Part shown: in pieces, positions 1 to 64,000 of the stretch
Layout of the letters: every line of letters begins with the position of its first letter
How positions within the stretch are numbered: the stretch's first letter is position 1
Origin: Rosistilla ulvae
GTDB taxonomy: Bacteria; Planctomycetota; Planctomycetia; Pirellulales; Pirellulaceae
Length of the DNA stretch: 64,000 bases
NCBI RefSeq assembly: GCF_007741475.1
Contig: NZ_CP036261.1
Coordinates: forward strand, 3,473,798 to 3,537,797
Reading direction: 5' to 3'
Notes under the pieces: model-generated
Databases searched by the model: none
What the model was told of the DNA's origin: nothing
Seen by the model: the letters and a program-made list of their open reading frames with translations, nothing else
Translations under genes and position numbers: made by a program

Positions 1-2162
1 TGCCGGAATTGAAAGCAATGGGATCCGGAGCGCGACACTTCCTGGTCGACTCGCTCGATGTCATAGCGTTGTTGACCAATAAGGAAGGGGAGCAGCCTGA
101 CGGCAAGCAGAGGGCCAAGCATGACGGGTTTATCAATTTGCTGCGCGATGCCGGACAGACGAATCCTTCCATTGCGCTAGTCGTCTCAGCTCTTGCTGGA
201 TCCTTAACCGAAATTCAGGCGGAACTGCGGACGCTTCGCGCCAAGCCGACCGATAAGGCGACATTTGCAATAGAGGACGGTAACAACACCAAGTGGCTTG
301 TTCAAGATCCGTCTTGGCATTCCTGGTATCGCGATCTGCGCGCAGCGATTACCGCCACACGTATGGCAAAAGGCAGTAAGGGGGCAGCTGATGGTCCCGT
401 GAAAATGCGTTGCTTGCTGACCGGCGATCTCGTGCTACCGGCTCCAACTCACGACAAAATCACGGGGCTGGCCGACGTTGGAGGGGACACGAAGGGCGAT
501 ATTCTCGCATCCTTCAAACAGCAGTCCTTTCAGCACTTTGGCCTTAAAAAGGCAGCGAATTCTGCGATGAGTCCCGAAGCGGTGTCGCTGTACACGACCA
601 CACTAGATCGGCTGCTGACCAGCGCAGTCAAGATTGCAGATCGCAAGATCGTGTATTGGTACCAAGACGAGCACTCAGAAATGATGCCCGATGTCGATCC
701 GCTCGCCTATCTGTTCACGGGGCAAACGTCCAACGAGGAACGCGATCAAAACGAAGGTGAAGCCTCAGAAGAATTGGCCGAGCCAAGCCAAGGGCAGAGA
801 AGACAGGCGGAGGCGTCTGCAAAAAGTGTCTTGGAACGGATCAGGGTTGGTGGCGATGGCCAGTATCTGAATTCGGGTCGGTACGTCGCCTTGTCGATTT
901 CTGCCAATAAGCCGCGTGTCGTCATTCGAGATGTACGCGTGGGAAGGTTCGAACAACTGTGTGAATCGACGGAGCAATGGGCCAACGACCTCCGGATCTG
1001 CAAACTCAATGGAGCTCCGCTTGCAATGCCCAGCCTGAATCGGTTGGTGAACTGCACGCTACGTGAGCGACAACGGGGTGAAGACTTCGACAAATGGATA
1101 GCGCCTGCATCCCCTGCCTACACCTCGCTTTGGAACGCGGCGATGTCGACTTCTCGCCAAAACATTAGCGAAACGATTGCGGTCCAGGCCTACCAGCGAT
1201 TGCGATTAGCGATGCTAAACGGAGAAGTCGCCGATGCACTCGACGACAAAAGCAAAACGATGAAACTGCGGCGATCGGCCTACTATGCCCGAATTGCTTT
1301 ACTCAAACTTTATCTAACGCGTAGAGAGGATCAGACGATGGAAGTGGCTTTGAACGAGGAGTCTAATTCGAGCGCCTACCACGCCGGACGCATGTTGGCC
1401 GTATTCCAACACGTGCAGACCCTGAGTACTGGCGAACCGAATGCCAGTTTTTTGGATCGATATTACTCGGCCGCTAGCACCACACCTTACCAAGTGTTGC
1501 CCCGGATTTGGAGAATCGCATTAAACCATTTGAAGCGGATTCAACCGCGCACACTTCGAGAAGAGCTTACGGACTTGCTATCGGATATCCATAGCCAAAT
1601 CCCAAGAGAAATCGACGTTTGCAAACCATTGGATTTAGCGGACCAATTCCAGTTCCAACTGGGCTTCTTTCAGCAACAACCTGAACTTCCAACAAAGTTC
1701 CACCTCATCCGCCGCGTACCAACGAAAAAGGGGTACCTAGTGCGGTCAAAATCGGAAGCCACTATTGACAATCTGCTTCACGCTTTCGCTGACGCACATA
1801 GCGACTTGGGGATCAACATCGCATATGAACCGTCGCATGTTGAAGTCCGAGGTGAGCGCATTCGCCGCGGTGGCAGGAACGAATCACCAATCAGACCAGA
1901 CTGGGTCATCCAGACCAACAAGAGCGACCGGAAAATAGTTCTGGAGCACTTCGGAATGCGAGATCGCCCTAACTACTCCCTGAGGATGGAACGCAAAATC
2001 AAGGCGTATGCAGACGCAGGATTGGTTCATGTTCAATCCAAAGACATCGACAGTCAACAATTAGAGCAAGCAACCGGCTTCTTGGTTTCCACCGACGAAA
2101 CGGATGGCCCCAATTTTGATTCCCTAAATGAGCGGTTGCTTGTTGCCGTGACCAACCTCTAA
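1..2162 (+). CDS. cas8c: Cas8c (Csd1), type I-C Cascade large subunit, with C-terminal PD-(D/E)XK-like extension; 5' partial
   Basis: The reading frame is open through the left edge of the window, so the N-terminus is missing; residues here are numbered from a TTG at base 9. Cas8c is the large subunit of type I-C Cascade and recognises the PAM. The family is recognised from the segment near residues 440-555: RIALLKLYL, then AYHAGRMLAVFQ, DRYYSAASTTP and the usual end motif FQFQLGFF. Canonical Cas8c proteins (about 600 aa) stop near this point. Here about 160 residues follow (558-717) with the pattern RSKSE (579-583), RPDW (629-632) and LEHFG (E646) and a late K...Y. This is the layout of a PD-(D/E)XK-type nuclease-like domain attached to some helicases. 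The gene is 39 nt before cas7c. Whether the extension is catalytic is not known. Confidence 0.9.
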   Translation, partial: PELKAMGSGARHFLVDSLDVIALLTNKEGEQPDGKQRAKHDGFINLLRDAGQTNPSIALVVSALAGSLTEIQAELRTLRAKPTDKATFAIEDGNNTKWLVQDPSWHSWYRDLRAAITATRMAKGSKGAADGPVKMRCLLTGDLVLPAPTHDKITGLADVGGDTKGDILASFKQQSFQHFGLKKAANSAMSPEAVSLYTTTLDRLLTSAVKIADRKIVYWYQDEHSEMMPDVDPLAYLFTGQTSNEERDQNEGEASEELAEPSQGQRRQAEASAKSVLERIRVGGDGQYLNSGRYVALSISANKPRVVIRDVRVGRFEQLCESTEQWANDLRICKLNGAPLAMPSLNRLVNCTLRERQRGEDFDKWIAPASPAYTSLWNAAMSTSRQNISETIAVQAYQRLRLAMLNGEVADALDDKSKTMKLRRSAYYARIALLKLYLTRREDQTMEVALNEESNSSAYHAGRMLAVFQHVQTLSTGEPNASFLDRYYSAASTTPYQVLPRIWRIALNHLKRIQPRTLREELTDLLSDIHSQIPREIDVCKPLDLADQFQFQLGFFQQQPELPTKFHLIRRVPTKKGYLVRSKSEATIDNLLHAFADAHSDLGINIAYEPSHVEVRGERIRRGGRNESPIRPDWVIQTNKSDRKIVLEHFGMRDRPNYSLRMERKIKAYADAGLVHVQSKDIDSQQLEQATGFLVSTDETDGPNFDSLNERLLVAVTNL
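1338..2162 (+). CDS. cas11c: Probable internal translation product Cas11c (small subunit) fused to the nuclease-like domain
   Basis: Type I-C systems are known to make the small subunit Cas11c from an internal start inside the 3' part of cas8c. Here an in-frame ATG at 1338 (residue 444 of the partial Cas8c) is preceded by AGAGGA, with seven bases between AGGA and the ATG, a good Shine-Dalgarno. The product would begin MEVALNEESNSSAYHAG, where Cas11c begins by homology, and run 274 aa to the shared stop. Because the nuclease-like extension lies downstream, each Cas11c copy would carry it. The start is inferred from sequence only. Confidence 0.55.
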   Translation: MEVALNEESNSSAYHAGRMLAVFQHVQTLSTGEPNASFLDRYYSAASTTPYQVLPRIWRIALNHLKRIQPRTLREELTDLLSDIHSQIPREIDVCKPLDLADQFQFQLGFFQQQPELPTKFHLIRRVPTKKGYLVRSKSEATIDNLLHAFADAHSDLGINIAYEPSHVEVRGERIRRGGRNESPIRPDWVIQTNKSDRKIVLEHFGMRDRPNYSLRMERKIKAYADAGLVHVQSKDIDSQQLEQATGFLVSTDETDGPNFDSLNERLLVAVTNL

Positions 2163-2201
2163 ACAAATCACCGAACCTCCATAGATTACAGGACTTGAAG
2201 C

Positions 2202-3224
2202 ATGAACCAGCCAATTGAAAATCGATATGAATTCCTCTACTTGTTCGACTGCGAAAATGGCAATCCGAATGGCGACCCCGACGCAGGAAATGCGCCACGC
2301 ATCGACTACCAAGATATGCACGGCTTAGTCTCCGACGTGATGGTCAAGCGGCGGATTCGCAACTACGTTCAATCCGCCGCTGGCAATGCCATGCCCAATG
2401 CGATCTTCATTGAACACGCTTCGAACTTAAACGAAGCGATCGCACGCAGCGCCGAAGCGACTCAAGAAGTCAAGAATGCTCAGAAAAAGGACAGCAAGGA
2501 AAAGTCGTCCGATGCGAACAAGCGAATTGTTGGTGCTCGGTCAAAATGGATGTGCGGCAATTTTTATGATGTCAGAACATTTGGGGCAGTAATGAGCACG
2601 GGCCCCAACGCGGGGCAGGTTCGAGGGCCTGTTCAGATAGCATTCTCGCGATCGGTTGATCCAATCGTGACAATGGATGTGGCAATTACTCGAATGGCGG
2701 TCGCTGGCGGTCCAACGAAAGCGAGTGCTACGGCTGAAGAATACGCGCAGTGGACCGAATCGCAGGATGAGGACAAACTGCGGACGATGGGACGCAAGTC
2801 GATCATTCCCTACGGGCTTTATGTCGGCAAGGGCTTTATCTCCGCAAACTTGGCTGAAAAAACAGGGTTTTCAAAAGAGGATTTGAAACTGCTATTTGAG
2901 GCAGTGCTAAACATGTTCGAGCATGATCGGTCATCCAGTAAAGGTGTGATGACCGTCCGCGCTCCCATCTTTGTTTTCAAGCACGTCGGTACAGGGAGCG
3001 ACGACCAACAGCGCAAACGGCAAGCTAAGATGGGATGCTGTCCCGCTCAGACATTGTTTGAAGAGGTCGTGGACATCGAACAGAACGCTGAAGGCATGTC
3101 AAAAGACGGTGTGAATGTTCCGCGAAAGTGGTCCCACTATTCAGTCGCCGCTGACGAGTCGAAGATTCCGACAGGTGTCGAGCTCATCCAGATCAGGTCC
3201 GTTGCCGACCTTGAGAAGCTGTAG
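2202..3224 (+). CDS. cas7c: Cas7c (Csd2), type I-C Cascade backbone subunit
   Basis: The 340-aa protein opens with the Csd2 signature: FLYLFDCENGNPNGDPDAGN is followed by a conserved GLVSDVMVKRRIRNYV. Later FYDVRTFGAV and GPVQIAFSRSVDPI are also typical. Cas7c binds crRNA and polymerises along the spacer to form the Cascade filament. It is a little longer than many Csd2 proteins, with a charged Lys-rich stretch near residues 90-105 (KNAQKKDSKEKSSDANKR) that is probably a surface loop. ATG at 2202 follows an AGGA at suitable distance. It lies 39 nt after cas8c and 5 nt before cas4, so it is in the same operon. Confidence 0.95.
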   Translation: MNQPIENRYEFLYLFDCENGNPNGDPDAGNAPRIDYQDMHGLVSDVMVKRRIRNYVQSAAGNAMPNAIFIEHASNLNEAIARSAEATQEVKNAQKKDSKEKSSDANKRIVGARSKWMCGNFYDVRTFGAVMSTGPNAGQVRGPVQIAFSRSVDPIVTMDVAITRMAVAGGPTKASATAEEYAQWTESQDEDKLRTMGRKSIIPYGLYVGKGFISANLAEKTGFSKEDLKLLFEAVLNMFEHDRSSSKGVMTVRAPIFVFKHVGTGSDDQQRKRQAKMGCCPAQTLFEEVVDIEQNAEGMSKDGVNVPRKWSHYSVAADESKIPTGVELIQIRSVADLEKL

Positions 3225-3229
3225 AGCGA

Positions 3230-3919
3230 ATGATTTCCATGTCCTACACCGACGACGAACTGCTGCCGATTTCCGCTTTGCAACACTTGGTGTTCTGCGA
3301 ACGCCAGTGTGCGCTGATTCATATCGAACGGTTGTGGGCCGACAATGCCCTGACCGTCGATGGACATCTGCTGCATAAAAAGGCGCACGATAATTCGCAC
3401 GAATTGATCGATGGCGTGCGAGTCGCCCGCAGCTTGTGGCTCGTCTCGCGTCGGCTTGGGCTTGTCGGCCAAGCCGATATCGTGGAACTGCACCGCGATG
3501 GCAGCGTCGTTCCGGTGGAATACAAACGTGGTAAACCCAAACGCGATCGAAGCGATGAGATCCAACTGTGCGCCCAAGCACTCTGCCTGGAGGAACAATT
3601 GGAGACTTCGATCGATCGCGGCTTTCTCTTTTATGGGAAACGTAAACGTCGGACCGCCGTCGCCATCGACGCCAGCCTCCGCGACCAAACCGGCGCCGTG
3701 ATCGCTCGCTTACGAAACATGATCGATCGACAACAAACGCCCACGGCAACTCGCCAGCCCAAGTGCGAAAACTGTTCATTGATCGATCTCTGCTTACCCG
3801 ATGGGCAACGCTTTCGTAACGGCGTCGCCGCCTGGAACCAGCGGCAATTTGCGGTCGCCGCAGGGGATGACGCTCCGCTGACCGACAGCTACGACTTTCT
3901 GTCTGCTGAGGCTAACTGA
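3230..3919 (+). CDS. cas4: Cas4, Fe-S exonuclease for CRISPR prespacer processing
   Basis: A 229-aa Cas4. The start [20 protein letters not shown] is characteristic of Cas4 in type I systems. The RecB-like nuclease motif is seen as D83 (GQAD) and E97-x-K99 (VEYKRG). Cys23 or Cys27 with Cys179, Cys182 and Cys188 ([10 protein letters not shown]) would hold the 4Fe-4S cluster. Cas4 works with Cas1-Cas2 to select PAM-flanked prespacers and fix their orientation. It starts five bases after the cas7c stop; a second ATG at 3239 is possible. cas1 follows after four bases. Confidence 0.95.
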
Positions 3920-3923
3920 GAAA

Positions 3924-4955
3924 ATGAAAAAGCATCTAAATACGCTGTTCGTGACAACCGAAGGGGCTTATCTGCGGAAGGAGGGACAAGCCGTCGTCGT
4001 CCGCGTTGAAAAACAAACCCGGCTCCGCGTCCCGCTGCACAATCTCGATGGCATCGTTTGCTTTGGCCGCGTCGGCTGCAGTCCCGCGCTGATGGCCAGT
4101 TGCGCCAAAGGGAACGTCTCGATCTCGTTTCTGAATCCTTACGGCGGGTTCCTCGCTGCGGTCACCGGTTTTTCGCCCGGCAACGTGCTGCTGCGTCGCC
4201 AGCAGTATCGCGCTGCCGATGCAGCCGATTCGACACTTGCGATTGCCAAAGAGATTGTCGCTGGAAAGATCGCCAACAGCCGCAGCGTGCTGCTGCGGGC
4301 AGCACGCGATATCTCTGCTCCCGATGCACAGGAACAACTGCAGCGCGCCGCGCGACGCATGGCCAACGACGTGACGATGGCCCGAAATGAAACCTCGCTC
4401 GATGCGCTGCGCGGCCGTGAAGGAGAAAGTGCGGCGACCTACTTTCAAGTATTTTCTTCCATGATATCCCCGCAAGCAACCGGCTTTGCCTTTACAACGC
4501 GATCGCGGCGGCCACCTTTGGATCCGTTAAACGCGTTGCTTTCCTTTTTGTATTCGATGCTCACTCACGACGCGCGAAGCGCCTGTGAAGCGGCAGGCCT
4601 GGACGCAGCCGTTGGGTTCCTGCATCGCGACCGCCCCGGACGACCGGGACTGGCACTCGATTTGATCGAAGAGTTCCGCGCGTTTCTCGTCGACCGACTG
4701 ACCCTCTCGTTGATCAATCGTCGGCAGATCCAAAGCAGTGATTTCGAGATCACGCAGTCCGGCGCGGTGCTGCTGAAAGATAAACCGCGCAAGACAGTTT
4801 TGGCTGCGTACCAAAAACGGAAGCAAGCTACGATCACGCACCCGTTCCTGGATGAAAAGACGACGATTGGATTGTTGATCCATCTGCAAGCTCGTCTCTT
4901 GGCCCGCCATCTGCGCGGCGATCTGGATGCCTACCCGCCATTTCTCTGGAGATAA
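3924..4955 (+). CDS. cas1: Cas1, CRISPR integrase
   Basis: A 343-aa Cas1 of the type I-C lineage (starts [20 protein letters not shown]). The metal-binding residues are recognisable: E166 in [10 protein letters not shown]234 in [17 protein letters not shown], and the acidic residues D246/E249 in LDLIEEFR. It forms the Cas1-Cas2 complex that inserts new spacers at the leader end. The gene sits four bases after the cas4 stop and six before the GTG of cas2, so cas4, cas1 and cas2 form an adaptation module directly before the leader and array. Confidence 0.96.
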
Positions 4956-4961
4956 TCCGCC

Positions 4962-5252
4962 GTGTATGTCTTGGTAACCTATGACGTCAGTACGACAACT
5001 GCTGAGGGACGCAAGCGATTGCGGAACACGGCAAAGATCTGCCTCAATTACGGGCAACGCGTGCAAAACTCGGTTTTTGAATTATTGATCGATCCAGCGC
5101 AATGGGCTCAGTGCAAAGCGGAACTCTGCGACACGATTGAACCGCAGACCGACAGTCTGCGATTTTATTATCTCGGGAACAATTGGAAAAACCGCGTCGA
5201 ACATGTGGGAGCCAAGCCGGCGATCGATCTCGAAGGACCGTTGTTTGCGTAG
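4962..5252 (+). CDS. cas2: Cas2, CRISPR adaptation subunit
   Basis: A 96-aa Cas2 starting at GTG (reading MYVLVTYDVSTT). The conserved Asp8 follows the first beta strand, and the protein shows the usual RLRNTAKICLNYGQRVQNSV helix and a SLRFYYLG strand. Cas2 is the structural core of the Cas1-Cas2 integrase. No in-frame ATG precedes it, and the spacing to cas1 is six bases. It is the last cas gene before the leader. Confidence 0.95.
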   Translation: MYVLVTYDVSTTTAEGRKRLRNTAKICLNYGQRVQNSVFELLIDPAQWAQCKAELCDTIEPQTDSLRFYYLGNNWKNRVEHVGAKPAIDLEGPLFA

Positions 5253-5450
5253 CGGTTGGTTCCAGCTTAATGGTGTGCGAACCGCAAGTGCTGGAGAAAA
5301 ACGGGAGAGGTTCGCGATTTAGCAATCACTGCAAAACATTGTCCTACAGCGATGGGACAACTCTCTGTGTTCGTTTCTCGGGCAAAGCCGACGTAGGTTC
5401 GCGAAACCGGCATCTTAACACCAAGGGACAAAACAGGTTACACTCCCGGA
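5253..5450 (+). promoter_or_regulatory. CRISPR leader
   Basis: About 198 bp between the cas2 stop and the first repeat. It holds an inverted pair GCGAACC (5277-5283) and GGTTCGC (5309-5315), an arrangement familiar from other I-C leaders. It should hold the array promoter and the Cas1-Cas2 docking site. No clear -10/-35 pair was assigned. Confidence 0.7.
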
Positions 5451-7762
5451 GTCGCGTCCCGCACGGGACGCGTGGATTGAAACGACGACACTGACCACGA
5501 AGCGGAGCTTGCTGCGGTCGCGTCCCGCACGGGACGCGTGGATTGAAACCGTAACTCATCCGCCCCTTCCTCGTCGTCGTCGCCGTCGCGTCCCGCACGG
5601 GACGCGTGGATTGAAACGTAGTCCCCGGAATCGCTGTCTTCGTCCGAAACGGGGTCGCGTCCCGCACGGGACGCGTGGATTGAAACTCGCTGGCTGCCAT
5701 CAGGACCAACGCCTGCCCCTGCGTCGCGTCCCGCACGGGACGCGTGGATTGAAACAATATCTCCGCGGGTGGATGCAACCGCAGAAAGTGTCGCGTCCCG
5801 CACGGGACGCGTGGATTGAAACAGAATGACCAACCGTGTCACACTCACTGCGGACGATAGTCGCGTCCCGCACGGGACGCGTGGATTGAAACCGCAACCC
5901 AATACAACGCCAGCGCGATCGCTTTGGGTCGCGTCCCGCACGGGACGCGTGGATTGAAACCGATGTCGATCCCGTAGAGGACGGCTGAATCTGCGTCGCG
6001 TCCCGCACGGGACGCGTGGATTGAAACCCGGTCTGTCGCAAGGTCTCGCACTAGGTCGATGGTCGCGTCCCGCACGGGACGCGTGGATTGAAACCCGTCG
6101 TTGGCTCCAAACCAGTCGGCGATGAACTGTCGCGTCCCGCACGGGACGCGTGGATTGAAACGTCGTTTTTGATTGCCCAGGATGCGAGGATTACGTCGCG
6201 TCCCGCACGGGACGCGTGGATTGAAACACCGTGTCTTCAATGACGATCTCGAAACCGTAGAGCGTCGCGTCCCGCACGGGACGCGTGGATTGAAACACTC
6301 TGGGATACGACTCGAACCCACACACGAAGGATGTCGCGTCCCGCACGGGACGCGTGGATTGAAACTTTGAAAAGCTTCTGCACGATTTTTGTAACGTCTG
6401 GTCGCGTCCCGCACGGGACGCGTGGATTGAAACTGATACCCCGACTGCCGGAAAGCTTACCGTGGAAATGTCGCGTCCCGCACGGGACGCGTGGATTGAA
6501 ACGTCGAAGTCAACGGAAATCGGAAACGTAAAACCCTTGTCGCGTCCCGCACGGGACGCGTGGATTGAAACTCGTGACAGACGAAAACCAACTGACCACC
6601 ACCGACGTCGCGTCCCGCACGGGACGCGTGGATTGAAACCGCTGTGACGCGATCCGTGACGGGCCCGTTTGGCGTCGCGTCCCGCACGGGACGCGTGGAT
6701 TGAAACCCCTACCGCGGTCGCCATGATCGCAATCGCCCTGGTCGCGTCCCGCACGGGACGCGTGGATTGAAACCCTCGACGTGAAGGGATTGCGGGAAGC
6801 GATGGACGTCGCGTCCCGCACGGGACGCGTGGATTGAAACGACGTCGGTTCCGGCGATGTACGTCAGTCTGCCGTCGCGTCCCGCACGGGACGCGTGTGG
6901 ATTGAAACGCCCGCATTTGGGGCAACAAATCGCGGGTGGACGAGTCGCGTCCCGCACGGGACGCGTGGATTGAAACCATCGCCTGGAACGGGACAGCGAA
7001 AGCCTGGTCAGTGTCGCGTCCCGCACGGGACGCGTGGATTGAAACATACCTCAATCCTCCGATAATCACGTCGCGCACCGGTCGCGTCCCGCACGGGACG
7101 CGTGGATTGAAACACTGGCGAGGGTGCCGACCCCTGTGTCTCGTGTGCGTCGCGTCCCGCACGGGACGCGTGGATTGAAACCGCTGACCCATGATAAACA
7201 AGGCCAAGACGGAATGTCGCGTCCCGCACGGGACGCGTGGATTGAAACAGGTTGCGTTTACCCTTCGCAACGGAGAAACAGCGTCGCGTCCCGCACGGGA
7301 CGCGTGGATTGAAACTATCGAGTGCGGCGAAGGCGAAATTGAGGGTGAAGTCGCGTCCCGCACGGGACGCGTGGATTGAAACCAGCACGACGGGAAGTTG
7401 GCGTTCGGGGTGCGTGCGTCGCGTCCCGCACGGGACGCGTGGATTGAAACCAGAAGCGACACGAGGATTCCGCCGCGTGGATCGACGTCGCGTCCCGCAC
7501 GGGACGCGTGGATTGAAACAATCAGATAAACGCGATACGGGTAGAGCCCCCCGTCGCGTCCCGCACGGGACGCGTGGATTGAAACCGCTTTACCGCACCA
7601 GTCACCCGAGCGAATAGGGTCGCGTCCCGCACGGGACGCGTGGATTGAAACACGCAAGACGTTGAAGAGCCAGCGGCATCCCCTGGTCGCGTCCCGCACG
7701 GGACGCGTGGATTGAAACCGAGAACGGACCGAATCGCTTTTTGTCACCGCGTGGATTGAAAC
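5451..7762 (+). CRISPR. Type I-C CRISPR array: 34 full 33-nt repeats plus a 15-nt truncated terminal repeat, 34 spacers
   Basis: The repeat begins GTCGCGTCCCGCAC and ends GTGGATTGAAAC. It contains an 8-bp perfect stem (CGCGTCCC/GGGACGCG) with a GCAC loop and the ATTGAAAC handle of type I-C. Repeats start at 5451, 5517, 5585, 5654, 5723, 5790, 5860, 5928, 5995, 6062, 6129, 6195, 6264, 6333, 6401, 6470, 6539, 6607, 6674, 6741, 6808, 6874, 6944, 7013, 7081, 7149, 7216, 7283, 7350, 7418, 7487, 7553, 7619 and 7686. Spacers are about 33-37 nt. The repeat at 6874 is 35 nt because GT is doubled in the 3' part. After a 29-nt spacer only the last 15 bases of a repeat remain (7748-7762), marking the leader-distal end. 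Transcription is plus-strand, away from cas2. Confidence 0.99.
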
Positions 7763-8601
7763 AAGGCGCTCACACCGCTCGTAACCGCCGCTGCGCTGGC
7801 GTTCCTTTTCCTTTGCTTCAATTCATGCGTTCCACTCGCGTTCGCGGCCCATTGTGTTCTCTTCCCCTGAGGACGCTACAACGCTTCGTTTTCCTATCCG
7901 ATTCCACCAAACGCCGAGCGTTGTCAATCGCGATCCTGCCAGTTGCCCCTCCGAGACTCACGGCATCGCTGGCGGTTTTGCCAAAGGAATGAAGGTTGTC
8001 GTTTGCCCTGCAAACGAGATAACTCGATCGCTACACCGGTCAAAAAATTGGCGCTGCGGATTATGAATGCGCGGCGAGTTGCCGTTTGCTGTGGAAGGGG
8101 GGGCCGGGGGATGGTCGCTTCTCGGATCGTGTGGGCCGTTTTCTATCGTTCGCCATTGTGCCGTATGACGCGTTTGTCCCAGCGGTTCCAAGAACGCGAT
8201 GCTGCTCGCCGTCATGCTGCTTTCCGATGCGGAAGTGACGGCGGTGCAACGATTTGCACGCTGTGCAAATCGATCCGCCCCTGCACGCTGCAAAGCGTTG
8301 CAGATTCGCTAGCGGATCGCGGCGAGAAACGCTCGCTCCAAACTGCCGCTACCCCGCTTTGGCACGCTATGTGCGTTAAGGCCGTGCGAGTTCATCCCAG
8401 CCCTCAAATCGCTACTCTCCCCGCGGAGTGGCGATCGGCGGAAGACGCGATTTCGCTACCTGTTATGCGCCGTCGATTCCACAACTAACGCATAAGTTTT
8501 TCCTTATCTGGGGAAGCCGAAGCGATCGCAAAGTCCTCGATTGTGATTGCGTATGCAAAAACGCTTCCACTCTCCGAACAACACAAAGCGCAGCCGAGAC
8601 A
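7763..8601. other. Intergenic region without a convincing gene
   Basis: This stretch separates the CRISPR array from the efflux operon. Open frames exist (for example 7943-8488 +) but their products are rich in Arg and Cys, resemble no family and overlap palindromes. Besides the two inverted repeats listed separately, an imperfect hairpin lies near 8409-8436. The promoter of the efflux operon is expected here. Confidence 0.6.
8251..8303. promoter_or_regulatory. Two perfect inverted repeats, candidate operators upstream of the efflux operon
   Basis: At 8251-8273 arms CGATTTGCAC and GTGCAAATCG (10 bp, perfect) flank GCT. At 8288-8303 arms CTGCAA and TTGCAG flank AGCG. Both share a TGCA core and lie 300-350 bp before the first efflux gene. 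Spacing and symmetry fit a dimeric repressor site (TetR or MarR type), but no regulator gene is visible nearby. They could instead be RNA hairpins. Confidence 0.4.
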
Positions 8602-9837
8602 ATGCAAACGTTTAATGTTCCCGCCATCATTTGGATCGTGCCGCTGATCCTTTGCGTCCCCGCTTGTGACAACGTCGTGGCGGTTCGCGATACGGTGCTG
8701 CACGGCGGAGCTCCGCTGGCCGAAGTTCCAGCCTCCGCGCATCCCCACGGTGCGGCGAGTCATCCAACGGCACACGCCGAAGGCTCGCACCAGGCGTCGG
8801 AACACGCCACCGAAGCGCATGCCGAAGGCGGGCATCACGTGGTGCACAAGATCGTCGTCACCAGTCCGATCGCCAAGGATGTTGTCAGCACTCAGCAATA
8901 CGTCTGCCAGATTCACTCCTGGCGTCACATCGAGGTCAAAGCGCTCGAAGGGGGCTATCTGGAGCGGATCGCGGTCAACGAAGGGCAAGCCGTGAAGCAG
9001 GGGGATCTGTTGTTCAAAATCCTGCCGACGCTCTACCAAGCGAGATTGGAATCGGATCAGGCCGAGGCTCAATTGGCTCAGATCGAGTTACAAAACACCG
9101 AACGGCTGTATCACCAGAACATCGTCGCGATGCCGGAGGTTGCGTTGGCTCGAGCCAAGTTGGCGAAGGCGCAAGCGAAAGTCAATCTCGCGTTGGCGGA
9201 GCTGGACTTTGCAAACGTCAAAGCCCCGTTCGACGGCATCGTCGACAAACAATACGAACAACTGGGCAGTCTGATCGAGGAGGGGGCGATGCTGACAACG
9301 CTGTCGGATAACAGCGTGATGTGGGCCTACTTCAACGTCCCCGAAGCGAGATACCTCGCCTACCAAGCCGATTCGAACAAAGACGATGTCAAAGTCGAAC
9401 TGCTTCTCGCCGACGGCAACAAGTTTTCGCAGGTCGGCCGCATCGGAGCGATCGAAGCCGACTTCAACAACGAAACCGGCAACATCGCCTTCCGCGGCGA
9501 CTTCCCCAACCCCAGCCATCTGTTGCGGCACGGTCAGACCGGCACGGTACTGCTGAGCCGCGTGGTCAACGGAGCTGTCGTGATTCCTCAGCGTGCGACC
9601 TACGAAATCCTCGCCAAGAAATATGCGTTTGTTGTGGATGACGACAACGTGGTTCACCAACGCGAGATCACGATCCAGAGCGAACAAGACGACATCTTCT
9701 TGATCAAAGAGGGGCTTTCGGCGACCGACAAGATCGTGCTCGAAGGGATCCGCCAAGTCCGCGACGGCGATCGCGTGGAATACGAATTCCAAGACCCCGA
9801 AGATGTCCTTCGGAATCTGAAACACCACGCCGAATAA
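8602..9837 (+). CDS. RND efflux membrane fusion protein (periplasmic adaptor), His-rich lipoprotein
   Basis: A 411-aa AcrA/MexA-type adaptor linking the inner membrane pump to the outer membrane factor. The chosen ATG at 8602 gives a signal with a lipobox-like end (LCVPAC). After it comes an unusually His-rich segment (about residues 47-82, motifs such as HPHGAASHPTAHAEGSH). The biotinyl-lipoyl halves are seen in SWRHIEVKALEGGYLERIAV and VKAPFDGIVDK, separated by a short alpha-hairpin (AQLAQIELQNTERLYHQNI). The beta-barrel and membrane-proximal domains follow (SVMWAYFNVPEARY; VVIPQRATYEI). The pump gene follows in the same direction. The His-rich tail might bind metal, but the pump looks like the drug (HAE1) class. 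Confidence 0.9.
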   Translation: MQTFNVPAIIWIVPLILCVPACDNVVAVRDTVLHGGAPLAEVPASAHPHGAASHPTAHAEGSHQASEHATEAHAEGGHHVVHKIVVTSPIAKDVVSTQQYVCQIHSWRHIEVKALEGGYLERIAVNEGQAVKQGDLLFKILPTLYQARLESDQAEAQLAQIELQNTERLYHQNIVAMPEVALARAKLAKAQAKVNLALAELDFANVKAPFDGIVDKQYEQLGSLIEEGAMLTTLSDNSVMWAYFNVPEARYLAYQADSNKDDVKVELLLADGNKFSQVGRIGAIEADFNNETGNIAFRGDFPNPSHLLRHGQTGTVLLSRVVNGAVVIPQRATYEILAKKYAFVVDDDNVVHQREITIQSEQDDIFLIKEGLSATDKIVLEGIRQVRDGDRVEYEFQDPEDVLRNLKHHAE

Positions 9838-9971
9838 CGGCCGCCACCTCGCGCCGTTCATCCCCGTTTAAACATCCAACGCGGTTCGCCAACGCACAGC
9901 ATCGCGTTGTGCTGAACCCAGGCCCCTCGCGATCGGCTTCGCTGGATCGCCGGAAAAGAAAACCTCCGATT

Positions 9972-12900
9972 ATGTTCGCGAAAATTTTGCATCGGCCAGC
10001 CTTGGCCATCGTCGTCTCGCTGCTGATCTTGCTGATGGGCGGACTGGCGATCGTCACGTTGCCGATCTCACAATTCCCCTCGGTCGCGCCGCCGAGCGTC
10101 CGCGTTTCGGTCTCCTATCCTGGAGCGAGTGCCAAGATCCTGATCGATTCGACGATGGTGATTCTCGAACAGGCGATCAACGGTGTTCCCAACATGCGAT
10201 ACATGCTGGGAGATGCGACGAGTGCCGGCGAGGGAACGATCCAAGTCATCTTTGAACCGGGGACCGATCCGAACGTGGCGGTGATGAACGTCAACAATCG
10301 GGTCCAGATGGTCAAGAACAACCTGCCCCCGATCGTGGAGCGGGAAGGGATCATCGTGATGCAGAACATGACCAGCATGTTGATGTATGTGAATGTCTTC
10401 AGCAAAGATCCAAACGTCGACCAAAACTTTCTCTACAACTACGCCACCGTCAACGTACTCAACGAGATCAAACGGATTCCCGGCATCGGCAGCGCGACGA
10501 TTCTTGGCAACCGCGCCTACGCCATGCGAGTCGAATTGGATCTCGACCGGATGCGTGCTTATAAGGTCGACGCGGAAGACGTCATGGAAGCGCTCGCCGA
10601 TCAGAGTTTGATCGGATCGCCGGGGAGGCTGGGACAAGCGACGGGGCAAACTTCACAAACGCTAGAGTATGTGTTGACCTGGATCGGGCGTTACGACACA
10701 CCGGAACAGTACGGAGACATTATTCTCAAAGCCAATTCCGCAGGAGAGATCCTGCGGATCAAGGATGTGGCAAAAGTCTCGCTCGGATCCTCCTTCTACG
10801 ACCTCTATTCGGATATCGACGGCTTGCCATCCGCTGCGATCGTGCTCAAGCAAACCCCGGGCTCCAACGCGGCGGAGGTGATCGAGAAGGTGAAGGAGAA
10901 GGTGGAAGAGATCAAGCAGGAATCGTTCCCGCCGGGGATGGACTATGCCGTCACTTACGACGTCTCCAACTTTCTCGACGCATCGATCGAAAAGGTACTG
11001 CACACGCTGTTCGAAGCGTTCATCCTCGTTTCGCTTGTCGTCTTCCTGTTCCTCGGCGATGTCCGCAGCACGTTGATTCCCACGCTGGCCGTTCCGGTAT
11101 CGTTGATCGGTACGTTCTTTTTCATGCTGATGTTTGGCATGTCGATCAACCTGATCACGCTTTTTGCGTTGGTCCTTGCGATCGGCGTGGTGGTCGACGA
11201 TGCGATCGTGGTCGTTGAAGCGGTACACGAAAAGATGCACACCAAACACCTCGGCCCCTATCAAGCGACGCAGGAGGTGATGCATGAGATCAGCGGAGCG
11301 ATCATCGCGATCACGTTGGTGATGACCGCGGTCTTCATCCCGGTGACTTTCATGACCGGACCGGTTGGCGTCTTCTATCGCCAGTTTGCGTTGACGATGG
11401 CGATGTCGATCGTGATCTCCGGTGTCGTCGCGCTGACGCTCACCCCCGTGCTGTGCGCGATGATCCTGAAACCACACGCCGATCACGAACAACAACGTGG
11501 GCTGATCGGACTGATCAATCGTGGCCTATCAAAAGTCGCAGGATGCTACGCCTTTCTCATCCGCGGTTTTCTCTGCACGCTACTTGGCCTGTGCGTTGGG
11601 ACGGGGCTGTACGCGCTGCTTCACAATCACTTCGTCCACGAACTGATCTCCGAGCAGATCGAACTGACGCCGATTCGCACCTGGATCCTCGTTGGCGGCG
11701 TCGCCTTGTTATCGATCTTTTCGTTCCGTGCGATGTTTTCGGGAAGCGACGGCAGCGAGAAGAAGCGGGGACCGTTGGGGATCTTTTTGCATCTGTTCGA
11801 CCGTGGCGTGGAACATGTGACGGGTGGCTATGCCGCGATCCTGCGGCGGATCATCCCGCGTCGGATCTTGACGATGGGCGTCGTGGGCGGATTTGTCTAT
11901 GGGATTCTCACCGTGACGCAGGTCTTGCCGACTGGATTTATTCCGCTGGAGGACCAGGGGATGATCTATGGCATCGTGCAGACGCCCCCCGGTTCGACGC
12001 TCGAATACACCAACGCCAAATGTCATGAGCTACAGAAAATATGCAACCAGATGGACGAGATCACTTCCGTCTCTTCAATCGCCGGTTACGAGGTGCTGAC
12101 CGAAGGGCGGGGCTCCAACGCGGGAACCTGTATTATCAACTTAAACCCTTGGGCCGATCGCGAACTCACGTCCCGGCAAGTGATCGAGGAACTGGAGAAA
12201 AGAGGAGCGGACATCGCCAACGTGAAGCTTGAGTTTTTTGAGCCTCCCGCCGTACCAGGTTTTGGTGCCGCCGGCGGTTTCTCGGTAAACCTGCTCGATA
12301 AGACAAACAGCGGCGATTACCAGACGCTTGGCGAAGAGACGGACAAGTTCATGGAAGCGTTGGGGAAACGCAAGGAACTCAAAGGTCTATTCACCTTCTT
12401 CGCCTCCAATTACCCGCAGTACGAGATCGTCATCGACAACGACGTGGCGATGCAGAAGGGTGTTTCGATTCGCGATGCGATGGACAATCTATCGATCGTC
12501 GTCGGCAGCACATGGGAACAGGGGTTTGTCCGCTTCGGCCAGTTCTACAAAGTCTATGTGCAAGCGGCGCCGGAGTTCCGCAGATATCCCGAAGACCTCG
12601 ACAACATGTTCGTGAAAAACGATCGCGATGAGATGGTCCCCTATTCCGCGTTCATGAAGATCAAGAAGAAGCAGGGGCTGAACGAGATCAGCCGCTACAA
12701 CTTATATCCAACCGCTCCGATTCAAGGTGCACCGGCGGAGGGTTACAGCAGTGGTGAAGCGATCGCGGCGATCAAAGAGGTTGCCGCCGAAACGCTCCCC
12801 AAAGGCTTTGGCATCGACTGGCAGGGGCTTGCTTACGACGAAGCCAACGCGGGGAACACGGCGGTCTATATCTTTTTGATCGTCGTCGTCTTCGTCTATA

Positions 12901-13433
12901 TGGTTCTCGTCGGGCAATACGAAAGTTTTCTTCTGCCGCTGGCCGTGATCACGTCGTTGCCGGTCGGCATCTTCGGCGCTTTCGCATTGCTGAAGGCGAT
13001 GGGATTGTCCAACGATGTCTACTGCCAAATCGGTCTGGTGATGTTAGTCGGCCTGTTGGGAAAGAATGCGATTCTAATCATCGAATTTGCGGTCCAACGC
13101 CGCCACGATGGACTTTCGATTGCCGAGGCGGGTATCGAGGGTGGACGCTTGCGTTTCCGCCCGATCTTGATGACCTCATTTGCATTCATCGTCGGCATGG
13201 TTCCGTTGGTCCGCGCCAGCGGTGCCGGAGCGATCGGAAACCGCACGATCGGTACGACAGCCGCCGGTGGAATGCTGATGGGGACGCTGGCCGGCGTGCT
13301 GGTGATACCAGGACTCTATTACATCTTTGCCAAGCTGGCTGATGGCAAAAAATTGTTGAAAGACGAATCGGATCAGCCGCTGAGTGAGCGGATTGAACAC
13401 GGTTCGCTGAACCATCCGGAGCCCAATGCCTAG
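9972..13433 (+). CDS. RND efflux pump, HAE1/AcrB-like inner membrane transporter with extra membrane insertion
   Basis: A 1153-aa proton-driven multidrug exporter. ATG at 9972 gives the standard start MFAKILHRPALAIVVSLLIL. Proton-relay residues are present: the Asp pair in TM4 (GVVVDDAIVVVEAV) and the Lys in TM10 (LVGLLGKNAILIIEFAV). It is about 100 residues longer than AcrB. The excess lies between TM6 and TM7, near residues 515-610. There the amphipathic segment occurs twice (GLINRGLSKVAGCYAFLIRG and LFDRGVEHVTGGYAAILRR) with two extra hydrophobic stretches between (LCTLLGLCVGTGLYALL; WILVGGVALLSIFSF). It forms an operon with the adaptor and probably the downstream outer membrane factor. 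Confidence 0.93.
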   Translation: MFAKILHRPALAIVVSLLILLMGGLAIVTLPISQFPSVAPPSVRVSVSYPGASAKILIDSTMVILEQAINGVPNMRYMLGDATSAGEGTIQVIFEPGTDPNVAVMNVNNRVQMVKNNLPPIVEREGIIVMQNMTSMLMYVNVFSKDPNVDQNFLYNYATVNVLNEIKRIPGIGSATILGNRAYAMRVELDLDRMRAYKVDAEDVMEALADQSLIGSPGRLGQATGQTSQTLEYVLTWIGRYDTPEQYGDIILKANSAGEILRIKDVAKVSLGSSFYDLYSDIDGLPSAAIVLKQTPGSNAAEVIEKVKEKVEEIKQESFPPGMDYAVTYDVSNFLDASIEKVLHTLFEAFILVSLVVFLFLGDVRSTLIPTLAVPVSLIGTFFFMLMFGMSINLITLFALVLAIGVVVDDAIVVVEAVHEKMHTKHLGPYQATQEVMHEISGAIIAITLVMTAVFIPVTFMTGPVGVFYRQFALTMAMSIVISGVVALTLTPVLCAMILKPHADHEQQRGLIGLINRGLSKVAGCYAFLIRGFLCTLLGLCVGTGLYALLHNHFVHELISEQIELTPIRTWILVGGVALLSIFSFRAMFSGSDGSEKKRGPLGIFLHLFDRGVEHVTGGYAAILRRIIPRRILTMGVVGGFVYGILTVTQVLPTGFIPLEDQGMIYGIVQTPPGSTLEYTNAKCHELQKICNQMDEITSVSSIAGYEVLTEGRGSNAGTCIINLNPWADRELTSRQVIEELEKRGADIANVKLEFFEPPAVPGFGAAGGFSVNLLDKTNSGDYQTLGEETDKFMEALGKRKELKGLFTFFASNYPQYEIVIDNDVAMQKGVSIRDAMDNLSIVVGSTWEQGFVRFGQFYKVYVQAAPEFRRYPEDLDNMFVKNDRDEMVPYSAFMKIKKKQGLNEISRYNLYPTAPIQGAPAEGYSSGEAIAAIKEVAAETLPKGFGIDWQGLAYDEANAGNTAVYIFLIVVVFVYMVLVGQYESFLLPLAVITSLPVGIFGAFALLKAMGLSNDVYCQIGLVMLVGLLGKNAILIIEFAVQRRHDGLSIAEAGIEGGRLRFRPILMTSFAFIVGMVPLVRASGAGAIGNRTIGTTAAGGMLMGTLAGVLVIPGLYYIFAKLADGKKLLKDESDQPLSERIEHGSLNHPEPNA

Positions 13434-13865
13434 GTCGACGTAATGGGATAGACGACGAGGACGCTGCGGAAACGCAAGCCGGCGCGGACTAGGTAATAGC
13501 CGTGTGGAACGTATCAAATTAGCGCCGCCATGGACGCAGGTCCCCGGCCGGCGGTGGCGGCTGCGCCGACGAATCGAACAACTTGAGGAAATACCGATGG
13601 TACTTTGTGCCGTTTTTCCGGCTCGCATGCCTTCCCCTTGCAACTGGTAAAGGTGGCGCCGAACGACTGTCGAAAATAGAAGTAATGCGGGTCGTTCGGA
13701 TCTGCATGATTTTGCAGACGCCGCGACCGGCGACGATTGGACAATCCGACGCGGCAAAAGTATTGCTGACGTTCGGAAGTGCGACGACTACATGTTTGAG
13801 CCACAAGGAAGTGGTTAGCAACCGGGGGCTAAAAATCCTGGATCAGGATGTCAAGGAAAAGACCG
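13434..13865. other. Gap between the RND pump and outer membrane factor genes
   Basis: About 430 bp with no supported gene. Short open frames on both strands give arginine-rich products without family resemblance. The gap is long for an operon, so the outer membrane factor may have its own promoter. A possible AAGGAA ribosome site lies just before 13866. Confidence 0.5.
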
Positions 13866-15650
13866 ATGAACCGATCTGATAAACGCTCCAAATCACGGCT
13901 CAAACAGCGTGCTCTCATCGCTGCAATTATCACTGGCGCCGTGATGGTGCAACCGGGCTGTGGGATCCCTCAGCTCCGTGGTGCAAAGCCGGGACAAGCG
14001 ATGCCCCAAACCTACACTCGCCCCGCTTCGACGAGCAGCGAAAGTGTCAACTGGGATGTCGCAACCGCGATCCCGACCGAGCCCCCAACGGTCGACGCGA
14101 CCGAAGAGTCGAAGCCCTCCGAAGGCGGCTTGATTCGGCTGGCTGGATTCCTTCGCCAAGCGACTAAAATCGAACCAGACAAGTCGGACGACAAAGATAA
14201 GACCGAGAACCAAGATGAACATGGAAAGCCTTCGGAAGATCAATCGGTAGTATCCCAAGCCGCCGACGATCCGATCAGCCTGTTCGCTCCCGCTGCGATG
14301 CCCGCGGTCGACAGTTTTGATCTCGCTAACACCGGCGAGAACTCCGGCCAATTCGACTGGCATCAGTTCTTCGACGATCCCTTCCTGGCGGGCCTGATCG
14401 ATCAAGCGCTCGTCGGCAACCAGGAACTTCGGATCCTCGCCGAAGAGATTCAGATCGCCTGCAACGAGACCTATGCCCGCAGCGGTGAATACCGTCCGTT
14501 TGTCGATGTAGGTGCCGGAGTTGGATTGGAGAAATCGGGCGAGCACACGCGTGCCGGTGCAGTCGAAGATCAACTGGAAGTCGCCCCCGGACGCGGCTTC
14601 CCCGATCCCCTGCCCGACTTCCTGGTCGGTGCCAACGTCTCTTGGCAGTTGGACATCTGGAAGAAGCTGCGGAACGCACAAAGCGCCGCGGCGATGCGGT
14701 ACCTGAGCACTCAAGAGGGACGTAACTATGTCGTTACCGGCTTGGTCGCTGAGATCGCCGAGAACTACTACGAACTGTTGGCGCTCGACAACCGCTTAAT
14801 GACGCTCCACAAGACGATCGAGATCCAGCAGAACAGTCTCAAGACCGCCGATGCGATGAAGGAAGCTGGACGTGGTACCGAGCTAGCGGTCCAACGGTTC
14901 CAAGCGGAGGTGCGAAAGAACCAGAGCGAAAAGTTGATCATCGAGCAAGAGATCGTCGAGGTCGAAAACCGCATCAACTTCCTCGTCGGTCGCTACCCGC
15001 AGCACGTTCAACGGATGTCAGTCGAATACATCGACCTGACGCTTCAATCGATCAGCGCCGGCGTCCCGGCTCAACTGTTGCAAAATCGCCCCGACATTCG
15101 CGCAGCCGAACGCGAACTGCAAGCTGCCGGCCTGGACATCAAAGTCGCCAAAGCCCGCTTCTATCCATCGTTGAATCTCAACGCCGGCGTAGGCTATCAA
15201 GCCTTCGCTGCCGGGTATCTGTTCCGTACGCCCGAATCGTTGATCTACAGTATCGGCGGCGATCTGGTCGCGCCGTTGATCAACAAGCGAGCGATCCAGG
15301 CGGCGTATCGAACTGCAAACGCCAAGCAACTGCAGGCGGTCTACAACTACCAACAAACCGTTCTGCACGCCTACACCGAAGTCATCAACCAACTGACCAA
15401 GGTATCCAACTACGGCAAGAGTATTGAGATCAAGAAGCAGCAATTGGCGTCGTTGGAAGCTTCGGTCGACAGCGCCACCAAGTTGTTCCAAAACGCTCGA
15501 GCGGAATATGTCGAAGTCCTGTTGGCTCAACGCGAGATGATGGAAGCCAAGATGCTGATCATCGACATCAAGCAGCAACAGTTGTCGGCGACGATCTCTG
15601 CCTACCAAGCACTCGGCGGCAGCGGCGGCGCACCCGCGAATTTCAATTGA
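13866..15650 (+). CDS. Outer membrane efflux factor, TolC/NodT family
   Basis: About 594 aa from ATG 13866 (AAGGAA upstream); an in-frame ATG at 13848 would add six residues. The N-terminus is basic then hydrophobic and ends at Cys in VQPGCG, an atypical lipobox. A disordered acidic linker follows (around EPDKSDDKDKTENQDEHGK, residues 98-120). The OEP domain then starts (QFDWHQFFDDPFLAGLIDQAL). The repeat motif LLQNRPDIRAAERELQAAGL and the paired coiled coils are diagnostic. It forms the outer membrane channel of the system encoded just upstream. The acidic linker makes it longer than typical NodT proteins (450-500 aa). Confidence 0.92.
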   Translation: MNRSDKRSKSRLKQRALIAAIITGAVMVQPGCGIPQLRGAKPGQAMPQTYTRPASTSSESVNWDVATAIPTEPPTVDATEESKPSEGGLIRLAGFLRQATKIEPDKSDDKDKTENQDEHGKPSEDQSVVSQAADDPISLFAPAAMPAVDSFDLANTGENSGQFDWHQFFDDPFLAGLIDQALVGNQELRILAEEIQIACNETYARSGEYRPFVDVGAGVGLEKSGEHTRAGAVEDQLEVAPGRGFPDPLPDFLVGANVSWQLDIWKKLRNAQSAAAMRYLSTQEGRNYVVTGLVAEIAENYYELLALDNRLMTLHKTIEIQQNSLKTADAMKEAGRGTELAVQRFQAEVRKNQSEKLIIEQEIVEVENRINFLVGRYPQHVQRMSVEYIDLTLQSISAGVPAQLLQNRPDIRAAERELQAAGLDIKVAKARFYPSLNLNAGVGYQAFAAGYLFRTPESLIYSIGGDLVAPLINKRAIQAAYRTANAKQLQAVYNYQQTVLHAYTEVINQLTKVSNYGKSIEIKKQQLASLEASVDSATKLFQNARAEYVEVLLAQREMMEAKMLIIDIKQQQLSATISAYQALGGSGGAPANFN

Positions 15651-15702
15651 CCCGATCGCCCATCTCGCAAAAATCGTTGGACCGCGAGCCCACCTAGCCG
15701 CG

Positions 15703-15865
15703 CGTTTAACCGCAATACCGTTCAACGAAGGAGCCTCGGACCGTGGAAAGAATTGGCGGCGGGACGTAGTGGACGAGGTTACGAGTCCCAGCGATTTGGT
15801 CTGATGCAAAAGGACTCGTAGCCTCGTCCACTACGCTTCGTTGAACGGTATTGCGTTTAACCGCA
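15703..15865. repeat. Palindromic intergenic element, family 1, copy A
   Basis: Left end CGTTTAACCGCAATACCG is mirrored by CGGTATTGCGTTTAACCG at the right end. Inside, GTAGTGGACGAGGTTACG and its near-complement (CGTAGCCTCGTCCACTAC) continue the pairing, so most of the 163 bp can fold into one hairpin. The same left half recurs at 15994 and 45681. This is a MITE- or REP-like element with no coding content. Confidence 0.75.
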
Positions 15866-15993
15866 TGGGCATCACCCCGCGCGTTTCTGAGTTGTCGTTT
15901 CGGTTGGATGCGCGGCCCGATGGGCACGCGGTTAAACGACTGCGCCCGATCGGGACGCTGTGAAACGACTTCCGGCAGCGAAACCTCGCCACT

Positions 15994-16082
15994 CGTTTAA
16001 CCGCAATACCGTTCAACGAAGGAGCCTCGGACCGTCGCAAGAATTAGCGGAGGGACGTAGTGGACGGCATTGCGTTTTACCG
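15994..16082. repeat. Palindromic intergenic element, family 1, copy B
   Basis: Begins CGTTTAACCGCAATACCG, continues GTTCAACGAAGGAGCCTCGG as in copy A, and closes with GCATTGCGTTTTACC, a diverged inverted end. It is about 89 bp, a shorter version of copy A. Confidence 0.7.
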
Positions 16083-16389
16083 AGTACGCGACGTGCCCCC
16101 ACCAAATCATTAACCGTTGGCCATATCTTTCCGCTCCATGGTAGAAGCAACGGAATCCATCAGACCTCTATCGATTGCACGGCGTTAGATCATCCACGAT
16201 TGTGAATGCGAGCAACGCAGAGGCCGAGTTCGGTTTCCAGTCGCGTCAATTGACGCGACCGAGAGGTGGGATGGGGACGAAGCGAGTTCGGTGGCATACA
16301 TGCAGACCGAGCCCGATTTTGGCGTACCCACAATCGGGGCGAGCTTGTTTCACTTGCTCGGTCTGCGTCTCTAACGTCTCGGCGACGTT

Positions 16390-19383
16390 TTATTCGCCGG
16401 TGGCGACACCGGGGATTGCACCGGAGAGGTAACGCCAGTTTTTGATGTAGGCGATCAGGTCGCGCATCTGTTTCGGGTTGATCTGTTGTTCAAACCCTTC
16501 TGGCATCAACGATACGCTGGTCGTCCGCGCTTGGTCGATATCCTCGCGATCGATCGTTGTCAGTTTTCCTTCGGCTTGCTTCAGCGTGATCGCATCGGCT
16601 GTCTCTTCGACAAGCAATCCGTCCTGAACCTGTCCGTCGATGGTGACGACGGTGTAACGGAAGTAGTTGGCGTCGATCGCCGCACCAGGATTCAAGATCG
16701 AAACGAGCAATTGTTCGGGCGTCTTGGTGCGGCTGTCGGAGATGTCCGGACCGACGACGTGCCCCTTCCCTTGCATCACGTGGCAGGCGGCGCACTGTTG
16801 GGCGAAAATCAGTTTCCCCGCATGCGAATCCCCTTCCCCCGCGATCGCTTTGCTGTAGCGATCGATCACCGCTTGGCGATCGGCCGACAACGAAGCCATC
16901 AGCTTGCGGGCGCGGGCTGCAAGTTTCTTGTCGCTGTGGTTCCGCAACCGGTTGGTCTGCGAGAGGTCCATCGCGGCGGGAGCCAGCGTGCCAGCTTCCA
17001 ATGCGTCGAGCATCTTGGCGGTCCATTCGGGGCGACGCAGCAGCGACGCGACACAGGTCCGCAATAGCGCCGGCGGCAATCGGCCTGGATCGCTAAGAAT
17101 CCGCGAGGCGAATTCGGGATCGCCAACGGCGGCCAGTCCCTCGATCGCCGAACTGCGAACAGAGGTCGGCGCACTCGATTCGAAGAGCGCTACCAGCATC
17201 TCGGTCGTCTCGTCGGATCGGTCCAATCGGACGATGTTCAACGCGTCGGTTCGGGAACTCGCAGCAGCGTTCTCATCGCTGGCGATCGATTTCGCAAACG
17301 CTTGGATTCGGGCGAAACCTGGATGGACTTGGCCATCGATGGCGATACTTTTCGACCAGTTCTTTCGCGCACGACCGACACCTTCGTGCAGCCCGCGGAC
17401 GATCTGCATTCCCAATCGATCGGCACCGGTCGCATCCAATACCTTGGCGATTTCAGCGGGCGGCGCGTAGTATCCAACCCGTCGGGCTAGTTCCATCGAC
17501 AGGGGTTCGATCTTTCGATCCCCCATCGATTCACGCTGCTGCAACAGACTCAACAGGACTGGCGTTTGCAGGCACTGCCCGTCGACGGCGGGGACCATCA
17601 GATGGGCTCGCAACCGCGAGTCGGTGCAAGCCGATGCCAACAGTTCGGCTGGAACGGCGACCGGTTTTCCGGTCGACAGCACCAGACGTCGCCACGCGAC
17701 CGCCTGCAGAACCGGATCGGATGTGGCGAGCGCCGCTTCCATCGCGGTGGCGAATTTTGGATTCTCTTGGTCCAACAACTCGATCGCCTGACGGCGGACG
17801 CGGAAATCGGAATCGTGTTGCGCTACATCGGCCAGCAGCTCTTGGAAAGCGGCGGCAACGGACGCGTCGGACTTGGACAATTTGGCTGTCGCGTCGAGCA
17901 ACCACAACGCACGCACTCGGCCCGCAGGCGTTTGGGCTGATTTGGCTGTCTCGCGAAGGTCGGTGGTAAAGGCTGCCGCATCGGTCGACAAACGTTCCAG
18001 GATCAAACGTTGAGCGGTCGTGCGGTGCCATCGATTCGAGTGATCCAAGGCAGCGACTAAAGCAGCGGCATCGGCGGTTTGCCAATCCATTGACGCCGCG
18101 TTGGAATCGGCCGTCGGTTTCGATTTGGAAGTGATTCGCCAAATGCGACCGAGATCGTTCCCCCATTGCTGGTCGGGACGATTCTTCAATTCGACAGGAA
18201 CAAATTGCGGATGTTCGATCACCGCGCGATACATGTCGACGACGTAGAGCGCGCCGTCGGGACCGGAGTTCAGATTGACGGGGCGGAACCAAGCGTCGTG
18301 GCTGGCCAAAAATTCGACCCCTTCACGCCCACGTTTTGCGGCGAAGGTGAGTCCATCGGGACGCATCACTTGGCGTTGTACCAAGTATCCGGTCGGTTCG
18401 CAGGTGAACGAGTTGTTCAGCATCTCACCCGGCAACGCGGTGCCGCCAAAGACGTGGACGCCACACGCGGCGGTGAATTGCCCGGCGTGCAGGTTGGACG
18501 TCGTCCAGGCCTGAGCCAACGAATAGACGCGTGATGCTTCGCCGGCGATCACTGCATCATGAACCGCGTCGCGTGGGGTCAACCACGGATCCGACGCGAT
18601 GATGTCGCCATTGAGAACGACGTGGATGCAGGGATTGCGATTGGTACACAGGAAGATGTTGCCGAAATCATCTTCCGAAAAACCAAACTGGCCATTTCCA
18701 GGCATCCCGGTGAACGTTCCCCCCAACGCATCGAAGGCGAAGTCCTTGCCTTGCAACGGCAGCGGGTCGGGTTGGCCGGGGGCCGGTCCCCATCGTTTGT
18801 CCGTGCTTTTGACCGTACCACCACGCAGTCCGTTGGAGACATGGATTTGGTTGTTGAGCATTAAGGCGGGATGGTTTGCACGCAGTTGCGTGTTCTCTTG
18901 CATGAAGCCTTCGAACCACGTCTCCCGATGGTCGCAAACATCGTCGCCATCGGTGTCCGCCATGAACATCACCTTGCCCGCCAAGGTGACGATCACGCCA
19001 CCACGCCAAGGTTGAATCCCGGTCGGAAAAATCAATTCGTTGGCGAAGGTGGTCGCGTGTTCGTAGAAGCCATCGCCGTCGCGATCACGCAGCAATTGGA
19101 TCCGCGATTGCGGCGGTTGTCCGTCGGCGGGGCCCAACGGATAGTCTCGCATTTCGACGACCCACAACCGGCCTTGATCGTCGAATGCCGTCGCGACGGG
19201 ATCGACAACTTGCGGTTCGCAAGCGACCAATTCGATTTGAACATCGGGGTGGATCTGGAACTGGGCGGCAGATTCTTGAGGTGTCATCGGTTCGTTACCG
19301 CGGACACTCTCCTGTTGGGCGGTGCAGGTTCCAGATAACAAAAGCGCAACAGCGAGCGGCGAAAACTTAAGCAGGTGGGACAT
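16390..19383 (-). CDS. PVC-type membrane-bound dehydrogenase / HEAT-repeat / haem-binding protein
   Basis: A 997-aa secreted protein of a class very abundant in planctomycetes. The start at 19383 (MSHLLKFSPLAVALLLSGTC) gives a signal peptide. Residues about 40-430 form a beta-propeller 'membrane-bound dehydrogenase' domain (DDQGRLWVVEMRDYPLG, LLRDRDGDGFYE, ADTDGDDVCDHRETWFEGF, GPDGALYVVDMYRAVIEHPQ). A region of HEAT-like helical repeats follows. The C-terminus has one c-type haem site CAACH (864-868) and the PVC haem-binding extension (EQLLVSILNPGAAIDANY). Such proteins are thought to take part in sugar oxidation or extracellular electron transfer; the substrate is unknown. It stands alone on the minus strand. 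Confidence 0.92.
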   Translation of the reverse strand: MSHLLKFSPLAVALLLSGTCTAQQESVRGNEPMTPQESAAQFQIHPDVQIELVACEPQVVDPVATAFDDQGRLWVVEMRDYPLGPADGQPPQSRIQLLRDRDGDGFYEHATTFANELIFPTGIQPWRGGVIVTLAGKVMFMADTDGDDVCDHRETWFEGFMQENTQLRANHPALMLNNQIHVSNGLRGGTVKSTDKRWGPAPGQPDPLPLQGKDFAFDALGGTFTGMPGNGQFGFSEDDFGNIFLCTNRNPCIHVVLNGDIIASDPWLTPRDAVHDAVIAGEASRVYSLAQAWTTSNLHAGQFTAACGVHVFGGTALPGEMLNNSFTCEPTGYLVQRQVMRPDGLTFAAKRGREGVEFLASHDAWFRPVNLNSGPDGALYVVDMYRAVIEHPQFVPVELKNRPDQQWGNDLGRIWRITSKSKPTADSNAASMDWQTADAAALVAALDHSNRWHRTTAQRLILERLSTDAAAFTTDLRETAKSAQTPAGRVRALWLLDATAKLSKSDASVAAAFQELLADVAQHDSDFRVRRQAIELLDQENPKFATAMEAALATSDPVLQAVAWRRLVLSTGKPVAVPAELLASACTDSRLRAHLMVPAVDGQCLQTPVLLSLLQQRESMGDRKIEPLSMELARRVGYYAPPAEIAKVLDATGADRLGMQIVRGLHEGVGRARKNWSKSIAIDGQVHPGFARIQAFAKSIASDENAAASSRTDALNIVRLDRSDETTEMLVALFESSAPTSVRSSAIEGLAAVGDPEFASRILSDPGRLPPALLRTCVASLLRRPEWTAKMLDALEAGTLAPAAMDLSQTNRLRNHSDKKLAARARKLMASLSADRQAVIDRYSKAIAGEGDSHAGKLIFAQQCAACHVMQGKGHVVGPDISDSRTKTPEQLLVSILNPGAAIDANYFRYTVVTIDGQVQDGLLVEETADAITLKQAEGKLTTIDREDIDQARTTSVSLMPEGFEQQINPKQMRDLIAYIKNWRYLSGAIPGVATGE

Positions 19384-19461
19384 AGGGTGGGCTTGGCGGA
19401 TTCGAGGTGGGAGACGAATGCAACAATCGTCCACATTCTAGCAGCTCCAACCCGCAGCGCG

Positions 19462-19902
19462 CTAAGGCTTGTCGTTCGGAACACGAATTTCCGTAATCGT
19501 CTTCCCTTCCCGATCGATGTATCGGAACTGCTTCTTGGACATCGAAACGATGCGATCTTTTGTAACCGATGCGACTTTGACCAACTTGGGGTCGGACGAT
19601 TTGGTGATCGTTGTCGTCAGCACTCCCTTATCGATCGACCACTTCGCTTGCAGAACCAAATTGACCTCTTTGTCGCCCACCTTGGTGATCGATCGCGACG
19701 CGGCCAAGCCGTTCTTGGCATAGACGGTCCAGCCGATCGATTTGCGTTTGGTTTCCTTGTCCTCGAACTCCACCTGCCACTTGCCGATCAACAGGGCCGC
19801 CAGTTCTTCATCGGTTGCCTTTTTTGCGGTCTGTGCACCGACGATTGCCGAACTCGACAGGACAAGAACCGCGGCGATCAATGTAGGGACGATTGTTTTC
19901 AT
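19462..19902 (-). CDS. Small secreted protein, lipocalin-like/TIGR03067-type fold suspected
   Basis: 146 aa from ATG 19902, with a clear signal peptide (MKTIVPTLIAAVLVLSSSAI, cleavage near VGAQ). The mature part starts with a short helix (DEELAALLIGKWQVEFED). A series of alternating beta strands follows (WSIDKGVLTTTITK, KQFRYIDREGKTITEIRV). The LxGxW opening and meander resemble small planctomycete secreted beta-barrel proteins. No catalytic residues are evident and the function is unknown. It lies 78 bp from the start of the PVC protein gene, both on the minus strand. Confidence 0.7.
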   Translation of the reverse strand: MKTIVPTLIAAVLVLSSSAIVGAQTAKKATDEELAALLIGKWQVEFEDKETKRKSIGWTVYAKNGLAASRSITKVGDKEVNLVLQAKWSIDKGVLTTTITKSSDPKLVKVASVTKDRIVSMSKKQFRYIDREGKTITEIRVPNDKP

Positions 19903-20076
19903 CGGAGCAAACTCACTGCCATTGGAATCGCGGGGAGAACCCGACGCGAAACAAGGTCGCGTTCCGGTCCGCCGCCAGAATTGTTTACACCGAGTATACC
20001 CCGTGGAATACCGATGGCCAGCCAATGTGGGAATCGGACCGTCGTTGCCGTGGGGGAGGCCGCCATGCCGCAGGGA

Positions 20077-20991
20077 CTATTTCCCGGCAGCCATCAACGC
20101 CGACGCTGCATCGCGAATTTCATCGACGCGGGCCGGATCGATCTCGTCGAGTAACGGGATCTGAGGTCCGGTTTGGGCGATCCCGGCCGATGCGACAGCT
20201 TGGTGAAGGACGCGGATCGGATTGATCTCGTTTCGCAAATCCTCCAACGGCAGGAACGTTTGGCGAATCGATTCGGCTTTGTCCAGGTCATCCGCATACA
20301 GTGCCTGCAACATCTGCTGCGAAAGGCCGGGGGCGACACAGACGCAGCCGGAAGTGAAGCCGGTGATTCCGAACTGCTTCAAGTGGACGATCGCCGGTTG
20401 TTCCCCGATCCCACTGACGATCAGCTTGCGATCGACGCAATCGACAAGCTCGGTCAGGAACGGATCGACCGAGGGATCGTCGCGAACGATCGCGTATTTA
20501 ATGAACGAGACCAATCCGTCGTCGACCAATTTGGCCGCCCCTTGGGGCGAGATGTAGCCTTCGCGTTTGATATAGAGGACCGCGGGGCGACCGATCGCTT
20601 CGACAAAATGGCGGAACCCGCGCAACAATCCCTGTTCGGTCATCACCCCTTCGGCGGGCAAGACCATCACGGTCGGGAATTTGGTATCGCGGATGATGTC
20701 GGCTTGATCCATCATCATTCCATACGCCGGTCCGACCGACGGAACGACCAGCGTGTTATCGGCGGCGATCTCCGACAACGTGTTCAAAAGGTCGGCAAAT
20801 TCGCTGACCCGAACGTGATACAAATTGGCGTTCCCACCGTACAGCAACGAACTGACACCTCCCGCTTCGATGTGGCGAACGACTTTTTGGTTTTCGGTTT
20901 TGCAGATCCGATAGTCCGCGTCGCGGCACAACGGTGGAACAGCGATGATCGAATCGCGAAGGTTTTCGTAGGTTACGGGAGTTGTTTGCAT
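20077..20991 (-). CDS. Dihydrodipicolinate synthase-family aldolase/lyase
   Basis: A 304-aa class I aldolase fold (TIM barrel). ATG 20991 gives MQTTPVTYENLRDSIIAVPP. Features are GGVSSLLYGGNANLYH (phosphate/carboxylate loop), Tyr140 in PAVLYIKREGY and the probable Schiff-base Lys165 in LVSFIKYAIVRDD. Then GFTSGCVCVAP matches the glycine-rich motif. DapA itself usually has GTTGE in the loop; here it is YGGNAN, so the substrate is more likely a sugar acid or 4-hydroxy-2-oxo acid than aspartate semialdehyde. No pathway partners are next to it; the adjacent upstream gene is a deaminase. Confidence 0.85.
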   Translation of the reverse strand: MQTTPVTYENLRDSIIAVPPLCRDADYRICKTENQKVVRHIEAGGVSSLLYGGNANLYHVRVSEFADLLNTLSEIAADNTLVVPSVGPAYGMMMDQADIIRDTKFPTVMVLPAEGVMTEQGLLRGFRHFVEAIGRPAVLYIKREGYISPQGAAKLVDDGLVSFIKYAIVRDDPSVDPFLTELVDCVDRKLIVSGIGEQPAIVHLKQFGITGFTSGCVCVAPGLSQQMLQALYADDLDKAESIRQTFLPLEDLRNEINPIRVLHQAVASAGIAQTGPQIPLLDEIDPARVDEIRDAASALMAAGK

Positions 20992-21114
20992 AGCGGTTCT
21001 GTCCGTCGTCGTTGGGTATAGATTGGGGGAATGAAAAATATGAACGCGATCTCGCTTTGATGCAACGGCCCTGGGAGGCCCCCAAAGAATCGCCGCGCGC
21101 CGCAAAAGGGAATA

Positions 21115-21222
21115 TTAACGCAGAGCCGCAGAGAAGGCGTTAGCCATTTATAAGCGAACAAGCAATGCAGCCGGCCGACGTTCCCACGACAAAACCTCTG
21201 CGAACTCAGCGCCTCTGCGTTT
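21115..21222. repeat. Imperfect inverted repeat (ACGCAGAG type) between divergently spaced genes
   Basis: TTAACGCAGAGCCGCAGAG (21115-21133) is mirrored imperfectly by CTCTGCG...CAGCGCCTCTGCGTTT near 21197-21222. It looks like a palindromic intergenic element comparable to the unit at 62589-63427, although the sequence differs. It sits in the 261-bp gap between the aldolase and the deaminase. Confidence 0.5.
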
Positions 21223-21252
21223 CAATCAAATCGGTCGCCCACTCGCCAACGT

Positions 21253-21843
21253 TCAGGTCGCCGGAGCGTCTCGGCGGCCGTTGTAGATCTCGCCTCCTGC
21301 GGCGACAAAGTCACGAAACATCTGGCAGGCCTTGTCAGCCATCACCTCTTCGATCACTTCGATCCCGCGGCGACGCAGTTCGTGTTGCCAGTGGGGATGG
21401 ATCGGCCCTTCGTCGAACCCGGTGATCGATTCGATCTGTTCGCCCGAGGCGGCGATCGCGACCGATCGAATCCCCGACCAGGGGATCGCCCCAAAACACA
21501 TCGCACAGGGACGCCCGTTGACGACCAATTGATGCTCGGGCAGGTCGGCCCCGCCGAGGTCATAGGTCCCCAGCGTTTGTTGAGCCAGACTGATCGCGAT
21601 CATCTCCGCGTGGGCGATCGAGGCATGACAGGGGACGACGCGGTTCAAACCGATCGCAACCAATCGCCCCGATTCCTTTTCGAAGACCCCCGCGGCAAAC
21701 GGGCCGCCGGTCGCATGGCGAAAGTTTCGCCGGGCATAACCGATCACCAATTCCATCCGCGACGAGAGATCGGGAAAGTGGGACGGTTCGGCAGCAATCT
21801 GTTGGACCGCCCAGTCGGGCATCGAAAAATTGAGTGACATCAT
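21253..21843 (-). CDS. Nucleoside deaminase (CDA fold, guanine/tRNA-adenosine deaminase-like)
   Basis: 196 aa. The zinc site is complete: H78-A-E80 (IAHAEMIAI) and P112-C-x-x-C116 (GRPCAMCFGAI). E80 is the proton shuttle and H78, C113 and C116 bind zinc. TadA-like proteins are shorter (about 150 aa). The longer C-terminus (GFDEGPIHPHWQHELRRRGI) matches guanine deaminase-type or general nucleoside deaminases. ATG at 21843 or the next ATG at 21840 may be used. The neighbours do not reveal the pathway. Confidence 0.88.
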   Translation of the reverse strand: MMSLNFSMPDWAVQQIAAEPSHFPDLSSRMELVIGYARRNFRHATGGPFAAGVFEKESGRLVAIGLNRVVPCHASIAHAEMIAISLAQQTLGTYDLGGADLPEHQLVVNGRPCAMCFGAIPWSGIRSVAIAASGEQIESITGFDEGPIHPHWQHELRRRGIEVIEEVMADKACQMFRDFVAAGGEIYNGRRDAPAT

Positions 21844-22003
21844 TCCATGAAACCGGTGGTGGGCGTCGCGAAGATTGCGCGGCAGAGAGGCCCCGCTGGG
21901 GGATCGCGCATTAGAGTTTAGACGAATTCGTTCGCACCCCTTAGCGTCAGGTTGGCTTGCATGGAGAACCGGACGCTAACGTGTGCCGCGTGATACCGCA
22001 AAA

Positions 22004-22028
22004 CGCGTCAGCGATTTCCGCTGACGCG
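22004..22028 (-). terminator. Intrinsic terminator of the C45-type gene
   Basis: A 10-bp perfect stem (CGCGTCAGCG/CGCTGACGCG) with a five-base loop. Read on the minus strand it is followed by TTTTGCGG and lies 24 bp after the stop of the gene at 22053-23906. Confidence 0.7.
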
Positions 22029-22052
22029 ATCGTCGTTGGGATCAGCGACGGA

Positions 22053-23906
22053 TCAGGGAGCCGCCACGGTGCTCGGTTGGTTTGCCGCAGCGGGAGTTAG
22101 CAATTCGTTCAAATTGAATCGCACGTAAGGTCGCTCGGCGGCGGGATGTTTGTGATCGGCGTTGGCAACGTAGAAGATGCCATCGGCCGGAACAAACAAG
22201 ACGTTGTGCAGATTCGACGACATAGCGACCGGACGACTCATCAGCCACATCGACTTTTCGGCATCGAACTGGCCGTGGTTCTGTTGGACGCGGGAGCGAA
22301 GCGTATCCAAACGACCGCCGGCCGACAGCAGCAACGAATCGGCGATCCCTTCACCCAGCAACGGATGCCCTTCACCGGGACGAATGAACTCGATCGATTC
22401 GGGAGTCGCGGCGACGCCAACCGCTTCGTTTGTCTTGCCATCGGCGAAGACATAATAGTACTCGCAAGTCCGCGGGCTATCGGTCCACAGTTTTTCGACC
22501 TGCTGCAGCGTGGAACACTCTTCCAACGCTCGACGCATCAGCGTCGCCATCGGTGCTCCATCCCATTGACCTTCCCCTTTGCCACCCATTTCGCCCAGCG
22601 AAATCGATTGATTGTTCATCCCGCTGACGCTGCCGGTGAACGCCGCATAACCAACGTTCGCAAATGGAATCTTGCCGTCGACCGAGACGACAAAAGTTGT
22701 CGCACAATCCTGCAGACCGATCGTTGTCATGTAATCAAGGACGCGGCCGTGATAAAGTTTCCCGTCGGTGGTCGCCGAATCAAAAAGGGCAAACCCCGAA
22801 CAATGGAACAGTTCCGGGAAGACGTTCAACGCCTCAAGAACTTCGGGATCTTGTCCCAAGCTTTGCGCCAACGCACGCGTTTCGGTCAGATGGTCCGCGG
22901 GGATGTGTGGTTTCAGCCGAACGTAAGCTTTTTCCAAATCGTCGCGGAACCAGCGTCCGGTCAAGACGGTTTGGACGGTTCCAAACGCGTAGAGAACCGA
23001 ATCGATGCAACGCTGCGATTCGTCTCGCAACAATTGTCCGTGGGCGCGTCCGATCTGTTCGGGAGTGCCCGACAAAACGACCAAGCGTTGTCCGTCGACG
23101 TACCGCAGTTGGCCATGGTCGACGTTTTGTGGATGTTCTGCGGGCGATGTCAATTCGCGCGACGGCAACAGCACCTCCATTGCCCGTCGCCCACCGCGGG
23201 CCAAGTGCAGTTCCAATTGCTTGCGATCGATCGTTTCGGCACGCATCTCGGGCCACGCGTCGACCGACAACATCTCCGCCGGTTCTTCGACGCGAATCAT
23301 CGCTTGATTCTCTCCCGCGGTGATTCGCAGCGCCGTGAGGTCGTTATCGATCGGGTCGATGCGGACATCGTCTCCGATCGTCCACGAATTGTCGGTCTGC
23401 TTGATTTCGATGAAGTTCGAAAGCAGCGAGAGGGTTGATTTCGCGTCGCTGTTGGAAACCACGGCCAGATAGGGAGCGATTTTGCAGCCCGAACCAACCA
23501 GTCGCGACACGATCGCTTTCGGCACCAGATGATCGTCCGCGTCGACCTCTCCACGCCCGATATAAACGACTCCATGCTTTGGCAACGCCAACGCCGTCGC
23601 ATCGGGGCGGCGGCGGATGGAAACGGCATACTCGGGATGATGGGCCGTTAGATCAAACGATTGATCGTTGTAGCGGGTCAACTGCAATTGGATCGACTGC
23701 GTTTTACCATCGATCGGAATCTGCCCTTCGACCGAAACGGAAAACTGCGTCTCGCGTCCGGAAAGGATTGCGAACAACGGATCCAACCGCTGGGTCAAAC
23801 TGTCCGGACTGGCGGCGATCGACGTTGCCGGGACCATGGTCAGGGAGAGACAGAAGAGCAGCCCGGCCGCCGCGAACGGCCATCGAACAGATTGAAGTAT
23901 CGTCAT
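22053..23906 (-). CDS. C45-type peptidase/acyltransferase (Ntn hydrolase family), secreted
   Basis: 617 aa with a signal peptide (MTILQSVRWPFAAAGLLFCL, cleavage near SIAAS). Residues about 270-600 match acyl-CoA:6-APA acyltransferase-like/C45 proteins: VVLSGTPEQIGRAHGQLLRD, then the probable nucleophile Cys369 in FHCSGFALFDSATTDGKLYH, GRVLDY, and NEAVGVAATPESIEF. The N-terminal 270 residues resemble no domain I know and contain a mixed beta region. C45 enzymes hydrolyse or transfer amides; the substrate is unknown. In proteolytically activated relatives the Cys becomes N-terminal; whether the long N-terminal part is cleaved here cannot be told. A terminator follows the gene. Confidence 0.85.
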   Translation of the reverse strand: MTILQSVRWPFAAAGLLFCLSLTMVPATSIAASPDSLTQRLDPLFAILSGRETQFSVSVEGQIPIDGKTQSIQLQLTRYNDQSFDLTAHHPEYAVSIRRRPDATALALPKHGVVYIGRGEVDADDHLVPKAIVSRLVGSGCKIAPYLAVVSNSDAKSTLSLLSNFIEIKQTDNSWTIGDDVRIDPIDNDLTALRITAGENQAMIRVEEPAEMLSVDAWPEMRAETIDRKQLELHLARGGRRAMEVLLPSRELTSPAEHPQNVDHGQLRYVDGQRLVVLSGTPEQIGRAHGQLLRDESQRCIDSVLYAFGTVQTVLTGRWFRDDLEKAYVRLKPHIPADHLTETRALAQSLGQDPEVLEALNVFPELFHCSGFALFDSATTDGKLYHGRVLDYMTTIGLQDCATTFVVSVDGKIPFANVGYAAFTGSVSGMNNQSISLGEMGGKGEGQWDGAPMATLMRRALEECSTLQQVEKLWTDSPRTCEYYYVFADGKTNEAVGVAATPESIEFIRPGEGHPLLGEGIADSLLLSAGGRLDTLRSRVQQNHGQFDAEKSMWLMSRPVAMSSNLHNVLFVPADGIFYVANADHKHPAAERPYVRFNLNELLTPAAANQPSTVAAP

Positions 23907-24185
23907 TGCAAACGTCCATTGAACTGAAGATTAGGTTGGTTCGGAATGCCGAAGCCTACCGGTCGCTACCGCGCCAGTCAAGCTTTTCCAGGGTCAGTAC
24001 ATGTTGAGCATCGGTGTTTCCCCAAAAGAGGATCGGTGGCAAACGGACAAAACGCGACCGTCGACTCTTTGATTAAGAGCCGACGGCTCGCGTTAGGCTG
24101 CTGTGGCGGCGGTCTACGTGGTAGCGCAGCGACTGGGGGCGGCGAAGCGTCGGCAACGTTCCGCCCCAATCGTTTGGGTTCGTTG

Positions 24186-25892
24186 TCAGTAGGAAAACTG
24201 CAATCCAAACGTTCCGCCATGGACGTAGACGTTGTCCGATTCAAACAGCGGTCCGGGGCGGACGGGGCCCGCATCGGCGACGGCCGCATCCAACAAGCTG
24301 CTGTTGGCGGCGCGATCGACCTGGCTGCCAGGCCGGACCGCTTCGGTGAGATACAGGAATTGGTAGCCCGCGGTCGCTCGCAAGTGCTTGGTCACTTGAT
24401 AACCCAACTCGATCCGCGCCTCGGGGAGGACGGCAAATCGTTGCTGCGAAACCTGGCCATCGTTCCCCTGACCTGTCAACAATCCGCCCCGTTCAGTCAC
24501 CGCCGCGCCAACCGTGGGGGTGATCGTCCGTTGACCGTCGTTTTCGACCACTTGATGGTTCACGCCCAAAGCGACCTTCGCTTGGGAACGCAGCAACCAG
24601 CGCCCACGCTCCTTTTGAATGCTGACGCCCAAGTCGTAACCGTAGAAATCGTTTTCCGTTTTGAAGTGATCGTGACTGGCAAACGTCGTGCCGACGTCGA
24701 GCGTCCCGTAGGGGCTGGCGTGCGTTGCGACAGCGGTTCGCAGGTCGTCGATCTGCAACGATTCGGCGAGCCGAAAGTACCGGAACCCGGAGAGCCAATC
24801 GACGCGGCGACCGGTTTTGGCGTTGCTGAACCGCAGCGAGACAGCGCGCATCCCCAAGCTGCCGGTGTACAGTTCGCTTTCCATCTCGATCGTCAGTCGC
24901 CCTCCGACGACGCCGTCAAACGCGATCAGGTCGGCCGCTTCGGCATCGACGGCCGGATTGACGTCATAGAATGGACGGGCCAAGGTCGTAGCGCCGGCCG
25001 AGACGAAAGTGTGCGTCTCGTCTTCCTTCGGCAGGAAACTGAAATCGGCTTCCACCGCAATCCCTTCGGCCCGACGCAACCAGCGGCCGACGTTCAACCG
25101 GCCGCCCAATCGGGAATCCGTATCGAATCGATCGCCACCGAATATCGGGACGGTGGTCGGCAGGCCCAATATTCCGGCGTCGGCCTGCGCCGTACCAAGG
25201 GGGCTGGTCGTCACCAGGATCGGCAGACGATCCCCTTGCAAACGCCAGGACAGAACCTCCGCGTGCGCCCAGCAACGTGGATTGCAGGGAGCGGCGATGG
25301 GAGGACAATTCGTGGCGGACGGAGCTTTGGTAATTTGGATGGATGGAAGCCGAGGCAGCAGACGCGACCGGGGTGGTGGACACGAATCGGCCGTGTTGCA
25401 TGTTCCAGATTGCGTCGAACTGCCGACTGGCGTGGTCGTCTCCGACGGCGGGCAAGTACCATTCACTTCGCAGGAATTCCCTTGCGCCGAGGAGCTGGGC
25501 GAAAGGTATTGATTGCGGGTGGGAGCCAGCAACGCTTGGATCTGCGCTTCGGTCAGGACCTGAGTTTCCAGCACCTTCGCTTCCAATTCGCTCAGGCGTG
25601 GAATGGTCGCGGGGTCGAAAGAGGCGGGGGGAGGCAGAGTTTTGTCGGTCGCTGGCGCGGGGGCGTCCGGCGGCGTAGACAGGGACTCGCCAGAATTTGC
25701 CGCAACCGCGTCCCCCAGATACCGCGGTGGCAGGGCAGCTTCGGAGATCGAAGGCGAAGAGAAGGTATCGGAGTGCGACATCCAATACTTTCCAGCTTCC
25801 CAATCGGCGTCCGCTGGCAGCGACAGTGCAAAGCAAGTGGAAAAGACCAGCGTCGTGTAGATCAACCGACGAAAAGAAACAGCGTTTACCAT
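24186..25892 (-). CDS. BBP7-family outer membrane beta-barrel protein
   Basis: 568 aa with a signal peptide (LIYTTLVFSTCFALSLPADA). A Pro/Ser/Thr-rich, low-complexity region spans about residues 35-200. The BBP7 domain begins near CWAHAEVLSWRLQGDRLPIL and continues VTTSPLGTAQADAGILG, TTVPIFGGDRF and LGGRLNVGRWL, all typical of this planctomycete-specific family. The C-terminal half has alternating amphipathic strands and ends in an aromatic residue (FGLQFSY), as outer membrane barrels do. Role unknown, possibly a porin or surface protein. It is divergent from the TPR-redoxin gene. Confidence 0.9.
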   Translation of the reverse strand: MVNAVSFRRLIYTTLVFSTCFALSLPADADWEAGKYWMSHSDTFSSPSISEAALPPRYLGDAVAANSGESLSTPPDAPAPATDKTLPPPASFDPATIPRLSELEAKVLETQVLTEAQIQALLAPTRNQYLSPSSSAQGNSCEVNGTCPPSETTTPVGSSTQSGTCNTADSCPPPRSRLLPRLPSIQITKAPSATNCPPIAAPCNPRCWAHAEVLSWRLQGDRLPILVTTSPLGTAQADAGILGLPTTVPIFGGDRFDTDSRLGGRLNVGRWLRRAEGIAVEADFSFLPKEDETHTFVSAGATTLARPFYDVNPAVDAEAADLIAFDGVVGGRLTIEMESELYTGSLGMRAVSLRFSNAKTGRRVDWLSGFRYFRLAESLQIDDLRTAVATHASPYGTLDVGTTFASHDHFKTENDFYGYDLGVSIQKERGRWLLRSQAKVALGVNHQVVENDGQRTITPTVGAAVTERGGLLTGQGNDGQVSQQRFAVLPEARIELGYQVTKHLRATAGYQFLYLTEAVRPGSQVDRAANSSLLDAAVADAGPVRPGPLFESDNVYVHGGTFGLQFSY

Positions 25893-26268
25893 GGTTTGGG
25901 CTCCGGTATGGGAGTTTGGGAGTGTTTGTGCTTCGACGTGAAGTCGCTTGGGATCGACACCCCTGCGGGCATTGGTTCCCTAGGTGTGTTTATCTGCTAG
26001 CAAATGCAGCCGCCCCCAGAAAAACTTGGCACGGCGGTGCTGGCGAAGCGTGGAAGACTAGAACGCTTCGCCCGATTGCAGCGAGAAACTGCGAGGCGAT
26101 CGATTTTGCATGCTTTGCGATTGGCGAGGGGCATGGTGTGGGGCTGACGTTCGTTCGGCCTTGGCAATCGCTTGCAATTTACAGGATCGAAATCTAGGCT
26201 GGATGCCAAACCCTCCTTCGAATCCCTCCCCCGCGGACGCTTTTCCAGCCGCCAGGAAATCAAGTTCT
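25893..26268. other. Divergent promoter region, BBP7 gene / TPR-redoxin gene
   Basis: 376 bp between two divergent starts (25892 minus and 26269 plus). It must hold both promoters, but I could not assign -10/-35 boxes with confidence. No gene or repeat was recognised in it. Confidence 0.5.
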
Positions 26269-28983
26269 ATGAGAATTCGCACCCTGCGTTATTCGGTATC
26301 GCTTGCGATCATCATCTCGGTCGGTGCAGGCGCCTACGCTGCCGACAGCCAATCGAAGGTCGAACCAACCGCGGACGAAGCGGCCGCCGCGGAAACGCTT
26401 GCCGGACATTCGTACCACGGCGAATTTCTGAACGAAGGGCCTCGGCAGGCCGCCTATTTGTTGGGGGGGACCGGTGCCGTCGACTTCCCCGTGACGACAT
26501 CCAACCCCGAAGCGCAAGCCTTCTTCGACCAGGGGCTCGGTCAGTTCTATGGGTTCTGGTATCTGGAGGCGGAGCGGTCGTTTCGTCAAGCGGCGAAGCT
26601 GGATCCCGATTGCGCGATGGCTTATTGGGGAGCGGCATTGGCGACGCACAAGGTCCAAAAACGAGCCAGAGGCTTCATCGCCGAAGCGGTCAAACGGAAG
26701 GGGGATGTCAGCAAGCGGGAGCGGATGTATATCGAAGCGTACGACGCCTATCTGAACTTCGATGAACGTTTGAAAGAGAAGGAACAGAAGAAGGAGAAGG
26801 ACTCCGAAGAGGAAGCTGGCAAATCGGACAAGAAGCCGGACGACAAGGACGCGGACAAGAAGTCCGACGACAAGGATTCCGAAAAGAAGCCCGTCGATAA
26901 GGATGCGGAAAAGAAGTTGGAAAAGGAGCGCAAGGAGAAACGTGCCAAGGAATACACCGAAGCCTTGGAAGCGATCGCGTTGGCGTATCCGGACGACGTC
27001 GAAGCCAAAGCGTTGCTCGCGCTGCAGCTTTACGACAACAAAGGGGAACTAGCCAATCCGAGTGTGCTTGCTGTCGATGGTTTGATGGACAAGGTTTTTG
27101 CGGTCCAGCCGATGCATTCGGCCCATCACTTCCGGATCCATCTGTGGGATTACAAGAAGCGTGAAATGGCTTTGGAATCGGCGGCATTGTGCGGCCCCGC
27201 GGCACCATCGATCGCGCACATGTGGCACATGCCTGGCCATATCTATTCGGGCTTGAAGCGGTATCGCGATGCCGTCTGGCAACAGGAAGCGTCGGCGCGT
27301 GTCGACCATGCCCAGATGATTCGCGACGGCCTGTTGCCCGATCAAATCCATAACTTCGCCCACAATAACGAATGGTTGATCCGGAACCTCAACCACATCG
27401 GTCGTGCCGATGACGCTGTCGATCTGGCAATCAACATGATCCAACTGCCGCGGCACCCGAAATACAACACGCTGAAGAAAAAGGGGAGCACGACGTACGG
27501 CCGATTGCGTCTGGTCGAGACGTTGACGCAGTACGAACGTTGGCAACAAGCGTTCGAACTCTGCCAAGGGCCGTTGCTGGAACCGACCGACGACGACAAG
27601 GAACAGCTTGTCCGATTGCGGTTGTTGGGGGCGGCCAGCTTTATGACCGACCGACCGGCCGCTGGCGAAGAGGTTTTGGCCGATCTGAACGCCCGTCTGG
27701 AGAAGCAACGGAACGAACAAAAAGAGGCGGGGGAAAAGGCCGCTGCCGAAGCAACCGAAAAAGCGATCGATGCCGCGGCGGTGAAGAAGGCGGGCCAGGC
27801 GGCTCGCCAAGCGGCGGAAGCCGAACTGACCAAGGGGGCGAAGGATGCTCCCGCCGAAACTTCGCCGGCAGCCAGCGACGACAAGCCGACGACCGACGAA
27901 GTGGTTGCCGCTGACGAAAAGGGTGCGGAGGACAAACCGGCCGACGACGATCCGGACGTGGCGAAACAAATTTCCGAGCGTGTGGCGGCGGCTGAAGCGG
28001 AGGTTCGCAAGCAGCAGATCGACAAGGAAAGCAAGACGATCGACAAAGCGCGAACCGCGGCGCGGAAACCATTTGCGACTCCGATCAACGATCTTGTCAA
28101 AGCGATCGCCGAGGTCGAAGGCTTTCGCGAATATGCCGCCCAGGACTATCCCGCCGCGTTGGCGTTGCTGAAGAAGGGAGGCAAAGATGTCAGCCCCTAT
28201 CTGTTGGCGGTCTGTCAGCTGCGAAGCGGAGATCCCAAAACGGCCATTGCGACGGCTAAAAAGGAAGCGGACAAGAACAAAAACGAGGTGCTGCCGCTGG
28301 CGTGGCTTGCGGACATCTATGCCGAAGCGGGGGACTGGATGCTGGCGAAGGAGACGTTCGAAAGCTTGCGAGCGTTGTCGTCGGATCTCGATCTCGATGC
28401 CGCCCCCTTCGCGCGGCTGGCGCCGATCGCCGCCGAATTGGAATTGGAGCCGGATTGGCGGCTGGCGGCCGAGCCGAAAGATGATCTTGGCGAGCGTCCC
28501 GACCTCGATTCGCTGGGGCCATTCCGATGGCATCCCTCACCGGCGCCGTCGTGGAGTTTGACCGATTCGGAAGGGAAAACCCGTTCGTTGGCCGACTACA
28601 ACGGCCGGCCTGTCGTGGCGATCTTCTATTTGGGATGGGGATGTTTGCATTGTGCCGAGCAATTGCAAGCGTTTGCACCGCAGGCCGAAGCGTTTGCCAA
28701 AGCGGGGATCGAGATCGTGGCGATCAGCAGCGACGGGAAATCGGACCTGCAGAAATCGATCGATCTTTACGATGGCAAACCGCTCCCCTTTCCGTTGATC
28801 TCCGATCCCAACTTGGAAACGTTCAAGGCCTATCGCGTCTTTGACGACTTCGAGGACCAACCGCTTCACGGCACCTTCTTGATCGACAGCCAGGGGCTTA
28901 TCCGTTGGCAAGACACCGGATTTGAGCCGTTTATGGATCCGCAGTTCGTGCTGGACGAAGCGGCGCGGCTGCTGCAGCCCTGA
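26269..28983 (+). CDS. Secreted TPR protein with C-terminal redoxin (AhpC/TSA) domain
   Basis: 904 aa from ATG 26269, which gives a signal peptide (LRYSVSLAIIISVGAGAYAA). TPR-like helices start with EAQAFFDQGLGQFYGFWYLE and AERSFRQAAKLDPDCAMAYW. A long charged Lys/Asp/Glu segment lies near residues 165-225 (repeats of KSDDKDSEKK and KPDDKDADKK). An Ala/Glu-rich helical segment spans about 480-600. The C-terminal domain (about 755-904) is thioredoxin-like: SWSLTDSEGKTRSLADY, then the redox motif C792-L-H-C795 and GTFLIDSQGLIRW. It may reduce or detect oxidised partners in the periplasm. The combination is seen in planctomycetes, but the substrate is unknown. Confidence 0.87.
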   Translation: MRIRTLRYSVSLAIIISVGAGAYAADSQSKVEPTADEAAAAETLAGHSYHGEFLNEGPRQAAYLLGGTGAVDFPVTTSNPEAQAFFDQGLGQFYGFWYLEAERSFRQAAKLDPDCAMAYWGAALATHKVQKRARGFIAEAVKRKGDVSKRERMYIEAYDAYLNFDERLKEKEQKKEKDSEEEAGKSDKKPDDKDADKKSDDKDSEKKPVDKDAEKKLEKERKEKRAKEYTEALEAIALAYPDDVEAKALLALQLYDNKGELANPSVLAVDGLMDKVFAVQPMHSAHHFRIHLWDYKKREMALESAALCGPAAPSIAHMWHMPGHIYSGLKRYRDAVWQQEASARVDHAQMIRDGLLPDQIHNFAHNNEWLIRNLNHIGRADDAVDLAINMIQLPRHPKYNTLKKKGSTTYGRLRLVETLTQYERWQQAFELCQGPLLEPTDDDKEQLVRLRLLGAASFMTDRPAAGEEVLADLNARLEKQRNEQKEAGEKAAAEATEKAIDAAAVKKAGQAARQAAEAELTKGAKDAPAETSPAASDDKPTTDEVVAADEKGAEDKPADDDPDVAKQISERVAAAEAEVRKQQIDKESKTIDKARTAARKPFATPINDLVKAIAEVEGFREYAAQDYPAALALLKKGGKDVSPYLLAVCQLRSGDPKTAIATAKKEADKNKNEVLPLAWLADIYAEAGDWMLAKETFESLRALSSDLDLDAAPFARLAPIAAELELEPDWRLAAEPKDDLGERPDLDSLGPFRWHPSPAPSWSLTDSEGKTRSLADYNGRPVVAIFYLGWGCLHCAEQLQAFAPQAEAFAKAGIEIVAISSDGKSDLQKSIDLYDGKPLPFPLISDPNLETFKAYRVFDDFEDQPLHGTFLIDSQGLIRWQDTGFEPFMDPQFVLDEAARLLQP

Positions 28984-29181
28984 GAAAACGGGGGCGTCGC
29001 CCGCTTCGTTGCGAAGCCAGCGGGTGAAAAAAAGTTCAGAAAGCTTGAAACCGAGGGAATCTTCAACTCCGCCACGGGCTCCGTCTATAAAGACCGTAGC
29101 CTAAATCGAGATTCTCGGGTACGCTTTGGGTTGTTTGCGATCCAATCTCCACCACTGCGTCTGAACCACGACGACCCATCT

Positions 29182-30603
29182 ATGCAACTGCCGATCATTT
29201 CCGCAACGAACAACGCAGAACCGCAGGCCGCCACGGAGCCAACCGGCGACGCGCGAGGCAGCTATGCGGTCATCAGTCTTGGGTGCCCGAAGAACACGGT
29301 CGACACCGAACAGATGTTGGGCCAGTTGCATGAATTCGGTTACCGATTAGTCGACGATCCCGATGGGGCCGACTTTGTGGTCGTCAACACCTGCGGCTTC
29401 ATCGATTCGGCGCGTCAGGAATCGATGGGGGCGATCGATGAGATGTTGGATCTGAAGCAGCAGGGGAAGCTGCGAGGCGTAATCGTGACGGGCTGTCTGG
29501 CGGAACGGCAACGAGACCAATTGATGGCCGCCCGCCCCGAGATCGATGGCATGCTGGGTGTCTTTGGCCGCGACGATATCGTCGACGTGGCCAATCGATT
29601 TGTCGATGGGATCGCCGAACAACGGACGATCTTCCGCCCCGCGCCGATCCAAGCTTTGCCCGACAATCGACGATTGGGGATCACCCCGCAACACTTCTCC
29701 TATCTGAAGATTTCCGAAGGTTGCGATCGACTGTGTACGTTCTGTGCGATCCCCAAGATGCGAGGCAAGCACGCCAGCAAGCCGATCGAACAAGTGGTTG
29801 CTGAAGCGCGACGGATGGCCGAGAGCGGCGTTCGCGAATTGAACGTCGTCGCGCAAGACACGACCTATTACGGATTGGATCTCTACGGCGAGACGCGTTT
29901 AACCGAACTGTTGCAACAGCTCGACGCGATCGACGGACTCGATTGGATCCGGCTGATGTATTTCTATCCGATGTACATCGACGACGCTTTGTTGGACACG
30001 ATCGCTTCGGCGAAACGGATCGTCCCCTACATCGACATGCCATTGCAACACGCCAGCGATCCGATGTTGCGGCGGATGTCGCGCCGTGTGAATCGAGGCG
30101 ATACCGAAACGCTGCTGAAAAAGATGCGATCGCGGATCGACAATCTGGTGATGCGGACCACGTTCATCACTGGATTCCCTGGCGAAACCGAACAGGATGT
30201 CGACCAGCTTTATGAGTTCATCGAGACGCATCAGTTCGAGCGGTTGGGGATCTTCACCTATTCGTTGGAACCCGATACGCCGGCCGCCAAATTGCCGAAC
30301 CATGTTCCCGCCGACGTCGCCGAAGCGCGGCGAGCGCGTTTGATGCAATTGCAGCAGGAAATGGCTTTTGATTGGAACCAGCAGCGTGTGGGAACGCAGG
30401 CCGACGTCTTGATCGACCGTCCGATGCCCGATCAACCGGGGGTATGGATCGGTCGGACGACCGCCGACGCCCCCGACATCGACGGTTTGGTCTTTGTGTC
30501 GGAACAGGATTCGCCATTGGATCAAGGTGTGATCGTGCGATCGGAGATCGTTGCGTCACAGGGTTACGACCTGGTGGCGGTGCCGACCGAATCGCCCCGC
30601 TAA
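29182..30603 (+). CDS. rimO: Ribosomal protein uS12 methylthiotransferase RimO
   Basis: 473 aa radical-SAM methylthiotransferase that modifies a conserved Asp of ribosomal protein uS12. The UPF0004 domain has the three cluster cysteines C35 (SLGCPKN), C71 (NTCGFID) and C105 (TGCLAER). The radical-SAM motif is C181-x3-C185-x2-C188 (GCDRLCTFC). A C-terminal TRAM domain follows ([10 protein letters not shown]...DGLVFVSE). The sequence around [14 protein letters not shown] distinguishes RimO from MiaB. ATG 29182 is chosen; the first conserved strand starts 27 residues later. pgsA follows after about 60 bp. Confidence 0.96.
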
Positions 30604-30663
30604 ATCGATAGTGATTGGATCATGCCCGATACGAAGCGAAACGTAGAATCTGGAGATGGAACG

Positions 30664-31257
30664 ATGACGACTGCCCCCACGACGACAGCCACACCGCCGA
30701 CGATCTACAACGTTCCCAACCTATTGACGACGATCCGTTTCTTCTTGGCGATCGGAGTGATCGCGCTGCTCGCGTTCGAGGAATATTGGCCGGCATTGAT
30801 CGCATTTTCGGTCGCGGCGGGGACCGATTGGATGGATGGCTATTGGGCACGCAAGTATGGCCAAGTCACGAAACTCGGCCGGATCTTCGATCCCTTTGTC
30901 GACAAGATCATCATCTGCGGCACCTTCATCGCACTGGTTGCCATCGATGGATCGAGCGTCGCGCCGTGGATAGCGATCGTGATCGTCGCTCGCGAGCTAT
31001 TGGTGACGTCGCTGCGTGGCATGATCGAAGGGGCGGGGGGCGATTTCTCGGCGCGGTGGTCGGGAAAGTGGAAGATGGTGCTGCAGTGTGCGGCAATTAT
31101 CATCGTCTTGATTTGCTTGGGCATGCGTGACACGCCCGCATGGGCTTGGCAAGCTGCCACGATCAGTCTTTGGGCCGCTGTTGCGCTGACGCTCTATTCT
31201 GGATGGGAGTACATTCTGGCGGCGGCAAAAATGTTGCGTGATGGCGCGAAATCTTAG
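30664..31257 (+). CDS. pgsA: CDP-diacylglycerol-glycerol-3-phosphate 3-phosphatidyltransferase
   Basis: A 197-aa CDP-alcohol phosphatidyltransferase catalysing the first step of phosphatidylglycerol synthesis in the inner membrane. The family motif is complete: D58-G, A62-R63, G72, D76 and D80 (DWMDGYWARKYGQVTKLGRI then FDPFVD). IYNVPNLLTTIRF matches the PgsA N-terminus, and several membrane helices follow. ATG 30664 has GGAG eight bases upstream; an in-frame ATG at 30622 would add 14 residues. Synthase paralogues for other alcohols are possible, but N-terminal NxPNLLTxxR favours PgsA. Confidence 0.9.
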   Translation: MTTAPTTTATPPTIYNVPNLLTTIRFFLAIGVIALLAFEEYWPALIAFSVAAGTDWMDGYWARKYGQVTKLGRIFDPFVDKIIICGTFIALVAIDGSSVAPWIAIVIVARELLVTSLRGMIEGAGGDFSARWSGKWKMVLQCAAIIIVLICLGMRDTPAWAWQAATISLWAAVALTLYSGWEYILAAAKMLRDGAKS

Positions 31258-31345
31258 GCCTCCTTCTCTTTTCCATTCGCCCCCATTGAGGTATCAATGG
31301 GCTCTTCTTACGAGCGCTATGAGGCTGAACTAGGAAAGGGAGCCG

Positions 31346-31699
31346 GTGTTTCTCAACTATCTTGCCCTGTGTATGATTTTGATCGTTCTGGTCATTCTTT
31401 TCTACACATTCATCTACATCCACGAATTGCCGTACGAATCGGCAAAGCACCGGAATCATCCTCAACAGGATGCGATCTACGTTGCCTGTTGGTTAAGCCT
31501 GTTCACGCTGCACGCGATCTGGCCGTTGGTCTTTTTATGGGCGCTGTCGCATAAAGACGATTCGGCCACCGCCGAGACCGAATCAGGGACGGCGAATCAT
31601 TCCGATCTATTGACTCGTCTGGCGCAACTGGAGAGTCGGATCAAGGAAATGGAACAAGAAGCATCGGGAAAACCAGCGAAAGGGGCGCGTGGGAAATGA
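31346..31699 (+). CDS. DUF3302 inner membrane protein (YiaW-like)
   Basis: 117 aa from GTG 31346, which follows GGAAAGGGAG. Two hydrophobic helices (LALCMILIVLVILFYTFIYI and LFTLHAIWPLVFLWALS) flank the DUF3302 signature HELPYESAKHRNHPQQDAI. A short coiled coil at the C-terminus (LTRLAQLESRIKEMEQE) ends the protein. The stop overlaps the ATG of the next gene (ATGA), so the two are translationally coupled. In E. coli the pair yiaW-yiaV has the same order. Function unknown; likely a partner of the HlyD-type protein. Confidence 0.88.
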   Translation: MFLNYLALCMILIVLVILFYTFIYIHELPYESAKHRNHPQQDAIYVACWLSLFTLHAIWPLVFLWALSHKDDSATAETESGTANHSDLLTRLAQLESRIKEMEQEASGKPAKGARGK

Positions 31700-33018
31700 T
31701 TGAATTAATTCTGGGGACCTATGGTGCCGCCTGTTGGTTGATCTTTAAGAAATTCAAGCTGGTACCGATCACAACCTACACCGTCTGCACTGCGGTGCTG
31801 GGTGGAATGGTTATGTTGATCGGCTTGCTGATTCTTCTGTCGGTATGCCATCCGGTTAGCCACGACGGACGGTTCTATTCGACCGTGACGCAGATCGTGC
31901 CGCAGGTTCGCGGCAAAGTGATCTCGGTTCCCGTGAAGACCAACGCGCCGCTGAAGGCGGGTGACGTGCTGTTTCGCATCGACCCCAAGCCCTACCAATT
32001 GGAAGTCGACCGCCTGGAAGCGTTGCTGGCTGGAATGAACGCTAAGGTTTCACAATTGGACGCGCGGCTCGCATCAGCCGAAGCAGCGACCGAGGTCGCT
32101 CGTTCGAATCTCTTGGTTTCGGAATCCGATTACGATCGCCAGGCTCGGATCTCGTTGGACATCTCGCAAACGCAGATCGAACAAACCCAAACCCGTTTGG
32201 AACTGGCGAAAGCGAATCTCCAACGGAGCCAGGAATTGGCGGAATCGGGCGCTGCGTCGCAGCGAGAATTGGACTCCGACCAGGCGCGCGTCGACGCGTT
32301 GGAGGCGGAACTTCTGCAGGCGAAAAGCGCTGAACAGAAGGCACAGGAAACTCTAAACTCCGGCAGCAATCGTTTGAAGGCCGCTCGCGATGAACTGAAG
32401 CGTGCCGAAGCGCAGGAACAGGAGGCACGCGTCGCGTTGGAAGCCGAAAGCGATGGCGTGAACCCCGACGTTCGACAAGCGATGGCAGCGTTGGAACTCA
32501 AGCGTTGGGAGCTGGAACAAACGGTTGTCCGCGCACCATCGGACGGCTACGTCACGCAGGTCACGCTGCGTGCAGGGCAGATGGCGACTCCTTTTTCACG
32601 CGCTTCGTCGATGCTCTTCATCCCGAACGAAAAACAGATGTTGGTCGCTCGTTACCCACAAAATGCGATCGCGGGAATCGAACCAGGGATGGACGCCGAG
32701 CTTGCGTTTCAAGCCTATCCAGGCCGCATCTTTCCGGCGAAGGTTGAATTTGTTTTCGACATCATTCCCGAGGGACAGTTTGTTGGAACGGGAGGTCTGC
32801 AAGGTGGCCCCGATGCGAGTGTGGGTGACGACATCCCCGTGAAGTTTGTCTTCGGTGAAGAGGTGGAAGAACTCAATTTGCCGACGGGGGCACATGTCAG
32901 CATCGCTGTCTATACGCATAATTTCCACGCCCTGGCGATCGTCCGCAAAGTGATCCTGCGGATTAAGAGCTGGGAGAACTATGTCTTCTTCATGAAGAAT
33001 TTTGACATGGTTCACTAA
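31696..33018 (+). CDS. HlyD/EmrA-type membrane fusion protein (YiaV-like)
   Basis: 440 aa. One N-terminal membrane helix (about 27-50, VLGGMVMLIGLLILLSV) anchors a periplasmic adaptor. The first biotinyl-lipoyl half is VRGKVISVPVKTNAPLKAGD. A long alpha-hairpin coiled coil follows (about 110-265). The second lipoyl half is VRAPSDGYVTQVTLRAGQ. The beta-barrel region includes GMDAELAFQAYPGRIF. It starts inside the stop of the DUF3302 gene. No transporter gene is adjacent, as with yiaV in E. coli, so the exported substrate is unknown. Confidence 0.9.
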   Translation: MIELILGTYGAACWLIFKKFKLVPITTYTVCTAVLGGMVMLIGLLILLSVCHPVSHDGRFYSTVTQIVPQVRGKVISVPVKTNAPLKAGDVLFRIDPKPYQLEVDRLEALLAGMNAKVSQLDARLASAEAATEVARSNLLVSESDYDRQARISLDISQTQIEQTQTRLELAKANLQRSQELAESGAASQRELDSDQARVDALEAELLQAKSAEQKAQETLNSGSNRLKAARDELKRAEAQEQEARVALEAESDGVNPDVRQAMAALELKRWELEQTVVRAPSDGYVTQVTLRAGQMATPFSRASSMLFIPNEKQMLVARYPQNAIAGIEPGMDAELAFQAYPGRIFPAKVEFVFDIIPEGQFVGTGGLQGGPDASVGDDIPVKFVFGEEVEELNLPTGAHVSIAVYTHNFHALAIVRKVILRIKSWENYVFFMKNFDMVH

Positions 33019-33035
33019 ACGGCGACATTGGATTC

Positions 33036-33060
33036 CCTGTCGATCGGACCGATCGACAGG
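33036..33060. terminator. Perfect palindrome between convergent genes, possible terminator
   Basis: CCTGTCGATCGG and CCGATCGACAGG flank a single A, 18 bp after the HlyD-type stop and about 110 bp from the stop of the opposing helicase gene. There is no U-run, so this is a candidate bidirectional terminator or protein site. Confidence 0.4.
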
Positions 33061-33170
33061 CATTAGGAGTTCGCGTGGCGGCCGAGAAGCCGCCGCCACG
33101 GAAATGGACTCCCTGGCCCGGCGGGAAAATACCAAACGCAAGACGCGTTACCTTCGGCCCGATCGACCGT

Positions 33171-35891
33171 TTAGAACAGGTCCATTTGTTGCGCTTCGCC
33201 CCCTGGGTTTTGATCATCCCCGGCCGAGGGTTTAACCGACTTGGTGGCAACGGCGGGAGCGGCTTTATTTTTCGCAACCGCGGCTTTGCGAGGCGTTTCG
33301 GCCGGCGGAGCGGATGTTTCCGCGGAGGGCAGCGAATGGAACCACTCTCGGTCGCCATCGATGTAGAGATCGGTTTCGGGTTCCGCAGCCGCGGTGATGC
33401 CGAGAGCGTGGTACAGCAGCGCGGCGGAGGTTTGCGAACTGAAGTTCCCTTTCGCGGTCGGCATCACGTAGATGTAGAGCGCATGGACCGGTCGGGTAAC
33501 GGCGACATACAACGTGCACAGCGATTCGGTCATCGCGGCGGCGATACTGCGTCCAAACGCCTGCTGCCACTGATCTTCCAACAGACTCCACGCTTGATGC
33601 TTCACATAGCGAAGCGCTCCGGTCGCACGGGCCGTCGGTGTCGGCGAGATCGTGACACACTTCTGCGGCGGTTTGGAGAGATTGCCGTCCATTTCGGGCA
33701 GGATGACCGCGTCGAATTCCAGTCCCTTCGCCTGGTGAATCGTCATCACGCGGATCTGGGCTTCGCGTGGCCGTTGAACGCGGCGTTTGGTCACCAGTTC
33801 GACAAACGCGGACAGACGCGGTTGCGGAGCACGCGCGTACTGGTTGGCCAAACCAATCAACTGACGCAACCGCAAACGGTCGGCTTCGCCGCAGCTGGGC
33901 AACAGTTCATGAGCCAGCTGAGTCAGCGTGGTCACGAGCCCTTCGTGTTCGAACCGCTCGCGCAGATCGTCCGCCAATCGAAGGCTTTCGCGATAGGCCG
34001 TCTTGCGATCGATCGCCGGCGTGAGCTTCAGCGAATCGGCCAATGGAGAGTTCGCCAAATGGAAACGCCACCGCAGGTCGCCGGGATGTTCGACGATTCG
34101 GATGGTCGAAAGGATCATTTCCACGGCGGCCGAATCGATCAACGGGTTGCCACCTTCCTGACTGACATCCAGGCCAAGTTCGCGCAACAGGTAGATCATG
34201 CGGCCGACGGTTTGGTTGGTTCGCGTCAGGATCCCGATCGATTTCCCAGGGATCTTGGTCGCCAGCTCTTGAACCTGAGCCGCGACGTAGCGTTGGTGCA
34301 ACGCTCGCTTTTCGCTGGCCGATCCTTCTCCCTGCGGCCCCGTGGAAAATTGGACGTAGCCCGGACGTTCGCTGAAGTGCGCGTGGTGATCGTGAAACGC
34401 ATCTTCGAATTCGTAGACCGCGTGGCACTTCCACTCCTGATCTCCAACGGGAAACTCTTCCCGTTCGCTGAACCGCGGATGGCGATGCAGGTGCTTGAAA
34501 ATTTTGGTCACGTTGTCGGTGATCACCGGGCTGCTGCGAAAGCTGGTGTCCTGCGGCTGGGAATCGACGTTCGGCAGTTCTCCTTGAACGGCGTCGAAGA
34601 TCTTCGCCTCGCCGCCACGCCAACCGTAGATCGCTTGCTTGGTATCTCCCACGCAAAAGAATGTTCGCAGTGGCGTCCCGACGCTGGCGCGTCGCGCGAA
34701 CGGACGCAGGACATCCCATTGAACCGGTGCGGTGTCCTGGAACTCATCCAACAACACATGATCCAACGAAGCGTCCATCCGCATCGCCAACCGGCTGAGA
34801 TCGTCGGGCTGTTGGTTTTCCAGCAACCGATCGACCCAAGCCGCCAATTGATACGAGACGTCGTCAAAACTGAACCGCCGAGCATTTTGTTTCAACGATC
34901 CGATGTTGCGGTCGTACGCTTCCAACAAATTCCCGGTCGCTTCGGTCTGCATTTTTAAACGCAGAACGTATTCATGGCGTGCCTTGGCGTAGATCACTCG
35001 CATCGCGGCGACCAAGTCGTCCGGTACGGGCTTCTTGTAATAAGTCACCTGCTGGCCATCGTGCTGCGATTGTGCCGCGGCGACGATCAATTTGGCTTCG
35101 ACGATTGAATCCCATTGTTCGGTCAGCGTCAATTCGCTGTACTTCCGCATCGCCCCATCGATCCGTTTGTCCCCGGTGGCCGATCCTTCCAGAACACCGA
35201 CCGCGGCGGTGATCTCTTGCGGCGGCGGAGCTTGGGCCAGCGCCAGGGTCGACCAGGCATCGCGGTGGCTGCGGCGAAACCCCGAATAGTTGTTCTGCAC
35301 GACCTGTTGCAACCGCTGGGCGACGTTTCGTTCCGCTTGCCCCTTGCTGAGCATGTGGAACAACGATTCGACCTCCCCCTCATCGAATTGTTCCAACATC
35401 CGCGCCAGCGCTTGATCGACAAACCAACTCTCTTCGATCTCGTCGGTCAATTGCCAGCCGGGTGGCAGTCGCAATTCGAACGAAAACGAACGCGCCAGTT
35501 GAGAGAACAAGCTATCGAGCGTACAGATCCGCAAACGATGGATCTCTTTCAAAATTTGATGCAGCAGCGGGGCCGGAGCGTCGGGACTCAAGTTGGGATC
35601 GCCAACCTGACCGGCCAGATCCTTCAGCGCTTTGGGATCGGTCGCCGCACGAGCCAACGACAGCAACAGCCGGTTCAAAATCTCGCCGGCCGCTTTGCGT
35701 GTGAAAGTGGTCGCCAGGATCGTTTCGGGAGCGGCGCCGCGCAACAGGATCTGCAGCAACCGCCCGGTCAATTGATATGTCTTGCCCGTACCAGCCGATG
35801 CGCGGATCATCAACGGTCGCAGCGGATCGGTCTCCGCCTGGGCGATCTCGGTCGGGACATTGGCGTTGGGGTTGGATTGTGATCGACTCAT
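33171..35891 (-). CDS. UvrD/Rep-family DNA helicase, AddA-like, without a nuclease domain
   Basis: A 906-aa superfamily 1A helicase of the AddA/RecB type, expected to act with the next gene in double-strand-break end processing. Motifs: Walker A ASAGTGKT (31-38), LATTFTRKAAGEIL (Ia), LLDEFQDTAPVQW (II), VGDTKQAIYGWRGG (III), TIHQAKGLEFDAVILP (V) and LYVAVTRPVHALYI (VI). AddA proteins are near 1200 aa with a C-terminal nuclease; that domain is absent here. Instead there is an Ala/Lys/Pro-rich tail ending QMDLF (902-906), matching the bacterial sliding-clamp binding consensus QL(S/D)LF. The start ATG overlaps the stop of the nuclease gene by four bases. Confidence 0.9.
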   Translation of the reverse strand: MSRSQSNPNANVPTEIAQAETDPLRPLMIRASAGTGKTYQLTGRLLQILLRGAAPETILATTFTRKAAGEILNRLLLSLARAATDPKALKDLAGQVGDPNLSPDAPAPLLHQILKEIHRLRICTLDSLFSQLARSFSFELRLPPGWQLTDEIEESWFVDQALARMLEQFDEGEVESLFHMLSKGQAERNVAQRLQQVVQNNYSGFRRSHRDAWSTLALAQAPPPQEITAAVGVLEGSATGDKRIDGAMRKYSELTLTEQWDSIVEAKLIVAAAQSQHDGQQVTYYKKPVPDDLVAAMRVIYAKARHEYVLRLKMQTEATGNLLEAYDRNIGSLKQNARRFSFDDVSYQLAAWVDRLLENQQPDDLSRLAMRMDASLDHVLLDEFQDTAPVQWDVLRPFARRASVGTPLRTFFCVGDTKQAIYGWRGGEAKIFDAVQGELPNVDSQPQDTSFRSSPVITDNVTKIFKHLHRHPRFSEREEFPVGDQEWKCHAVYEFEDAFHDHHAHFSERPGYVQFSTGPQGEGSASEKRALHQRYVAAQVQELATKIPGKSIGILTRTNQTVGRMIYLLRELGLDVSQEGGNPLIDSAAVEMILSTIRIVEHPGDLRWRFHLANSPLADSLKLTPAIDRKTAYRESLRLADDLRERFEHEGLVTTLTQLAHELLPSCGEADRLRLRQLIGLANQYARAPQPRLSAFVELVTKRRVQRPREAQIRVMTIHQAKGLEFDAVILPEMDGNLSKPPQKCVTISPTPTARATGALRYVKHQAWSLLEDQWQQAFGRSIAAAMTESLCTLYVAVTRPVHALYIYVMPTAKGNFSSQTSAALLYHALGITAAAEPETDLYIDGDREWFHSLPSAETSAPPAETPRKAAVAKNKAAPAVATKSVKPSAGDDQNPGGEAQQMDLF

Positions 35892-38743
35892 GCTTGCGTC
35901 TCCTCCAACGCGTCCTCTTCCTGATCGGCAAACAGATGTTCGATGCTGCCCGTTTGGCAGATGACAGCGTAGTCGTCGTAATTGGTGGCGGCGTCGGGAT
36001 TGGCGACGAAGCGGCCTTCGCGGACGCCACGCACCACGTCGGCGGCGGCCAGGTCGGCCGACGCGTAGAGGGCGGGAGTGAAATCGGCGATGTTCACGCG
36101 CACATCCGCCTCCCTTTCACCGATGTTGAAGTAGCCCAACTGAACCAGATCGCGGTCCGCCTCGATACCGAGCGCCGCCAACATGTGCCGATACAGCGGC
36201 AATTGCAAATCGATCCATTCGTCGGTCGATTTCTTGTAGTGTTTCTTGAACGGATTGTGGGCATGGGTTTTGTAATCGATAACGGCCCAGCGATCGTCGT
36301 CGGGATGGTAGTCGATCCGGTCGATCCGTCCTTTCAGCCCAAACGGCATCCCGTCGACCATCACGACCGCGTTATCCTCCACATCGATTTGCCGTTCGGC
36401 GGCCCACAACAACCAGCCTTGATGCGTCCGTTCGACTTGGCGTTTGGCGACGATCTTTAAGCGGTCCAGGGCGCTGGTGATCTGCAAACGGACCGGCGCC
36501 GAGGGATGGTCGCCGTAGCGTTGTCGCCCCAGATCCGATGCGGTGTCCAACAAACAGGCTTCGACATCGGTCAGGTTGGTCGAATGTTTGGGCCCCGTCT
36601 TCCCGAATTCCTCCAACGCATCGTGGATCAAATTGCCGAATTGATTCGCAGCCAATTCGACGACGGTGTCGTCCAGCGGACGCAGTTTCGCGATGTGTCG
36701 CAAGAAGAAACGATAGGGGCAACGCAGGTAGTCGCCAAACGCGGTAACCGACAGGATCGTGGGCGGATCGTAGCCGCTGGGGACCGGGATCGGCAGGTCC
36801 GACGCGGGCTGGTCGGTCGACCAAATCGATTCGACGATCGGCCGTGGTGGCAGTTCTTCCAACAATCGGAGAGTTCTTGTCGCGGCGGTCGCGGGGGAAC
36901 ATGCAGCCAACAAACGGCTTGGCGGCGTTGGCGAACCGTCGGCACTCGACCGACCGACGATCAACTGCGCCGCGGGACGACTGTTCAGCATCAGGCTCAG
37001 CGCGTAGGCATCGCGGGCATACCGATGGTCGTTGTCGGCGATCTTGAATCGACGCCGCAGACCACCGGGCAGGAACGGGTCGGCCACCACACTCTCGGGA
37101 ACAAACGGGTCGTTCAACCCGACGATACAAAGCGCTTCGCTGGTGTCCAATGCCAGGTCCAACCAACCGACCAATTCGATCTTCTCCGGGGCTGCGGGTT
37201 GATGCAGTCGGACCTCCGCGATTTGAGCGACCAACATTTCTGCGATCGTTCCGGTCGGCAACGCGACCTCTAACGCTTGCGGAACGCTCCCCAGACGGTC
37301 GATTGCCGAATCGATCGCAGCCAACGCCTGACCCATCCGCTGTTGCCATTGCGGTCGCAGCGATTGCCGGCGGGCATCATAGATCGTTGCCAACATCGTT
37401 CGAACCGCGGCGCACCAGTCGGCCAAATGGATCTCGGTCGATCCGTCGTTGGCCAACAACGGTTCCAACCATCGGTCGATCCATTGGATCAAGCGTTCGA
37501 TCTGCGGGCGGTCTTCCGCCGCTTCGGGCAACGGATCGGTCGTCCGCAGCGGATAGTGTTCGCTGCGCAACCGGTCCAGGGCGATCAACCAATTTCCCGC
37601 GGTCGATTCGCCCGATCGCTGGGAATCGTTCAGTTCGGCGGTCAACACCGCGTAAAGGTCGGCGTGCCGGACCAAGCTGGCCAACGCGCGAAAGCTGCGG
37701 CTTTGGATGTAGTCGACGATCAACGAGAGCAGTCGCGCGGGGGCCGATCGAATCAGCGGCTCGCCCAGTTCGGCGTGGACGTCGATCCCGTCGATCGCCA
37801 ATTGTTGACTGACCGGGGCGATCATCGCTTCGTCGGTGATCCCAATCGTGATTTGATCGATCTCAAATTCGCCGCGCCAGCCCGACACGAACTGGCTGGT
37901 CGCCGCCGCCTGATCCTCGGCATCGGTTGCGGGAACCAATTGATCCTCGCGTATCTGCAGGTCTCGGTCCATCCACTGCGATGGAATCACGCAGCCGTGG
38001 GAATCGAACGCCTCCGATTCGGATTCGGGAGCGCCGACCAAGATCGTCACCTGCGGCGCGACCGTATCGATCATCGCTCGGATACTTTGATTCAGGTCGA
38101 CCGCGCCGATCACGATCACGTCGCCGGGAGCTTGGCAGATCCCTAACTCCGCCGCGCGACGACGCTGGGCATAGGGATCGGATCGACCGACCGAACGTAA
38201 AGTCTCCCCGTACGATTCGGCCAACGCATCGAGCAACTGCCAACGCGGTGCCTCTTGCGGCGTCTCCTTCAAAAGCTCCTTCGCCACGTCGCCAAAACTG
38301 AAATGCTCGCTGGCCAGTTCCTCATGCAAACGGCGAACCGCACCGGCCAATTCCAACCAGGGCGCGATCGGCGAACGAGGGGGCGGACTGGCGACCAACG
38401 GGACCAACGCCTCCGACGATGCCGCTCGCAACACCTGGCACCAAGCCAGCGTCTGTTCCAGTTCGCTGGCGATCGGATCGGTCGGTTCGTACAACCGCTC
38501 GGGCAAACGACCGGTGGTGATGATCTTCGGAGATTCGAGGGGCGTGTTGCGCTCGGTAGCATAACGTTCCAGAATCGCGGCAAATTGACGCGTCGCGCGA
38601 CGCCCCGGCAACACGATCGTTACCGCGCTGAGGTCCCATTGGCCTTTTGCGGGATACCGCTGCCACAGCCATTCGGCGGCCGACGGTAGTAACGGCCGCT
38701 GCCAGTTGAGGAAAAGGGGCTTCAAATTCGGACGCGATACCAC
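35888..38743 (-). CDS. AddB-like PD-(D/E)XK nuclease/inactive helicase
   Basis: 951 aa. The N-terminal three quarters resemble the helicase-like scaffold of AddB (VTIVLPGRRATRQFAAIL, then VIVIGAVDLNQSI). The C-terminal RecB-family nuclease is recognised from VTAFGDYLRCPYRFFLRHI, GRIDRID (about 805-811), D823-Y-K825 (VIDYKT) and LQLPLYRHML. I do not see the full four-Cys iron-sulfur set of B. subtilis AddB. GTG 38743 is preceded by GGAG at seven bases. It overlaps the helicase gene by ATGA, so the two make one complex. This is the only nuclease domain of the pair. Confidence 0.87.
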   Translation of the reverse strand: MVSRPNLKPLFLNWQRPLLPSAAEWLWQRYPAKGQWDLSAVTIVLPGRRATRQFAAILERYATERNTPLESPKIITTGRLPERLYEPTDPIASELEQTLAWCQVLRAASSEALVPLVASPPPRSPIAPWLELAGAVRRLHEELASEHFSFGDVAKELLKETPQEAPRWQLLDALAESYGETLRSVGRSDPYAQRRRAAELGICQAPGDVIVIGAVDLNQSIRAMIDTVAPQVTILVGAPESESEAFDSHGCVIPSQWMDRDLQIREDQLVPATDAEDQAAATSQFVSGWRGEFEIDQITIGITDEAMIAPVSQQLAIDGIDVHAELGEPLIRSAPARLLSLIVDYIQSRSFRALASLVRHADLYAVLTAELNDSQRSGESTAGNWLIALDRLRSEHYPLRTTDPLPEAAEDRPQIERLIQWIDRWLEPLLANDGSTEIHLADWCAAVRTMLATIYDARRQSLRPQWQQRMGQALAAIDSAIDRLGSVPQALEVALPTGTIAEMLVAQIAEVRLHQPAAPEKIELVGWLDLALDTSEALCIVGLNDPFVPESVVADPFLPGGLRRRFKIADNDHRYARDAYALSLMLNSRPAAQLIVGRSSADGSPTPPSRLLAACSPATAATRTLRLLEELPPRPIVESIWSTDQPASDLPIPVPSGYDPPTILSVTAFGDYLRCPYRFFLRHIAKLRPLDDTVVELAANQFGNLIHDALEEFGKTGPKHSTNLTDVEACLLDTASDLGRQRYGDHPSAPVRLQITSALDRLKIVAKRQVERTHQGWLLWAAERQIDVEDNAVVMVDGMPFGLKGRIDRIDYHPDDDRWAVIDYKTHAHNPFKKHYKKSTDEWIDLQLPLYRHMLAALGIEADRDLVQLGYFNIGEREADVRVNIADFTPALYASADLAAADVVRGVREGRFVANPDAATNYDDYAVICQTGSIEHLFADQEEDALEETQA

Positions 38744-39169
38744 AGACAGTCTCCGGTTCGGATCGGTAAATAGAGTGGTTCAAGGGTGGTGAAGTCTATC
38801 GTGCCACAGTTGGCGGACAAGTCTGGTCAATTCGGTCTCGACCACCCCACACGTCGCGCCACGACCGCCACGCAGCCCCCCGCCAACGGTCCGGCGCAGC
38901 GCGATGAACCGAATCAAACTGAAACGCGACAGAAAATGGTAACCCGACGCGTAAGCGCCGAGTGGAACTCGACGTATAAGCGAGACAGAGTGCAAATTCA
39001 TCGCTTACGCGTCGGGTTGCCAGGATGTCCCGCCCCCGACACACCGATTTGCCCTGCGCCCGGGCGATCGCCATCTTGGAACAATCGCCGACAGAAGCTA
39101 AGCTAATATTGCGATCGACAAACGCTTTGGATATTCGAGCTGGATCTGGTCTAGGATGAATCAACAACA
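38744..39169. other. Intergenic region with one palindromic element
   Basis: 426 bp between the AddB-like gene (minus) and a small plus-strand gene. Apart from the inverted repeat at 38941-39018, short open frames on both strands look non-coding. Promoters of both divergent genes should lie here. Confidence 0.5.
38941..39018. repeat. Palindromic element with 17-bp perfect arms
   Basis: AACCCGACGCGTAAGCG (38941-38957) is exactly complementary to CGCTTACGCGTCGGGTT (39002-39018). The 44-bp centre contains a partial inner inverted repeat (GACGTATAAGCGAG). No coding content; this resembles the REP/MITE elements elsewhere in the window but is a separate family. Confidence 0.7.
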
Positions 39170-39364
39170 ATGAAACGAATCAAATCGATGTGGCGTGCGA
39201 CCCGAATCTTGTGGGCCATCTTGCTTGCGGTTGGGCTTGTCTTGCCTTGGATCGATTGGATTATGTTCTATATCTGGTTGATTAATTTGCCGATCTGCGT
39301 CGGCGTTTTCTTCTACTTTGCCTATGTTCGCTACGATGAAGAAGGGAATGCCATCGAGCTCTAG
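39170..39364 (+). CDS. Small two-helix membrane protein, hypothetical
   Basis: 64 aa: a basic start (MKRIKSMWRATRI), two hydrophobic segments (LWAILLAVGLVLPWI; MFYIWLINLPICVGVFFYFA) and a polar end (YVRYDEEGNAIEL). The topology follows the positive-inside rule, which supports a real gene, but there is no family match I recognise. Its TAG stop is already part of the left arm of the next palindromic element. Confidence 0.5.
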   Translation: MKRIKSMWRATRILWAILLAVGLVLPWIDWIMFYIWLINLPICVGVFFYFAYVRYDEEGNAIEL

Positions 39365-39486
39365 CAGCTTGTCGGTTTAATCAGCCGATTGGGCGTTAGC
39401 GCCGGTTCCGCTGCCACTAAACCGGGACTAACGCCCAAACGGCGAATGCAAGTAAGCTCGTTGTGACTAAACCGACAAGCCGCTAG
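39361..39486. repeat. Palindromic element with 23-bp ends
   Basis: Left end CTAGCAGCTTGTCGGTTTAA and right end TTAAACC-type complement (TGACTAAACCGACAAGCC...) match at 21 of 23 positions. A second inner pair TTGGGCGTTAGCGCCGGTT / AACCGGGACTAACGCCCAA lets almost the whole 126 bp fold into a hairpin. The rest of the gap up to argS (39487-39761) shows nothing recognisable. Confidence 0.75.
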
Positions 39487-39761
39487 CATCTGGTCAGCGC
39501 GTCGAGCTCGTTGGTTCCGAGTTCCGCATTAGCATCGATACAGCCGTTGGTAATCGGCAAGCTATGTCCGTTCGCCCGATCGATGCCGGTTCAATCTCAC
39601 AGGCTGCCAACGTTGCACTTCGGGTCGTGATTTCGGGCCGCCGTTTGCGGCGGTTCGGGGCTTGTGGCATCCAGTCTGCCCCTCGACGCGAATTCTAGAT
39701 CTGATAGCCTTCCGGTTTGGAAATAGGCCCGGCGACAACCCTTCAATTGCCTCATCGACCC

Positions 39762-41738
39762 ATGCAAATCCAGCAAGAACTGAAACACCGCTTTTCCGCC
39801 GCACTGGCCGGTCTGACCTCTTCGCCCGACGAAGCCGCCCAATTGCTGCGTCCGACGCAAGATCCCAAGTTCGGCGATTATCAGTCCAATTGCGCGATGC
39901 CGCTGAAGAATGAATTGGGCAAGCCGCCGCGCGAGATCGCAGAATCGATCGTCGCGGCGCTGCAGGTCGACGATCTGTGCGATCCGCCCGAAATCGCCGG
40001 TCCCGGATTTATCAATCTGCGTTTGAAGAATGACTGGTTGGCTCAGCAGGCGACCGCGATGTTGCGCGACCCGCGTCTGGGCGTCCCCGCCGCTGCCAAT
40101 CCGCGGACCGTGGTCCTCGATTATTCGGGCCCCAACGTCGCCAAACCGATGCACGTCGGGCACATCCGATCGACGGTGATCGGCAGCGCGATCGCCGAAC
40201 TGCTGCGGTTCGCTGGCCATACCGTGATCACCGACAACCACGTCGGCGACTGGGGTACTCAATTTGGTATGGTGATCTACGGCTACAAGCACTTCCTCGA
40301 CCGCGAGGCGTTCCAGTCGCAACCGGTCGCCGAACTGCTGCGTCTATATCGGCTTGTCAACAACCTTATCGATTATCACAACAGCGTCGCTTCCTTGCCA
40401 AACCGCGCGGCGGCGATAGAAAAAGCGACAGCCGATCTGGCGACAGCCGTTGCCGCGGAAGCTGCCGAGACCGAGAAGAAAGCAAAAAAGAAGGCTCTGA
40501 AAAACGTAGCCGCTGCGGAGCGGAAGCTGCAGAGCACGCGCGACGACCTGGAATCGACGCGTCAGAAAATCGCGGCGGTCGAAGCCGACAAATCCCTGCA
40601 CGATCTGGCGCTTGCGCATCCGGAGATCGCCGCGACCGTGCTGCAAGAGACGGCCAAGCTGCACGAAGGGGACAAGGAGAACCTGACGCTGTGGCATGAA
40701 GTACTGCCATTTTGCCGCGACGAGATCGACAAGATCTACAACCGGTTGGATATCGCGTTCGACCATCAGCATGGCGAGAGCTTCTACCATGAGATGCTCG
40801 GCGGCGTGATCGAGCAATTGGAAGCTGCGGGATTGGCTCAGCCGAGCGATGGGGCGCTGTGCGTCTTCCTGCCTGAGTTCGAAGCGCCGATGATCGTTCG
40901 CAAAAAGGATGGCGCTTATTTGTACGCGACGACCGATCTGGCGACGCTTGAGTACCGGATGCGCGAGTGGTCTCCCGACGAGATCTTGATCGTCACCGAC
41001 CATCGCCAGGCGGAGCACTTTGAAAAGGTCTTCATCGTCGGACGCAAGCTCGGCTGTGGCGACGTGCAACTGAAGCATCTCCCCTTCGGCACCGTGTTGG
41101 ATGAATCTGGCAAGCCGTTCAAGACCCGATCGGGATCGACCGTTGGGCTGGAAGCTCTTTTGGACGACGCCGTCGACGCTGCCTTTGCCGCGGTCTGCGA
41201 TCCAGATCGCGTGGCGAAGATCGATCCGCCACTGTCGGACGATGAGAAGCAAACGATCTCGCGGGTTGTGGGGCACGGAGCGATCAAATACGCCGATCTC
41301 GCTCACAACCGAACCAGCGACTACAAGTTCAGCCTCGAAAAGATGGTCTCCTTGGACGGTAACACGTCGGCCTACATTCAATACTCCTACGCCCGGATGC
41401 AGAGTATCCTCAGTCGCGCCGAATCGAGCGAACAGCAGGTAATCGATGGCGACGCGGCGATCCTGATCGGTGCTCCCGCCGAACGAGCGTTGGTGATCCG
41501 GTTGCTGCAATTCGGCGAAGCGATCGACCAGTCGCTGGAGGATTATCGCCCCAACGTGATCGTCGATTATCTGTACGATGTTGCCAAAGCCTATTCCAGC
41601 TTCTATGAACAATGCCCCGTTCTGAAAGCAGACGACACCGCGACGCTGAACAGCCGATTGGCGATCGTCAGCGCCACAGCGCGGATCCTTCGCCAAGGGC
41701 TGCAGTTGCTGGGTATCGATGTCGTTCCGCGAATGTAG
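39762..41738 (+). CDS. argS: Arginyl-tRNA synthetase
   Basis: 658 aa from ATG 39762. N-terminal additional domain with FGDYQSNCAMPL (38-48). The class I catalytic domain has YSGPNVAKPMHVGHIRST with the HVGH motif at 131-134 and VGDWGTQFG. KMSKS is represented by a degenerate KPFKTRSGSTVG. The anticodon-binding DALR domain has NTSAYIQYSYARMQSIL and the typical end ILRQGLQLLGIDVVPRM. Between about residues 205 and 285 lies an Ala/Lys/Glu-rich coiled-coil insertion (AAETEKKAKKKALKNVAAAE), longer than in E. coli ArgS (577 aa). Convergent with the TonB-dependent receptor gene. Confidence 0.96.
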   Translation: MQIQQELKHRFSAALAGLTSSPDEAAQLLRPTQDPKFGDYQSNCAMPLKNELGKPPREIAESIVAALQVDDLCDPPEIAGPGFINLRLKNDWLAQQATAMLRDPRLGVPAAANPRTVVLDYSGPNVAKPMHVGHIRSTVIGSAIAELLRFAGHTVITDNHVGDWGTQFGMVIYGYKHFLDREAFQSQPVAELLRLYRLVNNLIDYHNSVASLPNRAAAIEKATADLATAVAAEAAETEKKAKKKALKNVAAAERKLQSTRDDLESTRQKIAAVEADKSLHDLALAHPEIAATVLQETAKLHEGDKENLTLWHEVLPFCRDEIDKIYNRLDIAFDHQHGESFYHEMLGGVIEQLEAAGLAQPSDGALCVFLPEFEAPMIVRKKDGAYLYATTDLATLEYRMREWSPDEILIVTDHRQAEHFEKVFIVGRKLGCGDVQLKHLPFGTVLDESGKPFKTRSGSTVGLEALLDDAVDAAFAAVCDPDRVAKIDPPLSDDEKQTISRVVGHGAIKYADLAHNRTSDYKFSLEKMVSLDGNTSAYIQYSYARMQSILSRAESSEQQVIDGDAAILIGAPAERALVIRLLQFGEAIDQSLEDYRPNVIVDYLYDVAKAYSSFYEQCPVLKADDTATLNSRLAIVSATARILRQGLQLLGIDVVPRM

Positions 41739-41760
41739 CGGTCTGATGAAGGCACGAAAA

Positions 41761-41801
41761 AGCCGCGTTAGAAATCGGAGGACTCCGTTTCCAACGCGGC
41801 T
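41761..41801 (-). terminator. Terminator hairpin between convergent argS and receptor genes
   Basis: AGCCGCGTT (41761) pairs with AACGCGGCT (ends 41801), with inner pairs GAAA/TTTC and CGGAG/CTCCG. Read on the minus strand the hairpin is followed by TTTTCGTGCC, which suits termination of the receptor gene. It may also stop argS transcription. Confidence 0.75.
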
Positions 41802-41833
41802 TGCGGTTCGCATAGACGATGTTTGTCGGGCGT

Positions 41834-44266
41834 CTACAGTTCGTATTGGTATCCGAAGATGGCGTTGAATCCAGCACCATCGACGCCGCTTCCAAGCACG
41901 CGATAGTACTTGTTGGTGATGTTTTCCAGACCCAACGAAACCAAGTGCTGGTTCTTGTCGCCGAAACGCTGTCCGGTGCGGATGTTTAACGTCGCATAAC
42001 CTGGCGTGCCGCCGGGGATGAACCGGACATCGCCGAGGTTTGTGTCGTTATAGCGATCGGCTCGATCGACCATCCAAGTGTAGATGTCGAAATAGCAACC
42101 TTGTTTCGGCTCGTCGAATCGCAGTCCCACGATCCCCTGAATCGGCGGGATCCGCGAGATCGGTTCGTCGCTGCTGGTCAGCTGGCCGTAGGTGTAGGCG
42201 AAGTTGCCGTAGAGTGCCAGGTTGCGGTGCAACATGTATTCGCCCGTCAGCTCGGTACCGTTGAGGTACGCGGTTTGGTTGGTAAGAAAGTCGACACCGC
42301 CGATCGTCTCCCGTGACAAGAAGCTGTCGAAGTCGGTCCAGAACTCGACAACCTGCATCCGCAACCGATCGTAATTGAACTTCAACCCAACCTCGTAGGT
42401 CAGGCTGTGCTCGGGTTCTGCGGATAGGTTGCCCACCAGCGGCACCGAGACGTTGTTCTGCAGCGAATCTTTGTTGGCGGTGAGGTCATCGATCGTCGGA
42501 GCGCGGAAGCCTTCATAGACTCCCCCGATCAAACGCCATTCGTCGGTCAGGCGATAGCTGAGTCCGACGCTGCCAATCCAGTCTTGATAGGAGCGTTCAA
42601 AGTAGGTCGGCCCGAGCGTGGTGAAGTTGGGCGTTCCCGAAACGTTGATGTTTTCGTAGCGGACGCTCGAGGTCGCATCGAGCCGTTCGGTCAACGGAAC
42701 GTGCCACGACAGATAAACGCCCACGCGGTCGGCTTTGGAATCGTCGGGGTATTGCGGATCGATTGGCGTCGGCGTCGATCCGCCGGTGGTCGGATTGTCG
42801 ATCCGCACGCGCTGGGCGTCGATCGATTCGTCGTAGTAGTCGGCTCCGTAGGTCAGCTTGCCGAAGTCGCCGATGTCTTTGACGATCGACAACACGCTGC
42901 CCCAGCCGAGGTCGTCGAACTCGCCGATCTCGCGACGCGTTGGGACCGATGTCGGATCGTTGTCGTCATAGCGATCGACAACTGTCGCCTCTTTGGTTCG
43001 CGAACCGGACATCGTGAAGGAGTAGGCGTCGGCGAAGAACAGGTCGTCTTCGACGATACCTTCCAGGCGAGCGTAGATCAGATCGCGTTGCTGGGGATCG
43101 AAGACGGTGGGTCGCTGAGTGGGGATGTTTCCGTTGGAGGGTGGACCGAGCACAAACGGCAGAAAGCGGTCGCTGCGTTTGAGGTCGTTCTGTTCGAAGT
43201 GTTGTAATGCGACGGTCAACATGTGATCGCGATGGATCATCCGTTGCAGCTTGATATCGCCAGCGTATTGCGTGTAGTCGGTGGCGGCTTGGCGGCCCAT
43301 GTCGCCACCGATGTCGAGATTGCCGACGTCGTAATAGGAGACGCCGCCGGTGACGCCGGTCGCGCCATACCATCCACTGAACGCGGTTCGCGTGTACGAA
43401 GAGGCTTCGGCGGTGCTGTAGAACTGAGTGAACTGAGGACTCAGGTAGTCGCCGCGCATCGGATCGGCAGACCGCGTGACGACGTTGATCACGCCGCCGA
43501 TCGCGTCGCTTCCCCAGATCGCCGCTTCCGCACCACGGATGATTTCAATCCGCTCGATCGTGCCCGGATCGATCGTGCCAGTGTATTGATTCGGGCCTGG
43601 ACGCAGGATGCTTGTGTTCATCCGGATGCCGTCGATCATAACCAAGATCTGCTGGCCGGTGAGTCCGCGAATGAAGGGAGAGACCTGGCCATTGCCGGTT
43701 TGCTGCAGCAACACGCCGACTTCGTTTTGCAATGCGCGGTACATCGACGATGCCTGCCGTCGCTCGAGATCTTGGCGGTCGACGATCGTGCCTAGTTGCG
43801 GCGCGTCCCAGATGCTCGACTCGCTTCGCAGGACGCTATTGAGTCCCGTCGGGTCGCTGACGGTCCCGCCAAACGACTGTTGGCTCAACGATGGAAAGCC
43901 ACCGCTGGTCCACGGGTTGGTCGTCGTGTTAGAGGGCTGGTTCGCGGGGTTGCTCGACGGAGTCGGTTCCGAGGGAAAGTTCGCTGTCAAATCACCCAGC
44001 GGTGCGTCTTCTACGGGCGGAATGTCAAAATCGACCGCTGGCGGATCGAGAAGACTTGAACCTGATGAAGACGCTTCGGGCGTGCCCACTGCCGGTTCGG
44101 GAGCTTCCACCACAGGAGGTCGAATCTCGATCCCCGGCAACGTCGGCTGGCCATCCTCTTGTATCAGTGCAGCTAATCGAACGACCGGTAGAACCGGCTG
44201 ATCGGCGTCCAGTTGCAGTCCCACTGTTGGGGCGGCTGCGAGGGCGAATGCTAATAGTTTTCTCAT
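41834..44266 (-). CDS. TonB-dependent outer membrane receptor, probably haem/hemin
   Basis: About 810 aa from ATG 44266, which has AAGGA at the right distance; an in-frame TTG at 44281 is also possible. A signal peptide (MRKLLAFALAAAPTVGLQL) and a Pro/Ser/Asn-rich linker to about residue 150 come first. The plug domain has IVDRQDLERRQASSMYRAL, FIRGLTGQQILVMIDGIRMN, IERIEIIRGAEAAIWGSDAI and GGVINVVTR. The 22-stranded barrel ends in an aromatic-rich strand (GYQYEL). Substrate is inferred from context: hemP and a TonB gene lie divergently next to it. Iron control is expected, but I saw no convincing Fur box. Confidence 0.9.
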   Translation of the reverse strand: MRKLLAFALAAAPTVGLQLDADQPVLPVVRLAALIQEDGQPTLPGIEIRPPVVEAPEPAVGTPEASSSGSSLLDPPAVDFDIPPVEDAPLGDLTANFPSEPTPSSNPANQPSNTTTNPWTSGGFPSLSQQSFGGTVSDPTGLNSVLRSESSIWDAPQLGTIVDRQDLERRQASSMYRALQNEVGVLLQQTGNGQVSPFIRGLTGQQILVMIDGIRMNTSILRPGPNQYTGTIDPGTIERIEIIRGAEAAIWGSDAIGGVINVVTRSADPMRGDYLSPQFTQFYSTAEASSYTRTAFSGWYGATGVTGGVSYYDVGNLDIGGDMGRQAATDYTQYAGDIKLQRMIHRDHMLTVALQHFEQNDLKRSDRFLPFVLGPPSNGNIPTQRPTVFDPQQRDLIYARLEGIVEDDLFFADAYSFTMSGSRTKEATVVDRYDDNDPTSVPTRREIGEFDDLGWGSVLSIVKDIGDFGKLTYGADYYDESIDAQRVRIDNPTTGGSTPTPIDPQYPDDSKADRVGVYLSWHVPLTERLDATSSVRYENINVSGTPNFTTLGPTYFERSYQDWIGSVGLSYRLTDEWRLIGGVYEGFRAPTIDDLTANKDSLQNNVSVPLVGNLSAEPEHSLTYEVGLKFNYDRLRMQVVEFWTDFDSFLSRETIGGVDFLTNQTAYLNGTELTGEYMLHRNLALYGNFAYTYGQLTSSDEPISRIPPIQGIVGLRFDEPKQGCYFDIYTWMVDRADRYNDTNLGDVRFIPGGTPGYATLNIRTGQRFGDKNQHLVSLGLENITNKYYRVLGSGVDGAGFNAIFGYQYEL

Positions 44267-44671
44267 CGACTTGTCCTTCAAACCGGAACGTTTGGCGTGC
44301 CGTGGCGACCGAGCTAGACCTGCATAATCGTTCCGAGTGCTACATCTTGGACTATCGGTCCCCCTCCCCCGATCGATTCGATCTTCAAAACCGAACCGTC
44401 AAACTCAACCCAATAGGAGCAAGAGACTGCCGTTGCGGGGAAAGGGCGACGGGAAATCCACCGCGTAGGGTGGCGAATCCGCCATGTAGAATCATCGAAT
44501 CGGCGGGGCCCCGCAGGGTGATGACGCGATTCCTTCAGCGTTTTCGGGCCTCTGCGACCAATTCTGGCCCACTGAGACGCCTGGCACAGCGTGTGCTTAA
44601 CAAGGATTGGCCGCTTCACAGGTCCCAGCAACCCTCCACTCTCCCTTTGCCTTCTACCCGCATCGCAACGA
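44267..44671. other. Divergent control region between the receptor and hemP genes
   Basis: 405 bp with no supported gene. Both promoters should be here. The sequence contains an AT-poor stretch and no recognisable Fur palindrome; I could not place -10/-35 boxes. Confidence 0.45.
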
Positions 44672-44863
44672 ATGCCCGACGACAATGAACATGTTCCGCC
44701 AGCGGTCCCCGCCGAGAAACCCGTTTTCGATGCCGATGACCGACCGCGGCTGGTTTCATCGAGCGAGTTGATGTGTGGACGGCGTGAGATCTGGATCCAA
44801 CATGGGGATGCTGTCTACCGGCTTCGGGTAACTTCAGCCGACAAGTTATACTTGACCAAATGA
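44672..44863 (+). CDS. hemP: Hemin uptake protein HemP
   Basis: 63 aa. The C-terminal half matches the HemP family: SSSELMCGRREIWIQHGDAV, then YRLRVTSADKLYLTK, ending in the usual xLxLTK. HemP/HmuP proteins are small and in proteobacteria help activate haem receptor expression. Here the gene faces away from the TonB-dependent receptor and precedes tonB by 31 bp, which fits the same haem uptake unit. The disordered Pro-rich N-terminus is as usual. ATG 44672 is chosen; an upstream in-frame start at 44591 would add unrelated residues. Confidence 0.9.
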   Translation: MPDDNEHVPPAVPAEKPVFDADDRPRLVSSSELMCGRREIWIQHGDAVYRLRVTSADKLYLTK

Positions 44864-44894
44864 AACGAGCTTTCCCCTGCAGCGTGAACCGATT

Positions 44895-45551
44895 TTGAAC
44901 CTCTATTTCCGCTCGACCAGCTTTGCCTTCGCGCTCCATGCGTCGGCGCTTGTGGCGATGTGCGCTGTGCCGTTGGCGGTCAGCGAGCGGTTCACGTCGT
45001 CGGGGCAGCGGAATGTGATCTCGATTCAATTGAGCATCGCTCAGCCCTCAGCTGTCGAGTCGGTGGCGATGACGATCGAGCCGACGCCGCCGTTGCCACG
45101 AGAAAATCCAGTCGAATTCCGGCCCGTTCCGAACTCCACGTTATCGCGTCCCGCACTGGCTCCTCCCCCCCCACCCGAAGTGACTCCGCAAACGATGCCG
45201 GTACTGCGCCGCGCTGTCGCCAGTCGCATGCTTCCCCCTGCGGTCACGATCATTCCGATCCAACAGCAAACCGGATTGTCGGAAAAAGAACCGGCCAGTT
45301 TTGCCGCGAACCAACCGCCGCAGTACCCGATCCAAGCGGTCCGGGATCGGCTGCAGGGAACGGTCATGCTGCGGCTGTTCGTCGATTCGACAGGTCGCGT
45401 GGAAGATGTGGAGATCGTCGAGTCGAGCGGTCACGTAGCACTCGATGACGCGGCGATGGAAGCTGTTAAGAAGTGGACCGGCCAGCCAGCAAAACGCTAC
45501 GGCCGCCCGATCGCCAGCGAAGAAGTCCTGCCGATCCGTTTCCGGTTGTAA
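44895..45551 (+). CDS. tonB: TonB energy transducer
   Basis: 218 aa. One N-terminal membrane helix (FAFALHASALVAMCAVPLAV), a Pro-rich periplasmic spacer (PALAPPPPPEVTPQTMPVL), and a C-terminal TonB domain (PPQYPIQAVRDRLQGTVMLR, LFVDSTGRVEDVEIVESSG, DDAAMEAVKKWTGQPAKRYG). It transmits proton-motive force to TonB-dependent receptors. The start appears to be TTG at 44895, since no in-frame ATG precedes the membrane helix. No exbB/exbD is next to it. It probably serves the divergent receptor. Confidence 0.9.
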   Translation: MNLYFRSTSFAFALHASALVAMCAVPLAVSERFTSSGQRNVISIQLSIAQPSAVESVAMTIEPTPPLPRENPVEFRPVPNSTLSRPALAPPPPPEVTPQTMPVLRRAVASRMLPPAVTIIPIQQQTGLSEKEPASFAANQPPQYPIQAVRDRLQGTVMLRLFVDSTGRVEDVEIVESSGHVALDDAAMEAVKKWTGQPAKRYGRPIASEEVLPIRFRL

Positions 45552-46048
45552 CGGACGGCTTCTAGAAAATGCTCCTCGAGGACCGGCGTGTCCAGTTGGC
45601 GATGTGTTGTACATCGTGCGACAGGAACGCGAGCGAGTGTTTTCTCATCGAGGCGGAAAGACGCAGTGGTTGTCTTTTTTCGTTTAACCGCAATACCGTT
45701 CAACGAAGGAGCCTTGGACCGTCGAAAGAATTGGCGGCGGGATGTCGTGGACGGTATTGCGTTTAACCGCGTGCCCAGCGGGCCGCGCGCCAGCGCTATT
45801 GGCGTCAGTGTATATGATCACCCTGACTCAAACCCCGATTTGCTCATCGGGCCGCGCACCCTTCAAAGACGCGGGGCGACGCCCGCGCGGTTAAACAAAA
45901 AGAATGGCCTCTCCACCAGCGGCTTAGCAGCTTGGGGGCGAGCGAGTACAATTCGGTCAAAGGCAGCTTGCGTGGTTGGATCGGTGTGCGAACCCGCTGA
46001 GTCATTTCTGCCGGAACCTTTGGCAATTGAAATTAAAAAGAGACTTGT
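45552..46048. other. Intergenic region containing family 1 element copy C
   Basis: 497 bp with no supported gene. It contains the palindromic element at 45681-45773. Downstream (about 45880-45900) GCGCGGTTAAACAAA resembles a fragment of the same element end. The rest shows nothing I can name. Confidence 0.5.
45681..45773. repeat. Palindromic intergenic element, family 1, copy C
   Basis: Starts CGTTTAACCGCAATACCG and ends CGGTATTGCGTTTAACCG, an inverted match to itself. The interior GTTCAACGAAGGAGCC is shared with copies A and B at 15703 and 15994. About 93 bp, no coding content. Confidence 0.75.
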
Positions 46049-46363
46049 GTGGACTTTCCGGTAATCGTAACAGCAATATTTGGAGCTTTTGTCGTCTTTG
46101 GAGGAGTCATGGGCTATGTCAAAGCTCAAAGCAAGGCTTCTTTAATCGCAGGCAGCATCACGGGCGGACTCCTGCTGCTCTCGGCGTTTCTGATTGCCCG
46201 AGGCATCTCCGCCGGGGCAATTTTGGGGATCGTTGTTTCGCTGCTGTTGATCGGCCAGTTTGGCCCCTCGTTGCGGAAGAAGTTCAAGGTCATGCCCAAC
46301 CTGCTCGTCGTCGTCCTGGGCTTGATCACCGTCGGCACGCTCGTTTTCAGTCTTCTCAAATAG
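46049..46363 (+). CDS. TMEM14-family small membrane protein
   Basis: 104 aa from GTG 46049 (AAAAAGAGA upstream). Four hydrophobic segments: VIVTAIFGAFVVFGGVMGYV, LIAGSITGGLLLLSAFLIA, AGAILGIVVSLLLIGQFG and NLLVVVLGLITVGTLVFSL. The loop GYVKAQSKASLIAGSITG matches the GYxKxxSxxSLxAGxxxG signature of TMEM14 (UPF0136) proteins. In eukaryotes relatives act in mitochondrial or chloroplast membranes; the bacterial function is unknown. Confidence 0.85.
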   Translation: MDFPVIVTAIFGAFVVFGGVMGYVKAQSKASLIAGSITGGLLLLSAFLIARGISAGAILGIVVSLLLIGQFGPSLRKKFKVMPNLLVVVLGLITVGTLVFSLLK

Positions 46364-46541
46364 GTTTCGGCAAACAAGGCGGACGTGGGCATCGTTGGTT
46401 CCATTCTGCCATCGAAGTCGCCCCGTGCCCTTTGGTTGTTCTTCACCGCTGGCACCCATCGGAGAATCCGAAACCGTTTTCTGTAGGATCGGTTTCATTG
46501 CATTGCCTCACACCAACCGCTCAAGCACAGAGAAACGCACC

Positions 46542-47489
46542 ATGCAACCAACAGCCGCCTTACTTGTTCCTCTCCTACTGATCGCCACGGCTGCGTTGGC
46601 ACAGCATCCGCAGCTGCCGGTCGGCCCGAACGCGGACCTCGGTGGCGTTCTACTTATGCCAGCTGGCGACCAATGGAATCGCGATGTGTCAAAAGACCCG
46701 GTCGATCCACGAAGCGACGCCATCATTGCCCGGATCGGTGCTCAGACGCGACTGCATGAAGACTTCGGTCTGACCTGGAAGGGTGCGCCCGGCGGCATCC
46801 CGTATTACGTGGTCAGCGGCGACCAGCCCAAGGTGCCCGTAGCGTTTCGCTATGCGGACGAAAGCGATCCAGGACCCTATCCCATTCCGCCGGATGTTCC
46901 TATCGAGGGCGGGCCGCAAGGCAATGGCGACCGTCATGTGATTGTCCTGGACAAGGATAACTGGCGTCTGTACGAGATGTTTCACGCGTTCCCGATCGAC
47001 GGCGGCAAGTCTTGGCGAGCTAGCAGTGGTGCGATTTTTGATCTGAAAGATCTGAAGCCGCGTCCCGCAGGCTGGACTAGCGCCGATGCTGCCGGATTGC
47101 CGATCCTGCCTGGCCTGGCTCGCTACGATGAACTTTGTGTGACAAAGCAGTTGACGCACGCGTTGCGATTCACTGTAAAAAAGTCTCGCCGCGCCTACGT
47201 TTCCCCGGCTTCACATTTCGCGAGCAAAGACAACGATCCCGATCTGCCCCCCATGGGCATGAGAGTGCGACTGAAAGCTGATTTTGACACTTCCAAATTC
47301 AGCGGCCCGGCGCGAGTGCTTCTCGAAGGACTGAAAACGTACGGCATGATCCTGGCCGACAACGGTAGCGACTGGTTCATCAGTGGCGCTCCCGACGATC
47401 GCTGGATGCATGATGAACTGACTCCGATCCGTCAAGTCAAAGGGAGCGACTTCGAAGTCGTGAAAATGGGGCCGATGACGATGCGGTAG
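46542..47489 (+). CDS. Conserved secreted protein of unknown function
   Basis: 315 aa from ATG 46542 with a signal peptide (ALLVPLLLIATAALAQ). The mature part is strongly patterned: DPVDPRSDAIIARIG, GGIPYYVVSGDQPKVPV, YADESDPGPYPIPPDVPIEG, DRHVIVLDKDNWRLYEM, SGAIFDLKDLKPRPAGWTSA, DAAGLPILPGLARYDELC, HALRFTVKKSRRAYVSPASH and YGMILADNGSDWFISGAPD. I recognise this set from secreted proteins of many soil and marine bacteria, but know no assigned function. The many conserved acidic and aromatic residues suggest a glycan-binding or hydrolytic role (inference only). Confidence 0.8.
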   Translation: MQPTAALLVPLLLIATAALAQHPQLPVGPNADLGGVLLMPAGDQWNRDVSKDPVDPRSDAIIARIGAQTRLHEDFGLTWKGAPGGIPYYVVSGDQPKVPVAFRYADESDPGPYPIPPDVPIEGGPQGNGDRHVIVLDKDNWRLYEMFHAFPIDGGKSWRASSGAIFDLKDLKPRPAGWTSADAAGLPILPGLARYDELCVTKQLTHALRFTVKKSRRAYVSPASHFASKDNDPDLPPMGMRVRLKADFDTSKFSGPARVLLEGLKTYGMILADNGSDWFISGAPDDRWMHDELTPIRQVKGSDFEVVKMGPMTMR

Positions 47490-48294
47490 CGTGGTCCAGT
47501 GAAAGGCACTGCTCTCCATTCTCTTGTCTAACGGAACGCTTATGGGCTCCATGTCTCACCTGCTCATACCGAAGCGAATCGCCAGCACCACAGGCCGGAG
47601 GCCGACACATCGAATGCCGGCCGCGTAAGCCGCCGGTTGCTTGTGTGCGAACAATCGAAGAGGCCGGGAGGCCGACACACATTCATCGCCCCCATGTGCC
47701 GGCCTCCGGCCTATCGGGTTAGTGCTTATCGGGACCGGAGGCTTACGCCTCCGGCAATTCGTGTGTCGGCCTCCGGCCTTAGACGCGGACGGGAAACCTC
47801 GGGTTGGATCGGCACCAGATTTTAAAACTCGCTTTTTTGTCCGGCTCTAAGAAATGGCTGCTTCGTCAAAGTGCTGCTGTCGCTGTCTCCGCACTACAGG
47901 CCGGAGGCCGACACACGAACTGCCGGCCGCGTAAGCCGCCGGTTGCCTGTGTGCGAACAAACGAAGAGGCCGGGAGGCCGACACACATTCGTCGCCCGCA
48001 TGTGCCGGCCTCCCGGCCTCTCGGGGTAGTGCTTCTCGGGACCGGAGGCTTACGCATCCGGCAGTTCGTGTTTCGGCCTCCGGCCTGATAAGCGGACAGG
48101 AAACCTCGGGTTTGATCGGCACCAGATTTTGGAACTCGCTTCTCTATCCGGCTCTAAGCTCAAATAGTTGCCTGCCCTAGGACGGAAGGCCTTGTTGTTT
48201 CCATGCGTCCTTCGGAGCACGATAGAATAAGGCCGTTCGGCGAGCCGTGTTGTGCCCGCCGCGAGCAAGCAAACGGCAACCGGGAGTGTCCGAA
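47490..48294. other. Intergenic region filled by a duplicated palindromic unit
   Basis: 805 bp without a supported gene. Its main content is the two-copy repeat listed next; the short open frames across it follow the repeat on both strands and look non-coding. Confidence 0.6.
47585..48158. repeat. Tandemly duplicated 267/268-bp unit, each with inverted ends
   Basis: Copy 1 spans 47585-47851 and copy 2 47891-48158, separated by 39 bp. They agree along their length, from CACAGGCCGGAGGCCGACAC / CTACAGGCCGGAGGCCGACA to the ends GTCCGGCTCTAAG / ATCCGGCTCTAAG. In each copy AGGCCGGAGGCCGACACA near the start is mirrored by a CGGCCTCCGGCCT segment (ending about 47780 and 48087), giving a long hairpin of about 190 bp plus a roughly 75-bp tail. 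A MITE-like or REP-like element that duplicated in place. Confidence 0.85.
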
Positions 48295-49725
48295 GTGAAC
48301 CAGCACCGTGCATTGAGGATTCAGGACCGACGAGCGTTTCTTCGCGGTTCAGCCTGGGGCGCCGCGACGGCAGTGGCCGCGATGGGGAGCTCCCGTTTCG
48401 TTTCGGCCGAAGCGCCGGAGCTCACCGCGCCCGCAGCGCTTCCGACTCGGCCTGCAGGCGTCGAGGTGTTGATGCCGCGAGATCGAGTGCCGCTGTCGTT
48501 CATCATCGATGATTCGACCTGCTTGGTGAACATGGGACACTTTTGCACTCCGCAGTTCGCCACCGCGATGCCAAACCGCGCCGAGTATCAAAAGCCGTGG
48601 CGATCGTGGCCGCGCGAGATCCCCGACAGCTTTGTCCGCAAGTTTGGTCAGTGGTGCGCCGACCAGGGCGTCAAAGGCAAATACAGCATCGTCCCCAATC
48701 CCGCCTGCGTCGGCTGGCTCGACCGGGAATTGCCCGGTTGGTCGCGGGCCGATTTGCAGGCCAGCTTAAAACTTGTCCGCGAATTGATGCTCCCCAACTG
48801 GGACATTCATCCCGAGATGATCACGCACACTCGCGTGATCGATCTGAAGACCGGCCGACCGATGCAGAAGATCAGCCCGGCGACGATGGAGAATTCGTAT
48901 CCTCAGGAAAAGAAGAGCGTCGACGAATTGGCCGCCTATCTCGCCTATGCACTTCGCATTGTGAAGAACTGTGATCTCCCCTGCGAGGGAATCACCACAC
49001 CGGGTGGCTTTGGCAATTCGATGAAATCCGAACTGCCGATCGCTGTCGACCAGGCCGTTCGCGACGTCTACGGCATCGATCTGCCGCACTATTTCAAATA
49101 CGTCATCTCGGGCGACCGGAGTACCGAGCCGAAGCTTGAACATTTGCGAGGCGTGGGGACCGACAACGTCCGGTTAACCGTCAACGTTCCGGCGGGAACG
49201 GGCGATTGGTTTGGCGGTTGGCAAGGCGATTCGCTCTCCGACCCCGACCGCTATTGCAACGCCGCGGCGACCAGCGGCCGAATGGTCGAACTGATCCAGC
49301 GGCGACAACCGGCGGTAATGATCTGTCATTGGCCGGGGATGTACAGCAATGGCAGCGAAGAAGGTTTCCGCAGCTTCCAACGAGTCGTCCAGTCGTTGGC
49401 GTCGCGATTCGGCGACGACACGATCTGGATGAAGGTCAGCGAGATCGCTCGCTACTGGGCCGCGAAACAACTGACCGAGATCCGCCGCGAGGGAAACCGC
49501 CTAACGCTCACAGCCCCCTTCGCCACGCAGCGCTACACGCTACAAATCGACGCCGCCGCGGGACCTGTGAGCATCCAGCAAGGAAGCAAACGCACGCAAC
49601 TGCGCCAGGCGTCCCGTCGATCGACATTGGACGCAGGAACATGGATCGCCGACGAGCAAAACCTAGTCGCCTGCTTCGACCTGCCCAAGGGAACAAGCGA
49701 GATGGTGTTGGGAGCGAATTCGTAG
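48295..49725 (+). CDS. Tat-exported polysaccharide deacetylase-like protein
   Basis: 476 aa from GTG 48295 (GGGAG about ten bases upstream). A twin-arginine signal is present: DRRAFLRGSAWGAATAVAAM. The following domain looks like an NodB/deacetylase-type (beta/alpha) barrel: VPLSFIIDDSTCLVNMG (metal-site Asp pair), GVKGKYSIVPNPACVGW, NWDIHPEMITHTRVIDL, LPCEGITTPGGFGNSM and VMICHWPGMY. The C-terminal part is a beta domain (LTLTAPFATQRYTLQIDAA). Similar proteins occur across planctomycetes and related groups; substrate unknown. It stands alone between repeats and the RT island. Confidence 0.75.
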   Translation: MNQHRALRIQDRRAFLRGSAWGAATAVAAMGSSRFVSAEAPELTAPAALPTRPAGVEVLMPRDRVPLSFIIDDSTCLVNMGHFCTPQFATAMPNRAEYQKPWRSWPREIPDSFVRKFGQWCADQGVKGKYSIVPNPACVGWLDRELPGWSRADLQASLKLVRELMLPNWDIHPEMITHTRVIDLKTGRPMQKISPATMENSYPQEKKSVDELAAYLAYALRIVKNCDLPCEGITTPGGFGNSMKSELPIAVDQAVRDVYGIDLPHYFKYVISGDRSTEPKLEHLRGVGTDNVRLTVNVPAGTGDWFGGWQGDSLSDPDRYCNAAATSGRMVELIQRRQPAVMICHWPGMYSNGSEEGFRSFQRVVQSLASRFGDDTIWMKVSEIARYWAAKQLTEIRREGNRLTLTAPFATQRYTLQIDAAAGPVSIQQGSKRTQLRQASRRSTLDAGTWIADEQNLVACFDLPKGTSEMVLGANS

Positions 49726-50426
49726 GGACTGGAAATGGTTTCCCGTCGTCTTGTCTCAACCGAAGCTCAATTGCAGGCTGCAGATAAAAACTTATTGATA
49801 CGCGATGAAGTGGCCAACGTCCCAAAGTTGGAACACATGGCCCACAACGAAGAGCGAACTCATCATCCCAGTATCAAGCGAGTGTGAGCCGTGACCGTTT
49901 AGGCCACTAGACCTTAGCAAGCCGATATGGCCAAGCCACGACTGATGAAACCGCTGCATACAGCGCCGGCCACCACACCACCGCCAGGCTATCCCGACAT
50001 GGACGATTGAGCCCTGGAACCTTTCCTTCACTCATATTTCTCTAGTAATCCTAAAAAATGCCACGCCCCAAACGCTCTGACGAAGCAAACGCGAACCACC
50101 ACCCATAATACAGTGGCAATGCGCGAATCAAATTTCGCGCTCACGAAAACACCCATCGCAAGCCAAAACCCTCGAAAAGAAGTCCTGACCAGAATTATCT
50201 TTCATTTGGACGCTCCCTGCGAGCCATCACTAAGCCATCGACCTACCAACAAATAGCACGGTAGCTCGACTGAGTGCTCATCTTCTTGTAAAACATTCAC
50301 TGTCGCCGAATGAGGCCTGCTGAAAAATCACGAGCGATTGGCTATTGAGGATGTGCAATCCATAGATAGTCTCAGTTGCACTTATAAGACACGAATTACC
50401 GAATTTCCGAAAACGATCTGCTTTCA
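49726..50426. other. AT-richer gap upstream of the reverse transcriptases
   Basis: 701 bp. From about 50030 the composition becomes markedly AT-richer than the flanks, marking the left side of the foreign island. No gene was recognised; a minus-strand frame at 49792-50031 resembles nothing. TATAAG at 50383-50388 may be a -10 for the RT operon, but I see no matching -35. No clear direct repeat marks an island end. Confidence 0.5.
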
Positions 50427-51614
50427 ATGACACGACTAAGCGATCCTAAGTACATAGCAACCTTAGTTCGCGCAGATGACTGCCTCCGCTTTCGCGATGC
50501 GAGACATTCTGGACCTAAACAGGCTGCAATCCAGATCGCCTCAAGGTTTGCGGATCGCACGTATGTGCCACAACCAGTCGAGACGACTATCAATCGAGGT
50601 AAATCAACACTTCGCGTAACGTCGTACGCAGACGCACTTTTCTTGCGCCACTGTTGCCGTGTGCTAAGAAGCGGCAATATACATCACCCGCCATCTCGGC
50701 AAGTGATCTGTCGGCAGTTAAAATCGGTGCTCGAATCTGATGTTCCTCACTTTATCATCCGGACGGATATTGCTAAGTGTTTTGGTTCTGTGCCTGCTGA
50801 ACAATCGCTTAATTTGCCGTCAGTCAGGGAAAAACTGAAATCTGTAGAATTCAATTGGTGCAAGACACTATTGAGGTGTAACGAAAATCCATTGCAACCC
50901 TTACATTATGGTTTAGCCATAAGCAGTGACTTAGCTGAACATTTCCTTGCAGAGTTTGATCGCCAAGTTATCTGTCATACCGGAGTTATTTACTATAGTC
51001 GATTTGTTGATGACATCCTCATCGTCACAGCTGCGCGATCAGCCGAACGTGTATTTGAAAAAGTGGCTTGCGCGCTACCTGCGGGCCTGTCTTTGAACCG
51101 AGAAAAAACGTCGCAATGCCACTGGAACGACGGAATTTCGAACAGAACAGAGTTTGAATACTTGGGATATTCGTTTATGCTGACGAAAAAAGTTAAATCC
51201 AAAACACGGACATCTATTGAAATCGGATTGTCAGAGCGAAAAGAACTTCAAATCCGCCAACGCTTGGGCCGTGTGTTTCTAGCGTTCCAAAAAGATAAAG
51301 ATTTCCTACTGCTTCGTGATCGTCTTCGTTACCTTACCGGCGGGACTACGACTCATAGCAACTTCACACATCGTCGCGTTCAAATTGGCCTACGATCGTC
51401 ACATCCTGAATTGACGAACTTAAAGCGACTTTTCAGCTTGGATGGTTACCTACATCAAAGGATTCGGGCGGCAAGCTCGGATGGTACCGATCCCTTACTT
51501 TCGACCGAACAGATGCGGGGGCTCCAACGGCTTTCTTTTTCGGCGAGCTATAAACTAAACATTCGACACCGGTTTAGCGGGAAACGGCTTTGGCTGGTAC
51601 GGGATGTGTTTTAG
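50427..51614 (+). CDS. drt3a: Defence reverse transcriptase, Drt3a-like (first RT of a DRT3 pair)
   Basis: 395 aa reverse transcriptase of the unknown-group (UG/DRT) type. Palm motifs: D114 in FIIRTDIAKCFGSVP (motif A), YGLAISSDLAEHFLAEFD (161-178, motif B), FVDD at 193-196 (YYSRFVDDILIV), LNREKT, and FEYLGYSF. The length and the adjacent second RT fit DRT3, in which Drt3a (about 400 aa) and Drt3b (about 650 aa) act together with a non-coding RNA against phages. In reported work Drt3a copies an AC-repeat RNA template. No integrase, maturase or retron msr/msd is seen. Codons are AT-richer than those of the neighbours. The second RT starts two bases after the stop. Confidence 0.8.
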   Translation: MTRLSDPKYIATLVRADDCLRFRDARHSGPKQAAIQIASRFADRTYVPQPVETTINRGKSTLRVTSYADALFLRHCCRVLRSGNIHHPPSRQVICRQLKSVLESDVPHFIIRTDIAKCFGSVPAEQSLNLPSVREKLKSVEFNWCKTLLRCNENPLQPLHYGLAISSDLAEHFLAEFDRQVICHTGVIYYSRFVDDILIVTAARSAERVFEKVACALPAGLSLNREKTSQCHWNDGISNRTEFEYLGYSFMLTKKVKSKTRTSIEIGLSERKELQIRQRLGRVFLAFQKDKDFLLLRDRLRYLTGGTTTHSNFTHRRVQIGLRSSHPELTNLKRLFSLDGYLHQRIRAASSDGTDPLLSTEQMRGLQRLSFSASYKLNIRHRFSGKRLWLVRDVF

Positions 51615-51616
51615 GC

Positions 51617-53491
51617 ATGCGAAACTATTTGAGAATCAACTCGGATGACCACTACAGAGTGCTATTGAGCGAGATATTGCCGCATGAAGTGCCACCGCGA
51701 TTCTCGTTGCGCACCATCTACGAACGCATCCGCGACAAGACGGAGCACGAATTAGACAAGGCTATTTGTCCAGGACCTCCCAACAAACCTCTCGAAACGA
51801 TTCCATATGTTTACAAATTAGTGCGCGATAGAAAAAAGCCTCGCCAAATCCATGTGATGCATCCGTTTCACTATCGGACCGTGGCTAAGTTTCTCGAGAC
51901 GTTTTCAACTCAAGTAATTGTAAACTGTCGTAAGAGTCGTTGGTCACTGCGTGCACCATATGCCATCGCGAAACGATTCAGGATAAACACTCCACTTAGA
52001 GCGGGAAGCGATAGCGAGCAAGACCAAGCTGTCAACCCAACTCGCTACTTTGCGTATCGCCCGTTTCGATTACTCTATTCGTTTTATGATTCTGAGGACT
52101 TTGGATCGCTTGAGTCTCGATTTCGTTTCCAACGCATGCTTGATGTCCAGGCGTGCTTCGACAACATCTACACGCACGCGATCTCCTGGGCGATTCGTGG
52201 AAAATCACACGCTAAGAGACAAGATAGTCGAAACGCATGGCATACTCTTGACGCTCAGTTCGACAGCCTGATGAGAAGCATGAATCATGGAGAGACTCAC
52301 GGCATACTCGTAGGACCGGAGCTTTCGAGAGTATTTGCAGAACTGCTGCTGCAAACAGTGGATTCAGCAGCCGAAGCAAGGTTGCTTGAAACTTTTGTGC
52401 ATGGAACGCACTATGAGGTGCGTCGATATGTTGACGATATCTTCATTTTCTTCAATGACGAAGTCGTTGCCGATCAGGTCGAGGCGACAATCCGAGAAGA
52501 ACTCCGACTTGTAAAGCTTTTGATCAACGAGTCAAAGACTACGCAGATAGAATCACCATTCATGTCGGACTCTAGCGCTCTTAAGCACAAAATTAGCGAT
52601 TCGATGGATCGTTATGAGAGTAAAATCAGGTCGTACAAAGAGCGGAACGTGCATCCGCCTAGCGGTATCGGGCTACGAATGCTCAAAGAGTTCAAACGTA
52701 TTGTTTCGGAATCAAATTGCACATACGAAAGTTGCGTTAGCTACGCATTGACAATTTTGCAGAAGAAGTTTGAGCGATCGGGGGCGAATCTATCGCAGCT
52801 CTACGTGGAAAGTGGGATCGTCTTCTTTGCGAGCCGACTTCTTGAACTTGACTTTAGATACCAGACAGCTGTGCGATACTCGCTCTTTTATGAGATTGGG
52901 CGAGAGAAGTTAAGTCGCGTTGACGACGGAATGTCGCGGGTTCAGCGACTTGACGAGGAGATGGTCAATCAAATCACTAAAATTAGTGCTAACGCGATTT
53001 CACGTGAACTGGTGCCCGTCCTGCCGCTGCTAGTCGTGCTTATACCACTTGCTTCCCTTGACTTGTTGCACGAAGTGCATTCGGATCTAGTGCGTTTGAT
53101 ATGGCTATCGGCTACAAAAAGCATGCGGGATGATGAAATCGACTACTTCACCGTTCTTGGGCTGCTTTTCGTTGCCGCAAACCGTGTTCAACACAGCGCG
53201 ATCAGGACGGCAATTATGTCGAAAATCAAAGTTTTTTTTGATCACATGCCGGACAACTGCAAGCGGGCTGATGCATTGATGCTTGCTTCGGACCTGGCGT
53301 GCTGTCCATTTCTTTCTGTGGAGGAACGAAAGAGCATGATCGATATCGTCAGCCGATTTTCCGGGACGAAGCTAAATCGCAACCAAGTATTCAACGCAGT
53401 CAGCGGTTCATCGATGTTTTTCGACTGGGATAGTAGCACGTCGACACTGACATACCTCCTTGAAAAACAGACTCCGATTGGCTATGCTTAA
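51617..53491 (+). CDS. drt3b: Defence reverse transcriptase, Drt3b-like (second RT of a DRT3 pair)
   Basis: 624 aa from ATG 51617, two bases after the first RT stop (an in-frame TTG at 51590 lies inside that gene). Palm motifs: D176 in MLDVQACFDNIY, THGILVGPELSRVFAELL (227-244) and YVDD at 271-274 (RRYVDDIFIFFND), so the catalytic Asp residues are intact, followed by LLINESKTTQIESPF. The C-terminal 250 residues are helical without a known domain. In the studied DRT3 system Drt3b makes the complementary strand without a nucleic acid template, using protein residues; whether those residues are conserved here cannot be judged. Probably in one complex with the first RT and an RNA. Confidence 0.8.
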   Translation: MRNYLRINSDDHYRVLLSEILPHEVPPRFSLRTIYERIRDKTEHELDKAICPGPPNKPLETIPYVYKLVRDRKKPRQIHVMHPFHYRTVAKFLETFSTQVIVNCRKSRWSLRAPYAIAKRFRINTPLRAGSDSEQDQAVNPTRYFAYRPFRLLYSFYDSEDFGSLESRFRFQRMLDVQACFDNIYTHAISWAIRGKSHAKRQDSRNAWHTLDAQFDSLMRSMNHGETHGILVGPELSRVFAELLLQTVDSAAEARLLETFVHGTHYEVRRYVDDIFIFFNDEVVADQVEATIREELRLVKLLINESKTTQIESPFMSDSSALKHKISDSMDRYESKIRSYKERNVHPPSGIGLRMLKEFKRIVSESNCTYESCVSYALTILQKKFERSGANLSQLYVESGIVFFASRLLELDFRYQTAVRYSLFYEIGREKLSRVDDGMSRVQRLDEEMVNQITKISANAISRELVPVLPLLVVLIPLASLDLLHEVHSDLVRLIWLSATKSMRDDEIDYFTVLGLLFVAANRVQHSAIRTAIMSKIKVFFDHMPDNCKRADALMLASDLACCPFLSVEERKSMIDIVSRFSGTKLNRNQVFNAVSGSSMFFDWDSSTSTLTYLLEKQTPIGYA

Positions 53492-53582
53492 ACATCCGAG
53501 GCAGGAACTCCTATAGCAAAGTTACGCAAATTGCAACTTTGCATGCGGCTTCTCAGCTAAGGCGCACATAGTATTATGTTCG

Positions 53583-53697
53583 CTTTTTTTGTAGCGACGG
53601 GGGAAAACACCGCAAGTGCCGAACCCCGCTCTTTTAACGGAGCACACACACTTTCCGCTCGGTGGCACGTTCCGTTTCGACGGTTCGTGCCCTTTTT
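53583..53697 (+). ncRNA. Candidate DRT3-associated non-coding RNA with ACACACAC loop
   Basis: Starting about 90 bp after the drt3b stop. A TATTAT -10-like box at 53572-53577 would start a transcript near 53583. The RNA contains GAGC (53640-53643) and GCTC (53657-53660) closing a 13-base loop that begins ACACACAC (53644-53651). Its 3' end is the intrinsic terminator at 53664-53697. The reported DRT3 ncRNA carries an ACACAC template; the match and position make this a good candidate. Boundaries are inferred. A further stem (GCAAAGTT/AACTTTGC, near 53515-53541) lies upstream and might belong to a longer transcript. Confidence 0.5.
53664..53697 (+). terminator. Intrinsic terminator after the candidate ncRNA
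   Basis: GGCACG pairs with CGTGCC, followed by a two-by-two TT/TT internal loop and CCG/CGG around the loop TTTCGA. The hairpin is followed by CTTTTT, giving a classical U-run. Confidence 0.75.
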
Positions 53698-53710
53698 CTA
53701 TTGACCAGGT

Positions 53711-53795
53711 CTAAGTGGTCAGGACTCTTTTGCGTTGCTTCGCGCACTACCACGGTTCAATGCGTTACCAGATCTAAGGGGGCAGGACTCATTGA
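53711..53795. repeat. Fragments of the GGTCAGGACTC MITE-like family
   Basis: CTAAGTGGTCAGGACTCTTT continues TGCGTTGCTTCGCG...CCACGGTTCAATGCG, as in the complete copies at 54270 and 56125, but stops after about 55 bp. Directly behind it another end, CTAAGGGGGCAGGACTCA, begins and is cut off. Two truncated copies side by side. Confidence 0.65.
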
Positions 53796-53861
53796 CGGTA
53801 CAGCGTAGTGTTGTGCTCCGGCGCGATGCGGAGCGAGAGTCGACTCGGAAAAGGGTTGCCG

Positions 53862-54262
53862 ACTCGTTTCGCTGGTTTTTGTAACGCAGCACGCGAGTGG
53901 ATGGTGGCATTCGCGCGATTCGCGGGCGGGACGGTTGAGGTACGTTGCTGCCGCCCCGCTGGGGCTTTTGATTGACTTGGGCGCGGTGGTCCCATGGCTC
54001 ACGCCATGGGCTACCTGCTGTCGTTCCTGCCGGAACTGGTGCGCTCGCAAGATCGGGGCGGAACTCGATTCGTTGGTTGGTTTGTATAGCGCAGCTTGCG
54101 GGTGGATGATGGTATTTGCGTGACTGGCGTGATTCGCGCGCAGGATGTCTGATGTGCATTGCCGCCGCCCCGCTGGGGCTTTTGATTGGCTTGGGCGCGG
54201 TGGTCCCATGGCTCACGCCATGGGCTACCTGCTGTCGTTCCTGCCGGAACTGGTGCGCTCGA
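53862..54262. repeat. Two copies of a 160-190-bp dispersed repeat
   Basis: Copy 1 about 53862-54050, copy 2 about 54059-54262; a third copy is at 60231. Shared pieces are ACGCAGC...GCGAGTGGATG, TTGCTGCCGCCCCGCTGGGG, TGGCTCACGCCATGGGCTAC and CTGCTGTCGTTCCTGCCGGA. The CCATGGC/GCCATGG pair gives a small internal hairpin. No coding content. Confidence 0.8.
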
Positions 54263-54269
54263 CGAGATC

Positions 54270-54418
54270 TAAGGGGGCACGACTCTTTTGCGATGGTTCG
54301 CGAATTGCCACGGTTCAATGCGTGGTCGATCGCGTTTGCCTCGTTATTGTGTTTGGGGCTTGGTGTCTTTTAGGGATAGAAGGCCAGGGGGACTCCGCAA
54401 AGAGTCGTGCCCCTTTTC
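54270..54418. repeat. MITE-like element M1 (about 148 bp, inverted ends)
   Basis: Left end AAGGGGGCACGACTCTTTT and right end AAAGAGTCGTGCCCCTTTT are inverted copies. The interior CGAATTGCCACGGTTCAATG and CGTGGTCGATCGCGTTTGCC is shared with M2 at 56125. Non-autonomous; the probable source is the REP-associated transposase whose remnant lies at 60029. Confidence 0.8.
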
Positions 54419-54611
54419 TTGTCCACCGATAGTTGTTACTTGCAATTTAGTTCGTCAATACACACAATCACTGTCCCCCATCCGCTCATCCCTTCAAGAA
54501 AATGCAATCATGCGAATTGTTCTTCTACGATGGATTGTCGGATCAATGGACGCTCCGCATTTTCGCGGCAAAATCCGTCATCAGTTTCGCTCTTCAGGAT
54601 TCTGGAAAACC

Positions 54612-56084
54612 ATGAAGCACGTTTTCACGAGTATCGTCTGCTGCTTGCTTTTTGCAACCAATGGTCTGGACGTGTGGGCTGAACCGCCGAGTCCCCAAAT
54701 TACTGTTGCAGCTGATTCGCCTGTAGCGTCTCAAAATACGCATGTGAAAGGCGACGGTGGCTTAAGCTTGACGTCGCAGAAGCCGAACATTGTGCTAATC
54801 ATGGCAGATGATCTCGGCTACGGCGATCTTGGGTGTTATGGTCAGAAATTGATGTCGACGCCGCGAATTGATCAACTGGCCGCCAGCGGAATGCGGTTTA
54901 CTCAAGCCTATGCGGGGGCGCCGGTTTGCACCGCGTCTCGAAGCGTCCTGATGACAGGACTGCACAACGGGCACACTCCTGCTCGGGATAACGTGCCACA
55001 CTACAGCACCTACTTTCAGGAGGATGACGTCACGATTGCAGAAGTCCTCCAGCCTGCCGGCTATCGCTGCGGCGGAGTGGGCAAATGGTCGCTGGGAGAT
55101 ACCGGGTCCGTTGGCAGAGCGACTCATCAAGGGTTTGATTCCTGGTTCGGTTATCTCAATCAGGACCACGCTCACTATTACTACCCAGAATACCTCGACG
55201 ATGACGACGGCAGACTTGAGCTGGCCGGTAACGCAGCTTCGAGAGAACACTACAGCCATGACCTGCTGACCGATCGCGCTCTCCAGTTCATCCGGGAATC
55301 TCAAGCCAGTCCGTTTTTCCTGTATGTCGCGTGGACGTTGCCACATTTCGCTGCCAAAGATGAAGACCCCGACGGCCTTACCGTTCCCTCGACAGCCCCC
55401 TACTCCGATCGAGACTGGGATGAGCGTTCCAAGAAGTATGCCGCGATGATAAACATGCTGGACAGCGATGTGGGTCGAATCCTGGACCTGCTTAGTGAAC
55501 TGGAACTCGAAGAGAACACCTTGGTCATCTTCACCAGCGACCATGGTGGCCATTGGTCTGTGCCCAAACCACTCAAAACAAATGGGGCGCTTCGTGGTTA
55601 CAAACGGGACCTGACCGAAGGTGGCATTCGCGTTCCCTTTATCGCTCGCTGGACCGGAACCATTTCCGCCAACCAAACCAATCGGGACGTGATTGCGTTT
55701 CAAGACATGTTGCCGACCTTCGCGGAATTGGCCGACGTAAGTCCTCCCCAGGGCATTGATGGGATTTCTGTCGTGGATGCCATGCAGGGCAAAAAACTCG
55801 ATTCGACGCGTGAGTTTCTCTATTGGGATTACGGGCACTGCCGAGCCCGTTACGATCAAGCGGTTCGCTGGAAAGATTGGAAGGGAATTCGGCAGGGAGC
55901 GGGTAGCGATCTCCAGCTCTACGATCTCGCGAGCGATGTCTCTGAATCCCACAACATCGCTGCAAACCATCCCGAAATTGTGCGGCGGATCGAAGCCATG
56001 ATGGACGGCGCTGTGACGCCCAGCGAGCGATACCCAATCGGAAAACGATACCGAGGCAGACCACTGTGGACTCGCGAAAAATGA
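54612..56084 (+). CDS. Sulfatase 1 (formylglycine-dependent arylsulfatase), secreted
   Basis: 490 aa from ATG 54612 with a signal peptide (MKHVFTSIVCCLLFATNGLD, cleavage near VWAE); an in-frame ATG at 54510 is possible. The alkaline phosphatase-fold core opens KPNIVLIMADDLGYGDLGCY (D66-D67 bind calcium). The formylglycine site is C106-T-A-S-R (PVCTASRSVLMTG). Other active-site motifs are VGKWSLG and IFTSDHGGHW. It cleaves sulfate esters, most likely from algal polysaccharides or glycans as in other marine planctomycetes (inference). It stands between two MITE-like elements (54270-54418 and 56125-56320). No maturase gene is nearby. Confidence 0.93.
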   Translation: MKHVFTSIVCCLLFATNGLDVWAEPPSPQITVAADSPVASQNTHVKGDGGLSLTSQKPNIVLIMADDLGYGDLGCYGQKLMSTPRIDQLAASGMRFTQAYAGAPVCTASRSVLMTGLHNGHTPARDNVPHYSTYFQEDDVTIAEVLQPAGYRCGGVGKWSLGDTGSVGRATHQGFDSWFGYLNQDHAHYYYPEYLDDDDGRLELAGNAASREHYSHDLLTDRALQFIRESQASPFFLYVAWTLPHFAAKDEDPDGLTVPSTAPYSDRDWDERSKKYAAMINMLDSDVGRILDLLSELELEENTLVIFTSDHGGHWSVPKPLKTNGALRGYKRDLTEGGIRVPFIARWTGTISANQTNRDVIAFQDMLPTFAELADVSPPQGIDGISVVDAMQGKKLDSTREFLYWDYGHCRARYDQAVRWKDWKGIRQGAGSDLQLYDLASDVSESHNIAANHPEIVRRIEAMMDGAVTPSERYPIGKRYRGRPLWTREK

Positions 56085-56124
56085 TTGGCTCGACGAATCG
56101 CCTCGGCATCCCCATCCTGGATCA

Positions 56125-56320
56125 AAAAAGGGGTCAGGACTCTTTTGCGTTGGTTCGCGAATTACCACGGTTCAATGCGTGGTCGATCGCGTTTGCCTCG
56201 TCATCGTGGTTGGGGCTTGGTGTCATTTATGGATAGAAGGCCAGTGTGGCGCCGAAAAGAGTCCTGACCCCTTTTCTCCGACAGTCTGGCGCCGAAAAGA
56301 GTCCTGACCCTTTTTTTTCG
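56125..56320. repeat. MITE-like element M2 plus an extra end
   Basis: Left end AAAAGGGGTCAGGACTCTTTT (56127 on) and right end AAAAGAGTCCTGACCCCTTTT (to about 56275) are inverted copies. The interior is the same as in M1. Immediately after, GGCGCCGAAAAGAGTCCTGA repeats the right end, with a run of T to 56320, so a second right end is stacked on the first. Confidence 0.8.
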
Positions 56321-56356
56321 ACTGGCACTACTGTGCGCGGCTCGCCAGGAACGAAG

Positions 56357-56965
56357 CTAGGCGGCTCGCAAGCCGGTGAACAATCGATCCAGCTGTGATT
56401 GGCATTTCCCCCAATCATACCATTGGCCTTCCGCTTCGGCGGTTGCGGTGATCCACATGCCCTGCTCGGCACCATCAATGTTTACCGCAAGACGCACTTC
56501 CATCGCGCGGAGGTCCGGAGGAAGCGTTGCCCGAATGTGGCAGTGGTTATCGCCAAACGTGACGCATGTGATCGAGTGCTCGATCGACGCCAGCGTCACT
56601 GCGAGATTCGCTAGCACTTCTCCAGGCGGTAGCGTCACGAACTCCCGGCGTTCTTTCCCCGTCTTGAAGCCAAGTTTCGCTGTGAGAGGTTGCGAGGCTT
56701 TGGCGATCGCAAGGCTTGAGATTCCCCCCATCATCGGCGAGGCCACAGCATCGATCAAGTCGAGTAGGAGTGAACTAGTGTCCCTGCCCGCGCCCGCTTT
56801 CGCCTGCGTCACGCGTTGATTGACTTCGGCGCTTTGGCTGATCCGCTCAAAGTCATAAGACTGACGCCAGTCAAACACCTCGGGCACCTCACCGAGTTGC
56901 ACGCGAGTGCCACAGTTCGAGCAGAACTTCCCATTCACTTCGCATCCGCACTCACTGCAGTACAT
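56357..56965 (-). CDS. Zinc-ribbon protein, hypothetical
   Basis: 202 aa from ATG 56965, which has a strong AAGGAG site eight bases upstream. The N-terminus is a double-CxxC zinc ribbon (MYCSECGCEVNGKFCSNCGT). The rest has no known domain: a Lys/Glu/Gln-rich region to about residue 70, then SLLLDLIDAVASPMMGGISS and a beta-rich end (IEHSITCVTFGDNHCHIRA, GMWITATAEAEGQWYDWG). Looks like a cytoplasmic binding protein. No partner genes are adjacent. Confidence 0.65.
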   Translation of the reverse strand: MYCSECGCEVNGKFCSNCGTRVQLGEVPEVFDWRQSYDFERISQSAEVNQRVTQAKAGAGRDTSSLLLDLIDAVASPMMGGISSLAIAKASQPLTAKLGFKTGKERREFVTLPPGEVLANLAVTLASIEHSITCVTFGDNHCHIRATLPPDLRAMEVRLAVNIDGAEQGMWITATAEAEGQWYDWGKCQSQLDRLFTGLRAA

Positions 56966-57644
56966 TAAACGTCTCCTTTAAGCAACGATGACTACCTTTG
57001 AGGTATCGGTAGAGAACGTTGTGGGGCCGCAATCAAACAATGCTATCAGCGAGGCGTTTTCTTTAGCTTTTTCGCGATAATTCCTAATACATTTCGTCCG
57101 CAAAAAGCAGTTTACCGGTTAGGAATGGTTGGTCTCATCACACCTCAATCCTTGCCCCGGCGGCATGGAACTCCGAGCTATCTTCGCGTGGACAGCGATT
57201 GCAAGCATTACCACCCGAAGCAATTGTTTCTGAATAGAGATAGGCTCCCTCACGCCCATCCGTGCTCCCCCGAAACAAGTTTGTGGGAGCGGAGAGCCTG
57301 ATCCTAGACGCTGGCGTTTGGGCCAATTTCGGTCACCCCGCCTCGCTCCGGTGGCCAACGCCGGAGCTTTCTATTCCCACTTGCGAGAAGGGTCACCGCT
57401 CCTGTCTGTGGAATAGTCAAACCGCGATCCAGGCTTGATGCGACCGCCGCTCCGCAGCTAGATATCCAGCCGAACTACGGGAGTCGATATTGAATATCTG
57501 CCGTTGCATAACTCGCCGTTCTTTAACGGTTTGTGATACCATAATCCACTTGTAAAACGTCGCCTCGCAGGAACCGCGATGAGCGTGTTCGCCGACGCCT
57601 GCGGCTACGGGTTAAACGATTCAATCGACAACCGAACTATCACC
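56966..57644. other. Intergenic gap before sulfatase 2
   Basis: 679 bp between a minus-strand gene and a plus-strand sulfatase. A minus-strand frame at 57119-57358 is unconvincing. No repeat or RNA was recognised; the promoters of both genes should be here. Confidence 0.5.
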
Positions 57645-59090
57645 ATGAAAGCTACCTCACCGTTTCTGCTGTCGATGCTGTTGTTCTTTTTCAGTTCGCC
57701 TGCACAGGCCGCGGAGGCTCACCAACCGAACATCGTTTTCATCCTTGTGGATGATCTGGGGTGGTCCGACCTGCATTGCTACGGGCACCGTTATCACCAC
57801 ACTCCGCACCTTGATCGTCTGGCTGCTGAGGGGCTGCGGTTTACCGCTGGCTACTCCCCTGCCCCGATCTGTTCGGCCGCACGAGCCAGCATTCTGACGG
57901 GAAAGACGGTGGCTCGTTTGGGCTTTGAGTTTGTCACCAAAAACACTCCGGGGCGGCAGTCGCTCGATATCGATGTGCCGCTTTTGACGCCCGAACTGAC
58001 GCTGAACCTGCCGACCGCGGAAGTCACGATCGCCGAGCGACTGGCGGCGGTTGGTTATCAAACAGCCTTCTTTGGCAAGTGGCACGTCAGTCAGCATTAC
58101 CAGCGACGCTACCTCGCCTGGCACCCCGATTTCGGTCCGCAACAACAGGGATTTGCTGTCGCCGGCGAAGACTTTGGCGATCACCCTTATGCGTGGAACA
58201 AAAAACATCCTCCCTCACCCGCCCCCGATGGCGTGTTCCCTCGGGATTCGATGATCCAGCGGACGGCCGACTTTATCCGAAGGCAAGCCGACGCCACCAA
58301 GCCCTACTTCTTGATGGCCTCATCCTTTTATGTGCATACTCCCGTGAAGACTCGCTGCCGTTGGCTGGTCGAAAAATACGAACGTCACCTGCCCCCCGAC
58401 GCCAAGCATCGCAGACAACGGCTGGAATACGCGGCGTTTGTCGAGACGCTTGATCACCACGTGGGAACGATCCTGGATGCCATCGATCAGTCGGGACAGC
58501 GAGAAAACACGTTGGTGTTCTTTATGTCCGACAACGGTGGCCACCCCGAGTATTGTGCCAACGCGCCGCTGCGTGGATCGAAATGGAACCTGTATGAAGG
58601 CGGCATACGTATTCCCATGATCGCCAGGTGGCCGGGAAAGATTGACGCAGGCGTTATCAGTGATACGCCTGTGATTGGATACGACCTGTCGCCGACATTT
58701 GTCAGCCTCGCAGGCGGCGATGCAAAAGGCGTCGACGGTATCGATATGCAGCGAGTGTTGAGGGAGCCAAGTTGGAAGCCGAACCGACATTTGCTGTGGC
58801 ACTTTCCCTATTATCATCCTGAAAGAACGTTTTCGAAGGCCATCGACAAGATTGGCGTCGATGATTTCGCCACCAGCAAGACGCGACCTCAGTCCGCGCT
58901 GCGCAAAGGTAACTACAAGCTAATTCACTTCGCTGAAGACGATCGCGTGGAACTGTACGACGTCGCAGCGGATATCTCCGAAGCAAACGACCTCAGCCAG
59001 TCGCACGCGGCAATCGCTGCCCAGTTGCGAGAAACCCTGCAACAACAACTCGATGCGATGAACGCCCGCCGCGCTGTGGCGCGGGAATAG
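57645..59090 (+). CDS. Sulfatase 2 (formylglycine-dependent), secreted
   Basis: 481 aa from ATG 57645 with a signal peptide (MKATSPFLLSMLLFFFSSPA, cleavage near QAAE). Core: NIVFILVDDLGWSDLHCYG (metal-binding Asp pair), formylglycine site C76-S-A-A-R (PICSAARASILTG), FGKWHVS, and FFMSDNGGHPEYC. Similar in plan to sulfatase 1 but clearly different in sequence; not a recent duplicate. Substrate unknown. The 66 bases before the start also read in frame but do not form a signal. Confidence 0.93.
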   Translation: MKATSPFLLSMLLFFFSSPAQAAEAHQPNIVFILVDDLGWSDLHCYGHRYHHTPHLDRLAAEGLRFTAGYSPAPICSAARASILTGKTVARLGFEFVTKNTPGRQSLDIDVPLLTPELTLNLPTAEVTIAERLAAVGYQTAFFGKWHVSQHYQRRYLAWHPDFGPQQQGFAVAGEDFGDHPYAWNKKHPPSPAPDGVFPRDSMIQRTADFIRRQADATKPYFLMASSFYVHTPVKTRCRWLVEKYERHLPPDAKHRRQRLEYAAFVETLDHHVGTILDAIDQSGQRENTLVFFMSDNGGHPEYCANAPLRGSKWNLYEGGIRIPMIARWPGKIDAGVISDTPVIGYDLSPTFVSLAGGDAKGVDGIDMQRVLREPSWKPNRHLLWHFPYYHPERTFSKAIDKIGVDDFATSKTRPQSALRKGNYKLIHFAEDDRVELYDVAADISEANDLSQSHAAIAAQLRETLQQQLDAMNARRAVARE

Positions 59091-59206
59091 GAGAGCCGCC
59101 TCCTGACTGCGAAGCAGTTAAAGAGAATAGCCAGGAGTAAGGGATCCAAGCGTCAGCGAGATATCACGCGACCTCTTTTCTTTTCTGACCCCTCTTCTTT
59201 TTCGCG

Positions 59207-59410
59207 TTAACAATCACTTTTGGTAACGATACCACTGGGCAGCAGTCCTTTCTGCTGCCGCATGCGACTGCGATTTACTGCTATTTCAGCCGCCGGTATT
59301 TTAGTTAAGTGAATCGCAATGGCTAGGACTGCGCCGGCAGATGCAAACGCTTGAACTGCGATCCGACGCCCCGCTACGTCGACAAAAACAGCGAAATCAT
59401 GCTCGTTCAA
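59207..59410 (-). CDS. Possible small membrane protein, translationally coupled
   Basis: 67 aa if started at TTG 59410, which overlaps the TGA stop of the preceding minus-strand gene (TTGA). It has one hydrophobic stretch (IAVQAFASAGAVLAIAIHL) and a basic end (NRSRMRQQKGLLPSG). The coupling geometry is the main support; there is no family match. It may be chance. Confidence 0.3.
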   Translation of the reverse strand: MNEHDFAVFVDVAGRRIAVQAFASAGAVLAIAIHLTKIPAAEIAVNRSRMRQQKGLLPSGIVTKSDC

Positions 59411-59994
59411 AATCTGTCCGGTGGATCGAACCGCTCGCCCGCAAATGGGGCTGTCGCGTCGCTCCTTTCTGTGTCGCCAATCCGAGATGCTGTCACTTCT
59501 CCGATTTGAATTTTGTTTTGCTTGCACCACTGTCGAAACATTTCGAGGTTTGAAAACCAGATCGAGCTGAAATAATAATCACCTTGTTTGGTGCGGAGTA
59601 TGTAGCGCCGTGAGATTCGATTGGGCTCTGTCGGATGCGACTCGAGCACTTCGTCGACACGGGAGATCTCCATTACGGGGATCTGCCGCACATGAACCAT
59701 CCACGGAGCCCATGGCAGCTTGCCAAGTTTGGGAAGCTGCAGCCGAATGGACCCTGAATTCCGTCGACCCTCAAACTCGACTCGCAAACGAAACAAGGCG
59801 ACTGCGGCTACCAAGAGGAAGAAGCCCGGCACATAGGTCAATGACAGCATGAAGACTGTCGCATCAGGCCCCTGGGGATCACCATAGATGAGGAACGGAA
59901 ATCCGAATAAGGACAGCGCTATGGCGACCAAGATCCAAATGATGCCCCAACGCTTCGGTAGCGTGACAATTCTTCTCTTGGTTCGATGATTCAC
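59407..59994 (-). CDS. Two-helix membrane protein with PH-like cytoplasmic domain, hypothetical
   Basis: 195 aa if started at GTG 59994. The open frame continues upstream, but its first part encodes the end of a transposase remnant and MITE sequence, so the later start is favoured. Two membrane helices (WGIIWILVAIALSLFGFPFL and LTYVPGFFLLVAAVALF) are followed by a soluble part with strands typical of YcxB/PH-like domains (VHVRQIPVMEISRVDEVLES, ISRRYILRTKQGDYYFSS). Role unknown. Confidence 0.6.
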   Translation of the reverse strand: MNHRTKRRIVTLPKRWGIIWILVAIALSLFGFPFLIYGDPQGPDATVFMLSLTYVPGFFLLVAAVALFRLRVEFEGRRNSGSIRLQLPKLGKLPWAPWMVHVRQIPVMEISRVDEVLESHPTEPNRISRRYILRTKQGDYYFSSIWFSNLEMFRQWCKQNKIQIGEVTASRIGDTERSDATAPFAGERFDPPDRF

Positions 59995-60028
59995 CGTTGC
60001 ACATTTTACAGAAAAGGGGTCAGGACTC

Positions 60029-60220
60029 TTATTCGATTTTGTCGGGGTTCGAAGGCAGCTTCCGTGGGCGTCCTCGAGGACGTAAAGTCGATTCGAGGTC
60101 GAGCCGCCGGGCAAGCGATTCAACCCATGTCTCTTCTCCGAAGGGGCTGCCGCGACGCACGGACCACCGCACTGCCTTGAGCTCCTTGTCAGTCAATGGC
60201 TCGTTCACGCGAGCAACCCA
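60029..60220 (-). pseudogene. Remnant of REP-associated (Y1-type) transposase, C-terminal end only
   Basis: Read on the minus strand the frame gives NEPLTDKELKAVRWSVRRGS, PFGEETWVESLARRLDLES and TLRPRGRPRKLPSNPDKIE, then TAA at 60029-60031. I recognise this as the typical C-terminus of planctomycete REP-associated tyrosine transposases (RAYT). The catalytic N-terminal part (HUH and Tyr motifs) is missing. Immediately after the stop comes AAAAGGGGTCAGGACTCTTA (reverse orientation), the same motif that ends the MITE-like elements M1 and M2. Confidence 0.7.
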
Positions 60221-60230
60221 GCCAGGTAAG

Positions 60231-60418
60231 CGGACTCGTTTTGCTGGCTTTTATAACGCAGCTTGCGAGTGGATGGTAGCGTTTGCGTGATTCGCGGCCA
60301 GGACGTTTGAGGTACCTTGCTGCCGCCCCGCCGGGGCTTTTGATGGGCTTGCGGCGTGGATGGTCCTGTGGCTCACGCCATGGGCTACCTGCTGTGGTCC
60401 CTGCCGGGACTGGTGCAA
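60231..60418. repeat. Third copy of the 160-190-bp dispersed repeat
   Basis: CGGACTCGTTTTGCTGGCTT, ACGCAGCTTGCGAGTGGATG, TTGCTGCCGCCCCGCCGGGG and TGGCTCACGCCATGGGCTAC follow the same order as the copies at 53862 and 54059. It is next to the transposase remnant. Confidence 0.8.
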
Positions 60419-60570
60419 TTAGTCTGCAGACGAAAACGAAAGTCGTGACGACATCCGCTACGTTTTGCGTCGCCAACGGACTACGGGAATTGCCAAGCCA
60501 GGTGAGTGCGTGGGCTGCGACACCGACTGTGTCAGCACGGTTCGCACGCGATTGGTTGCAGTGCGATCAG

Positions 60571-62415
60571 CTACCGAATCGCCGACTGAGTGAGACCTTC
60601 GGCTAGCTGCGGTTGGGTTGCCGAGTTTTCAGCTGGTTCGTCCAAATGCAGTTGCAGGATGCGAAGCACTTCCTCAACCGTATCGGGATGGCTTTGCAAA
60701 CGCCGATGGGTTGTCGCCACGATTCGCTCGCTATCCGCACCGTGATGGCGAGCACTCACGACCGGCACGACGCCATCGGCGGGCCCACCGATAAGCATTT
60801 TGTGGCCGTTTCCGATCACCGAATGCAGACGGATGTGCGGGGCAAGTGGTAATTGTCTCATCGCCTGGAGGGTTGGATCCTCCGGTTCCAGCATGTGAAC
60901 ACTTGTTGGAATATGTTTTGAATAGAAAGGAGTGATCGCCTCGCGATTGCGAGCCAGAAACGCATCGTACTCGTCGGAGAAATCGTGGGAACGTGAGACG
61001 AGAAGTGAGGCGAATTGACCGATCCATTCATCCGCGATGGGCGAACCTCCATGCGGCGTGCCGATGAAAATGGCTCGCTCCACAAACGGCGAAGGCTCAA
61101 AGAAGAACAGCTCCGAGAGGTACTCGTGCATCTGCGGGTCCGCCTGCAACGACTCGATCGGCCGCTTGGCAAACGACTTCCAAAGCGATGTTCCACTCGG
61201 GGCGACTTGCAGTTTCGTTAGCAAACCTCCCATGCTGTGGCCGATGATGACACTGCGATGGAGTGCGGGGTCGGCGGTCGTTTTCGTAAATGACGCGATC
61301 GCCTCGCTGCACTCGCGTCGCAAATCGGCAGCGGAACGGAGGAACGGACGACCGGTTGGATAGCCGAACAACCAGATCTGGTAACGCGAATTGACCCCGT
61401 CGGCCGTGCGGAGTTCGTTGATCAATCCGATCCAAGTGAGTGGATCGGAAGCCAATCCATGGACAAAAACCAACGGGATCTTGCCCGGCTGGTAGGGCTC
61501 AAGCATGATCAACTGACCACTTCGGTGCAGTCGATCGGGATGCATGAAGCCTTCGTAATTGAGATGGGGCGTGTTGTTGTTTAACCAAGCAATTGGCGCC
61601 GATAGGTCAGCCGCCAATGGAGTTTCACCTCCGTCGTCTTTCGCCAGCTCGGAGTGAACAAGCGGATTGAAAACCTCCAGCACTTGATTCGGCGTGGCTT
61701 CATCGGATTCGCGATCGCCGTCGACCGGCAGGTTTCGAAGCATCGCAGTCGCCGCGAAGGGCAATTGCGGGATCATGAATCGTTCTTGCTGATCCCGTTG
61801 TCGCAGCACCACCAGCGGAACACCCCAACCCGAGCGTCGGTGTTGGTGGGGCAAATGCTCATCCTGATACTCATCGACCGGAATCCAGCAATTGAAATCC
61901 TCCGGTTTCCAGGCGAAACCGTCGTAAACGATCGGGATAGTCACCTCGCCGTCGTCGGTGGTCAAGCGAATGCCATGGATCGGATCGATCTGCCCAAATT
62001 GTTGCGCCGACTCGATCAATCCACGCAGACTTTCGTGATACAGCTCCGCGGCGAGGTTGCGTTGCGCGTCATCGGCAAGGGAAGCGTGGTTTACCGTTTT
62101 CCACGCCAGGCGATTGGCGGCGAGATAATGGGCGGTGCAACGAGGGTCCAGATCCGCTCGCAGTTTCTCCGCGCGGGAGCACGCGGTTCGGCTCACCTCG
62201 ATCGGATCACGCGAGCCGAGTTCGTCACTGGAGAGATCGGCTAGAGCGACAGCCTCGGAGCTGGATGCCACGTCTTCCAATGATCGCTCGGGAAGCCAGG
62301 AAGACCGGCAACCGAGCAGCAGCAACAGAGCTATCGCCCAAGCAGAAACAGGCGCAGGGACGCATCGACCTCGGTTTTTAATCTTGTTGAGATCGTTTTG
62401 GGAATCGCCGGCCAT
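60571..62415 (-). CDS. Alpha/beta-hydrolase lipoprotein (esterase/lipase-like)
   Basis: 614 aa. A lipoprotein signal ends in LLLLLGC (Cys36). Residues about 75-280 form an N-terminal region of unknown fold; YDGFAWKPEDFNCWIPVDEY is conserved-looking. The hydrolase domain starts near GKIPLVFVHGLASDPLTW (oxyanion loop) and contains the nucleophile elbow GHSMGG with Ser394, then GTPHGGSPIADEW. Asp and His of the triad are probably in GGPADGVVPV and ATTHRRLQSHPDTVEEVLRI. Found as a surface or periplasmic lipase/esterase; substrate unknown. No operon partner. Confidence 0.86.
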   Translation of the reverse strand: MAGDSQNDLNKIKNRGRCVPAPVSAWAIALLLLLGCRSSWLPERSLEDVASSSEAVALADLSSDELGSRDPIEVSRTACSRAEKLRADLDPRCTAHYLAANRLAWKTVNHASLADDAQRNLAAELYHESLRGLIESAQQFGQIDPIHGIRLTTDDGEVTIPIVYDGFAWKPEDFNCWIPVDEYQDEHLPHQHRRSGWGVPLVVLRQRDQQERFMIPQLPFAATAMLRNLPVDGDRESDEATPNQVLEVFNPLVHSELAKDDGGETPLAADLSAPIAWLNNNTPHLNYEGFMHPDRLHRSGQLIMLEPYQPGKIPLVFVHGLASDPLTWIGLINELRTADGVNSRYQIWLFGYPTGRPFLRSAADLRRECSEAIASFTKTTADPALHRSVIIGHSMGGLLTKLQVAPSGTSLWKSFAKRPIESLQADPQMHEYLSELFFFEPSPFVERAIFIGTPHGGSPIADEWIGQFASLLVSRSHDFSDEYDAFLARNREAITPFYSKHIPTSVHMLEPEDPTLQAMRQLPLAPHIRLHSVIGNGHKMLIGGPADGVVPVVSARHHGADSERIVATTHRRLQSHPDTVEEVLRILQLHLDEPAENSATQPQLAEGLTQSAIR

Positions 62416-63776
62416 GTCTTCCTTGCTCGATATTCTTTTTCATTGCAATCGATCCAACGATCGCCAGACCAATCGGGCGCCGAATAACGCAGCGAGATCC
62501 GTGGACGATGCAGAGTAGAGAAATACTGGAGGGAGGAAAAGACGAAACATGGGGGATGTCCCTACCGCTTCCATTTCCCGCCGATGTGCGGTTCGGCTGA
62601 AGCCTAGACGCCAGCTCACGTCCCCGATTGCCGCATGAGGTGGTGCGGGGGCAGTTGCTTTTTTTGCCACCGAGTTCACCGAGGACACAGAGGGTTGTTG
62701 TGGTTGATGAATTCCCTCTGTGGACTCAGTGACCTCGGTGGCTAAGGTTTCGCTTGATTGCGATCTAGTTTTCCGAGGCGTGGGTTGGCTGAAGCCTAGA
62801 CGCCAGCTCTCGTCACCGATTGCTGCATGGGGTGCCGATGGGGAGTTGTTTTTTTGCCACCGAGTTCACCGAGGACACAGAGGTTTGTCGCGGTTGATGG
62901 ATTTCCTCTGTGGACTCAGTGACCTCGGTGGCTAAGGTTCGCTTGTTTACGTTCTAGTTTGCCGAGGCGCGGATCGGCTGAAGCCTAGACGCCGGTTCAC
63001 GTCACCGATTGCCGCATGGGGTGCCGGGGGCAGTTGTTCTTTTTGCCACCGAGTTCACCGAGAACACAGAAGGGTTTGGTGGTTGCAGGATTTCCTCTGT
63101 GGACTCAGTGACCTCGGTGGCTATGGTTTCGCTTGTTTGCGTTTTAGTTATCCGAGTCGCGGTTCAGCTGAAGCCTAGACGCCGGTTCACGTCACCGATT
63201 GCCGCATGGGGTGCCGGTGGGGAGTTGTTTTTTTGCCACCGAGTTCACCGAGGACACTGAGGGTTGTCGTGGTTGATGAATTCCCTCTGTGGACTTGGTG
63301 ACCTCGGTGGCTAAGGTTTCGCTTGTTTGCGTTCTAGTTTGCCGATGCGCGGTTCGGCTGAAGCCTAGACGCCAGATCTCGTCACCGATTGCCGCATGGG
63401 GTGCCGATGGGGAGTTGTTCTTTTTGCCGGTTTGACTTATTACGTTTGCGGGTCGTTGATGAAACGCGCGTCGGATCGATTGAACGAGACAGCACGTGTT
63501 GGCGACGTAACGTCATTAATACGTTTCCGACGCAAGAAAGGGACCTACCGAATCGAAACAGAGAAATGCTTGGATCGACAACATGGATGCAGTTGTTGCA
63601 TCGCAGTACCGGATTGTTTGGTTGCAACCGATGTGGTTTGATGCGACCTGGTGCTGTGACTCCGTTCGCGTGATCCTCTAGCTACTACAAGAAGACTCAG
63701 CCCATGCGAACGGAGTCGCGGGACAACTTGGCAACTTGTGTCGAACCTCACAGGAAATCGGAACTACGGGATCCCC
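62416..63776. other. Long gap, mostly tandem repeat array
   Basis: 1361 bp without a supported gene. 62589-63427 is the tandem array (next entry). 63428-63776 has only short frames on both strands and includes GGTTCGATTG-type words without recognisable structure. The promoter of the gene starting at 63777 should be in the last part. Confidence 0.6.
62589..63427. repeat. Tandem array of about 190-bp units
   Basis: Units start with GCCACCGAGTTCACCGAG at 62666, 62856, 63045 and 63235, a spacing of 190, 189 and 190 bp, with a partial unit before and a broken fifth start at 63426. Each unit carries an imperfect hairpin: GCCACCGAGTTCACCGAG...ACACAGAGG mirrored by CCTCTGTGGACTCAGTGACC and CTCGGTGGC. 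A CTGAAGCCTAGACGCC spacer links the units. No coding content. Confidence 0.9.
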
Positions 63777-64000
63777 ATGACCAACGACTTTGCTTCGTTG
63801 TTTCGTCCGCTCGGCTTGGCTGCTCGTTTGGCCTTTGCTGGCGTTGCGATCTCGATCGCCACGGCTGCGGTGGGGGCCGATTGGACGGTGCCGTTGGCCG
63901 GGAACGCGTATCGCGCACCGGTCGATCGCGGTGGGCGGCTCTTTTCGCCCGACGGAGCACTTCGTGTCAGCGATGGGGACGCAACCGATTCGGTCTATTT
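63777..64000 (+). CDS. Secreted protein, 3' partial
   Basis: ATG 63777 opens a frame with no stop before the window end. The first residues form a signal peptide: MTNDFASLFRPLGLAARLAF, then AGVAISIATAAVGA, cleavage probably before DW. The mature start is DWTVPLAGNAYRAPVDRGG, RLFSPDGALRVSDGDATD. The sequence seen (74 residues) is too short to name a family. The frame and signal make a real gene likely. Confidence 0.65.
   Translation, partial: MTNDFASLFRPLGLAARLAFAGVAISIATAAVGADWTVPLAGNAYRAPVDRGGRLFSPDGALRVSDGDATDSVY

What the first reader, a model, noticed from the sequence alone, without database searches (positions are those of the whole stretch)
53583..53697. Candidate DRT3 template RNA with ACACACAC in a hairpin loop
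Shortly after drt3b a compact structured segment has ACACACAC in the loop of a GAGC/GCTC hairpin and ends in a perfect intrinsic terminator. An AC-repeat template for poly(GT) is what the DRT3 model predicts. The position downstream of both RTs may be new or lineage-specific.
Basis: partly seen in the sequence, partly recalled or inferred. Interest (0 to 1): 0.8.

Follow-up and report, generated by a model that had tools for sequence, protein, structure and literature searches.

The report
Planctomycete DRT3 template RNA
Right after two anti-phage reverse transcriptase genes, this planctomycete genome very probably encodes the small RNA whose AC repeat is copied into GT-repeat DNA; it is a new, distant member of a defence system described in 2026, not a new kind of system.

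Summary
ACACACAC lies at 53644-53651, 152 nt past the stop of drt3b, followed by a terminator-like hairpin. Both RTs pass the curated Drt3a and Drt3b cut-offs. Downstream of drt3b is the published place for this RNA, so the position is not new. An AC run of 6 or more follows drt3b within 400 nt in 102 of 105 DRT3 loci; other dinucleotide runs occur in 1 to 13.

Two details are wrong. The RNA probably begins near 53493, not 53583. A bulged closing helix joins 53496-53507 to 53653-53662. A model built from two 48-49%-related planctomycete loci finds 53493-53699 as its only match in the window, E 5e-5.

Best explanation: the Drt3a template RNA for poly(dTdG), beside a Drt3b with the published gate and priming residues for poly(dCdA). 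Transcription and activity are untested. New member of a known kind; the survey bears on whether DRT3 products vary.

The parts
50427..51614 (+). drt3a (395 aa, UG3-type RT; active site R-F-V-D-D)
   Evidence: NF041747 226.1 bits against cut-off 200; PADLOC Drt3a 260.2 bits; PDB Drt3a chain 9z6y_A E 2e-20; both Asp present in 111 of 111 aligned Drt3a sequences
51617..53491 (+). drt3b (624 aa from ATG 51617; UG8-type RT, C-terminus ...GYA)
   Evidence: NF041748 422.3 bits against cut-off 350; E24, R76 and R238 align with residues 130, 179 and 349 of chain 26cz_A, i.e. E22, R71 and R241 if the tag is 108 residues (775 minus 667, my arithmetic); Y623 is the conserved C-terminal Tyr
53493..53697 (+). 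DRT3 ncRNA (probable extent; the 5' end is an inference)
   Evidence: CM from two other planctomycete loci matches 53493-53699, 27.6 bits, E 5.3e-5, sole match in 64 kb; without filters 53538-53699, 21.3 bits; fold z -3.5 for 53492-53705
53496..53507 (+). 5' arm of the closing helix P1 (CCGAG..GGAA, bulged)
   Evidence: pair probabilities 0.56-0.996 and 0.61-0.84; two-sided changes for 2 of 5 pairs; not better than shuffles as an unbroken helix
53516..53597 (+). four inner hairpins of the leader (53516-53542, 53545-53565, 53566-53579, 53580-53597), predicted only
   Evidence: MFE; poorly alignable with the 48-49% relatives
53599..53627 (+). inner hairpin GGGG..CACCGCAAGTG..CCCC
   Evidence: MFE; also in the MFE of same-genus L139
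53628..53643 (+). hairpin GCUCU-UUUAAC-GGAGC abutting the template on its 5' side
   Evidence: pair probabilities 0.87-0.91 for its GCUC/GAGC pairs; U-A to C-G two-sided change in relatives
53644..53651 (+). AC template ACACACAC, predicted unpaired
   Evidence: unpaired probability at least 0.99; ACACACACTTTCC identical in the 4 aligned planctomycete sequences; AC run of 6 or more in 102 of 105 loci
53653..53662 (+). 3' arm of P1 (UUCCGCUCGG)
53664..53697 (+). terminator-like hairpin and CTTTTT tail
   Evidence: 8 of 10 pairs show two-sided changes among the 4 aligned sequences

Best explanation
The segment is the template (and probably scaffold) ncRNA of a DRT3 anti-phage system in a Pirellulaceae planctomycete. 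Inferred working: the RNA folds into a multi-branched structure closed by P1; a short hairpin abuts the 5' side of a single-stranded ACACACAC; Drt3a copies this stretch over and over (reset by the 2-nt register) into poly(dTdG), with the abutting hairpin as the 5' stop of the template; Drt3b, primed on its C-terminal Tyr and with its Glu and Arg gates, makes poly(dCdA) without a nucleic-acid template; the strands anneal to dsDNA that harms infected cells. Shown here: gene identity, template and its conservation, covariation of three helices in four sequences, presence of the gate and priming residues. Taken over from published work on E. coli DRT3 (PMC13174585): all the biochemistry. Not shown: transcription, start site, activity.
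For: Both RTs over curated cut-offs. Published ncRNA in the same place with ACACAC in a loop, needed for defence and poly(dTdG). AC run of 6 or more within 400 nt in 102 of 105 loci, against 13 upstream of drt3a (101 of the 105 had at least 150 nt there), 2 in a 400-nt stretch inside drt3b, and 1-13 for other dinucleotides. Relatives L139, L136 and L019 (Drt3b 90, 49 and 48% identical) keep ACACACACTTTCC. Covariation: 95.8% of 72 cells paired, 11 of 18 pairs with two-sided change, covariation score reached by 0 of 500 shuffles. A CM from relatives without the window finds it. The sequence is single-copy in the genome.
Against: No RNA-seq. Covariation rests on 4 sequences in 2 close pairs, and the structure was partly derived from them; the number of pair types is not above shuffles (164 of 500 as high). 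The window's bulged P1 is not better than shuffles as an unbroken helix (20 of 20 as high; L139 16, L136 4, L019 1 of 20). The unconstrained fold of L139 did not form P1; with the template held unpaired it did. In that test the window shows no 5' hairpin, because the test also keeps C53643 unpaired. Without filters the CM places the 5' end at 53538. R1 matched only L139 of 82 other loci searched. A fourth planctomycete relative, L138, has no AC run within 400 nt after its short Drt3b frame. No clear promoter: 5 promoter-like sites in 4.5 kb against 4.5 expected.
Confidence: 0.9

Rival explanations
1. The 3' UTR of the drt3 operon with an ordinary terminator and a chance AC run; no template function.
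For: A terminator is expected after an operon; ACACACAC occurs 56 times in the genome.
Against: AC run after drt3b in 102 of 105 loci, many with best-segment identities of 24-30% to the window's Drt3b; identical template and flank in 48-49% relatives while the surroundings change; compensatory changes.
Confidence: 0.04
2. One reading: ACACACAC in the loop of a GAGC/GCTC hairpin in a short RNA 53583-53697.
For: 14 of 16 cells of these 4 pairs can still pair in the 4 aligned sequences, one with a two-sided change, and sliding the partner lowers this to 12-50%.
Against: Pair probability 0.0001; shuffles do as well 259 of 500 times; GAGC is used by the upstream hairpin and GCUC by P1; the interval alone folds only somewhat better than shuffles.
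Confidence: 0.03
3. The template RNA is genuine but decayed or decoupled here, so the system is inactive.
For: L042 shows that a DRT3 locus can keep both RTs with no AC run within 400 nt.
Against: Both RTs are intact with catalytic, gate and priming residues; same-genus L139 keeps both RTs (90 and 87%) and the RNA.
Confidence: 0.03

Closest known systems
DRT3 (UG3 + UG8) of E. coli, with ncRNA downstream of drt3b (PMC13174585: outline, sections 7 and 10 and search passages seen; Deng et al. 2026 known here only through that preprint and passages of the review PMC13314766)
   Same: Gene order drt3a-drt3b-ncRNA; AC template in an unpaired stretch; a stem-loop next to the template into which read-through ends synthesis (its 5' side is my inference); counterparts of Drt3b E22, R71, R241 and Y666
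   Different: Distant proteins (best PDB match for Drt3b E 2e-59 over 335 residues); the planctomycete CM matches none of the proteobacterial loci searched; AC run of 8-9 against ACACAC
DRT10 and DRT9 ncRNAs
   Same: Class 2 RT with cis ncRNA and a confined template copied into tandem repeats (passages of PMC13174585)
   Different: Other RT families and repeat units; not compared by sequence here
DRT3 locus of Neorhodopirellula pilleata (L019)
   Same: 48% Drt3b identity, identical ACACACACTTTCC, P1, 5' hairpin and terminator-like hairpin in the same order
   Different: Hairpins between P1 and template differ; template 121 nt after the stop against 151 here, counted to the run's first C

Membership tests
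DRT3 | Drt3a over curated cut-off | tested here: met
   226.1 bits, cut-off 200
DRT3 | Drt3b over curated cut-off | tested here: met
   422.3 bits, cut-off 350
DRT3 | Adjacent drt3a-drt3b on one strand | tested here: met
   50427-51614 and 51617-53491
DRT3 | Catalytic DD in both RTs | tested here: met
DRT3 | Drt3b gates E22 and R241 (with R71) and priming Y666 | tested here: met
   E24, R238, R76 by alignment to 26cz_A, which I take for the preprint's EcoDrt3b from its length and these positions; Y623 column is Tyr in 108 of 113 sequences; Y666 itself lies outside the alignment
DRT3 | ncRNA downstream of drt3b with ACACAC unpaired | tested here: met
   (sequence and fold only)
DRT3 | ncRNA expressed and bound by the RTs | not testable with these tools
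   needs RNA-seq or RIP-seq
DRT3 | Poly(dTdG)/poly(dCdA) products and phage defence | not testable with these tools
   needs cDIP-seq and plaque assays
Rfam families | Match to a curated RNA family within 53492-53697 | tested here: not met
   49500-54700 searched at E up to 10: 5 matches, none there

The most novel reading that the evidence does not exclude
DRT3 falls into several ncRNA architectures built round one invariant product: a short-leader class (AC run 24-81 nt after drt3b) clustered on the Drt3b tree, long-leader classes, and a deep planctomycete lineage with its own leader and an 8-9 nt template. Nearly all keep an AC template and the Glu/Arg gates, so the two templates, one RNA and one protein, would be locked to each other by selection for complementary strands.
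Probability: 0.45. Interest if true: 0.55.

Novelty: new member of a known kind. Interest (0 to 1): 0.42.

Why it matters
A 2026 review (PMC13314766, passage seen) lists as open how widely DRT3 is distributed and whether its subtypes share an architecture or differ in motif output. In the loci examined here, which record titles place from planctomycetes and acidobacteria to Bacteroidetes and Campylobacter, 102 of 105 keep an AC run of 6 or more and, of 113 aligned Drt3b sequences, all keep the Arg gate and 110 have Glu or Asp at the other gate, which argues for one shared product. The planctomycete lineage, 48-49% identical to its nearest relatives outside the genus, is a stringent test of which parts of the RNA matter.

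Tried and rejected
A promoter for the ncRNA: a TTGAAA-17-TATGCT site at 53460-53488 would put the start near 53495, but such sites are no commoner than in shuffles, and across 62 loci the -10-like matches before P1 were weak and scattered; not claimed. A different template in the exceptions: L030 (TCACACG) and L033 (ATACACG) have only shorter AC stretches (that they lie before P1-like arms is my reading by eye); L042 has no AC run there although its 45-46% relatives L100, L104 and L055 do, unexplained. Viral contigs with the window protein alone gave no relatives. A blastn search of E. coli genomes with the Enterobacter ncRNA region gave nothing; with its drt3b gene it gave 22 of 5,426 genomes, of which one was fetched (L141; AC run ACACAC 91 nt after drt3b) and is not in the counts. 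A whole-family covariance model was not built.

Dropped before counts: of 121 sources (L012-L131 and window), 13 were left out (L078 and L107 without Drt3a in the stretch; L121-L131 weak or remote Drt3b) and 3 had too little downstream sequence (L073, L088, L095), leaving 105 (recounted). One search kept 80 of 512 relatives, and its candidate list was itself capped. Identical or near-identical copies (L050/L051, L097/L106, L048/L116) were not removed. One search also gave two matches below the cut-off (L010, L011), not used. L138 (Drt3b open frame of 379 aa) was left out of the RNA comparison; it has no AC run within 400 nt after that frame. The 104 sequences are the 102 with an AC run plus L139 and L136.

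Full report
What is there. The window carries drt3a (50427-51614) and drt3b (51617-53491), both above NCBIfam's curated cut-offs (226.1 against 200 and 422.3 against 350 bits) and matching PADLOC's Drt3a and Drt3b models best. A Drt3a chain is the one PDB match for the first protein. For the second the two best are 26cz_A, named only SUMO fused to an RNA-directed DNA polymerase, and a Drt3b chain. Aligned to 26cz_A, the window's E24, R76 and R238 fall on residues 130, 179 and 349, which are E22, R71 and R241 of the preprint if the tag is 108 residues (775 minus 667; my arithmetic). Y623 is the conserved C-terminal tyrosine. After the drt3b stop, ACACACAC lies at 53644-53651 and a hairpin with CTTTTT ends at 53697.

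Known position. Of PMC13174585 I saw the outline, sections 7 and 10 and search passages: the E. coli ncRNA is encoded in cis downstream of drt3b, has a conserved 5'-ACACAC-3' in a loop, and mutating it abolishes defence and poly(dTdG). Passages of the review PMC13314766 also place the ncRNA downstream and name the ACACAC motif.

Conservation. Of 121 sources, 105 had Drt3a, a good Drt3b and at least 150 nt downstream. An alternating A/C run of 6 or more lies within 400 nt in 102 of 105; for AT, CT, AG, CG and GT the counts are 13, 11, 10, 10 and 1. AC runs occur in the 400 nt before the drt3a frame in 13 (101 of the 105 had at least 150 nt there) and in a 400-nt stretch inside drt3b in 2 of 105. 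The three without are L030 and L033 (shorter AC stretches) and L042 (none). Loci were picked by Drt3b, not by the motif, but only the best 80 of 512 genome relatives were kept.

Planctomycete relatives. Drt3b passed the cut-off in 1 of 392 genomes of the phylum draw, 5 of 241 of the family, 2 of 397 of the class draw and 3 of 396 of the order draw, the window's own genome counted each time and the draws overlapping. The relatives are L139 (same genus, Drt3b 90%), L136 (49%), L019 = Neorhodopirellula pilleata (48%; Pirellulaceae; L137 has the same downstream sequence) and L138 (33% over 333 residues, open frame 379 aa). L139, L136 and L019 keep ACACACACTTTCC and a terminator-like hairpin in the same order. 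L138 has no AC run within 400 nt after its short Drt3b frame; it has one ACACAC 96 nt before the drt3a frame.

Structure. On the alignment of four planctomycete RNAs my three helices have 95.8% of 72 cells paired, 11 of 18 pairs with two-sided change (6 of 500 shuffles as high) and a covariation score that 0 of 500 shuffles reached; further pair types are not unusual (164 of 500); slid structures fall to 34-49% paired. The four sequences are two close pairs, so this is modest evidence, strongest for the terminator-like hairpin (8 of 10 pairs). The unconstrained fold of L139 did not form P1; with the template held unpaired it did. A covariance model from L136 and L019 alone finds the window at 53493-53699 with 27.6 bits, E 5e-5, its only match in 64 kb; without filters on 8 kb the best match is 53538-53699 at 21.3 bits, so the 5' end is not fixed. 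The model matches just L139 of 82 other loci searched.

Family-wide anatomy. With the template held unpaired, 100 of 104 loci form at least 5 pairs across the template (79% of 1040 shuffles) and 74 of 104 have a helix of 3 or more ending within 4 nt 5' of the template (28% of shuffles); both together 70 of 104 against 20%. The window itself has the pairs across but no 5' hairpin in this test, because the test also forbids C53643 to pair. The longest unbroken helix across the template beats all 20 shuffles in 56 of 104 loci (about 5% expected); among those its 5' arm starts a median of 14.5 nt after the drt3b stop and its 3' arm 10 nt after the template. The window does not stand out here (20 of 20 shuffles as high). 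Template distance from drt3b splits into short (up to 85 nt, 29 loci) and long (75 loci) and needs 3 changes on a FastTree tree of Drt3b, against 25 in shuffles; the root and several deep branches are weak, and near-copies add to such clustering. In the short class the helix beats all shuffles in only 7 of 29, so its anatomy is less certain.

Neighbourhood. The same-genus genome G553 has no Drt3b match (E 1e-60) but has both flanking genes (90% and 97% identical), with another candidate defence gene between them, so the site looks like an exchange point for defence genes.

How it most likely works. By analogy with the published system: Drt3a copies the 8-nt AC stretch over and over into poly(dTdG), the abutting hairpin limiting read-through; Drt3b makes poly(dCdA) from its own residues; the strands pair. 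None of this was tested here.

What is new. Not the mechanism. A DRT3 ncRNA in planctomycetes was not found in print in the searches made: DRT3 with Planctomycet, 0 papers; DRT3 with reverse transcriptase and ncRNA, 6 papers, of which I opened two in part; the library holds open-licence PMC only. The survey bears on the open question, quoted, whether DRT3 subtypes differ in motif output: in the loci seen here they rarely if ever do.

Noticed in passing
window 53991-54037 and 54205-54251 (+): Two Acido-Lenti-1 RNA matches (RF01687, 42.1 bits each, gathering score 37) within a 135-nt direct repeat (92% identical, 214 nt apart) just downstream of the DRT3 RNA. Here the family looks like part of a repeated element rather than a lone sRNA.
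   Followed up: partly
L146:2966-6157 (-), genome G553: At the same chromosomal site the relative without DRT3 carries a 1063-aa calcineurin-like phosphoesterase with a NACHT-like region (below Pfam's cut-off) matching PADLOC candidate PDC-S60 (211 bits).
   Followed up: partly
L042 (Snodgrassella alvi), 400 nt after drt3b: Drt3a and Drt3b frames with the gate residues present but no AC run of 6 within 400 nt, while 45-46% relatives have one.
   Followed up: partly
L138 (planctomycete, genome G559): A DRT3-like pair with a Drt3b frame of only 379 aa, no AC run within 400 nt after it, and one ACACAC 96 nt before the drt3a frame. A shortened gene, a frame break or an RNA moved upstream; not resolved.
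   Followed up: partly
L067 (Moraxella caprae), Drt3b: The E22 gate aligns with His (PYHMP) although the downstream region has a 9-nt AC run; a changed gate or an alignment effect.
   Followed up: no
L030 and L033: Two DRT3 loci, each other's best match at 38% Drt3b identity, with AC stretches apparently cut to CACAC and ACAC.
   Followed up: partly
L041 and L090 (Drt3a); L046, L113, L115, L118 and L140 (Drt3b): One RT gene appears in two open-frame pieces or two annotated genes; frame breaks or sequencing errors, not resolved.
   Followed up: no
L147:6163-6999 (+) and 4558-4971 (+), genome G552: On the right side of the same-genus DRT3 locus lie an IS3-like integrase reading frame and a PIN-like frame (recognised by eye, not searched), and the window's sulfatase at 54513-56084 was not found in that genome at E 1e-120.
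   Followed up: no
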